Shown here: positions 1 to 30,971 of the stretch, one piece after another
Layout of the letters: the number at the start of each line of letters is the position of its first letter
How positions within the stretch are numbered: position 1 is the first letter of the stretch
Virus record (IMG/VR): IMGVR_UViG_3300043399_001053
Coordinates: 1-30,971 of that record
Source: a virus
Length of the DNA: 30,971 bases
Direction: 5' to 3' (one strand)
Notes under the pieces: generated by a model
What the model saw: the letters and a program-made list of their open reading frames with translations, nothing else
Told to the model about the DNA's origin: nothing
Databases searched by the model: none
Made by a program: the position numbers and the translations under genes

Positions 1-149
1 TGAGCGCAGCCTTCAGATATCTTCACACAGGCATGACCCTGTTTCACTACCTCATGCCCGCCATTCAAGGCATACGGACCCGCCACGGTCCGTGCCTTGA
101 TCGGGTTACTAATGTAATCAGCCCACTCGATTTTTGTTTTAGCTGGCAT
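1..149 (-). CDS. Phage Gp37/Gp68 (DUF5131)-like protein, truncated by window edge
   Basis: A reading frame starts at ATG 149 and runs open to the left edge, so only about the first 49 residues are visible. They begin MPAKTKIEWADYISNPIKAR and continue to a Cys-containing stretch ending VKISEGCA. Phage Gp37/Gp68 (DUF5131) proteins typically open with a K-T-x-I-E-W segment followed by a K-V-S-x-G-C motif, and the match here is good. The biochemical role of that family is not settled. The start is supported by GAGGTG six bases upstream and by an 11-base overlap with the end of the preceding gene, which implies translational coupling. It is the last visible gene of the leftward early operon. The call rests on the N-terminus only. 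Confidence 0.6.
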   Translation of the reverse strand, partial: MPAKTKIEWADYISNPIKARTVAGPYALNGGHEVVKQGHACVKISEGCA

Positions 150-483
150 GACTCACCTCAGCAACCGCAGCTCTGCGTTTTCTGCTGTCAAGGAATCTCT
201 CCAGTGCGGCTTCACCCATCCACCAGGTACGCTTCTGTTCGCATAATTCGCACTCAATATCGTGCACAGTGCCCTCAGGAAAGCCAATCGTTTTGACTTC
301 AGGCAATAAAACAGTCTTATGATGTTTTGCATCGCCAACATTGATCGTATGGCGAAACAATAACAATTGATCCACCATCCGACCATCAACCTCAATTCGC
401 ATCAGCAATCCTAGAACATGCCCGCTCGCCTTGCTGCAAGTCCACAACTTACCAGTCCGTCCGTCCAATAAGATACCGTCCAT
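139..483 (-). CDS. Small conserved phage-type protein with CxxC motif
   Basis: 114 residues starting at ATG 483, with AAGGAG about nine bases upstream. The protein has a beta-rich first half (GHVLGLLMRIEVDGR, QLLLFRH) and then an ECELC pair followed by KRTWWMGEAALERFL. The layout of a short all-beta segment, one CxxC and an R-T-W...G-E-x-A-L tail recalls small hypothetical proteins of phages and mobile elements, probably binding a metal through the Cys pair and possibly dimerising. No function is known to me. It overlaps the next gene by 11 bases, and its last codons carry that gene's ribosome binding site. Confidence 0.7.
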   Translation of the reverse strand: MDGILLDGRTGKLWTCSKASGHVLGLLMRIEVDGRMVDQLLLFRHTINVGDAKHHKTVLLPEVKTIGFPEGTVHDIECELCEQKRTWWMGEAALERFLDSRKRRAAVAEVSHAS

Positions 484-499
484 TCTTTTCTGCTCCTTT

Positions 500-940
500 C
501 TACACTTCGTCTGGATAATGCTGAGCGCTGCAAACTAAAACATACCCAGGGATCATCCACTCCGCCTCGAAGATCATCATGTCTGCCACCTCGAAGCCGT
601 TTTCAACACCTTTTGGTAGCATCGCCATATAGGCGTAATCCGCCTGCAGCCCACTATGTTCCTGAAAATAAGTCCAGGCATCCTTGATTGCCGTCCGAAC
701 ATTCGGATATCCAGCCAGGCACCATAAAACAGCCAGGCGCTCAGATCCACCTTCTAGCTTCAGGTGGATCAATCCGCGCATGGGAGACTCGATCCGAAAA
801 TGCCACGCACCAGCCTCTTGACTCACGACCCCATCACCGTATTTCGGGGAAAGGCAGGGGATAGGGGAATTGCTCATCACATGTACACGTCGAATGCCAT
901 CCATGCCAAGGGAGTTGTCGATTACGAATTCATCACTCAC
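500..940 (-). CDS. Hypothetical phage protein, GTG start
   Basis: 146 residues from GTG 940 (VSDEFVIDNSL). A longer frame reaches an ATG at 1021, but that extension is an unlikely hydrophobic/basic leader lying inside the upstream gene. GTG 940 has a perfect AGGAGG seven bases upstream and overlaps the previous stop by eight bases, so I take it as the start. The C-terminal half has a compact hydrophobic pattern (ERLAVLWCLAGYPNVRTAIKDAWTYFQEHSG) like a soluble alpha/beta fold. I do not recognise a family. It belongs to the tightly packed block of small leftward genes. Confidence 0.65.
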   Translation of the reverse strand: MSDEFVIDNSLGMDGIRRVHVMSNSPIPCLSPKYGDGVVSQEAGAWHFRIESPMRGLIHLKLEGGSERLAVLWCLAGYPNVRTAIKDAWTYFQEHSGLQADYAYMAMLPKGVENGFEVADMMIFEAEWMIPGYVLVCSAQHYPDEV

Positions 941-1238
941 CTTGCGCCTCCTGATCAACAAAACGATAATTATCTTCAAGCCAGTCATAAACTTTTTGAT
1001 CAACGGGAAGCCAATCGACATAAGGCATTACAAAATGACCATCTAACCACTCTTCATAGTTGTCATCAGTGATATCAGGTTCAGAAATACAGCTGACATG
1101 AACTCCGTCCTGATCAGCTTTAATGCCATCGTAATCAGTAGTCCAAGCATCGATTTCCAGCGTGAGCTTATCTCCGCAGATCGGGCATCGAAATTCATCA
1201 GGCACTGCAGGGACTTCACCCATCTTGAGAGTGATCAC
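933..1238 (-). CDS. Small putative zinc-ribbon protein, GTG start
   Basis: 101 residues from GTG 1238 (VITLKMGEVPAVPDEF). The longer frame to 1280 lies within the upstream gene. GTG 1238 has GGAGG seven bases upstream and overlaps the preceding stop by four bases (GTGA). A CPIC pair near residue 19 and a lone Cys in HVSCIS about 30 residues later are compatible with a small metal-binding ribbon, though the second pair is incomplete. The rest is acidic and aromatic (EEWLDGHFVMPYVDWLP). Function unknown. Its end overlaps the next gene by eight bases. Confidence 0.65.
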   Translation of the reverse strand: MITLKMGEVPAVPDEFRCPICGDKLTLEIDAWTTDYDGIKADQDGVHVSCISEPDITDDNYEEWLDGHFVMPYVDWLPVDQKVYDWLEDNYRFVDQEAQGE

Positions 1239-1876
1239 TTCATCACCTCCACTGACACATAATTCAGCACCCACACCCACGGGTTAGACTCCCACGGATA
1301 CCCACGCTCGGCATTGATCATGTCCCAAAGCACACTGTAATTCGCCACATATGGATTGAGCAACACACGCGAATAATGCTCTTCTTTTTCCGGTGGGTTT
1401 TTCCAAATACCACTTACGCCTTCAGCCTTTGCATCATCACGCGAAATATCTTGCACACGTTCAACAGAGATGGAGGCATATTGATATATAGACCGTGCAG
1501 CTTCCTTCGGCATGAATATGCTAGTCAACACATCCTTCTTCCACCGCCAGGTGATAGGCTCACCGGTCAAGGCATGGCGAACCATCGTAAGATCGTCTCT
1601 GTAATACGCTACACCACCAAACCCGTGATAAAGCGGCTCCCGCATGTAGCAATAATCACCAGCTTTTCCATATGGACAGGTATCCATAAATTCAGAATAC
1701 GTGAATTGATCAATCGTGCCGCTTTTCCGACGTTGGAAAATATCTTCCTGCCATTCAATCTGCGGATCAATCACACGTCTGGTCTGCCACTTCAACCCCT
1801 CACGGTTCGCCGCCCGCATCTTCGGCTTGAACACCGGCATCGCCCGCATCACCTCATAAATATCACTCTGAATCAT
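1235..1876 (-). CDS. ASCH/PUA-like phage protein
   Basis: 213 residues from ATG 1876; a GTG directly before it at 1879 is an alternative. The motifs are those of a widespread phage protein with an ASCH-like (PUA-fold) core: KWQTRRVI near the N-terminus, a GDYCYMREP segment, FMPKEAARS, then VERVQDISRDDAKAEGV and a C-terminal LWDMINAERGYPW followed by SNPWVWVLNY. ASCH-like domains are thought to bind RNA or modified nucleotides, but the role of the phage members is not established. Start evidence is GAGGTG three bases before the GTG and a TGATG stop-start overlap with the upstream gene. Its last codons (GTGGAGGTGATGAAG) provide the ribosome binding site for the next gene. Confidence 0.8.
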   Translation of the reverse strand: MIQSDIYEVMRAMPVFKPKMRAANREGLKWQTRRVIDPQIEWQEDIFQRRKSGTIDQFTYSEFMDTCPYGKAGDYCYMREPLYHGFGGVAYYRDDLTMVRHALTGEPITWRWKKDVLTSIFMPKEAARSIYQYASISVERVQDISRDDAKAEGVSGIWKNPPEKEEHYSRVLLNPYVANYSVLWDMINAERGYPWESNPWVWVLNYVSVEVMK

Positions 1877-2073
1877 CACCCACCTCGAATGATTCTGATA
1901 ATCAACGCTCGAACGGCAATCCGCATCTTGAAACGGAATATCCTGAAGTCACAATCAAACCAGGCTCGAATTGGTATTACTAGAAAAGCATATGTGACAA
2001 AAATACATGCCATCCAAAGTGGGACTGTTGGAAATTCTTTCTTGAAATCATCAAACAACTCTTTCCAATACAT
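1876..2073 (-). CDS. Small membrane protein
   Basis: 65 residues from ATG 2073. A longer frame to 2139 would run back through the upstream gene and is rejected. The start has GAGGTG four bases upstream and a TGATG overlap with the preceding stop. An amphipathic N-terminal segment (MYWKELFDDFKKEF) is followed by one transmembrane helix (PLWMACIFVTYAFLVIPI) and a very basic, hydrophobic tail (FRFKMRIAVRALIIRIIRGG), so it is probably a single-span inner membrane protein. No function can be assigned. The tail ends in Arg-Gly-Gly-stop because those codons contain the next gene's ribosome binding site. Confidence 0.6.
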   Translation of the reverse strand: MYWKELFDDFKKEFPTVPLWMACIFVTYAFLVIPIRAWFDCDFRIFRFKMRIAVRALIIRIIRGG

Positions 2074-2435
2074 CACGCACCTCGCACTTTCATAAATGAC
2101 AAATAGACCCGGCTTTCCAATTGCTTTGGCGGGCGGCATACGTAGGGACGGCTACGCTCCAGGAAAACATAACCGCTGGAGATCAACGCCTGCATCACTT
2201 GTCCTGCTTGGGTCTCAACGTCCTCAGTTTTTGCCCACACCCGCACGCGCAAAACTTCCGAAGCCGGTTCAGCAGGCACATTGGAGGTGTCATTCCACGC
2301 TCCCTGGCTGCTATCCCAGATTATTCCAACTGCTTCAAGTGCTGCATACATATCATCCTGCTTGGGAGTGGGTGGGATATTCTTTTTCAGCGCTACATTT
2401 ATCGCCGCAGAATATTTTTTCGTCATCTTAGCCAT
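2073..2435 (-). CDS. Hypothetical phage protein
   Basis: 120 residues from ATG 2435, with a GTG at 2438 as alternative. GAGGTG lies just upstream and the start overlaps the preceding stop as TGATG. The sequence is soluble and mixed alpha/beta. An N-terminal helical part (KKYSAAINVALKKN, QDDMYAALEAVGIIWD) precedes a likely beta part (EVLRVRVWAKTEDVE, ISSGYVFLERSRPYVC). I do not recognise a family. It sits between the J-domain gene and the small membrane gene in the coupled run, and ends in Arg-Gly-Ala-stop for the same coupling reason as its neighbours. Confidence 0.65.
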   Translation of the reverse strand: MAKMTKKYSAAINVALKKNIPPTPKQDDMYAALEAVGIIWDSSQGAWNDTSNVPAEPASEVLRVRVWAKTEDVETQAGQVMQALISSGYVFLERSRPYVCRPPKQLESRVYLSFMKVRGA

Positions 2436-3025
2436 CACACACCTCGCTTTCCCGTAGCCAGGTCATAAGCTTTCTGCACCTGGTCAAACATCACAGCATC
2501 ACCACCGGCATCCGGATGATGCAATCTCGCAAGCTTGAAATACGCCTGCTTGATCTCATCAGTGCTTGCTGAAGGATCCACACCCAGCACCTCCCACCAC
2601 TTGCGCGTCTCCGGATCTGGCAACGCCATGTAACCAGCAAATGCCTGGTCGAGCGATCCCACGCCCCAGCGTTCCTGTCCGCGCAGCGCCTCGAGATGCT
2701 TCACGATTGCCCACAGATTGTCCTCAACCGTTTTGTACTTATCACAGGCAAAAACGATCGGTTTCTTTTTCCAATCGAAGTAAACCGCCACACCAGGATC
2801 ATCCGGCATACGTTGGTTGCTGTATGGAATGCCATCATTCCGCACCCGCAGATTCGTAGAAATGATCATGCTCGATCCGCGCATCAATCGGATCTCATTC
2901 TCAAGGATCCGTGCGCTGCTGATGATGCTGTGCTTCCCGAACTGCGAGCTCTTACGGTCAAAATATTTGGTTCTTCCCCAGCCAACAGGCCATGAAAGGG
3001 GATAATTGGTAATTTCATCGTTCAT
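2435..3025 (-). CDS. Phage J-domain (DnaJ-like) protein
   Basis: 196 residues from ATG 3025 (MNDEITNYPLSWPVGWGRTK), chosen because GGAG lies six bases upstream; TTG 3037 and ATG 3031 are in frame but badly spaced. The protein has an N-terminal domain of about 125 residues known from phage and plasmid J proteins, with YPLSWPVGW, STNLRVRNDGIPYSNQ, DDPGVAVYF and DNLWAIVKHLEALR. A C-terminal J domain follows: WWEVLGVDPSASTDEIKQAY then LARLHHPDAGG with the invariant HPD. J domains stimulate Hsp70 ATPase, and no phage DnaK is seen, so host Hsp70 is the probable partner. Known phage J proteins help replication initiation or morphogenesis; which applies here is unknown. It follows the parM/parR-like pair. 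Confidence 0.88.
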   Translation of the reverse strand: MNDEITNYPLSWPVGWGRTKYFDRKSSQFGKHSIISSARILENEIRLMRGSSMIISTNLRVRNDGIPYSNQRMPDDPGVAVYFDWKKKPIVFACDKYKTVEDNLWAIVKHLEALRGQERWGVGSLDQAFAGYMALPDPETRKWWEVLGVDPSASTDEIKQAYFKLARLHHPDAGGDAVMFDQVQKAYDLATGKRGV

Positions 3026-3035
3026 ATTCATCTCC

Positions 3036-3050
3036 AATTATTGACGGTTA
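3036..3050. repeat. 15-bp repeat copy 1 downstream of parR-like gene
   Basis: The sequence AATTATTGACGGTTA (TAACCGTCAATAATT on the minus strand) fills the short gap between the parR-like stop and the J-domain gene. An identical 15-mer lies at 4433-4447 upstream of parM. The two copies bracket the parM/parR pair in the same orientation. Candidate binding site for the ParR-like protein or another regulator. Confidence 0.6.
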
Positions 3051-3350
3051 CTATTCATCATCATCCACGACAAAGGCGCCCACGATCTGAGCAGCCGCTT
3101 CACGAGCCTTATCCATGTCGCTATCCTCAACCGCCTGCTGCATCACCGGTCCCAGCTCACCGTTCAACGCCGCGGTCACCAGATCCCAAACAAATGCAAA
3201 TCGTTTCTTGTTCGGAATCGCATCCAGCCAGGCGAACGTCTTATCATCCCTGGCATTTACACCGCGCTTTCGCAATCCTTCAATGCGTATCCGCTCACTG
3301 GGAATTGCGTCGTGCGGTCTGCCTCTTTTTGGTAAAAGTTGATCGCTCAT
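3051..3350 (-). CDS. Putative ParR-like partner of the ParM-like actin
   Basis: 99 residues from ATG 3350, overlapping the parM stop by four bases (ATGA); the frame extension to 3374 lies inside parM and is dropped. The N-terminus is basic (LPKRGRPHDAIPSERIRIEGLRKRG) and could bind DNA. The middle is helical (NKKRFAFVWDLVTAALNGELG) and the tail acidic (AFVVDDDE). Known ParM operons encode a small DNA-binding ParR directly after parM; ParR binds parC repeats and caps the ParM filament through a C-terminal segment. Size, position, basic start and acidic end fit, but there is no recognisable ParR signature, so the call is mainly by context. Confidence 0.55.
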   Translation of the reverse strand: MSDQLLPKRGRPHDAIPSERIRIEGLRKRGVNARDDKTFAWLDAIPNKKRFAFVWDLVTAALNGELGPVMQQAVEDSDMDKAREAAAQIVGAFVVDDDE

Positions 3351-4378
3351 TTTTCCATCACGCTCAACTTCCACAGTCCGCGGGCAATCGATAGCACAGG
3401 CAGGTTCGGCACATACGCCTTCATCCCAAATTGCGCAGTCAAGGCATCCTTCAACAGCAACGCACCGCCGCCTACGATGATCACCTTCACAAAGCGCTTG
3501 AAGCTCTGTCCCCAGCGACGCTCGATCTCACCGTTCACTTCACGCGCCCAGATCGGCAACGCCTGCTTCATCTCTTCGCGCATCCGCCCGGCTCGCACCT
3601 TCTCATCCAACTCGCCCAGGCTCCAATAACCATCACGGTTCAGCAGCTCCAACAAGCGGCGAACTCCGAGCGTATTGCCAGCCGTAAACCGTTCCACCGC
3701 GCCACGGTCCTTCACCACCAGCAATTCAACTGTGTTGAATCCAACGCTGATCACACCCACTTCATCAAGCATCGCATCAGATCGATCCGCCAAAATGCGA
3801 CCAGTATCATCAAGCACGAAATCGAACAAAGCGCCCACCGGCTGGCTCGTCAATTTCACCTGTCCAACCTCAACGGTCATCGCCTCACCATCCGCCGTGA
3901 ATTGGTGCGTTCCCTTCAGCCAGTTCTTCACCCCAGCTTGGTACGTCTTCGCATCCGCGCCCATCATCATCTGCAGTGGCAAACCAACCATCAGCGAGAG
4001 CGGTCGGTCGAACTTGCCATACGTGCGCTGGAACTGCGCCAGGCTGCCATACAACAACGCCCGCATTTCAGGTGCGCCGGTCAGTCGTTCAAAGTCCAGG
4101 TTCTCAACCGGTCTGCCATGTTCATGTGCGCCTTCACCAACATAGAACGAACCATAGTCCGAGGCGATCTCCATCGGGCGGCGCTTCGCCTTCAAACCCA
4201 ACATGCCTTCATAATGACCACGTCCATTTGCAGATACCTGGCTCACCACCTGCAAGCCTCCGCCTGCGATCTTGTTTACTTCACCCTTCTTCACACCTGG
4301 CACATTCCAACCGCCGCAATACATCTTGTTCGCGCCCATGCCCAGGTCTTCGCCGATGAAAATAAAGTCGTTGTTCAT
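3347..4378 (-). CDS. parM: ParM/Alp-like actin-family segregation ATPase
   Basis: 343 residues from ATG 4378 with AGGAG six bases upstream. Actin-fold nucleotide motifs are in order: phosphate-1 GEDLGMGANK at residues 9-18; a PLSLMVGLPL strand near 126-135, as in ParM/Alp proteins; phosphate-2 VISVGFNTVELLVV near 209-222; and the adenosine motif IIVGGGALLL near 300-309. The C-terminus is PNLPVLSIARGLWKL. The family forms dynamic ATP-driven filaments that push plasmid or phage DNA copies apart, or in some jumbo phages position DNA. The next gene overlaps by four bases and is ParR-sized. An AT-rich 74-base leader with a repeat lies upstream. This points to stable extrachromosomal inheritance. 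An archaeal-type or MamK-like role is less likely. Confidence 0.85.
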   Translation of the reverse strand: MNNDFIFIGEDLGMGANKMYCGGWNVPGVKKGEVNKIAGGGLQVVSQVSANGRGHYEGMLGLKAKRRPMEIASDYGSFYVGEGAHEHGRPVENLDFERLTGAPEMRALLYGSLAQFQRTYGKFDRPLSLMVGLPLQMMMGADAKTYQAGVKNWLKGTHQFTADGEAMTVEVGQVKLTSQPVGALFDFVLDDTGRILADRSDAMLDEVGVISVGFNTVELLVVKDRGAVERFTAGNTLGVRRLLELLNRDGYWSLGELDEKVRAGRMREEMKQALPIWAREVNGEIERRWGQSFKRFVKVIIVGGGALLLKDALTAQFGMKAYVPNLPVLSIARGLWKLSVMEK

Positions 4379-4452
4379 TTTGTTCTCCTATAGTTTGAAT
4401 ATCGATTTTTTGTCGGTTAAATATTCTTCAAAAATTATTGACGGTTAAGAAT
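4379..4452 (-). promoter_or_regulatory. AT-rich parM leader, candidate parC/operator
   Basis: The 74 bases between the lipoprotein stop and parM are much more AT-rich than their surroundings. Read on the minus strand they contain TAACCGTCAATAATT (4433-4447), a related TTTAACCGACA about 20 bases later (4412-4422), then ATCGATATTC and the parM ribosome binding site. In ParM-type systems the centromere parC and the autoregulated promoter usually lie exactly here. I see only one full and one partial repeat in it, fewer than in classic parC sites. Confidence 0.4.
4433..4447. repeat. 15-bp repeat copy 2 upstream of parM
   Basis: AATTATTGACGGTTA, identical to the copy at 3036-3050 and in the same orientation. 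The two copies bracket the parM/parR-like operon. A looser match in the opposite orientation (TGACCGTCACTAA) occurs at 9149-9161 in the non-coding region upstream of the primase gene. Confidence 0.6.
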
Positions 4453-5535
4453 TCATGCCCCTCCCCCATGAGCAGAAACATGAGCGCCCGTTTCATGACT
4501 CATATTCAAAGGTGGATCGATCACCGGCGCAAACACGTATGGATGGGGGAGTACCTGTTTCTCCTTCCATGCCTGCAACAACGCCAGCCCCTTCTCATTG
4601 AATTTCAACCGTCCGCTCCCAATGCTATTAACCATCTGCTTTGCCTGGAACCAATTACGCAGCCGGTAAATAACAGCGCGTGTCAATGTCGTGCCATCGC
4701 CTTCCCAGTTATTCACTCCCAGCGTCTCACCCTCATCCAATACGCGGCAGGTCAATTCCGTCAACTGTTGATCGGAACATGGCACAGAATAATTTTCGAT
4801 AGCAACATTGCCTCCGCCATGATCCTTCACGATCGATACAGGCACTTCATTCTGATTTTGTTTGACACTCGCTTGGCTTTTCACAAGTTCTGGCTTCAGT
4901 GGAATCAGATCCGGTTCATGCACAGCCTGAGCGGGCACAGCACTTCGAGGCTTTGCTTCATCTTTGGGTCGCGCAGCCAACGCGAACAACCCAACCCCCA
5001 GCAGGAACACACCCAGCGCACCCAACACAAATAAGCGGACAACGAAATCAGTCTCACCATGCTCTTCATATATCTTCGCATCAGTCATCGCTTTTGATTG
5101 AGTCGGTGCTTCCTTCACAGCGGTCAACTGTCCAGCTTCCAATGCCTGGTCAATCGGCACCTGCGTATTCACGATCGATTGCTGGGTAGCTGTCAAAGGC
5201 ACCGATGTCAAAGCTGCAGTCGCGGTCCACTGGTTAGCCTGAGCCGTCCATTGATTCGCTTCAGCGGTCCATGCCAATTGCTGCTGTATCCGGTCTTTTT
5301 CCTGGGCAGTCGCCTGGGTATCCAGACGCCGCGCCTCATCCGCCGTCGCCTGCGCCACGATCGCAGTCCCCTGCCAATCCACAGTGGGTGATGGGGTGAT
5401 CGTGATCGTTGCTGTAGCGGCTGGCGTCACGCTGCGCTGTACTTCCGGAGTCCCCAGTGCTGCAGCCTGCACCGCCAATGGCGACCCACATCCAGTCAAG
5501 ACCAAAGCCGTTAGAAGGAAAATCATTTTTCTCAT
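4453..5535 (-). CDS. Lipoprotein with TM segment and cytoplasmic winged-helix-like domain
   Basis: 360 residues from ATG 5535, which has AGGTG six bases upstream. The same frame stays open back to 5877, but that stretch holds non-coding repeats. A lipoprotein signal (MRKMIFLLTALVLTGC, lipobox Cys 16) is followed by a Thr/Ala-rich stalk with TITPSPT and tandem ANQWTA units near 92-106. A transmembrane helix (FVVRLFVLGALGVFLLGVGLFAL) lies at about 165-187. The C-terminal 170 residues should therefore be cytoplasmic and include a winged-helix-like region (LTRAVIYRLRNWFQAKQ then GRLKFNEKGLALLQAW, about 283-323), a pattern seen in Anaerolineae proteins. Lying between the iteron array and parM, it could tether phage DNA to the membrane. 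A unimolecular spanin is an alternative, but the long cytoplasmic domain argues against it. Confidence 0.75.
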   Translation of the reverse strand: MRKMIFLLTALVLTGCGSPLAVQAAALGTPEVQRSVTPAATATITITPSPTVDWQGTAIVAQATADEARRLDTQATAQEKDRIQQQLAWTAEANQWTAQANQWTATAALTSVPLTATQQSIVNTQVPIDQALEAGQLTAVKEAPTQSKAMTDAKIYEEHGETDFVVRLFVLGALGVFLLGVGLFALAARPKDEAKPRSAVPAQAVHEPDLIPLKPELVKSQASVKQNQNEVPVSIVKDHGGGNVAIENYSVPCSDQQLTELTCRVLDEGETLGVNNWEGDGTTLTRAVIYRLRNWFQAKQMVNSIGSGRLKFNEKGLALLQAWKEKQVLPHPYVFAPVIDPPLNMSHETGAHVSAHGGGA

Positions 5536-5873
5536 AGTCATCACCTTTTTTAATGAACCAAATGAACGAAGATGAACTTGCCCCAGCCAAAAAACGTGCC
5601 TGTCTCTTTTATCCATAGCAAATAAAAGCCGTAAGTAATATCTAAGTTCATTAAAGTTCATCAGGTTCATTAATTTGTATAACAATGTTCGCGTAATCAT
5701 CATCAAATGAAGCAAATGAACCTCGATGAACTGAATTTTGGGGGCGGCTGATGCATTTGTTTTGTTCAAAATTGCAGAAACCACGCCCAAAAGCCAGAAA
5801 ATCAATCCAAATTTGCCTACAAAACAAATTGATTCACCATGGCGCAAAATACGTTCATTCAAGTTCATCAGGT
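5536..5873. repeat. Non-coding region with four blocks of ATGAAC iterons
   Basis: This 338-base gap next to the primase gene holds twelve ATGAAC-type hexamers in four three-copy blocks, the last running into the primase stop (to 5877). Block A, plus strand: 5553, 5562, 5572. Block B, minus strand: 5646-5651, 5656-5661, 5665-5670. Block C, plus: 5707 (ATGAAG), 5716, 5726. Block D, minus: 5853-5858, 5863-5868, 5872-5877. Within every block, read in its own direction, the hexamers are separated by exactly 3 and then 4 bases, about one helical turn apart. Blocks A/B and C/D form two inverted pairs. This is the design of a replication origin iteron cluster or a partition centromere. Part of the frame is open but a coding origin would not explain copies in both orientations. 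Confidence 0.8.
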
Positions 5874-8800
5874 TCATTCCTCATCCTCCGGATCGAACAT
5901 AGTGCCCTGTTCAGCCTGCCCTGTGGGTTGTATGTTCCCTACAATGGGAGAATCATCCCGCATGGCAGCCCGCAGCTCGTCTGTAAGCCCATAGCGCAGC
6001 TTCGCCACTTCCAATTTGTCCTCATCAAAGATGATCACGTAGCCCTTGCCCACCCGGTGAGCTGGCAGCATCAACGTATCCTGGCAAATATCCGAGGTGG
6101 TCTTGGTCGTCAGGCTTTTGCCACGGCGTTTTTTCTTATCATCCTCGTCCGCGCCTTCCTCTTCTTCGCCGAGATTCATTTCATCCATCTTGATATTGGC
6201 GACCACCGCAATATCTCGTGTGAAGGCATATAAAGCATTGCCCCATCCATTGACCGTTCCACGGTGTAGATACTTTTCATATTTTGGATCTTCTTGAATG
6301 GCGATAACCGCATCCAAAACGCGTGCATCCAATCCCTGGGATCGCTTCAAAATGCTATGGTGATAAAGCATCCTTGCGAATGTCTCAATATCCTTCAACA
6401 TTTCAGGATCATCTTTCGCAATATGCTTGAGCGGTCTCATCACCTCGTTATGGCGGGTGCTGATTGTGAAGTCAGTCATGCTTTCATCAATTTGGAATTC
6501 ATCTGCTTGCCATTTTTCTAAGCGCCAGCGTAGTAACTTATTCACGACTGATTGCCGCTCTGTATAGAATTTTGGAGGCAGTTCTTGTGGTATCCCCTTT
6601 TTCTTAAGTTCAAGAGGACTATGTTGGCTCATTTCAAAGGTAACGAATCGGTTCTCGGTCGCATCGTCCTTAAATCGACCGTACATCGTCACAATCTTGG
6701 GACCATATACAAACGCCATTTCACCGCGTTGCCTGCGTGTTCCATCCTGCATCAGAACTTCCACCATCTTCCAAACTTTGCCGGTCTTTTTCTTGTATCC
6801 CACGTTCAGCAGCACGCCGCGATCGTCGAATTTGTCGCTGATGTCCATTTCATCCATGAACAGGGTCCCGCGGAACGTATCGATTGCATCCTTATATGAG
6901 GCAGTGGTACTGATACCTGTGGAGATGATCAGCCGATAGCATAAATATCCGATCCGCAGCATGACCTCGGTCTTGCCTGTATCTGTGCCGCCGCGTGCTC
7001 GCATGTAGGGGATCGCCGGAAAACAGTCATATAGGTAGGTCAACATCACGTAATAAGCCGCGAGCTTGTAGTGCAGCGGGTTATCGAAAAGCACGTACCG
7101 CCTCAAAAACAATTCGATCTCTGCCGCCAATTGACGTTCCTTCACCAACTCCCCCAATCCAGTGGGGAACATCACTGCCCCTTCGATGATCACTGAATCA
7201 GGTTCGCGTGGCACATATCGTATGCCGTTGATGTCGATATATTTCGCTGTCCCAAACCGACCTTCGGGGTTGCGGTATGCGAACATCGACTCATTCTTCG
7301 ATGGGTCATAGATGTATTCCAGCAGCCACCCTTTGCCATCTTCGGTTCTGATCCACCCGCCAAAGGTTTCGAGGATCTCGTTCGTCTTTCCATCTTCATC
7401 CTCCACCTTTTCTTTGCGAGCAGTAGCCAGCAGGTTTTTGAATTCACGAATCCCGATCTGCAAAGCATCAGAAAATGCAGTCCTCAGTTGTTCCACCACC
7501 AGGCGATCCTCGATCCGTGCAATAACCTCGATGACCCGCTTTGTGGATGTGATCTTCTCTGCGCTGCCAAAGCCCATCTTGCCTGTGGCGCTTGCCATCT
7601 TCATTACGATCGGTCGCGCCTCATTCAACGCCTTGCGGAATTCTTCCTTTTCCTTGACATCTTCCACGTTGGTGTCTTTAGCCCACTGCCTCAGATCATT
7701 CGCATCTTTTACAACTTTTTCTCTGCCATCTGGTCGTGACCATTTCTTTTCGGGCCAGTCGATGATCCTCGCCATGCCACCAACGGTGTCAGCGATCGGG
7801 TAATCATTTTCCTTGCCTGTGATGGCTTCCTTGCCTACGCCGTCACGGTCATATGCCAGATACATTGTCTGATGTTGCTGTGCCAGGCGTGACAATTCTT
7901 TTTGTGTGTGTTGGTTTGACCAACCCACACCCGCAGTTGCCACCGCCGAATAGCCATGAATGCCAGCCGTGACCGCATCCATTTGACCTTCGACGATAAG
8001 CAACTCAGTTGCCTTGTTGTAATAAACATGGTTGTAATAAAGTTCTTTTTTGCCGCCAACCAGTTCATTGGGCAGGTTGTAGCTTTTACGTTCTTCAGCT
8101 TCGCCGCCTTCATTCACCACCTCATCGAAGGGAGGGATATTTCGACGGCTGAAATATTGCACCGCCCCGCCATGTATGTGAGGGAAGATAATGCCTGGCA
8201 CGCCTAGCATCGATGGAATGCGTCCATTGGTTACCCAGCGCCCTTTGGGTTGGATGCCATTTGCATTGCACCAACCAGTGACCGCCTCTGCACCCTTGAA
8301 TGTTTTCCATTCCTTCAGCCCAAGTAGCGCAACAGATGCAGGCGCATCGAGCGGAACACCGCCCGCCGCCAATGCCGCCGCCATCTCCTCATAAAATCGA
8401 GCAGCAGCAGTCCGATCCAGTCCACGATCCCCGCCTCTTCCACTGAAGCCCAGACCTGCACCACGATGGATGATCTTCTTACGACCAAGCTCATCTTCCT
8501 CGCCATAAGTCACCAGCCTGATCACGTTTTCATCAATTCCGCGATCCTTCATATAGGTCATGGCTTGATCATCTGCCAACAGCCATTTTTGGAAGATCTC
8601 TTGGGCAATATCAAAGGCATTCATTTGCACACGGAATGCCAGGCGTTTTTCAGGGTCCCGTTCTTGCGGTTCCCATTCAGGCATCCCGGCTTTTTTTGCC
8701 AGGGTCGCCAAAGCTCCCATGAAATCTGTGCGGTCGCGCGTCTCAACCCAGAAGATCACATCGTTGTATCTTCCGCCGCCATAATCGCCATTTCCATTCC

Positions 8801-8981
8801 AGGCAAAACGCTGACGATCCAGATCTACGACCAATCCGTGTTCGCCTGCACCACGTTTGGCGCCACGCGTCCATCCACGTCCGCTGTGGCGTTCCAATGC
8901 CACCGTCTCTTCGATGACATCCTCGATCCTCACCCTGCGCTTCAGTTCTGATACGTATTCTTCAATGCTTGTGTATGCCAT
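5874..8981 (-). CDS. Primase-helicase: Toprim domain fused to P-loop ATPase
   Basis: 1035 residues from ATG 8981. Residues 1-100 resemble the CHC2 primase N-terminal domain in spacing (VRIEDVIEETVALERHSGRG, then DVIFWVETRDRTDFMGALATLAKKAG) but the zinc-binding cysteines are absent. A linker leads to a Toprim domain with LLIVEGQMDAVTAG (catalytic Glu 331) and YLAYDRDGVG (DxD at 378-380). The C-terminal half is an ATPase with Walker A GGTDTGKTE at 664-672 and Walker B GTLFMDEMD near 705-713, matching helicase-type domains of phage and plasmid replication proteins. It probably makes primers and unwinds DNA for phage replication. The acidic/basic linker EEEEGADEDDKKKRRGKS lies near 950. It neighbours the iteron array on its 3-prime side and the inverted-repeat/G4 region on its 5-prime side. 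Confidence 0.88.
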   Translation of the reverse strand: MAYTSIEEYVSELKRRVRIEDVIEETVALERHSGRGWTRGAKRGAGEHGLVVDLDRQRFAWNGNGDYGGGRYNDVIFWVETRDRTDFMGALATLAKKAGMPEWEPQERDPEKRLAFRVQMNAFDIAQEIFQKWLLADDQAMTYMKDRGIDENVIRLVTYGEEDELGRKKIIHRGAGLGFSGRGGDRGLDRTAAARFYEEMAAALAAGGVPLDAPASVALLGLKEWKTFKGAEAVTGWCNANGIQPKGRWVTNGRIPSMLGVPGIIFPHIHGGAVQYFSRRNIPPFDEVVNEGGEAEERKSYNLPNELVGGKKELYYNHVYYNKATELLIVEGQMDAVTAGIHGYSAVATAGVGWSNQHTQKELSRLAQQHQTMYLAYDRDGVGKEAITGKENDYPIADTVGGMARIIDWPEKKWSRPDGREKVVKDANDLRQWAKDTNVEDVKEKEEFRKALNEARPIVMKMASATGKMGFGSAEKITSTKRVIEVIARIEDRLVVEQLRTAFSDALQIGIREFKNLLATARKEKVEDEDGKTNEILETFGGWIRTEDGKGWLLEYIYDPSKNESMFAYRNPEGRFGTAKYIDINGIRYVPREPDSVIIEGAVMFPTGLGELVKERQLAAEIELFLRRYVLFDNPLHYKLAAYYVMLTYLYDCFPAIPYMRARGGTDTGKTEVMLRIGYLCYRLIISTGISTTASYKDAIDTFRGTLFMDEMDISDKFDDRGVLLNVGYKKKTGKVWKMVEVLMQDGTRRQRGEMAFVYGPKIVTMYGRFKDDATENRFVTFEMSQHSPLELKKKGIPQELPPKFYTERQSVVNKLLRWRLEKWQADEFQIDESMTDFTISTRHNEVMRPLKHIAKDDPEMLKDIETFARMLYHHSILKRSQGLDARVLDAVIAIQEDPKYEKYLHRGTVNGWGNALYAFTRDIAVVANIKMDEMNLGEEEEGADEDDKKKRRGKSLTTKTTSDICQDTLMLPAHRVGKGYVIIFDEDKLEVAKLRYGLTDELRAAMRDDSPIVGNIQPTGQAEQGTMFDPEDEE

Positions 8982-9086
8982 ATCTCCGTCCGAAAATCAG
9001 ATTTGTTCAAGACCTTTTTCTAAAAACTGCTCAGAATTTTTCAGGCACCGAGCCTGGCGTCCTTGCGAAAAAAAAGAAGTGACCGA

Positions 9087-9108
9087 CCCACCCCCCTCCC
9101 TTCGCCCC
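9087..9108 (-). other. G-quadruplex motif
   Basis: On the minus strand four G-runs of 4, 3, 6 and 3 bases are separated by loops of 4 (CGAA), 1 (A) and 1 (T). This satisfies the standard G3+N1-7 quadruplex pattern with two single-base loops, normally the most stable arrangement. It abuts the 15-bp inverted repeat. Folding in the cell is inferred. Confidence 0.6.
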
Positions 9109-9145
9109 ATTCATGCAACATAATCCCATGTTATGTTGCATGAAT
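9109..9145. repeat. 15-bp inverted repeat with 7-bp asymmetric spacer (lox/core-site-like)
   Basis: Left arm ATTCATGCAACATAA (9109-9123), spacer TCCCATG (9124-9130), right arm TTATGTTGCATGAAT (9131-9145). The arms are perfectly complementary over 15 bases. Tyrosine recombinase core sites consist of inverted 11-15-bp binding arms around an asymmetric 6-8-bp overlap (loxP 13+8, dif 11+6, integrase cores with 7). This fits that architecture, is intergenic, and the phage encodes a tyrosine recombinase 2 kb upstream. A repressor operator is the main alternative; an intrinsic terminator is unlikely because the arms are AT-rich. Confidence 0.6.
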
Positions 9146-9256
9146 TTTTGACCGTCACTAACCTTTTTTGGGAGCGCCGCGCCTGCCCACCAAAACGCAA
9201 GGAAATGGGCAGATCACGAATCTTCCTACTACTGCTTTCAAAGTTGACGCGCGCCA

Positions 9257-9502
9257 TCACACCTTCTCCAACTTCGCCAGCGCAGCGCGGACCTGCTCAC
9301 CGATCACAGCCACCGCCTTGCTTACTTCTTCCATCTCTTCGATGGCAGGGCTCAACAGATCGTCCAGCCCGGTGCGTTCCTTTGCTTGGCGTACCCGCAA
9401 CTGCGCTAGGGGCACCGCAGTTCGTATCGCCACCAGCTCACCGCCAATGGACTCCAACGCAGCGCGGATCTCTGTATCCCGTTTATTTGCCCTGCCGCTC
9501 AT
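9257..9502 (-). CDS. Small helical protein
   Basis: 81 residues from ATG 9502 (MSGRANKRDTEIRAALESIG); ATG 9511 is in frame, but its AAGG is directly adjacent to the start codon, whereas AAGGA lies eight bases before 9502. It overlaps the end of the upstream membrane gene. The whole protein is predicted helical by eye with heptad-like hydrophobic spacing (LESIGGELVAIRTAVPLAQLRVRQ and IEEMEEVSKAVAVIGEQVRAALAKLEKV), suggesting a coiled-coil or small bundle. No family recognised. Pairing with the overlapping membrane protein suggests they work together. Confidence 0.6.
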   Translation of the reverse strand: MSGRANKRDTEIRAALESIGGELVAIRTAVPLAQLRVRQAKERTGLDDLLSPAIEEMEEVSKAVAVIGEQVRAALAKLEKV

Positions 9503-9827
9503 CGAGGACATCCTTGATCAGCTTCTTAAGCATGACTTCGATCTGACCAGCTTCCACATCCTTGCGTTCGAGATCGAAGTACCGATCAAGACCATATAAG
9601 CCGAAAACGGTAAAGCCAGCCGAAATGATCACAATCCACATCGTTTGCAGGATCTCGATCTCATCCCGATCCATAAGCCACAAACTAAATGGCACCATGA
9701 TCCCCAACAATCCCAACGTGTATGCCGCCAGGCGTGGAAGCTTCCTGCGGATCAACATTCGCCAGGGGAAATAATGCAATCCCAATTCCACCAGCACAAC
9801 AATCACGACCAATTCCCTCAGTTCCAT
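9483..9827 (-). CDS. Membrane protein with three TM helices, holin-like size
   Basis: 114 residues from ATG 9827, with GGAG seven bases upstream; the frame extension to 9875 crosses a hairpin and has no ribosome binding site. Three hydrophobic helices are evident: LVVIVVLVELGLHYF, AAYTLGLLGIMVPFSLWL and MWIVIISAGFTVFGLYGL. A charged cytoplasmic tail ends LKKLIKDVLDERQGK. Size and topology would allow a holin, but no endolysin is adjacent and the gene lies in the early operon, so I leave function open. It sits directly after a probable terminator hairpin and overlaps the next small gene by 20 bases. Confidence 0.65.
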   Translation of the reverse strand: MELRELVVIVVLVELGLHYFPWRMLIRRKLPRLAAYTLGLLGIMVPFSLWLMDRDEIEILQTMWIVIISAGFTVFGLYGLDRYFDLERKDVEAGQIEVMLKKLIKDVLDERQGK

Positions 9828-9849
9828 CTCGAATCTCCGTATGAAAGAA

Positions 9850-9902
9850 AATTGCCGCGCCGTTTTTGAAATCATTAGCAGCAGGAGACCGGCGCGGCAA
9901 TT
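9850..9902 (-). terminator. Probable intrinsic terminator or attenuator hairpin
   Basis: Perfect 13-bp GC-rich arms AATTGCCGCGCCG (9850-9862) and its complement (9890-9902) with a 27-base loop, starting six bases after the DUF932 gene stop. Read on the minus strand the stem is followed by TTCTTTC, a weak U-tract. It would attenuate transcription between the DUF932 gene and the membrane/primase genes. The long loop makes it less typical. Confidence 0.55.
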
Positions 9903-9907
9903 CCTTC

Positions 9908-10954
9908 CTATTTACCTTTTGCCGCCTGTACGGCTTGATGGAACACGCTATCGGAAGCAAGAAGGATGCGACCACCGAGGATCTCCATATCTGCTTGGTC
10001 ATCCTGGGATAAATTGGAACTATGGGCTGCAAACGTGATGCCGTTGATCAGTCCTGCACGTGTATCTCGCCCTTCTGTCCCTACAGCAACGTTGGTTGTT
10101 ACAACATCCGACCATCCATATTGCTTTGCCAATCCGCTCAGCACATCTGTAAATTGGGGTATCTTCTCGCTGTCCGCCTTGATCATCTTGTTCAATGCAT
10201 CAGCCGCGATCGGAAATAACTCCGCAATGATGGCTTTCAGGATTGCCATCTTCGAATCTCGGCTGCCACGGTGGATAAACTCCACGCCTCGTTCACTCTC
10301 AACAATGATCGAATTCGTGCAGGAGTGACGTTGCAACATTGGGAATACGCTCAATCTGCGATTGCCAATTTCCCCATTCCCGATATAGACTCCAATTCCC
10401 CATCCACCATCTTTGCGATCTGGATTTGGATTCACGTTCTTCCAGATCATTTTCAAATGCAGGGTGTCCGGAGTCAAATTTGGACGCACCAATGAAAACT
10501 CGCTGCTTGGGTTCTGTCGAACCACTTCTTCTGCAATTTCAACAAGCTCAGTATTGCCAATATTGGTATAGCCTTTGCTCAATACTGCGCGAATTTCACC
10601 TTTATATGATCGTACAAACCAACCATCTGATCCAACCGGTAAAGTTTTGACATGATCATTCAAAAGCGTTGCGCGTCGATCGGGCAATAAAGCTGTTAGA
10701 TAATCGTTTGGCAGGCTTTTATTTGATCCTTTTCCAAACACGGCAGGACCCAGTTTCTGATAAAGCTGCCGTGTTGCCCACTCTGACATTGGCATTGGTG
10801 GCACTCCACCAAACAATGTGCCTGGCACCACCATATTTGCGTTCTTATCAAACGTGAACGACTCTGGCTGACCATAAAAATCAGCTTTATCTAAATCCAA
10901 GGCGCGGGCCTGTTCCAGGATGGTATCTATGGTTTCTTGCGTTTGTGTGAACAT
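9908..10954 (-). CDS. DUF932-type phage/plasmid protein
   Basis: 348 residues from ATG 10954 (MFTQTQETIDTILEQARALD) with AAGGAG about six bases upstream; the frame to 11014 includes a palindrome and is not used. Features typical of the DUF932 / phage-plasmid-like family are visible: PMSEWATRQLYQKLGPAVFGKG, LLPDRRATLLNDHVKTLP, VRSYKGEIRAVLSKGYTNIGN (residues about 110-130), then GGWGIGVYIGNGEIGNRRLSVFPML and a Cys/Ser segment RHSCTNSIIV. The family is widespread in phages and plasmids with no firmly established activity; an association with DNA replication or modification is often suggested. It lies between the tyrosine recombinase and the membrane/primase genes. Confidence 0.8.
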   Translation of the reverse strand: MFTQTQETIDTILEQARALDLDKADFYGQPESFTFDKNANMVVPGTLFGGVPPMPMSEWATRQLYQKLGPAVFGKGSNKSLPNDYLTALLPDRRATLLNDHVKTLPVGSDGWFVRSYKGEIRAVLSKGYTNIGNTELVEIAEEVVRQNPSSEFSLVRPNLTPDTLHLKMIWKNVNPNPDRKDGGWGIGVYIGNGEIGNRRLSVFPMLQRHSCTNSIIVESERGVEFIHRGSRDSKMAILKAIIAELFPIAADALNKMIKADSEKIPQFTDVLSGLAKQYGWSDVVTTNVAVGTEGRDTRAGLINGITFAAHSSNLSQDDQADMEILGGRILLASDSVFHQAVQAAKGK

Positions 10955-10989
10955 CAGTTTCTCCTTTTGGTTATCTTGACTTGTGGCAC

Positions 10990-11026
10990 CACGCTTCCGC
11001 GGACACGTGTCCACGTTCCAAGCGTG
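10990..11026. promoter_or_regulatory. Nested palindrome upstream of DUF932 gene
   Basis: A perfect 12-bp palindrome GGACACGTGTCC (11001-11012) is nested within 7-bp outer arms CACGCTT (10990-10996) and AAGCGTG (11020-11026). It lies in the 133-base gap between the tyrosine recombinase stop and the DUF932 start. It may be an operator or a structured leader. There is no U-tract, so it is not an obvious terminator. Confidence 0.45.
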
Positions 11027-11087
11027 ATGAAATCCATAAAGCGGTCAAATGCCGCCAAAACAAACTCCGCAAATCGATCTTTTAGAT

Positions 11088-12068
11088 TCATGCCATCGCT
11101 TCCACCACCGCGCGGATCTGCGTCCGGCTGGCGCGTAAGTAGTTCTTTTGAGTTGTCCGAAAATCACGGTGTCGCATCTGCCTGCGAGTGGCATCAGCCG
11201 CCGCGTATTGAGAGCCGGTCTGTTGCAATGCCATCCCATAAAACTGGCAGCCCATCGAAGCCCGCAGATCGTGGCAGGTCACATCCACTTTTGCCTTCTC
11301 GCCGATCAACTTCAACCGTCTGCGTAACTGACCGCCAGTAACCCGCTTGCCATCCCAATTCACAAACAAAGGCGTTCCCCCATCATCTTCCACTGGCTTG
11401 GGCATTCGCTCGATCCACTGCGATATCAACGTCGCCATATCCTCTGCCATCTCGATCTTCTGATCAGAACCACCCTTGCCGCGTACACGGATCTGCAGGC
11501 GGGCGAAATTCACATCATCCACGTTCAGCCCCTCGATCTCCGAGATGCGCAGCCCGTGGGGGATACCCATCAGTCGAAATGCGATCTGATCCCGTTCGCC
11601 CAAGGTGACGTGTTTCTCGGTCTGCCGCCTCAAATGGGACATTGAGCCTGCCACCGATTCGAGAGCCTGGTATTCATCTGGGGTCTTGTCGCGTGGTTCA
11701 TATTCCGTGACCTTGCGCTCAACACATAAGGTCACATCACCAATGCCCAGCCACTGACTCATCAGCTTCACCGTTGCTAAACGACGGTTGAATGTCGCAG
11801 GTGCAACCCTGTTCATGTCCATCCATTCAAAATAAGACTTGACCAATGCTTCATTCAAAATGCCAGGCGAAAAGCTCTCCCCGTATGCCTGTTCATAAAA
11901 ACGATCCAGATGCCGTGCATCCTGCAAATAGGCATCGATGGAATTAACGCTCAGCGTTCCGCGCTTGCCAAACTTGCGATGATCACTATGCAGCCACGAA
12001 CCGAAAGTCTCAACCCAATGCATGGCAGGCGCAATTTGTAATGTTGCGAGATTAATTTGCTGTAGCAT
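11088..12068 (-). CDS. Tyrosine recombinase (Xer/integrase family)
   Basis: 326 residues from ATG 12068, with GGAGG seven bases upstream; longer frames to 12149 lie in the upstream gene. An N-terminal SAM-like core-binding domain (SVNSIDAYLQDARHLDRFYEQ, NRRLATVKLMSQWL) precedes a catalytic domain with the full set: Arg 174 in HGLRISEIEGLNVDDV, Lys 198 in RGKGG, His 266 and Arg 269 in CHDLRASMG, His 300 in RHRDFRTTQKNY and nucleophile Tyr 310. It should therefore be active. It lies in the leftward lytic/early operon rather than next to the repressor. A second integrase-type recombinase is present on the other strand, so dimer resolution, as with Cre, is as plausible as integration. Candidate sites: 9109-9145 and 12986-13044. 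Confidence 0.9.
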   Translation of the reverse strand: MLQQINLATLQIAPAMHWVETFGSWLHSDHRKFGKRGTLSVNSIDAYLQDARHLDRFYEQAYGESFSPGILNEALVKSYFEWMDMNRVAPATFNRRLATVKLMSQWLGIGDVTLCVERKVTEYEPRDKTPDEYQALESVAGSMSHLRRQTEKHVTLGERDQIAFRLMGIPHGLRISEIEGLNVDDVNFARLQIRVRGKGGSDQKIEMAEDMATLISQWIERMPKPVEDDGGTPLFVNWDGKRVTGGQLRRRLKLIGEKAKVDVTCHDLRASMGCQFYGMALQQTGSQYAAADATRRQMRHRDFRTTQKNYLRASRTQIRAVVEAMA

Positions 12069-12447
12069 CACCCGCCTCCGATTTCCCATGAACTGGGCAG
12101 TTAACGCCATCGCAATGAACCGGATCAGTCCCTGTGCATATAGGCTCAAGCAACTTGGATATTTGTTCGTAGATCTTCGAGTAATTTGCCCAGGTATTGA
12201 GTACCGAACAGTTGTAATAAGCTTCCTGTGTAGCCGGATCGATCCCCAGTTCGGCGTTCTTCTCAGCGATCCACTCTTTGGTCTGTCTGCCCCACGTGGT
12301 AGGGCGGTAGCCCGTTTCCCCGTACATAACGTAAATCACTTCATAGGTCCTGCCATCGAAGCTGCTCAATAATCCGCAGATCACATAGTCTGGCATTCGT
12401 GGCGCTTCACGGATCGATGTAATAATATTGGTTGATTGGTTTGTCAT
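12052..12447 (-). CDS. Conserved phage hypothetical protein
   Basis: 131 residues from ATG 12447, with TAGGAG six bases upstream. N-terminal part is beta-rich (PDYVICGLLSSFDGRTYEVIYVMYGETGYRPTTWG) followed by helices (KEWIAEKNAELGIDPATQEAYYNCSVLNTW, SKIYEQISKLL). A C-terminal Cys/His cluster (CTGTDPVHCDGVNCPVHG) could bind one metal ion. The gene overlaps the recombinase start by 17 bases, implying coupled translation, so it might be an accessory factor. I recognise no named family. Confidence 0.7.
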   Translation of the reverse strand: MTNQSTNIITSIREAPRMPDYVICGLLSSFDGRTYEVIYVMYGETGYRPTTWGRQTKEWIAEKNAELGIDPATQEAYYNCSVLNTWANYSKIYEQISKLLEPICTGTDPVHCDGVNCPVHGKSEAGDATAN

Positions 12448-12456
12448 GGTGTTCTC

Positions 12457-12807
12457 CTATTTGTTGTTGAACGGCAGCCAAAGGAACATGCCTAAAATGC
12501 CAACACATATGGCTCCGCCCAAAATACCGATCGCGTAATCTTCAGCGTCTAGTGTCCGCACGGTGCTTGCGTACTGCATAGAACGTGCTATCAAAATCAC
12601 AATGCCAACAACTGCCATGAAAAAGACAGTTTCCAAAATTTTAGGGATCCGTTTCCAGATCCATCGCTTAAGCGCACTCTCATCATCATGGTGAGTGCGC
12701 AAATATTCCATCTCATTGCGCCGCTCACGATTTATTCGTGCGGCATTTTCAATTTCGCTTGCGTCCAGGTTCTTATCACCCGTTACGATCTTTAGCCTAT
12801 ATGACAT
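12457..12807 (-). CDS. Membrane protein with two TM helices
   Basis: 116 residues from ATG 12807 with AAGGAG about six bases upstream. The first 50 residues are hydrophilic (a SYRLKIVTGDKN strand, then a charged helix with INRERRNEMEYLRTHHDDE). Two transmembrane helices follow, LETVFFMAVVGIVILIARSM and YAIGILGGAICVGILGMFLWL, ending FNNK. No function assigned. A perfect 6-bp hairpin GTCCCT-GGTA-AGGGAC (12828-12843) lies just upstream of its ribosome binding site. Confidence 0.6.
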   Translation of the reverse strand: MSYRLKIVTGDKNLDASEIENAARINRERRNEMEYLRTHHDDESALKRWIWKRIPKILETVFFMAVVGIVILIARSMQYASTVRTLDAEDYAIGILGGAICVGILGMFLWLPFNNK

Positions 12808-12964
12808 GGTTATCTCCTTCTGGTTGCGTCCCTGGTAAGGGACTGTTGATCACTATCGATTGGTTTCCCTTGCTCTGGTGTGCATCCTGATCAAACGTGT
12901 GAAACGCGGACCAAAAAGCACACCATCACAAAAGGAGGAGAGAACGAACTTGCCTGCTCTCTTC

Positions 12965-12981
12965 GGCGGGAACCACCCGCC
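12965..12981 (-). other. GC-rich hairpin after the tRNA-like element
   Basis: Perfect 6-bp arms GGCGGG and CCCGCC around a 5-base loop, four bases past the acceptor strand of the tRNA-like element on the minus strand. No U-tract follows, so it is not a clear terminator. It may protect or define the 3-prime end of an RNA. Confidence 0.45.
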
Positions 12982-12985
12982 TATT

Positions 12986-13044
12986 GGCGCGACCAGGACT
13001 CGAACCTGCCTACCGATAAACGCCGCCTCCGGCAGCATCACGCC
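12986..13044 (-). other. tRNA-like T-arm and acceptor without anticodon arm; degenerate tRNA or attP core
   Basis: On the minus strand, 12993-13009 is a canonical T-arm (GCAGG TTCGAGT CCTGG, four of five pairs) followed by an acceptor 3-prime strand TCGCGCC (12986-12992) and discriminator A. A 5-prime strand GGCGTGA at 13038-13044 pairs with it over seven positions (one G-T). Only 28 bases lie between it and the T-arm, too few for D and anticodon arms. Alternatively GGCGGCG TTTATCGGTAGGC (13008-13027) resembles a tRNA 5-prime end fused to the T-arm by deletion. No CCA is encoded and no 7-base anticodon loop can be drawn. A third reading is an attP core carrying a tRNA 3-prime end, close to the tyrosine recombinase. 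Confidence 0.4.
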
Positions 13045-13111
13045 TTCCGAACAACGAAGCCATCGCCTCGTGATTCACGTTCAAAACTCGTTCAACGAAA
13101 AATCCCACAAA

Positions 13112-13348
13112 TCAAAAACTCGGGTCTAAAATCTCTTCAGAGACCATCGCCTCGGTCTCCCGTTCAACTGAGCGTGGTGTCGCCCGTCCCGACTCTGCGC
13201 TCAGTTCTTTCAAGATCTCATCCGCAAGCCATGCCAGCGTTGCCCAATACGCGTCTCGCTTATCATCTGGCACCTGCACGAATTCGACCGTCACTTCATA
13301 GGTCCACTGGCTTCGACCTTCTCCGATCGTCCCAGTGGTGACTTCCAT
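13112..13348 (-). CDS. Small hypothetical phage protein
   Basis: 78 residues from ATG 13348 with AGGTG four bases upstream. A beta segment (GRSQWTYEVTVEFVQVP) precedes a helix (DDKRDAYWATLAWLADEILKELS) and a polar tail. The order suggests a small alpha/beta regulator-like or accessory protein. It is the second gene downstream of the switch promoter, so should be expressed very early in lytic growth. No family recognised. Confidence 0.6.
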   Translation of the reverse strand: MEVTTGTIGEGRSQWTYEVTVEFVQVPDDKRDAYWATLAWLADEILKELSAESGRATPRSVERETEAMVSEEILDPSF

Positions 13349-13355
13349 TCGTCAC

Positions 13356-13658
13356 CTACTGGGGTTGTGCAACTTTACGAAGGTTGAAGGCGATCACGCC
13401 ACTTTGAACTAGGTCTGGATACATGGCAGAAATGATCTCAATTGCCCACGAAGCAATCCAACTATTGGGGTAGGTGGCAATGCATTCGAATAGAAGGCGT
13501 AAATCGGGCTCTCTTGGCTTTTCCTCATCCTCCCATCTCGCAACGGTTGCATGACTAACATTTGTGTTGATCAATTTTTCATTGATTGCGTCAGCAAAAC
13601 CACGCAGGGAAAGGTTCAATGAATTTCTATAATTTTTGGTTACATCGGGCGTTTTCAT
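13356..13658 (-). CDS. XRE-type HTH regulator, first gene of leftward early operon (Cro-like position)
   Basis: 100 residues from ATG 13658 with AAGGA seven bases upstream. A helix-turn-helix of XRE type spans roughly residues 14-55: LNLSLRGFADAINEKL, then NVSHATVARWEDEEKPREPD and LRLLFECIATYP, with the usual recognition-helix pattern S-x-x-T-V-A-R-W-E. The C-terminal 40 residues (NSWIASWAIEIISAMYPDLVQ) may dimerise. It is transcribed from a perfect consensus promoter just upstream, divergently from a repressor-like gene, the classic place for a Cro-type protein. It presumably binds the TGTGTAACACGG operators around its own promoter. Confidence 0.8.
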   Translation of the reverse strand: MKTPDVTKNYRNSLNLSLRGFADAINEKLINTNVSHATVARWEDEEKPREPDLRLLFECIATYPNSWIASWAIEIISAMYPDLVQSGVIAFNLRKVAQPQ

Positions 13659-13693
13659 TACGTTGTCCTTGTATTTACGTTATAGCGTGAAAA

Positions 13694-13747
13694 TGTGTAA
13701 CACGGATTATACATAGTGTTGTGAATTTGTCAATCCCGTGTTACACA
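13694..13747. promoter_or_regulatory. Inverted operator pair of the lysogeny switch
   Basis: TGTGTAACACGG (13694-13705) and its exact reverse complement CCGTGTTACACA (13736-13747) lie 30 bases apart. Each is itself a near-palindrome (GTGTaACAC), as expected for dimer-binding sites. They flank the leftward promoter precisely, one abutting the -10 and the other just upstream of the -35. A weaker half-site-like AGTGTTGTG (13715-13723) lies between them. Binding would silence the early operon and could also control the rightward gene. Confidence 0.8.
13706..13733 (-). promoter_or_regulatory. Consensus sigma70-type leftward early promoter
   Basis: On the minus strand TTGACA (13728-13733) and TATAAT (13706-13711) are both perfect hexamers separated by 16 bases. 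Transcription would start near 13700 and run into the XRE regulator and the early operon. The promoter is enclosed by the inverted operators, so it should be strong and tightly repressed in the lysogen. Confidence 0.85.
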
Positions 13748-13758
13748 GTCTCTTTTGT

Positions 13759-13764
13759 TATAAA
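13759..13764 (+). promoter_or_regulatory. Possible -10 of the rightward repressor promoter
   Basis: TATAAA lies immediately before ATG 13765, with no clear -35 at the right distance; the operator at 13736-13747 covers the expected place. If used, transcription would start near 13771 and ATG 13774 would be an almost leaderless start. No ribosome binding site precedes either ATG. Confidence 0.4.
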
Positions 13765-14187
13765 ATGAGTGAAATGGCAAAATCTGATCCCCCAGCAAAT
13801 CCGTTCAAGGAATTTATCTTCACAGCCTTCATCGAGTGGGAAAAAGCACAGCCCAATCAGAGGTCGAATTTTTCTGCCTTTGCCAGATGGTTATCTGACA
13901 ATAAATATGGAGTGACCTTCAAACAGCAGTTAATCAGTGATTGGGTTAAAGGAAGATATGCCCCTAAAGATGAACTTTATATTTTGGTCTTGGCTGAGAA
14001 ATTAGGAAAAATAGTCTACGAAGTATTAGATATTGACCCCATCAATCCACTTCGGATATTTGTCCTTCGCAATTGGGATAAGGCTCCAAAGAAACTTCAG
14101 ATCGAACTGGCAAAACTACTATCAAAATATACAACTGACCCCTTACCAGATGAATTACAGGAAAACACCTCCACCAAATCAAAATGA
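13765..14187 (+). CDS. Putative lysogeny repressor with HTH-like N-terminus
   Basis: 140 residues from ATG 13765 (MSEMAKSDPPANPFKEF); ATG 13774 is an alternative and a frame to GTG 13738 would overlap the operator. The region NFSAFARWLSDNKYGVTFKQ then LISDWVKGRYAPKDELYILVLAEKLG reads as a helix-turn-helix with the recognition helix in QQLISDWVKG. A helical C-terminus (NWDKAPKKLQIELAKLLSKY) may oligomerise. It is divergent from the XRE regulator and starts the plus-strand cassette that ends in the integrase, the usual layout of a cI-type repressor operon. The peptidase domain of cI/LexA is absent, so induction would differ from lambda. Confidence 0.7.
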   Translation: MSEMAKSDPPANPFKEFIFTAFIEWEKAQPNQRSNFSAFARWLSDNKYGVTFKQQLISDWVKGRYAPKDELYILVLAEKLGKIVYEVLDIDPINPLRIFVLRNWDKAPKKLQIELAKLLSKYTTDPLPDELQENTSTKSK

Positions 14188-14473
14188 ATGGGAACGTGCT
14201 CCCATAGATATAAAACTATACATTGCATTACGGCTCTTTCTCGCAATTATTTACCCTTCCATTGAAAAAATTGCGTTACAAGTTTTGCATCGTGTAGATC
14301 TATGGTTATTTCCGCCTGCGGCATTTTTTGCCGCCTACAATCTTGCCATTCGAAACTTCCCAGATCATCCCATTAAGATGATTGCTGTCCTCAGCACCGC
14401 TTTCATGTGTGCAGCTCTCGTGCTGATGATCATCCGTCCTCGCAACATCAAATGGATAAAGGTGCGCCGATGA
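14150..14473 (+). CDS. Small membrane protein of the lysogeny cassette
   Basis: 107 residues from ATG 14150, overlapping the repressor end by 38 bases; no strong ribosome binding site, so translation may depend on the upstream gene. A polar start (MNYRKTPPPNQNEWERAP) is followed by hydrophobic segments (IKLYIALRLFLAIIYP, DLWLFPPAAFFAAYNLAI, MIAVLSTAFMCAALVLMII) giving two or three membrane helices. Small membrane proteins between repressor and integrase often serve superinfection exclusion or other lysogenic conversion, but nothing in the sequence proves this. Confidence 0.6.
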   Translation: MNYRKTPPPNQNEWERAPIDIKLYIALRLFLAIIYPSIEKIALQVLHRVDLWLFPPAAFFAAYNLAIRNFPDHPIKMIAVLSTAFMCAALVLMIIRPRNIKWIKVRR

Positions 14474-14652
14474 TACTGACCAGGCGTGAAAAGCATGTCC
14501 TCACAGTCGCCGCCATCGTAGCCTTTATTTTCATATTTATTCCCCAACAAATCCTCAACGATTGGGAATATGTTTATCTTCTATGTTTCGTCGCCCCAAT
14601 AGGGTTTTACATCGCCACTGATCCAGAACGCATCAAAGGAAAGGGAAAATAA
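14470..14652 (+). CDS. Small two-TM membrane protein
   Basis: 60 residues from ATG 14470, overlapping the preceding stop (ATGA) with AAGGTG six bases upstream; an earlier in-frame ATG at 14407 is inside the upstream gene. Basic start (MILTRREKH), helix VLTVAAIVAFIFIFI, short loop (NDWEY), helix VYLLCFVAPIGFYIAT, basic tail (RIKGKGK). Both ends are likely cytoplasmic. It is coupled to the previous membrane gene, suggesting a membrane complex. Confidence 0.65.
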   Translation: MILTRREKHVLTVAAIVAFIFIFIPQQILNDWEYVYLLCFVAPIGFYIATDPERIKGKGK

Positions 14653-14653
14653 A

Positions 14654-15223
14654 TTGAATAAACAGACAAAAAATAGATTGCTTATAGTTGGAATTTTCAT
14701 TGCTGGCTTAATTGGCTTTTGTATATTTTGCCTTGTTACAAGTTCAGTCATAAACAAATTTGGGCTTATTCCAACCAGTGCGCCATCTCAGATTCCAACT
14801 GAGCTGCCAATTAATACCGAAACACCATCAATAGGCTCTCAAGATTACCCATTAGTTGTATCCACCCGTTTTGATGTATTTAAAGAAACATGGACTGATT
14901 TTCTTATTCAAAACAATCAGCTTATTGAAGATATAGCAATAGCCAACAATAACGATTTCTATTTCAAAACCCAATCCATCATATTCAATTTAGAAACGCG
15001 CGTTTCTGAAATGTCTTCAATGAATGGTGTGCCAACTGAATACGAAACTTTTCACAAGACCATCAATGAAATCAATCAGGAAATGATATTACTTGGTCAA
15101 AACTACAATTTGGTACTCGATAATCAAGATCAATCGGCTCTTTCAGCAGCACAAAAAAATATCGATAATATCAATCTGTTACTTGAAAAGGCTGCTTCTG
15201 AATTGCAATCTGCAAAGCCTTAA
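14654..15223 (+). CDS. Membrane-anchored extracytoplasmic protein, TTG start
   Basis: 189 residues beginning at TTG 14654 with GGGAAAA and AAAGG upstream. A basic start (KQTKNRLL) leads to a transmembrane helix (LIVGIFIAGLIGFCIFCLVTSS). A Ser/Thr/Pro stalk (PTSAPSQIPTELPINTETPS) follows, then a helical outer domain of about 120 residues (FKETWTDFLIQNNQLIEDIA, INEINQEMILLGQNYN, LLLEKAASELQ). TPTP-like stalks are common on Anaerolineae surface proteins. Noticeably AT-rich compared with the neighbouring recombinase gene. A surface role such as superinfection exclusion is possible but unproven. Confidence 0.65.
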   Translation: MNKQTKNRLLIVGIFIAGLIGFCIFCLVTSSVINKFGLIPTSAPSQIPTELPINTETPSIGSQDYPLVVSTRFDVFKETWTDFLIQNNQLIEDIAIANNNDFYFKTQSIIFNLETRVSEMSSMNGVPTEYETFHKTINEINQEMILLGQNYNLVLDNQDQSALSAAQKNIDNINLLLEKAASELQSAKP

Positions 15224-15245
15224 TTTGTAAATCGCATTTAACACC

Positions 15246-16898
15246 ATGTCCGACCTTCGCCTCGAACCGCCTCCCTCCACACTTCCCCCAGGCTCCACCG
15301 TCTGGGCGTACCTGCGCGATTCAGGCGGACCCACCCAGGATCGATCCGTTGAACAACAACGCCACATCATCGAAGAATACTGCACCAAATGGGGGCTTGT
15401 CCTCATCCAACCGCCCTTCGAAGACGTCCACAAATCAGGCACCACGGTCAACAAACGCAATGAATTTGAATACATGATGTCCCTCAGCGCATCCAAAGCG
15501 CTGCGCCCCAAGGGATTACTGATCTGGAATCACGCCCGCTTCAGCCGCGGCGGTCCCTACGATGCCCAATTCTATAAATCCACGCTTCGAAGCCGTGGCA
15601 TCATCATTCATTCCCTCACCGACAAAATACCTGAAGGAAAATTCGCTCCCGTCATCGAGACTCTCATCGATACCTCGAACCAACAAAAAGCTGAAGAGGC
15701 AAGCATGGGTGCCTGGCGCGGTCTGCGTCATCTCGTCAAACAAGGTGCCGTGCCTGGCACACCGCCCAAGGGCATCAAGCGCAATCCGATCACCGTCGTA
15801 TCAGAACAAGGTGTAGAGCACACCGCCCACCGCTGGGACCCAGATCCACGCTACGAACACCGCATCCTCAAAGCCTTCATGATGAAAGCCGAGGGCAAAT
15901 CCCTGGCACAGATCCACCGCGCCACCCATCTCTATAGCCGCCAAAGCGGGTACACCTCCTTCTTTCAAAACGTTATCTATATCGGCATCCTGAAGTTTGG
16001 CGATCTCGTCGTTGAAGATTACTGCAAGCCCATCGTGCCCCGCGACACCTGGGATAAAGTCCAAGCCATCATTGCCGCCTACGCCAAACGCTCCAGCACG
16101 AAAAGCGACCTGTATCATCCCCGCCGCGTCAACGCCACCTACGCACTCTCCGGCATAATCAAATGTGCCCGCTGTGGGGGAGCCATGAACGGTCTCACCT
16201 CACGTCAGAAATCCGGCTCCGACTATCGCCGCTATCGTTGCAACAATTCCAAACAGGCAATGGAATGCACCGCCAAACCCATCCCCGCAGCCTTGGCAGA
16301 AAAACTCGTCATCAAAAGAATCGAAGGCTTCTTAAGGGATGAAAATAACCTGGTGAATCTCTTTACCCAATTCGCATCTAACCAGGCAGACTACAATGCC
16401 ACAGCGGATAAAGCCATCGCCTCCCATCGTGCCGAGCTTGCCACCGTCCGAAAAGCCTTGTCCAACACTGCCAATGCCATCGCCGAACTGGGCGGCTCCG
16501 CCACCCTTCTCAAAAAGCTAAAGAACCTCGAAGCCCAAGACGCCGAGCTCACCGCCAAGATCCTCGAGCTTGAAAGCCAAAAGACCGAACCCATCAAAAT
16601 CCCAACTCACGCTGAAGCACGTGGTGCAGCAGAGCGCATCATCGCCAATCTACACTCCAACGACCCCGTCCACGTCCGTCAAACCCTTCTCAGCCTCGTC
16701 TACCAGATCCTCGCCGATCGCCACGGCAGGCAGCTGGTCATGAAAGTAGATCTCTACTTTGATAAAAAAAAAGAACTGACGTATAATAGCCCTACTGTGC
16801 TTACATTACATGCCCCTGTGGGGGCACCTATCTATAGACACAGTCTGCAAATCGAATATCTGATCCAAAATCCAGGCAATCCTCTACCCGTAAAATAA
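15246..16898 (+). CDS. Large serine recombinase (probable phage integrase)
   Basis: 550 residues from ATG 15246. The N-terminal resolvase domain has TVWAYLRDSGG with Arg 24 and presumed nucleophile Ser 26, RSVEQQRHIIEEYC, and the arginine motif WNHARFSRGG near 95-103. The recombinase domain follows (GLRHLVKQGAVPGTPPKG at 159-176, VIYIGILKFGD near 243-253). A zinc beta-ribbon has Cys 307, 310, 332 and 341. A coiled-coil motif lies at about 390-455 (LKKLKNLEAQDAELTAKILE). Large serine recombinases integrate phage DNA at attP/attB with short cores and need a directionality factor to excise. It ends the lysogeny cassette. The nucleophile region has an insertion of Gly-Gly after Ser compared with typical members, but looks intact. 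Confidence 0.93.
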   Translation: MSDLRLEPPPSTLPPGSTVWAYLRDSGGPTQDRSVEQQRHIIEEYCTKWGLVLIQPPFEDVHKSGTTVNKRNEFEYMMSLSASKALRPKGLLIWNHARFSRGGPYDAQFYKSTLRSRGIIIHSLTDKIPEGKFAPVIETLIDTSNQQKAEEASMGAWRGLRHLVKQGAVPGTPPKGIKRNPITVVSEQGVEHTAHRWDPDPRYEHRILKAFMMKAEGKSLAQIHRATHLYSRQSGYTSFFQNVIYIGILKFGDLVVEDYCKPIVPRDTWDKVQAIIAAYAKRSSTKSDLYHPRRVNATYALSGIIKCARCGGAMNGLTSRQKSGSDYRRYRCNNSKQAMECTAKPIPAALAEKLVIKRIEGFLRDENNLVNLFTQFASNQADYNATADKAIASHRAELATVRKALSNTANAIAELGGSATLLKKLKNLEAQDAELTAKILELESQKTEPIKIPTHAEARGAAERIIANLHSNDPVHVRQTLLSLVYQILADRHGRQLVMKVDLYFDKKKELTYNSPTVLTLHAPVGAPIYRHSLQIEYLIQNPGNPLPVK

Positions 16899-16931
16899 AA
16901 AGACCGTCGATTTCGACGGTCTTTTTATTTT
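16892..16931. terminator. Perfect 18-bp bidirectional intrinsic terminator
   Basis: An uninterrupted 18-bp inverted repeat with a 4-base loop ATTT. The core GACCGTCG/CGACGGTC is flanked by AAAATAAAAA and TTTTTATTTT, so both strands show a GC stem followed by a U-tract. It lies exactly between the serine recombinase (plus) and the last late gene (minus), overlapping both stop codons. It should end both converging transcripts. Confidence 0.95.
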
Positions 16932-17124
16932 AATTGATCACATCTTGGTCATTGACCATATCCAGCAACTTCAACGCAGCCCTTAGAGCATCCTCAAGCT
17001 GTTTTTTTGTCAGACTGGGAATCCCCTTGCCCTTATGTTTCGCAGTTTCAGCTATTAATTCTTCCTTCTTAATGGACTTCTCAGGATTTGAGAATTTGAT
17101 CCGCTTGCCTTGTTTAATGATCAT
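16930..17124 (-). CDS. Small basic protein at end of late operon
   Basis: 64 residues from ATG 17124, overlapping the previous stop (ATGA) with GGAGGT about ten bases upstream; the frame to 17157 is inside the upstream gene. Lys-rich start (MIIKQGKRIKFSNPEKSIKKEEL) and a helical second half (LTKKQLEDALRAALKLLDMVND). No family recognised. As the promoter-distal late gene it could be a minor virion or host-takeover protein; function unknown. Confidence 0.6.
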   Translation of the reverse strand: MIIKQGKRIKFSNPEKSIKKEELIAETAKHKGKGIPSLTKKQLEDALRAALKLLDMVNDQDVIN

Positions 17125-17657
17125 AGCGCAGCTACCTCCAAACTGAACTCGCCCCACTCAACCAATAACAAACCAGATGCATCGCTGGATAGTTCAAATT
17201 CGCCATACCCATCAACTCCTATATTGATCGAGAATGGTTCAGCATTAACCGTTATCTCTTGGGTCGAATTCGGAGTTGCGCCAACTACGTATACAGTTAC
17301 AAAATCTATTCCATCAGCGGCGATGATTGGAGAGACACCACCCAAAATCCCCAATTCGGGTGCATGCTTCCAAAGGCATGTATCATCGTCGAGCACATAA
17401 TTGCCTGCAGGCTGGGGCGGAATGAACGCATCCCGCACAGGATCATAAACATAACCTATGCCAGCAAAATTCTTCCTAAACGGAACACCACCCTCAAGAT
17501 GATTTCCGCCTTTAGTATTATAGGATGTCCGCTTGCATGGCTGCCCGCGGAAATCTCCATACCATTGCTCCCAATCGATGCCATCATCGCCCTCATCTTT
17601 TCCGACGATGATCTCAGTCACAATATTATTGACGTCTAAAAAAGCATAATATGCCAT
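17121..17657 (-). CDS. Virion-associated protein: cyanophage-type domain plus Ig-like C-terminus
   Basis: 178 residues from ATG 17657 (MAYYAFLDVNNIVTEIIVGK), with TTGGAG six bases upstream. Residues 1-100 match a domain common in marine and cyanophage structural proteins: MAYYAFLDxNNIVTE, a RTSYNTKGGNHLEGG segment, FRKNFAGIGYVYDPVRDAFI, PPQPAGN and DDDTCLWK. The C-terminal part (about 105-178) is beta-rich (IDFVTVYVVGATPNSTQEIT, GVDGYGEFELSSDASGLLLVEW) and looks like a small Ig-like or bacterial Big-type fold. Position after the fibre gene suggests a fibre accessory or adhesin. The two-domain combination is notable. Confidence 0.72.
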   Translation of the reverse strand: MAYYAFLDVNNIVTEIIVGKDEGDDGIDWEQWYGDFRGQPCKRTSYNTKGGNHLEGGVPFRKNFAGIGYVYDPVRDAFIPPQPAGNYVLDDDTCLWKHAPELGILGGVSPIIAADGIDFVTVYVVGATPNSTQEITVNAEPFSINIGVDGYGEFELSSDASGLLLVEWGEFSLEVAAL

Positions 17658-17659
17658 GA

Positions 17660-18538
17660 TTAACTCCAACTCACGTTGCCAGTGCCTGCGGTAATCGTAG
17701 CTACCTTATAACCACCGGATGGCGCACCTTCGGACCCGGTCAAACCAGCACCAATATTGATGGTGTATGAAGCAGGATACTTCAAGATCACAACTCCAGA
17801 GCCGCCATTTGCACCTGAACCACCACCACCACTAGCACCGCCGCCACCGCCACCGCCACCTGTGTTGGCGCTTCCTGCTGTGGCAGTCCCCTTATTCCCA
17901 GCACCGCCGCCACCAGCACCACCTGCACCAGATTGGTTTACACCTCCACTTTCGCCCTGACCGCCTCCACCGCCAGCTCGAGTAACCGAAGAGCCCGTAA
18001 TAGATGATGCCGATCCAGCACCACCTGCACCAGCAACAGATCCAGAGGCACTACCTCCCACAGCCCCTGCACCACCGCCGCCTCCACCTCTGGCATCGCC
18101 ACCACCACCTAAGTTTCCCGCACCGCCATTATTGCCTTGACCTCCAATGCCTGTACCTGGGCTAGATGAATAACTACCACCACCTCCAGAGCCGCCATTG
18201 CCACCAACTACACCTGATGTGGGTGCGCCTCGACCACCACCAGTAGCGGTCACTGTTGAAAATGATGAGTTTGATCCGTTTGCGCTTGATGTACCTCCAG
18301 CACCACCTCCACCTATAGTAACTGGATAATTTGTGGACGGCACTAAACCGGATAAAGTCCCTGGTTTATATCCACCACCACCACCTCCTCCAACACCAAT
18401 TGAGCCTCCAGCACCACCTCCCCCACCGCCGCCTGCGATAACAAGATACTCGACATCAAATGGACTTATTTGCCCATTAACAGTATCTAACTGTCCAATC
18501 CCGCTTCGTAATCGACCGCGTTTTGCTTGACGTGTCAT
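17660..18538 (-). CDS. Glycine-rich tail fibre/adhesin
   Basis: 292 residues from ATG 18538. A short N-terminal part (MTRQAKRGRLRSGIGQLD, then ISPFDVEYLVIAGGGGGGGA) leads into about 200 residues dominated by Gly runs of 3-9 separated by Ser, Ala, Asn and Thr. The tail VVILKYPASYTINIGAGLTG and SGGYKVATITAGTGNVSW are beta-like. VEYLVIAGGGGGG is a signature of the glycine-rich phage fibre domain. In T-even phage S16 the distal adhesin gp38 uses packed polyglycine-II helices carrying receptor-binding loops, and a similar structure is plausible here. The protein should lie at the tail tip and determine host range. Its repetitive DNA is prone to slippage and domain exchange. Confidence 0.82.
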   Translation of the reverse strand: MTRQAKRGRLRSGIGQLDTVNGQISPFDVEYLVIAGGGGGGGAGGSIGVGGGGGGGYKPGTLSGLVPSTNYPVTIGGGGAGGTSSANGSNSSFSTVTATGGGRGAPTSGVVGGNGGSGGGGSYSSSPGTGIGGQGNNGGAGNLGGGGDARGGGGGGAGAVGGSASGSVAGAGGAGSASSITGSSVTRAGGGGGQGESGGVNQSGAGGAGGGGAGNKGTATAGSANTGGGGGGGGASGGGGSGANGGSGVVILKYPASYTINIGAGLTGSEGAPSGGYKVATITAGTGNVSWS

Positions 18539-18545
18539 GATGCAC

Positions 18546-18899
18546 CTATGGGGTAATGCGATTTACGTTCGCGGAAATGCACAGCACATTTGCAACACTG
18601 GCGAACGCGCGAATTGCCAGGTTGTTATTAATGCGTACTCCAGCCTTGACAAGGTAATCCCCAGCCTTGGAGGGGACACTTAATTTAATCTGATCATCAG
18701 GCGATGCCACTCCGCCCCATTCGATCGTAAGATCAACCGCAGACGTATGATTATTCGTCACCCAGATCCAAACTTCGTCCATTTGGGTGAGGCTGTTAAC
18801 AGCGGTATGTATCAACGTGCCTGGTGTAGCCGTTGCGACAATTTTGATTTGCTTGCCATTTACTGACCCGGACGGAATTACTGCTTCGAATGTAGCCAT
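18546..18899 (-). CDS. Small beta-rich virion protein
   Basis: 117 residues from ATG 18899 with AAGGAG five bases upstream. The protein is almost all beta by eye: ATFEAVIPSGSVNGKQIKIV, DEVWIWVTNNHTSAVDLTIEW, DQIKLSVPSKAGDYLVKAGV and LAIRAFASVANVLCISANVNRI. This pattern matches small phage jelly-roll-like structural or fibre-tip proteins. It lies between two fibre genes, so a tail-tip or fibre-associated role is likely. Confidence 0.65.
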   Translation of the reverse strand: MATFEAVIPSGSVNGKQIKIVATATPGTLIHTAVNSLTQMDEVWIWVTNNHTSAVDLTIEWGGVASPDDQIKLSVPSKAGDYLVKAGVRINNNLAIRAFASVANVLCISANVNRITP

Positions 18900-18908
18900 A
18901 TTAGCTCC

Positions 18909-19466
18909 TTATGAAAATATTTGAACTTGTAAAACATCTGCCCCACTGCCACCCACTGCGTTGATTACTGGGTTTTCAGGGTCAGTGTTATCGACTGATA
19001 TTCCCGTGCCAGCCACAACCGATTGAACGGCAGCTGCGCTGACGATTGGGTTTTCCGGGTCTGTATTGTCAACTGAAATATTATTGCCAGCCACAACAGA
19101 CTGCACGCCGGTTGCAACCGCACCAGGGATCGAGACCTGAGTTCCCCCCGCTTCATTCGTGACCGTTACACCTGCGCCAACAAAGTTGATTTTGGCTCGC
19201 TGAGGCATGTCAATGCCTTCATCCTGTATCACATGACCATCGACACTTGCTCCCGTCCCTGCAGGAACCGTGTAATTGCCTTCACCATCGAGGTATTCAG
19301 TGGGGTTACCTGATGGTGGTATTGCTGCAGCTTCCAGATCACCAATGCGCGTTTCATGATCAGTGATCGCTGCATCTAATTCGCCGAGCGGTGCATTGAA
19401 GGTTTCCGAATCCGCAGGCGGTTTGGCAGGTGCTACAGGAATTGGTGTATGGTGATTTTGTGTCAT
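18909..19466 (-). CDS. Tail fibre protein with tandem VDNTDPENP repeats
   Basis: 185 residues from ATG 19466 with AAGGAG six bases upstream. A Pro-rich start (HHTPIPVAPAKPPADS) precedes a helical stretch (LGELDAAITDHETRIGDLEAA), then a beta region. Residues about 118-170 contain two copies of a 26-residue unit, VQSVVAG..ISVDNTDPENP, a motif seen in many tail fibres and probably a trimeric beta-repeat. Ends ADVLQVQIFS. It likely connects the tail tip protein to the distal fibre proteins encoded downstream. Confidence 0.78.
   Translation of the reverse strand: MTQNHHTPIPVAPAKPPADSETFNAPLGELDAAITDHETRIGDLEAAAIPPSGNPTEYLDGEGNYTVPAGTGASVDGHVIQDEGIDMPQRAKINFVGAGVTVTNEAGGTQVSIPGAVATGVQSVVAGNNISVDNTDPENPIVSAAAVQSVVAGTGISVDNTDPENPVINAVGGSGADVLQVQIFS
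18960..19112. repeat. In-gene tandem repeat (two copies of about 26 codons)
   Basis: Two adjacent copies of the segment encoding VQSVVAG-xx-ISVDNTDPENP-x-V lie within the fibre gene. The protein copies are almost identical while third codon positions differ, so the duplication is old and maintained by selection on the protein. Confidence 0.7.
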
Positions 19467-19476
19467 AAATTTCTCC

Positions 19477-21438
19477 TTATGAATACGCTACAGCTTGTAC
19501 AACGCCACGGATCGTGACCTGTGCCTCGATTCGGGCCGTTTTTGCGGTTGCAGTGGTAATGGTGATCTCATTATTTTCCTGTGCTGGTCGAAAAACATCA
19601 TCAACCAGATCTGCGGTGATGTCGAGTTCGAACCAGCCATTTCCAATATCATCCACATTGCCATTAAGATCCGCACCACCGTTTAGCTTGATCACGAGAT
19701 TTACAAGCGCGAGGGTGTTTGCCCCACTTTCCTCGAAAATCCCATACTGCATGGTTATATTTGGGGTCAAATCATGTGAGTGTTCTGGGATCGTAACGTT
19801 GTGTGTATGCGGTGATATAGTCACTGTATGAGTATGCGCCGGAGAATCAAGAGTGACTGGAACAGGACTGATACCACTTCCACCAGAACATCGGAAAGAT
19901 CCACTGCCGTAATATACTGGTTGACCAGTAGTTCCATTTGCGACAGGCACAAAGTGGGCGTGATCTCCACCGCCAGATGAAACAGAACTTCCTCCACCGC
20001 TTGAACTTGTTTGAGTTGAGCCTCCACCGCTACTAGTGGTAGTACTTGAACCAGCTACAGATTTCACGGTGCTCCGCAGAGGTTGAATCCTGAAGCGCAT
20101 CACGGCACGCTGGATCGATGTATATTCATCGCCCAACCAAAATCGGAATGACGCACCTTTCGCATTATCGAGCTCGTCACGATACGTGAAAGTATCTACA
20201 CTAGCTCCCAATTGCTGATGCGCAGCCAGAACACGCGCATTCATGGACTGGCTTGCAAGGTATTCTTCGTCTGACATTGGCAAACGATCAATCGTAGCGA
20301 TGACCACGGATATTGTTTCGATACCCTCGGCTGTAATCTCTCGTTCAGCCTCAACGATGTTGAAAACACTATTCAAGTCGTAGACAATAGATTCATTCGC
20401 TCTGCCTCGATACACCAGGTGCATGGTTGTGCCAGGCTTGAGGATCTGACCGACATTTGCCAGACCGACCCGGTAGAACTCCTGAGGTTCACCATAGCGT
20501 CTAAGATGCTCTACAGATGCCTGCAACAGCATATTGGCTGCCGCTTGCATATCCGGAGTGGTGTTACTCAAGGGACCTATATCCTTGAAATCCAATGCCC
20601 GCTCGATGCGACCATAGGTTGCTTCAGCGTCATCACGTTTGACGTAATTGAGAGTAGTGTCTACGGTGTATCCAATCGGTGGAGTATCAGTTGCTGCAAA
20701 TAAGGTCAGAGATGCGCCACCATTGCCAGATCCCCGCGGGATGACGCGTGAGATCAGTTCCACTGCATCAGACTCTTCCTCAAGGGATGTGATTAAGGCA
20801 ATACCACTCGCTGTTTCGGATTTGACTGGATCATTGACCTGTTGGATAGCTCGTATACCTGAGGTTTCAAAGTTAGATGCCGGTCCTATCCATTCCACAT
20901 TACGCCCGCTTCCAAGCCTCCAATGTTCGCCCGATCGCGCGGAGATTCGCACGAGAGACCACAACACTGATTCACCGTCGAACCCAGCATAATAATTCGA
21001 TAGGGTCGTTCCATCTGAAATTGTCCAACCGGCAGGAGCAAATGCCATGACCTGTTCAGGGGCATCACTCACACCAGCTCCACCAATGCCAGATAGATCG
21101 AGGGTTCCAACGGAACGATAGGTCAACTCACGTGCCAGGTCATTACCTGATACAACCAGGATCATCGATCCATCTGGTTGGATTTTGCGCACGATCTTTT
21201 CAATAACGCCGCCACCGAAAATTTGAACAGTTCCGGTGTGATCAATATATCTGCAGATTGCCACACGCTTTTGCGCCAGGGCAGAAATGTTCGGATCTGC
21301 CGCCGAGACAACAAAGGAAAACTCACCGCTTGCAGACAAACGGTCTGAGTTTCTGAAGCTCGATGCTCGCAGCGGACCCTTGCCCATCTTCCCGCCGGAT
21401 GAATTTTCGATGTCTATCCAGAAGCTTCTAATTTGCAT
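19477..21438 (-). CDS. Tail tip/baseplate (Tal-like) protein with His-rich HxH region
   Basis: 653 residues from ATG 21438, overlapping the preceding stop as TAATG. The first 400 residues resemble siphovirus tail-associated proteins that follow Dit (SFWIDIENSSGGKMG, GEFSFVVSAADPNISALAQKR, GGGVIEKIVRKIQPDGSMILVVSGNDLARELT). A Ser/Gly/Thr-rich linker lies at about 485-515, followed by DHAHF and a His-rich stretch (SPAHTHTVTISPHTHN, then PEHSHDL) with paired HxH motifs. A beta-rich C-terminus closes the protein. HxH motifs in T4 gp37 bind iron in a trimeric fibre tip. Following tape measure and Dit, it should form the hub/tip of the tail. No lytic active site is evident. Confidence 0.75.
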   Translation of the reverse strand: MQIRSFWIDIENSSGGKMGKGPLRASSFRNSDRLSASGEFSFVVSAADPNISALAQKRVAICRYIDHTGTVQIFGGGVIEKIVRKIQPDGSMILVVSGNDLARELTYRSVGTLDLSGIGGAGVSDAPEQVMAFAPAGWTISDGTTLSNYYAGFDGESVLWSLVRISARSGEHWRLGSGRNVEWIGPASNFETSGIRAIQQVNDPVKSETASGIALITSLEEESDAVELISRVIPRGSGNGGASLTLFAATDTPPIGYTVDTTLNYVKRDDAEATYGRIERALDFKDIGPLSNTTPDMQAAANMLLQASVEHLRRYGEPQEFYRVGLANVGQILKPGTTMHLVYRGRANESIVYDLNSVFNIVEAEREITAEGIETISVVIATIDRLPMSDEEYLASQSMNARVLAAHQQLGASVDTFTYRDELDNAKGASFRFWLGDEYTSIQRAVMRFRIQPLRSTVKSVAGSSTTTSSGGGSTQTSSSGGGSSVSSGGGDHAHFVPVANGTTGQPVYYGSGSFRCSGGSGISPVPVTLDSPAHTHTVTISPHTHNVTIPEHSHDLTPNITMQYGIFEESGANTLALVNLVIKLNGGADLNGNVDDIGNGWFELDITADLVDDVFRPAQENNEITITTATAKTARIEAQVTIRGVVQAVAYS

Positions 21439-22280
21439 TAGTACCAACCTTCGTAATAACGAAATTCAACTTGCTTGCCTGTTCCACCGCCGGTGAATGA
21501 GATCGTTAACTCATTGTCACCAGCCAGGAACGAGAACCAGGTTGCGAGATCAGCGGTGGGGGAGATAACCAGATCGTTATAAGCATCTGCACCATCATTG
21601 GTGATTTGCATCGAGCCGGTGTCTATAACCAAATCCGTATTTGCATCGACCGTTCCGCTGAAGGTAATCGACTCTCCATTGGCTCTAGCAATTGTGATGT
21701 TGCTCATGGGAGATGCCCCTGCACTGATCGTGATCTCGATCGCGCGGGTTGGCGCTCGACCTGCATCGGTCGCTGCACCCAGGGAGATAGTGATCAACGT
21801 CGGGCTTGCTGTGAGTGGATAGGTCTGACCACTGTTAAGTGACAGACCAGTATTCAAATATTCGCCATCATTCAAATACCACTTTCCGCCCAGATCTCCA
21901 CGCCAGAACGCCTCCTGAGTTTCAAAGCGCAATTCGATCTTCTGTGCAAACCCGTCTCGTTTTGCTTTGACCTCTTTGAGCCTGGCATACATCCAGTGAA
22001 TGTCACCTGTGATCGTTCGTCGATACAAACGATCTCGTTTGCCTCTTAATGCAAGCAACTGTAAATAGAGATTGACTGCTGTCTCATCCGAATCATCGTA
22101 GATCGTGATGGTCTTGACACGCTCTACCACGCCCGGGTGTTTTTGCAGACTGCCGAAGTTGTCGATCGCACCACCTTCAGGCAGCGGAAAATATGATGTT
22201 GGAGTTTCACCAGATCCGATATCATCCATCGGATCGTAGTACTCCAAACTGACGAGACCAAAACTGATCAACCTATACAT
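21438..22280 (-). CDS. Distal tail (Dit)-like protein
   Basis: 280 residues from ATG 22280 with GGGAGGTGG upstream and a TAATG overlap with the tape measure stop. The N-terminal 140 residues suit the Dit belt domain: VERVKTITIYDDSDETAVN, LQLLALRGKRDRLYRRTITG, ARLKEVKAKRDGFAQKIELR and QEAFWRG. The C-terminal part has beta strands like a galectin/CBM domain (TLITISLGAATDAGRAPTRA, DLVISPTADLATWFSFLAG). Dit hexamers join the tail tube to the tip. The gene order tape measure, Dit, Tal supports the call. Confidence 0.75.
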   Translation of the reverse strand: MYRLISFGLVSLEYYDPMDDIGSGETPTSYFPLPEGGAIDNFGSLQKHPGVVERVKTITIYDDSDETAVNLYLQLLALRGKRDRLYRRTITGDIHWMYARLKEVKAKRDGFAQKIELRFETQEAFWRGDLGGKWYLNDGEYLNTGLSLNSGQTYPLTASPTLITISLGAATDAGRAPTRAIEITISAGASPMSNITIARANGESITFSGTVDANTDLVIDTGSMQITNDGADAYNDLVISPTADLATWFSFLAGDNELTISFTGGGTGKQVEFRYYEGWY

Positions 22281-24427
22281 TACCCACCTCCCATGGATCT
22301 GATCTTCTTCAAGACGGCCTCACCGGCAGCCTGCCCAACAGCCTGGGGATCCTTCGCCCCACGTGCATCCACGTAGATATCTCCAACGCTGATGCTTTGA
22401 CCAGATCCTCCAACCGCACCAGTTGCAAGGGCAGGAGTGCTCATGCCCATCATGCTGGAGTTCAATTGTGGCAACCCAATACTGGACACTTTCTTGAGTG
22501 CATCATTCACACCGAGTAAACCAATCTCCCATGGAGTGGGGGAGCCAGGGGTCATCCAGCCTGGAAGTTTCATGGTGTTTAACTTGCTTGCAACATTATT
22601 GAGCCACGTGGTTACATCTTTTAGAGTTGTTGATAGGTTTTTGAATGCACCAACCACTTTCTCGCCGATCCATTGAGCGATAGCCTGCACGATCGGTTGC
22701 AATGTACCTTTCCAGAAATCTGCCAGGGCTTTGAATTCTGGCATCAGTTGGCTTGATAACACGCCAAAGACTCCAGCCAATGCGGGTTGTAGGACGTTCT
22801 GCCATATCCCTGCCAAAGCAGTGATTACCACACTGAAGACGGCACCAAGAAAGTTACCCATTGCCATGAAGAACGGGAACAACGTGCCATTCAGCCACGA
22901 CCAAACGGACATGATCGCTGGTAAAAGGGTTCCCGTCCAAAAGCCGGATAATGCTTGCAGCGCAGCGGGAATATTGGTCGAAAGCCAATTCCATAGATTT
23001 TGCAACATGGGCTGCAGCACAGCCCACACAGCCATGACCTTATCTTGGATACCTCCCCAGTTATTCGTCCAGGCTTGATATAAGAGATAGGCTACAGCTG
23101 CCACCAACAAAATAATGGCAATTACTGGTGCTAGAGCTGTGATGGTTGACACTGCAGCAGGAATAACCGTGGTGTAAACGAATGCCGCTATGGCTGTGCC
23201 AATTGCGGCCAGTATTGCGATCACAACCCCTTGATTGTTCTTCAGATAATCAACAAACTTGAAAATGTTGTCAATCAGAATTGGCAAATATGCTGCGCCT
23301 TGCTGTGCCAGCCAAACGATGCCATTCGCGATCGCCATAATGCCATTCTGGATTTCGGGCTTTGTCACGGTCTCTTCCAAGGTTTTAAGCACTGAATTGA
23401 CAGAATCCATCAATCCCATGCCAGAGGGACCTAACGCCGCGGTGATCCGGTTTTTGAAAAGCGTCCAACGCTCTCCCCAGTCCATCGTGGCTTCAGATGT
23501 TTCCATGATCTTGCCATCGGCATTGTCCAGGGCAGTGACCAGGTCACCAAGCTCAAAACGATTTTCACGGATCGCCGCTGCCATATCCGGACCGGCACGT
23601 GCTCCGAACACATCCATTGCGATCGCAAGAGCTTCACTGCCATCCTTGGCATTCTTAATCTTGTCAAACGTTTCCTGCAGACCCTGCTGCAGTGGAATAT
23701 TCTGACGGGCAAATTCACCAGCTGCAATGCGTAGCGAACCCATCACCAGTTCTGTATTGACCCCTTCCTTCTCCCATTTACCCAGCAAGCCAATGGATTC
23801 TTCGAAGGAAAAACCAAACTGGCGCATTGGCGCACCGAACTGCACCATGAGCTGCATCAATCGATCTACGCCCGCGCCTGTATTCTGACTGGCGACATAA
23901 ACCTTATCCAGCGTTCCTGCAGTGTCTTCATTCGCGATACCCCAATCGCCAATCAAGCGCGTGAACGCTTCACCATTTGCCATGAGATCCCCGCCGGTGA
24001 GGCGAGTTAACTCAAGTAACGCGGCAGAGGTTTCCTGCAGTACAGGACCAGTCAATCCAAGCCGCTGGTTGAGAATGCTGACTGCATCGGCTGCATCTTC
24101 AGCGGATGCAGGGACGGATGTAAAGACTTCCTCAAAATCTGCTTTCAGAGCTTCGAGCCGTTCTCCGGTGGCTCCCGTTTGGGTTTGGATGCGATCGTAG
24201 GCAGCATCGAGCGTCTGCCCTGCGTCCCAGATCATCGATGTGATCGCAACGATGGCAGTTGCGGCAACAGCAATACCAGCGGCTAGTAAAGCGCCACCAG
24301 CTTTGCCAAGTGAATCCAATGCAGATAAGGCTTTAGGCTTTGACTTGTTAATATCGTCAACGAGCCCTGCCATATCAGCAGCGAGATCCAGTACCGCTTC
24401 ACCTAATGATGAGTTACTTCCTGTCAC
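22280..24427 (-). CDS. Tail tape measure protein
   Basis: 715 residues from GTG 24427, with GGAG about eight bases upstream and a 14-base overlap with the frame-shifted T extension. The N-terminal third is the TP901-type tape-measure core (ASAEDAADAVSILNQRLGLTG, NTGAGVDRLMQLMVQFGAPM, FSFEESIGLLGKWEKEGVNT). Several hydrophobic helices follow (LLAAGIAVAATAIVAITSMI near 50; VVIAILAAIGTAIAAFVYT and PVIAIILLVAAVAYLLYQAW at about 400-450). Repeated W-rich units with WTNNWGGIQ, MLQNLWNWL and GIWQNVLQPALAGVFG come next. It sets tail length and is ejected with the DNA. 715 residues implies a medium-length siphovirus tail. Confidence 0.92.
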   Translation of the reverse strand: MTGSNSSLGEAVLDLAADMAGLVDDINKSKPKALSALDSLGKAGGALLAAGIAVAATAIVAITSMIWDAGQTLDAAYDRIQTQTGATGERLEALKADFEEVFTSVPASAEDAADAVSILNQRLGLTGPVLQETSAALLELTRLTGGDLMANGEAFTRLIGDWGIANEDTAGTLDKVYVASQNTGAGVDRLMQLMVQFGAPMRQFGFSFEESIGLLGKWEKEGVNTELVMGSLRIAAGEFARQNIPLQQGLQETFDKIKNAKDGSEALAIAMDVFGARAGPDMAAAIRENRFELGDLVTALDNADGKIMETSEATMDWGERWTLFKNRITAALGPSGMGLMDSVNSVLKTLEETVTKPEIQNGIMAIANGIVWLAQQGAAYLPILIDNIFKFVDYLKNNQGVVIAILAAIGTAIAAFVYTTVIPAAVSTITALAPVIAIILLVAAVAYLLYQAWTNNWGGIQDKVMAVWAVLQPMLQNLWNWLSTNIPAALQALSGFWTGTLLPAIMSVWSWLNGTLFPFFMAMGNFLGAVFSVVITALAGIWQNVLQPALAGVFGVLSSQLMPEFKALADFWKGTLQPIVQAIAQWIGEKVVGAFKNLSTTLKDVTTWLNNVASKLNTMKLPGWMTPGSPTPWEIGLLGVNDALKKVSSIGLPQLNSSMMGMSTPALATGAVGGSGQSISVGDIYVDARGAKDPQAVGQAAGEAVLKKIRSMGGG

Positions 24428-24740
24428 GATTCACTCCAATGCCCATCAGTCTCAATATCGCAGGAGATGCGATCTTTGCCTTTTGGACAACATTTGCGTT
24501 GGCTTCCCGAAGCCATTGCTTGATAGATGTATCCTGCGCGTCTTTCTTTGTGTGAGGATACGAGACCACATCCGCAAGCATTAATTTCAATTCTGCCTGT
24601 CTGGCTGGCAGCCGTTCAAGATAGATGTTGATCGCTGCTATTGGCATCGATGCCACATCCGCAAAGGGCAGCCCATACCAGAAACTCAGCTTGCTGAAGA
24701 TTTCACCCCAGTCACTTTGCTCAGTGCGGTCTCCAGGGCT
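24414..24740 (-). CDS. T extension of tail assembly chaperone, made by -1 frameshift from G
   Basis: This frame has no good start of its own. It is entered by a -1 shift at the A7 run 24740-24746 and reads SPGDRTEQSDWGEIFSKLSF, then WYGLPFADVASMPIAAINIY and LERLPARQAELKLMLADVV. The segment WGEIF-x-KLSFWYGLPFADVASMP is typical of the C-terminal half of GT chaperones. The fusion with the upstream gene would be 217 residues (24414-25066). GT-type chaperones bind the tape measure and recruit tail tube subunits. Its end overlaps the tape measure start by 14 bases. Confidence 0.85.
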   Translation of the reverse strand, partial: SPGDRTEQSDWGEIFSKLSFWYGLPFADVASMPIAAINIYLERLPARQAELKLMLADVVSYPHTKKDAQDTSIKQWLREANANVVQKAKIASPAILRLMGIGVNRDRK

Positions 24741-25066
24741 TTTTTTCCCTGAGTTTCCTCGATGTAGTAAGTCAAAACGCGCATCTTGACCATAAACTTC
24801 ATGTCTTGCAACGGCAGTTCTTTGCACAAAAGCTTCAGCATGTCGTCGATCAGTTTCTCGATCTGTTTGGCTGAGGCATCGTCCATATCGTCCTTCATTT
24901 GGAGTTTGCCAGCTGCGATCTGCAGCTTTTGGAATTGGACGGCATCCTTTGGACTGATGGCTTCCATCTTGAGCAATTCATACTCTTGATCTTGCCACTT
25001 CACCTTTACGGCTCGAGCTTGACCAAACAGTTCGTCCAAATCCAGGACTTTTCTATCATCTGACAT
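24686..25066 (-). CDS. Tail assembly chaperone G
   Basis: 126 residues from ATG 25066 with GAGGTC four bases upstream; ATG 25078 is in frame but less well placed. Helical and acidic: LDLDELFGQARAVKVKWQDQ, PKDAVQFQKLQIAAGKLQMK, AKQIEKLIDDMLKLLC and FMVKMRVLTYYIEETQGKKA. It lies between the tail tube and tape measure genes, where siphoviruses place the G chaperone. The C-terminus overlaps a -1 frame extension reached at the A7 run near codon 108. Confidence 0.85.
   Translation of the reverse strand: MSDDRKVLDLDELFGQARAVKVKWQDQEYELLKMEAISPKDAVQFQKLQIAAGKLQMKDDMDDASAKQIEKLIDDMLKLLCKELPLQDMKFMVKMRVLTYYIEETQGKKALETALSKVTGVKSSAS
24740..24749 (-). promoter_or_regulatory. -1 programmed ribosomal frameshift site (GGGAAAAAAA)
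   Basis: The zero frame reads CAG GGA AAA AAA GCC. The heptamer A-AAA-AAA (24746-24740) is a standard slippery sequence. A one-base slip gives AGC CCT GGA GAC, entering the T frame, which stays open to the tape measure start. The G stop is only 54 bases downstream. This matches the lambda G/GT arrangement. Confidence 0.88.
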
Positions 25067-25124
25067 AAGACCTCGCAATCAGGCAGTGACCAGCATGATC
25101 ACTGCCTGTGATCATATTTATGGG

Positions 25125-25700
25125 TTACAGAGCTGCAGCATCCTGATAATCGTACTGACCAAAACGATCCTCAGCATCGACGGCAGATAGATCTTCCATC
25201 GCCTCGAATTTCACTGGGATGAGAGTCTTGCCCTCCTTCTGATATTCGGTCTCGACGTCGTCATCCATGAAGCCACGTGGGACATAATATTGACCAACGA
25301 AGTTCGCGCCATACGGTGAATCACCGCGGAACAATAGCGCGAATTCTTCAACAACTTTCCCGCGGTAGTTTTTCACGGCGCGTACACCGATCGTGCCAAC
25401 ACCAGGAGGCGTATCGGTGACCGAGCCGCCTACCACGTTGACATAGTTTTCGAGGGTGGCTTGAGCGAGGCTGGTCTCGACAGTTTGACCTTCTTCGGTG
25501 CGGTGCGCTTTGACGATGCCCACGCGCTGATCCACACGATGTTTCTCGATGGTCTGCGTTTTGGTGATCTTCACACCGCCGTCGGTGACACCCAGCGATA
25601 CCCAGTTCCCGCCAGGTGTGGAACCCAGCGCAGGCTTCGCTTCCCCTGCAGGGGCAATGAACATTTCACCAACACCAGTTAAGAGTTCGTATGCTTCCAT
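25125..25700 (-). CDS. Major tail tube protein
   Basis: 191 residues from ATG 25700 with AAGGAG six bases upstream. Beta-rich with the usual tail tube order: GEMFIAPAGEAKPALGSTPG then WVSLGVTDGGVKITKTQTIE, VGIVKAHRTEEGQTVETSLA, FALLFRGDSPYGANFVGQYY and KTLIPVKFEAMEDLSAVD. The opening YELLTGVGE.FIAP..GEAKP..G and the phrase W..LG.TDGGV are common to siphovirus tail tube proteins. It sits between the tail terminator group and the chaperones, as expected. Confidence 0.85.
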   Translation of the reverse strand: MEAYELLTGVGEMFIAPAGEAKPALGSTPGGNWVSLGVTDGGVKITKTQTIEKHRVDQRVGIVKAHRTEEGQTVETSLAQATLENYVNVVGGSVTDTPPGVGTIGVRAVKNYRGKVVEEFALLFRGDSPYGANFVGQYYVPRGFMDDDVETEYQKEGKTLIPVKFEAMEDLSAVDAEDRFGQYDYQDAAAL

Positions 25701-25710
25701 TGTTTTCTCC

Positions 25711-25896
25711 TTATTTGAGGATGGTTACAAATCCATCGCGTTCGTACTGCTTCGCGGTGGCTTCGTCCATTTCAACGACATCACCAGCCGTGCCAACACC
25801 GGTGATGGCACGTTTCGGATTGATCCGCACCTTCACCGTCTTGCCTTTGTTCCAGGCTGGGCTTACTGCTTTGTTTTCTTCAGGTTTATTTTCCAC
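25711..25896 (-). CDS. Small tail-region protein
   Basis: 61 residues from ATG 25896. The body is a small beta barrel-like segment: KGKTVKVRINPKRAITGVG followed by AGDVVEMDEATAKQYERDGF. This pattern (V..n....G.aGdvvev.e..A..l...G.v) is common in small phage proteins encoded next to tail genes. Function not established. Located between tail terminator and tail tube genes. Confidence 0.65.
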   Translation of the reverse strand: MENKPEENKAVSPAWNKGKTVKVRINPKRAITGVGTAGDVVEMDEATAKQYERDGFVTILK

Positions 25897-25906
25897 TTCT
25901 TATCTC

Positions 25907-26323
25907 CTAACCGACCGCATCTTCTGCGATCATGCAATCAAAAAATACGACACCGACATCCATCTTCAAGACCTCGTCATAAGGGATGGACAGCCCGCTA
26001 GCAGGTTTGAAGTAATGCACTAGCGCGGTCTTGCTGTCGCTGATTGCCACTGTGAATCGTTCGTTATTTCGACTGAGCGCAATCAGATCACGCCACACAG
26101 CAACGACCTTGACCTGGTCATCCGCATAGATTCGGATCTCAATTCGCGGGGTGGATACCGGCACATACAGATCAGGCGCACCACTATCCAAATGCACACT
26201 CACACCTGTCTGGCTCTCCGTCCAACCGCTGCCATAGCGGTGCTTTCCAGCCACACGACCAGAAACGCTGGTCAGCGCAGTCTTAAGCCAGGTGATGACG
26301 GTTTCAAGCGGATCAATGATCAT
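25907..26323 (-). CDS. Tail terminator/completion protein
   Basis: 138 residues from ATG 26323, overlapping the previous stop as ATGA. Alternating helices and strands: DPLETVITWLKTALTSVSGR, VSVHLDSGAPDLYVPVSTPR then IEIRIYADDQVKVVAVWRDL and VLKMDVGVVFFDCMIA. This organisation (N-terminal amphipathic helix, central beta sheet with PRIEIR) suits the gpU/gp17-type tail terminator, and the order head closure, gp10-like, terminator, tail tube supports it. Confidence 0.7.
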   Translation of the reverse strand: MIIDPLETVITWLKTALTSVSGRVAGKHRYGSGWTESQTGVSVHLDSGAPDLYVPVSTPRIEIRIYADDQVKVVAVWRDLIALSRNNERFTVAISDSKTALVHYFKPASGLSIPYDEVLKMDVGVVFFDCMIAEDAVG

Positions 26324-26766
26324 TTTTCTAACCTGTACTTTTTCAACACAGCGGGCAATTCAGGCTTTGTCTCTTCGTTGGCATCTGTTATGAAGTGATA
26401 GCCTTCGAAGGAGCCTTGCATGCCTTTGTAGCCTTTTGACCAGCCTTGGTGGATCGCCATTGCGTACACGAGACCGCTTCCAACCTGTATCGTGATGCGT
26501 TTGCCATCTACCATCGCATCAAATTGCTGATTGCCACGCTCGGGTGTTCCAGGACCAGGCTCCACATCATCACCACTCCAGTTATAGTCAGGTTGAGCTG
26601 TATGGATAGAACGCTGCAAAGTTGCAGTTATAAGACCATGACCTTTTTTGAGCTTTTTCTTGGCACGACCTTCAACACGCAGACCATACTCGCCCAGTGC
26701 CTTCGCCACATTCTGAGCAACCGCCTGCGAGATCTCTTTGCCGCGCCACTTCTTAATCCGCGCCAT
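26320..26766 (-). CDS. HK97 gp10-like head-tail/tail component
   Basis: 148 residues from ATG 26766, overlapping the preceding stop as TAATG. The N-terminus is a basic helix (RIKKWRGKEISQAVAQNVAK, YGLRVEGRAKKKLKKG). The hallmark TATLQRSIH follows, then ITIQVGSGLVYAMAIHQGWS, the usual G..v.YA...e.G motif of the HK97 gp10 family. C-terminal KPELPAVLKKYRLEK. The family is placed between head closure and tail terminator genes, exactly as here, and participates in head-tail assembly. Confidence 0.85.
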   Translation of the reverse strand: MARIKKWRGKEISQAVAQNVAKALGEYGLRVEGRAKKKLKKGHGLITATLQRSIHTAQPDYNWSGDDVEPGPGTPERGNQQFDAMVDGKRITIQVGSGLVYAMAIHQGWSKGYKGMQGSFEGYHFITDANEETKPELPAVLKKYRLEK

Positions 26767-27125
26767 TACGAATTCCTCGTCAACGTCGCCATCTTGTGGT
26801 GACCATTTCGCCCGCGTCGCACGAACAACTCATCCACCACGAACACATCCGTGATGGTTGTGCCATCCTCAAGCGTGACGCTTGAGATCTCCGCTTTTTC
26901 GGTGAGCGCAGCCACATTGGCATGAGTGAACAGCTTATACACGCTTTGGATCATGGCTTCCTGTTTCTCATCGCTCCACACGCGCTCGCGGGTTTCCACC
27001 AACCGGCACTTCACCCCGGTTACTGGTGTTCCAAATGCCTTCGAAGCGTTGTTATAAACATTCACGCTCCCGGCAGCGGCGGGCTTGATCGTACAGGTGT
27101 GGATCAACGAATCATCGAAGGACAT
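26766..27125 (-). CDS. Head closure/head-tail joining protein
   Basis: 119 residues from ATG 27125, overlapping the previous stop as TAATG. Beta-barrel-like pattern with SLIHTCTIKPAAAGSVNVYN, FGTPVTGVKCRLVETRERVW, MIQSVYKLFTHANVAA and DVFVVDELFVRRGRNGHHKM. This matches the small stopper/joining proteins (SPP1 gp16 or gpFII class) that close the capsid portal and receive the tail. Order and one-base overlaps with both neighbours support a connector operon. Confidence 0.75.
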   Translation of the reverse strand: MSFDDSLIHTCTIKPAAAGSVNVYNNASKAFGTPVTGVKCRLVETRERVWSDEKQEAMIQSVYKLFTHANVAALTEKAEISSVTLEDGTTITDVFVVDELFVRRGRNGHHKMATLTRNS

Positions 27126-27637
27126 TAGATTGCCTTGAACACCAATCTCTTCATGGCTTTCCGGAATTCGGCATCCCAGTTATCGGGAGCCGTGTAGGAA
27201 TACTCACCGGCAAAGTTCTCGCTCTTCATCGCGGATCGATTCAGCGTCAGGCGCAATAGATCGATGATCACAGGAATACGTTTGAAGCGATCATCCATCG
27301 GCTTATAGGTCACGGTGCAGACTGTGCACCAGTTGGAATTGATCGGTAATCTCTCGATCACGCCGCCGTTGCCCCAAACGCGATAATCATCTGTGGTGAG
27401 CTCAACATCATCCTCAACGATGCTGACGACCTCATAGATTCCGGTAGGCAGGAACAACGACATACCATCGCCGCGCAGCGTCTTCTCGATCTCCGGAGGC
27501 GTATTGTCTTCTGACCACGGCTCACCGATTCGCGCAGTGATCTGGCTTTCGATCCTGTCAATGATCGCCTGCAGGTCTTCATCACCCAGGGATGTATTGA
27601 TTTGTTTTTTGGCATCGGCAGCGGTTACAAGAGGCAT
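27125..27637 (-). CDS. Head-tail connector/adaptor (gp6-like)
   Basis: 170 residues from ATG 27637. Starts LVTAADAKKQINTSLGDEDL followed by IIDRIESQITARIGEPW, the usual helical opening of gp6/gp15-type connectors (the first helix pair binds the portal ring). A beta insertion (MSLFLPTGIYEVVSIVEDDV, YRVWGNGGVIERLP) and C-terminal helices (IPVIIDLLRLTLNRSAMKSE, FRKAMKRLVFKAI) complete the fold. It follows the capsid genes and precedes the closure protein. Confidence 0.82.
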   Translation of the reverse strand: MPLVTAADAKKQINTSLGDEDLQAIIDRIESQITARIGEPWSEDNTPPEIEKTLRGDGMSLFLPTGIYEVVSIVEDDVELTTDDYRVWGNGGVIERLPINSNWCTVCTVTYKPMDDRFKRIPVIIDLLRLTLNRSAMKSENFAGEYSYTAPDNWDAEFRKAMKRLVFKAI

Positions 27638-27650
27638 AGATCATCCGATC

Positions 27651-27686
27651 CCCCTCTCCCAAATGGGAGAGGGGCCAGGGGTGAGG
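27651..27686. repeat. Host-type CCCTCTCCC hairpin repeat
   Basis: Perfect 10-bp arms CCCCTCTCCC (27651-27660) and GGGAGAGGGG (27665-27674) around AAAT, followed by CCAGGGGTGAGGG. This sequence family is an abundant intergenic repeat in many bacterial chromosomes, including Chloroflexota, and is not typical of phages. It fills the gap between two virion genes. There is no U-tract, so it is not a simple terminator. It probably came from the host. Confidence 0.75.
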
Positions 27687-27690
27687 GTAA

Positions 27691-28122
27691 TTACGCAGTG
27701 CCTTCGTCAGGGCTGACGTGCAGCTCGCCCACATTACTTTCAGGGCGGAACCGACCACCATACAGCACAGCAATGACAGCCACGGGAACTGGATTTGTTC
27801 CATTTGGCACGGCGATGGACGGGCGCACATACTGTTCTTGCGGGCGATAGATATCGAGCATTGCGGAACCATCTGTGCCAACGGCAGTGGCGAACGCGAC
27901 GGACGTATCTTTCAGGTCCTGCACAGTGCCCCAGGCAGCATCGTTATCCTGTTGCGCCTTCATGGTGAAGTTCAACGCTTCACCTTTCAAAGCCAGCACA
28001 AAGAAGGCGACGCCTTCATAGCCAGCCATATCCACACCCTGACCAACCAGGGTTTCGTTATCAGCCGCCTTGATCACCTGCGGCACGAACTTGGTGTCTT
28101 CGAACATATTTTTGAATAACAT
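27691..28122 (-). CDS. Putative head decoration or minor virion protein
   Basis: 143 residues from ATG 28122 (MLFKNMFEDTKFVPQVIKAA), with AAGGAG seven bases upstream; the frame to 28152 lacks a ribosome binding site. Beta-rich with VDMAGYEGVAFFVLALKGEA, LNFTMKAQQDNDAAWGTVQD, and PSIAVPNGTNPVPVAVIAVL. The phrase g..vDm.gyegv.f...... is common in small virion proteins encoded just after the major capsid protein. A capsid decoration role is likely but not proven. Confidence 0.7.
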   Translation of the reverse strand: MLFKNMFEDTKFVPQVIKAADNETLVGQGVDMAGYEGVAFFVLALKGEALNFTMKAQQDNDAAWGTVQDLKDTSVAFATAVGTDGSAMLDIYRPQEQYVRPSIAVPNGTNPVPVAVIAVLYGGRFRPESNVGELHVSPDEGTA

Positions 28123-28178
28123 GGGTTTCTCCTTTCGATGACAAATCTTCAATCGTCAATCGAAAATTGTGAATTGGG

Positions 28179-29465
28179 TTACGCCTTCACCTTCAGGTGA
28201 TAGAACGCTTCGTTGGACACGGGCATGCCGTCCGTTTCCAGGCGACCGATGAACCCAACCTGGTTTGTTTCGGCATACAACTCATCCAGGCGCTTGATGC
28301 TCAGGTTGAGGGAATCAACGATCCAGTAATACTGGAAGTCACCGATCGTGGCGATCAATTCGTTGTCCTTGTAGGCATCGTTGGCATCGAGACCGGTCGG
28401 GTATTGGTCGCTGAGTTCATACGCCCAGTCCAGGATCGTGCTCGGGTGCCCGGCGCTCAAGCCAGGCTGCCACAGATACTGGTTGTTCTGATCCTTCAGC
28501 AAGCGCACCTTGCGAAGGAACGCGCGGTTGGTGAGGATGCGTGCGGTTGCTGCATACGCCGCGGGCAGGCTGTACGCCCAGTTGACGATGTCATCCGCTG
28601 CCAACACATTCGATACGGCAGTGGTGTACTTCGGAATGCTAGTCCACGAGAGCAACCCCATCGGACTATTCACGCCCTTCCCATTGATGAAAGCATTTTC
28701 TTGCGGCACACCAAAGCGGCGACCCATGCGGGTGTTGATCCAGCCTTCGATGTCGATCAGGCGTCCGGCGCGAAGCTCGGTATCGCTGATGAGGATGCGC
28801 TTCGCGAGCGGCTTGGGGCTGAGGACGCGACCACCGAAAGGCTTGATCTCATCCTTCGAGCCAGTCTTGACTTCGGTCGTCCACTCAGCATCGGTGAGTT
28901 CATTCTCTTCGGTCGGAGTGATCGAGGAGCCGCCAGGGATCGACGGTAGGATGCGGGCAATGCGGCGCATCGCGGAAACCGGCGCAGCCTTCTCCAACAA
29001 TTCAGAGCGCTGCGTATCAGTCACCAGATACCCACCGGATGAGGCAGGGCTGGTTTGCAGATCTTTGCGATCGACACCATCCAGACCGCCCTTGAAATAC
29101 TGGAGGCTGGCAATATGACGCTTCGCTTCGGCATCATCGAAGAAACGCTCATCGATGACATCGGACTTGAAACCTTCCTTGCGCAGCAGGCTCTTGGTCT
29201 CCGCAGAGATTCCACCGCTCTTGCCTTCAGTGCCGCCACCGAGAGGCAACTGGGTATTGGGCTGGTTGAATGTGTCATCCATACCAGCAGCACGTTCCAG
29301 ACGTTTGGCTTCAGCGGTCTTGGCTTCGACCTGGTCAAGCAGGTCATCGACCTCTTTTGCCTTGTCGCCTGGCATGTCCTTTTCCTTGAATTCATCAAGG
29401 ATCGCCTTGGCGCGGATGTGCAGTTGGTTGGCTTCGTCATACAGCCGTTTGATTTTGATTTTCAT
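28179..29465 (-). CDS. HK97-fold major capsid protein
   Basis: 428 residues from ATG 29465 with AAGGAG six bases upstream. The first 105 residues are a charged coiled-coil delta/scaffold domain (KRLYDEANQLHIRAKAILDE, VDDLLDQVEAKTAEAKRLER). The capsid domain starts near 140 with LQTSPASSGGYLVTDTQRSE, then LLEKAAPVSAMRRIARILPS, AEWTTEVKTGSKDEIKPFGG, LSPKPLAKRILISDTELRAG (the E-loop/spine region), RFGVPQENAFINGKG, and VNSPMGLL. The mature N-terminus after protease cleavage should be near residues 105-130. Encoded after the prohead protease as in HK97-type phages. Confidence 0.95.
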   Translation of the reverse strand: MKIKIKRLYDEANQLHIRAKAILDEFKEKDMPGDKAKEVDDLLDQVEAKTAEAKRLERAAGMDDTFNQPNTQLPLGGGTEGKSGGISAETKSLLRKEGFKSDVIDERFFDDAEAKRHIASLQYFKGGLDGVDRKDLQTSPASSGGYLVTDTQRSELLEKAAPVSAMRRIARILPSIPGGSSITPTEENELTDAEWTTEVKTGSKDEIKPFGGRVLSPKPLAKRILISDTELRAGRLIDIEGWINTRMGRRFGVPQENAFINGKGVNSPMGLLSWTSIPKYTTAVSNVLAADDIVNWAYSLPAAYAATARILTNRAFLRKVRLLKDQNNQYLWQPGLSAGHPSTILDWAYELSDQYPTGLDANDAYKDNELIATIGDFQYYWIVDSLNLSIKRLDELYAETNQVGFIGRLETDGMPVSNEAFYHLKVKA

Positions 29466-29480
29466 GATTTTCTCCTTGTA

Positions 29481-30242
29481 CTAATTGGCAATATTTGCGA
29501 GCTGTAACTCTGCCGCTCGCAGGCGTTTTGTCAACAGTGCGGAGTGCAGGTTCTTCTGCGGCTCTGCGGCTGTAAGCAGATGATTCAATGCCTCCATCGC
29601 TCCTTCCATCGCGGAGATGGCATTCACAACCTTCTCCTTGCTGGCAGAGCTGAGGACTCGCCCCTCTTTCATTTCGGTAACAAGCGCACCCCATTTTTCA
29701 AGGTACGTCTTGATCATCGCTTCGTCTGTAGCTTCCGTTGGTTGACTCGTGCTTTTCATCAACGCTGCCTTCACAGCGCGGATCTCCGTCAACGCATTCA
29801 TACCCAGTGGCACCGGCGAGATCTCGAATAGCTTGACCTCACGCAGATTGCGGACCGTCATTCCGGTGTTGAGGTTTTCAAAGTCGAACTTGACCGCCTC
29901 ATACCCGAACGATCCTTCAGTGAGCGCCCCATCCTTCATCAACACCCAGGCTTCCTTGCCCCAGAACGAATCAAGGGTCAGGCGACCGCCAGCAAAAAGA
30001 CCCAGCGAGTCTTCCTTCAGCGTCGAAGGCGGCGGACCGATCAGCTTGCTCCAGTCATGCGCGTAAAAGACCTTCACGCGCTTGCCACGTTCAGCAATCG
30101 TCTTCTGGAACATGCCAGGGTGGGCAATATCCCTGCCGTCATCCACATTTCCAAAAATGGAAAAATGACCTTCGTACTCGCCTTCATTGCCAGTGGCTTT
30201 GAACTCCACCACAGCGGATTTGTATTCGATATCGTTTTCCAT
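29481..30242 (-). CDS. HK97-family prohead protease
   Basis: 253 residues from ATG 30242 with AAGGAG six bases upstream; the frame to 30287 lies inside the preceding gene. N-terminal strands VVEFKATGNEGEYEGHFSIF and GNVDDGRDIAHPGMFQKTIA are typical. The catalytic His lies in VFYAHDW (about residue 62) and the Ser in TEGSFGY (about 111), the serine protease pair of herpes/HK97-type assemblins. ISPVPLGMNALTEIRAVK ends the protease domain. The C-terminal 75 residues are helical and could act as a scaffold. The enzyme cleaves the capsid delta domain during maturation. Confidence 0.93.
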   Translation of the reverse strand: MENDIEYKSAVVEFKATGNEGEYEGHFSIFGNVDDGRDIAHPGMFQKTIAERGKRVKVFYAHDWSKLIGPPPSTLKEDSLGLFAGGRLTLDSFWGKEAWVLMKDGALTEGSFGYEAVKFDFENLNTGMTVRNLREVKLFEISPVPLGMNALTEIRAVKAALMKSTSQPTEATDEAMIKTYLEKWGALVTEMKEGRVLSSASKEKVVNAISAMEGAMEALNHLLTAAEPQKNLHSALLTKRLRAAELQLANIAN

Positions 30243-30252
30243 GTGCAGCTCC

Positions 30253-30504
30253 TTAAGCAGTTTGCTCAAAAAATTTTCGCGCTTCATCGAGCGTTTGAAT
30301 GACCGTCAATTTCACAACGCCTTCACCATCACGCATGACCTGATACAGCACGTCAGTTTCAGGATGCGCAAAAGCCCGAAAGTAATCCGCGTCATAACGC
30401 ACACCTTCGATCACAATGATTTCATTTCCCTCTTGCGTATATTCGCGTTCGATGCTCAGAGGCTTTTGCTCGATATGTGGCATGGGTCGGATCATGTTAT
30501 TCAT
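30253..30504 (-). CDS. Small hypothetical protein upstream of protease
   Basis: 83 residues from ATG 30504; ATG 30495 is also possible. An N-terminal polar section is followed by likely strands (GNEIIVIEGVRYDADYF, VLYQVMRDGEGVVKLTVIQT) and a helix (LDEARKFFEQ). No family recognised. Its end carries the ribosome binding site of the protease gene ten bases away, so the two are probably coupled. It overlaps the preceding gene by eight bases. Confidence 0.6.
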   Translation of the reverse strand: MNNMIRPMPHIEQKPLSIEREYTQEGNEIIVIEGVRYDADYFRAFAHPETDVLYQVMRDGEGVVKLTVIQTLDEARKFFEQTA

Positions 30505-30754
30505 GGTGATGGTGTACCTTCTTGAAAATCGTTTTTCTAGCTTCGAGGGCTACGGGAGGATGACCTGCTCCATAAACCCAAAGCCAGACTGTGCCAAAGA
30601 ACAGAGCTGAAAACCGTTCGCGCCATGTCAATTTCCAGCATGAAATATTGCATTGAGGATCATGATATACAGGCAGGTCGCCGCATTCCTCTTCACTCAT
30701 GCCTTCCGGTCGCGCCAGCACGGCATTGGATTCATCAAATTTTGAAGGTTTCAT
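30497..30754 (-). CDS. Conserved small phage protein (SCWKLTWRER type)
   Basis: 85 residues from ATG 30754 with GAGGAT four bases upstream. Contains the signature PVYHDPQCNISCWKLTWRER followed by a hydrophobic FSALFFGTVWLWVY. A very similar block (SCWKLsWRERlkvLf.G.vWl) occurs in many small hypothetical phage and bacterial proteins that open M-K-P-x-K-F. Function unknown. The hydrophobic stretch may contact the membrane. The C-terminus is a natural HHHHE. Confidence 0.72.
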   Translation of the reverse strand: MKPSKFDESNAVLARPEGMSEEECGDLPVYHDPQCNISCWKLTWRERFSALFFGTVWLWVYGAGHPPVALEARKTIFKKVHHHHE

Positions 30755-30774
30755 TTATCCTCGTTTCCTAACTG

Positions 30775-30957
30775 CTAAACTTCGCGCCAAATGCCGCGCT
30801 CCAAATATCCATGCCATTGTTCTCCATCTTGACCGCAGGTAATCAGAATCGATGGCGAAACAGTAATCGTTCCATCTTCATGTTCAGTCACAGAGTGCTT
30901 GCTTAGATCTCCCAATGCAAAACCACCACGCCTATTCAACATTGGAGCAAAGCACAT
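30775..30957 (-). CDS. Small hypothetical protein near window edge, start uncertain
   Basis: The frame ends at TAG 30775 and stays open to the right edge of the window, so the start may lie beyond it. ATG 30957 gives 60 residues and ATG 30939 (MLNRRGGFALGDL) 54. The distinctive part is EDGTITVSPSILITCGQDGE followed by QWHGYLERGIWREV, a pattern (d.G.l.v.pSil....... .wHG.l..G.W) I associate with small phage-encoded proteins of unknown role. Located upstream of the late-region small genes. Confidence 0.55.
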   Translation of the reverse strand: MCFAPMLNRRGGFALGDLSKHSVTEHEDGTITVSPSILITCGQDGEQWHGYLERGIWREV

Positions 30958-30971
30958 CCATCTACTAAGAT

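Follow-up and report, generated by a model that had tools for sequence, protein, structure and literature searches.

A predicted lipoprotein with a cytoplasmic winged-helix domain encoded upstream of a phage parM: a tentative membrane tether

What might a predicted lipoprotein that crosses the membrane and ends in a winged-helix-like domain do beside the partition genes of a virus? The window (IMG/VR record IMGVR_UViG_3300043399_001053, the whole stretch of 30,971 bases of viral DNA analysed here) carries on its minus strand, in this order, a primase-like gene, an ATGAAC array, the gene of the protein in question (P0001), parM, a ParR-like gene and a DnaJ-domain gene (Table 1); P0001 was thus correctly placed between array and parM by the original prediction. 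The 360-aa frame of P0001 begins MRKMIFLLTALVLTGCGSPL; an alternative longer ORF (4453–5877, 474 aa) reads through the array upstream. Position 5535 is supported as the start by a ribosome-binding site (AAGGTGATG) and by alignment with the start of the relative in contig L002. The parM-like gene matched phrog_691 ("partition protein", 4e-27) and PF17989 (3e-10), and the ParR-like gene had no Pfam match.

Table 1. Coordinates of P0001, its predicted parts, its neighbours and the associated repeats
Feature	Position	Strand	Basis or remark
P0001, predicted lipoprotein-stalk-TM-winged-helix protein, 360 aa	4453..5535	-	ten-member family, dN/dS 0.18
Predicted signal peptide with lipobox LTGC, residues 1–16	5488..5535	-	sequence
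Predicted extracytoplasmic stalk, residues 52–160	5056..5382	-	outward arm, Pro113 turn (PLTATQQ), return arm
Transmembrane helix, residues ~165–187	4975..5043	-	AF2 and family alignment
Predicted cytoplasmic beta-hairpin and winged-helix domain, residues 229–330	4546..4851	-	AF2, PDB comparison, Rctr41k_02 homology
parM-like actin homologue, next downstream of P0001	3347..4378	-	phrog_691, PF17989
Small ParR-like gene, conserved directly after parM	3051..3350	-	putative ribbon-helix-helix, from sequence pattern
ATGAAC triplet array, primase stop to P0001 start	5551..5877	.	triplets 9–10 bp apart, alternating orientation
Paired direct repeat TTAACCGnCAA, 28 bp apart, between P0001 gene and parM	4410..4448	-	further copy 3041–3051
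TTAACCG repeat copies	window 4410–4420, 4438–4448 (-), 3041–3051 (-); L002 4461/4489; L003 9308/9335; L004 2899/2926; 15 more loci
Primase-like protein (CHC2/Toprim), upstream neighbour of P0001	5874..8981	-	domain matches
DnaJ-domain protein (phrog_9210)	2435..3037	-	closely similar in window and L002; also L036, L037

The lipobox and the transmembrane (TM) helix that had been noticed in P0001 were both found, the former as LTGC at residues 13–16 and the latter as a single helix. The putative signal peptide and a lipobox of the pattern [LVI][ASTVI][GAS]C are those expected of a bacterial lipoprotein. The TM helix is preceded by acidic (GETDFVVR) and followed by basic residues (AARPK), consistent with an N-out/C-in topology, so that the Ala/Thr/Gln-rich stalk may lie outside the cell on a protein that is probably lipid-modified. 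The ANQWTA repeat described in this stalk is real (TRF, 21 bp, 2.4 copies), but it is short and retained only in L002, and is therefore not family-defining. In the AF2 model the stalk formed helices 54–108 and 117–187 at low pLDDT. Its coiled-coil periodicity showed no excess over shuffles, so a "helical hairpin" is suggested by the fixed arm lengths, the 7-residue insertions and the low-confidence helices only.

Structure prediction bore out the winged-helix-like domain. The AF2 model of the C-terminal domain, from seven aligned sequences (pLDDT 70–89), contained a beta-hairpin, helices 255–268 and 286–298, strands 302–306 and 309–312 (wing, 302–312) and helix 314–328, i.e. the helix-turn-helix, beta-hairpin wing and further helix of this fold. 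Winged-helix proteins also dominated the PDB matches of the model (LmrR, Z 8.0; AspA, Z 7.2–7.3), although scores of this size are frequent and indicate the fold class only, neither family nor function. AspA of plasmid pNOB8 and the PadR/MarR regulators share the fold with P0001 but are soluble. Sequence-specific DNA binding is usual, not universal, among winged-helix domains. The net charge of the domain was -1 in the window and -7 to +2 across the family (near-neutral to acidic), and therefore no strong DNA-binding surface was evident; Arg residues of the recognition helix were retained in nine (R286) or all (R293) of the ten family sequences.

No family above cut-off was found for P0001 in Pfam, NCBIfam or PADLOC, the PDB sequence search gave nothing meaningful, and phage and plasmid records yielded no related sequences. 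Two known classes were compared and rejected. ToxR/CadC-type regulators have an N-terminal cytoplasmic winged helix (Trans_reg_C), then a TM helix and an outside sensor; in P0001 this domain order is reversed, with no Pfam match above cut-off. Unimolecular spanins combine a lipobox with a C-terminal TM helix and almost no cytoplasmic tail, and lie in a lysis cassette; in P0001 ~170 residues, including a predicted folded domain, follow the TM helix, and the neighbours are primase and parM.

Profile scans detected relatives of P0001 in viral contigs L002, L036–L041, L068 and L069 and in one contig (L042) from a Chloroflexota MAG. L038 and L039 were identical in the region shown, and ten sequences including that of the window were compared. 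All nine relatives have the layout of P0001. A lipobox was present in five of the ten (window, L002, L038, L041 and L042), and a hydrophobic N-terminus without lipobox in the others (L036, L037, L040, L068 and L069). The outward arm of the stalk measured 60 residues and the return arm ~55 in most members, with an outward arm of 67 in L038, L040 and L042. The most conserved part of the family was the stalk, not the winged helix (mean pairwise identity 0.48 and 0.46 for the arms, 0.37 for the winged helix and 0.24 for the TM helix); between window and L002 the stalk was 88% and the domain 50% identical. For the same pair dN was 0.25 and dS 1.38 (dN/dS ~0.18), and purifying selection thus acts on P0001, with dN/dS ~0.07 in the stalk vs 0.29 in the winged helix. 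Only one of 400 Chloroflexota genomes (that of L042) matched P0001 beyond a short stretch, so the gene looks like one of a mobile element. Because L042 and relatives of ParM occur in Chloroflexota genomes, their sequences suggest a Chloroflexota host for the window phage.

ParM of the window's family accompanied two of the nine relatives (L002 and L041). It was not found in contigs L036–L038, L040, L068 and L069, nor in G001, the genome holding L042, and the family contigs without parM yielded no ParA-type ATPase (PF13614) that might take over partition; virus records may be fragments, so that absence of parM there is no proof. Identity between window and L002 was 65% for P0001, 68% for the DnaJ protein, 42% for ParM and 32% for the primase, while L003 had ParM (84%) and the ParR-like protein (77%) and lacked the P0001 gene. 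The P0001 gene thus moves independently of parM. Strict co-occurrence with parM, as for a ParMRC component, was accordingly not seen (L003 and six ParM-less contigs), and these six contigs argue that partition with ParM is not the core role of P0001. Most of the parM-less members adjoin primase or initiator genes, e.g. a Prim-Pol gene a little upstream in L036, L037, L038 and L040 and a DnaA_N protein gene nearby in L042. As a separate observation, the phrog_9210 DnaJ-domain protein (window 2435–3037, minus strand; L002 6589–7248; left ends of L036 and L037) was 67–80% identical among phages whose other genes were far more diverged.

The original prediction also held that P0001 could anchor the iterons to the membrane. 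The ATGAAC array is real (11 ATGAAC/GTTCAT in 320 bp vs a maximum of 4 per 330 bp in 500 shuffles), and iteron arrays came after the primase stop codon regardless of the next gene. Conserved synteny failed, since the P0001 gene is missing from four relatives that have both iterons and parM (L003, with its closely similar ParM, L021, L026 and L028); conversely, no ATGAAC-type array was seen in L036–L040, which carry P0001 relatives. Gene and iterons thus occur independently, and the iteron anchor was rejected as a specific claim. The primase-end arrays of the window (5551–5877), L003 (6722–7025) and L021 (3115–3409) had the same geometry, with alternating triplets 9–10 bp apart, and the motif varied from ATGAAC to ATGAGG (L003 and L021) or other TGAAC-like words.

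A link between membrane proteins and parM itself proved non-random. With a ParM profile, 29 viral loci were collected; together with the window, Rctr41k and L041 they gave 25 loci non-redundant at 90% ParM identity. The gene directly upstream of parM encoded a TM helix in 19 of the 25, vs 52 of 240 other genes (22%; Fisher p 8e-8, an approximate value because genes were ORF-called, TM helices were set by a hydropathy cut-off and the loci are related). In L006, L020 and L023 a TM protein was encoded one gene further upstream. One occupant of this slot, Rctr41k_02 (KX853513.1, 202 aa), annotated "hypothetical protein", has two TM helices and lies directly upstream of parM, and its C-terminus was homologous to the P0001 domain (hhalign probability 84–90, pairwise E 8e-6 to 2e-6). 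A viral structure search with the domain gave a 202-aa protein (E 2.4e-6) as sole match at E ≤ 1e-3, which we infer to be Rctr41k_02 itself because the lengths are identical. These two lines, from profiles and from structures, indicate that another phage has the P0001 domain itself in a gene upstream of parM. A scan of viral contigs for relatives of Rctr41k_02 found none.

Other parM loci carried two-TM proteins, the family model of which showed a weak winged-helix resemblance (eS10-type, Z 5.3–5.7, E 0.29 or worse); by hhalign the P0001 domain showed no homology to this family, to the two-TM protein of L022 or to the lipoprotein of L025. FtsK-like ATPases occupied the slot region in L006, L023, L027 and L032. 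It is conceivable, if somewhat doubtful, that an exchangeable membrane module precedes parMR, in which a lipoprotein-stalk-TM-winged-helix protein, a two-TM protein or an FtsK-like motor fills one slot. If so, actin-type partition or phage replication would have a dedicated transmembrane component, and its conserved stalk outside the cell could pass signals from the envelope on to the DNA. In L027 (3045–4922) a 625-aa protein directly upstream of parM joins a lipobox, a stalk, a TM helix and an FtsK/HerA-like ATPase, and in two Chloroflexota genomes (L047 and L048) a probable FtsK-like ATPase gene lies directly upstream of ParM-family genes.

Our tentative proposal, held with less than even confidence, is that P0001 may be a membrane tether of the phage replication or partition module, acting like phi29 p16.7 or TubY by analogy of role. 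The N-terminus would be exported and lipidated, or in some relatives held by an N-terminal hydrophobic segment; the stalk of near-fixed length would extend outward and reverse at the conserved proline; the TM helix would then leave the winged-helix domain on the cytoplasmic side. By docking either phage DNA or one of the replisome or segrosome proteins, this domain would allow the phage genome to be replicated or positioned at the membrane. The computed results are the layout, the predicted winged helix, the family, the purifying selection, the parM-adjacent membrane-protein homologue and the slot enrichment; we infer lipidation, topology, docking and the identity of what is docked. A tether agrees with the gene neighbourhood, with the domain shared with Rctr41k_02 and with p16.7, TubY and AlpAC as precedents; the winged helix after one TM helix (AF2), the homology to Rctr41k_02 and the enrichment of TM proteins upstream of parM favour it. 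Against it stand the near-neutral domain and the two-TM proteins of most other parM loci, which lack sequence homology.

Few systems are known that place phage DNA at the membrane. The phi29 protein p16.7 is an integral membrane protein that links or anchors replication there (PMC4974454). Compared from the literature alone, it resembles P0001 in proposed role; the lipobox, the long stalk outside the cell and the winged helix set P0001 apart, and phi29 replication is protein-primed. TubY, an accessory protein in a cytomotive partition locus (type III, TubZ), belongs to the segrosome and binds membranes; it has a helix-turn-helix domain, and its gene precedes the motor operon (PMC7762940). TubY is MerR-like and peripheral, with an amphipathic tail and a tubulin partner, whereas P0001 is of integral lipoprotein type and stands with an actin. 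In Corynebacterium prophage CGP3 the phage actin AlpC carries phage DNA to the membrane, where the DNA is mostly found, and the AlpA-AlpC-alpS system likewise has a phage actin, an adaptor and upstream repeats; AlpA is a DNA-binding adaptor, however, and the available part of that account describes no P0001-like membrane protein (PMC4446434). A literature search, with most subscription journals outside its coverage, found no membrane-anchored winged-helix partition or replication protein described. If the slot holds a membrane anchor, actin-type phage partition in this Chloroflexota-linked phage group would have an undescribed, modular membrane component; slot enrichment and shared domain make this a concrete, testable prediction.

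The conservation of the stalk above that of the winged helix goes beyond the needs of a pure tether and argues for an additional function outside the cell. For this reason the main rival is a transmembrane one-component regulator, an alternative already raised in the original prediction and somewhat unlikely in our estimate, in which the stalk would sense the outside (cell wall state, another phage or a partner) and alter the winged helix, which would control early phage genes, perhaps including its own promoter. Nearly fixed arm lengths, repeat arrays at the promoter region of P0001 itself in window and L002, and the frequency of winged-helix folds among regulators agree with sensing and control; however, L003, L021, L026 and L028 have the arrays in front of genes unrelated to P0001, the domain is not basic, and the homologue Rctr41k_02 has two TM helices and no such stalk. 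The charge and the fast divergence of the domain would suit a protein-protein adaptor that never touches DNA and serves only to hold ParM, ParR or a replication protein at the membrane, as would the quite different replication genes that family members accompany. The retained recognition-helix Arg residues speak against such an adaptor, its partner protein is hypothetical, and we regard it as unlikely.

Descent from, or kinship with, a membrane-anchored FtsK/HerA-like DNA motor, with anchor and C-terminal winged helix kept and the motor lost, is improbable. The L027 protein fuses its lipobox, stalk and TM helix to an ATPase weakly like FtsK/SpoIIIE and a helix-turn-helix-looking C-terminal stretch, and L006, L032 and L023 encode lipoprotein and ATPase as separate genes, but the L027 Pfam score was under cut-off, similarity of the stalks was limited to low-complexity stretches, and hhalign with single sequences found no homology of the P0001 domain to the FtsK-like C-termini of L006, L023, L027 and L032. 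Least credible of all is a surface lipoprotein for superinfection exclusion or spanin-like lysis: the PHROG matches behind it (Rz-like spanin, E 0.053; Cor exclusion, E 0.41) are very weak and span the N-terminal residues 1–53 only, whereas P0001 has a large predicted cytoplasmic domain and lies in the early replication region, not in a lysis cassette.

A second repeat was found in the neighbourhood of P0001. Contigs with TTAACCG pairs 27–28 bp apart (18 in L041) had one pair each, adjoining parMR or close to it (19 pairs observed vs 1.6 in shuffles); the pairs lay upstream of parM in the window, L002 and L023, and after the ParR-like gene in most others. Such a pair is a candidate parC/centromere or recombination site and, as a centromere, a better candidate than the ATGAAC array. 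The repeat consensus was aTTCTTAACCGyCAAnAAT. The window phage also carries recombinases of two types, a tyrosine integrase alongside a large recombinase of the serine type (11088–12149, minus strand, and 15246–16898, plus strand).

Follow-up and report, generated by a model that had tools for sequence, protein, structure and literature searches.

In satellite phage P4, primase, helicase and origin binding are combined in one protein, alpha, which works with ori/crr and short iterons, and among eukaryotic viruses the origins of SV40 and the papillomaviruses carry site arrays smaller than the one described here. P4 alpha also differs from the protein studied here in its primase and gene layout. 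P4 is mentioned as a system alongside the PICIs, in which the stretch 3' of rep serves as the origin, two iteron sets lie around an AT-rich region, and the function of the pri-rep-ori arrangement is supported by plasmid tests (PMC6092414). In the SaPI Rep and Cch2 helicases, for which hexamers and dodecamers are reported, the C-terminal domain binds iterons just downstream of the helicase's own gene (PMC7581432). SV40 T antigen and papillomavirus E1, with an N-terminal origin-binding domain, resemble the present system as SF3-type helicases that recognise their own origin and load themselves (PMC7581432).

The window, that is, the whole stretch of DNA analysed here (30,971 nt, positions 1 to 30,971 of IMG/VR record IMGVR_UViG_3300043399_001053), is a virus record of 31 kb that includes genes for the capsid, a prohead protease and the tail. 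Its positions 5553-5877 very probably serve a temperate Chloroflexota phage as replication origin, one that would be recognised by a self-loading primase-helicase encoded next to it. The features concerned are as follows.

5553..5577, plus strand: block 4, three ATGAAC iterons, where the second unit ends (pattern search)
5578..5645, no strand: unit 2 spacer, candidate melting region, GC 0.38 against 0.50 for the window
5613..5622, minus strand: TTTGCTATGG, a weak TTTG(C/T)CTTGT counterpart, lying 23 bp past the last of the three block 3 iterons
5646..5670, minus strand: block 3, three ATGAAC iterons, where the second unit starts (pattern search)
5707..5731, plus strand: block 2, ATGAAG, ATGAAC and ATGAAC, inverted relative to block 1 (pattern search)
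5732..5852, no strand: unit 1 spacer, candidate melting region, GC 0.40 against 0.50 for the window
5755..5765, plus strand: second inverted-repeat arm, ATTTGTTTTGT on this strand, ahead of block 2
5819..5829, minus strand: ATTTGTTTTGT element, inverted-repeat arm, whose TTTGTTTTGT core lies 24 bp past the last of the three block 1 iterons
5853..5877, minus strand: block 1, a triplet of ATGAAC iterons in steps of 9/10 bp that overlaps the primase stop (pattern search)
5874..8981, minus strand: primase-helicase, 1035 aa, Zn-ribbon/TOPRIM DnaG-type primase with a predicted MCM/SF3-like AAA+ helicase (profiles, fold)
6006..6119, minus strand: predicted C-terminal winged helix, residues 955-992 (recognition helix and wing), the proposed iteron reader
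6048..6050, minus strand: codon of Gly978 at the wing tip, the best predictor of iteron base 1

When the window was searched with the pattern ATGAAC-N3-ATGAAC-N4-ATGAAC, exact matches were found at 5553-5577 (+), 5646-5670 (-) and 5853-5877 (-), together with one at 5707-5731 (+) carrying a single mismatch (ATGAAG), and no further match at up to three mismatches was present in the 31 kb beyond these four blocks. Shuffled windows gave a mean of 0.04 matches, and none of 100 shuffles reached four. The search bears out two claims of an earlier note on this DNA, namely that the spacing is three and then four bases in each block's own orientation and that the strands of the four blocks alternate. 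The same note placed the array between the primase-helicase stop and the lipoprotein/parM genes, which has to be corrected, as the array ends on the primase stop itself: block 5853-5877 overlaps the stop codon (5874-5876) as ATGA. Read in the direction of the primase gene, block 1 lies on the stop codon and the blocks follow in the order + - + -, forming two tandem units, each an inverted pair of three-hexamer blocks around a low-GC spacer, and the four-block array has the appearance of one unit doubled. Between blocks 1 and 2 there is also an 11-nt inverted repeat, ATTTGTTTTGT/ACAAAACAAAT (5755-5765 and 5819-5829), which the earlier note did not contain. Searches of the array region for promoters, terminators and Rfam families gave no match.

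Sequence profiles detect TOPRIM and Zn-ribbon domains in the N-terminal half of the primase-helicase and almost nothing in the helicase half. There is no DUF927, D5/Primase_Cterm or VapE match among the Pfam families listed for 42 members, no convincing relative of the helicase in the PDB by sequence, and only one weak helicase match in the 50,697 phage records searched. An AF2 model of residues 545-1035, built on 42 sequences (mean pLDDT 87), predicts an AAA+ helicase followed by a C-terminal winged helix, in which residues 977/978 lie at the tip of the wing. Foldseek matches of the helicase model include the NrS-1 helicase region, AAV Rep40, SV40 T antigen and the SaPI5 primase-helicase 7ola (E 5e-4), and the best match of a second structure aligner is MCM 3f8t (Z 16.6, 244 residues, 4.1 A), a relationship that is weak by sequence. 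As modelled, the helicase fold belongs to the MCM/SF3 clade.

Like the PICI/SaPI pri-rep-ori systems (PMC6092414; PMC7581432), the locus has its putative origin directly 3' of a primase/helicase gene, fused in some of them. It also shares with them two iteron sets around an AT-rich stretch, here present twice (spacer GC 0.40 and 0.38 versus 0.50), and a helicase with a C-terminal DNA-binding domain, here the putative role of a predicted winged helix whose wing is tracked by the hexamer. In contrast to their AEP primase, the primase of the window is of the TOPRIM, Zn-ribbon DnaG type. The helicase, unlike theirs, has no Pfam DUF927/D5/VapE match and only a fold similarity to SaPI5 7ola, and the array has its triple hexamers, at 9/10 spacing, in four blocks that make up two units. 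Moreover, PICI satellites lack capsid genes of their own and depend on a helper, whereas the window encodes capsid, prohead protease and tail proteins. By analogy, the system may work like a PICI/SaPI pri-rep-ori replicon, and it is not classed as one because of its TOPRIM primase, its lack of a DUF927/D5/VapE match and its own virion genes. SCCmec Cch2 is similar in having a helicase C-terminal domain and a direct-repeat site downstream of its own gene (PMC7581432), a site of the kind that the window's helicase would bind. However, only three AAGTG iterons are reported for Cch2, which is of a different helicase family and has a separate polymerase-type primase (PMC7581432). The Cch2 and SaPI precedents are weakened by this difference in helicase family from the window. 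The earlier note knew of no described site of this kind, which is partly right: the position and the two-iteron-set plan are shared with PICI/SaPI origins, and the double unit of triple hexamers was not found in the literature searched. What is known is an origin plan of the PICI/SaPI kind, and what is new is the doubled triple-hexamer units, the other primase and helicase family, and the occurrence in full-size phages, which thus appear to have a PICI/SaPI-like origin layout with a different primase and helicase type.

Across more than 40 related loci from phages and MAGs, the array is linked to the primase-helicase gene, and not to parM/parR, from both directions of search. A DNA-first scan of IMG/VR with the bare triple-hexamer pattern gave 11 loci; in nine of them a primase-helicase homologue (32-82% identity to the 1035-aa protein) is present beside the array, which sits at the 3' end of that gene. 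A reversed control word of equal composition gave five matches, none with a primase-helicase gene; one of these (L144) passed the inverted-triple detector, so that lone detector matches can be due to chance. The protein-first search required an alignment query, as a search with the single protein gave no primase relatives, and returned 43 loci from viruses and 48 from genomes; among the latter, MAGs of Anaerolineaceae, Chloroflexi and Anaerolineae are the closest. In the protein-first loci, the array recurs at the stop of the gene with other hexamers. Inverted triple arrays of any hexamer were then sought in 42 close loci (545 kb), and 26 of the 29 found lie within -350/+400 bp of the stop, a zone that makes up less than 6% of the bases; among 37 distant homologues from several bacterial phyla and one archaeon, the same zone holds 13 of 14 arrays. 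The distant members that were read have a single unit, for example in elements of planctomycetes, acidobacteria and proteobacteria (GGGGAC x3 / GTCCCC x3) and in Patescibacteria (GTGAAC), while an unclassified bacterium (L080) has a partial block, and the first block is often written into the helicase gene's own end. Absence of the array from close relatives that keep the flanking genes, which the earlier note had regarded as evidence against it, was checked, and gene-keeping close relatives keep the array; in L050, L051, L056 and L057, the arrays beside the gene are incomplete or not recognisable. The inverted-triple detector found no such array for a Thermus plasmid homologue (L107). In L048/L053, the array lies 1.27 kb past the primase stop, behind what appears by eye to be an inserted DNA methyltransferase gene, and is otherwise intact.

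Blind scans with other words recovered this helicase in two of 12 loci for GTGAAC triples and in none of 22 for GGGGAC triples. In several of the matches without the helicase, other large ORFs carry inverted arrays at their 3' end, and in L109, L122/L131 and L120 these ORFs are phage primase-helicase fusions with NrS-1 HBD, PriCT_2 and Prim-Pol/VapE in Pfam. The pattern is therefore not specific to the family of the window, and its occurrence beside other primase-helicase fusions supports a general design; the layout may be general to primase-helicase replicons. In L006, L009 and L011 (L042-L044), primase and helicase are two overlapping genes, giving the pri-rep-ori order seen in SaPIs.

The hexamer itself varies among the phages, with ATGAAC, GTGAAC, ATGAGG, ATGAAG, ATGCAC, ATGTAC, GTGTAC, GTGAAT, GTGTAT and, less surely, ATGTAG. 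Copies inside one array mostly agree, several arrays mixing two close variants, and the hexamer mostly changes in all copies together, as expected for sites with one protein reader. In one subclade (L036, L034, L037 and L040), the third, inner hexamer of the primase-side blocks is GTTAAC and the other two differ. The alternating strands of blocks 1-3 and the steps of 8-11 bp are constant, and block 4 is in the + direction in four related phages (L025, L026, L027 and L054). The TTTGTTTTGT element lies 24-26 bp after block 1 in many phages and 18-30 bp in others, and some have a degenerate copy or none. Roughly half of the loci tested have TTTG(C/T)CTTGT-like elements that follow block 3 at 22-24 bp. 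Spacer GC is 0.34-0.50, compared with 0.49-0.62 for whole loci. The distances between blocks 2 and 3 (32, 41/42, 53, 61, 64, 65, 73, 84, 93 and 102 bp) have a period of 10.3 bp over all loci and of 10.2 bp for distinct values (p 0.0026 for the distinct values, with the best period of 9.5-11.5 searched in the null as well). Those between blocks 3 and 4 have a period of 10.3 bp (p 0.014), and periodicity between blocks 1 and 2 is weak. The hexamers of a block had been proposed to lie on one face of the helix, which holds and extends to the distances between blocks, with their 10.3 bp period; such phasing suggests that protein at different blocks makes contact along a single side of the DNA.

Residue 978 is the most informative of 462 helicase alignment columns for hexamer base 1 (0.70 of 0.87 bits). 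It is G, A, S or T in 24 of 24 phages with A at base 1 and N, K or R in nine of ten with G, a rule correct in 33 of 34 phages with residue classes chosen after seeing the data; the one in-sample exception, L030, belongs to a subclade with mixed A/G at base 1. When the winged helix is left out of the tree, seven or more changes of base 1 are needed, and the 978 class goes along with base 1 in six of six independent pairs in 138 of 200 pairings and in five of five plus one tie in the rest (sign test over pairings, median p 0.03, the classes being post hoc). Outside the training set, six further elements fit the rule: N is found in L116, a locus identified by the word GTGAAC, and R in L065 and L089 (GTGAAC) as well as in L074, L082 and L080, which were read by eye. 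No other hexamer position has a partner column as clean as 978, and mutual information gives no clean partner column for positions 4-6. These data are good, not final, evidence that the winged helix contacts base 1, and the alignment and the model together indicate that it is probably the hexamer reader.

Taken together, the site architecture, the gene link, the concerted hexamer change, the wing-tip coupling and the helical phasing support the reading of 5553-5877 as an origin. It is unlikely that an origin-linked array is read by another phage or host protein and that the helicase is recruited secondarily: although we infer the binding of the primase-helicase, and hexamer positions 4-6 have no clear partner residue, no other gene of the window follows the array across the relatives compared, and the wing-tip column is the top match in the helicase.

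The other option in the earlier note was a parC centromere, to which the ParR-like protein would bind and which ParM would move. Type II par systems use repeat arrays, and both an actin-like ParM (3347-4378) and a small ParR-like ORF (3051-3374) are encoded in the window. Of the note's two options, the origin is strongly supported, nine of 11 pattern loci having the primase-helicase, and the centromere is not, ParM/ParR being present in one only. Within the DNA examined per locus, ParM/ParR were not found in eight of the nine array-bearing primase loci, the sole exception, L010, having them at a distance of 3 kb from the array. In the window, the array and parM have a 1.1 kb lipoprotein gene between them, no repeats hinting at a separate parC were found near parM, and the array sequence changes with the primase winged helix. 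The loci with the array and without parM largely refute a centromere, which we consider very improbable.

Initiator proteins often autoregulate, and the array is inside an operon, as an operator array regulating transcription of the replication operon would be. Such an operator is very improbable, as the array is at the 3' end of a gene, has no promoter-like or terminator-like match, and keeps its position in distant homologues with different downstream genes.

That the repeats are conserved merely as codons of a small array-spanning protein is extremely unlikely. In its favour, 16 of the 32 arrays have one forward frame that stays fully open for 320 nt beyond the primase stop, where shuffling the spacers and leaving the iterons in place predicts 0.4, and the window's first iteron shares bases with the primase stop as an ATGA start with GGAGG ahead. 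Against it, differences are flat across codon positions (window/L059 11/17/19 versus 16/11/96 in the primase control), frames and peptides differ among relatives, indels break the frame, and half of the arrays have no open frame. Translation of the stretch, which the earlier note had set against its own reading, was thus checked, and the coding explanation was rejected on the flat codon-position differences and the lack of a common frame or peptide; one idea is that the open frame reflects selection for translation through the origin, not for a product.

For 5553-5877 as an origin, the following steps are proposed by analogy, including binding, oligomer number, melting, initiation and priming. 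The C-terminal winged helix of the primase-helicase would bind the hexamers, and the protein would assemble along a single face of the DNA, where one unit offers six sites and the whole array twelve, numbers compatible with one or two hexamers. It would then melt the low-GC spacer, load itself and prime synthesis, the element near block 1/3 being a candidate melting or priming site. GC skew, suggested earlier as a check of the origin, has no switch at the array and follows the coding strand, and it is for this reason uninformative.

With this reading, a repeat block becomes an identified origin for an uncultivated phage lineage, and more than 30 matched pairs of origin word and putative reader domain form a natural series on origin choice by self-loading helicases. 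A wider proposal, on whose truth we are evenly divided, is that in phages and integrated elements of many phyla several different primase-helicase fusions share one helix-phased inverted-triplet design at the 3' end of their gene, with a 6-bp word that is free to change. The word would be set by a winged-helix code (a small residue at 978 for A and Asn, Lys or Arg for G at base 1), and phages would be able to take on a new origin identity when all iterons and one wing change together.

Elsewhere in the window, a tyrosine integrase (11088-12149) and a large serine recombinase (15246-16898) are both present, and a DnaJ-domain protein (2435-3037, PHROG 9210) is encoded directly downstream of the ParR-like ORF. 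ParM has 53% identity to a hypothetical protein of Virus Rctr41k (KX853513.1, 1146-2093), a virus that also has a weak helicase match.
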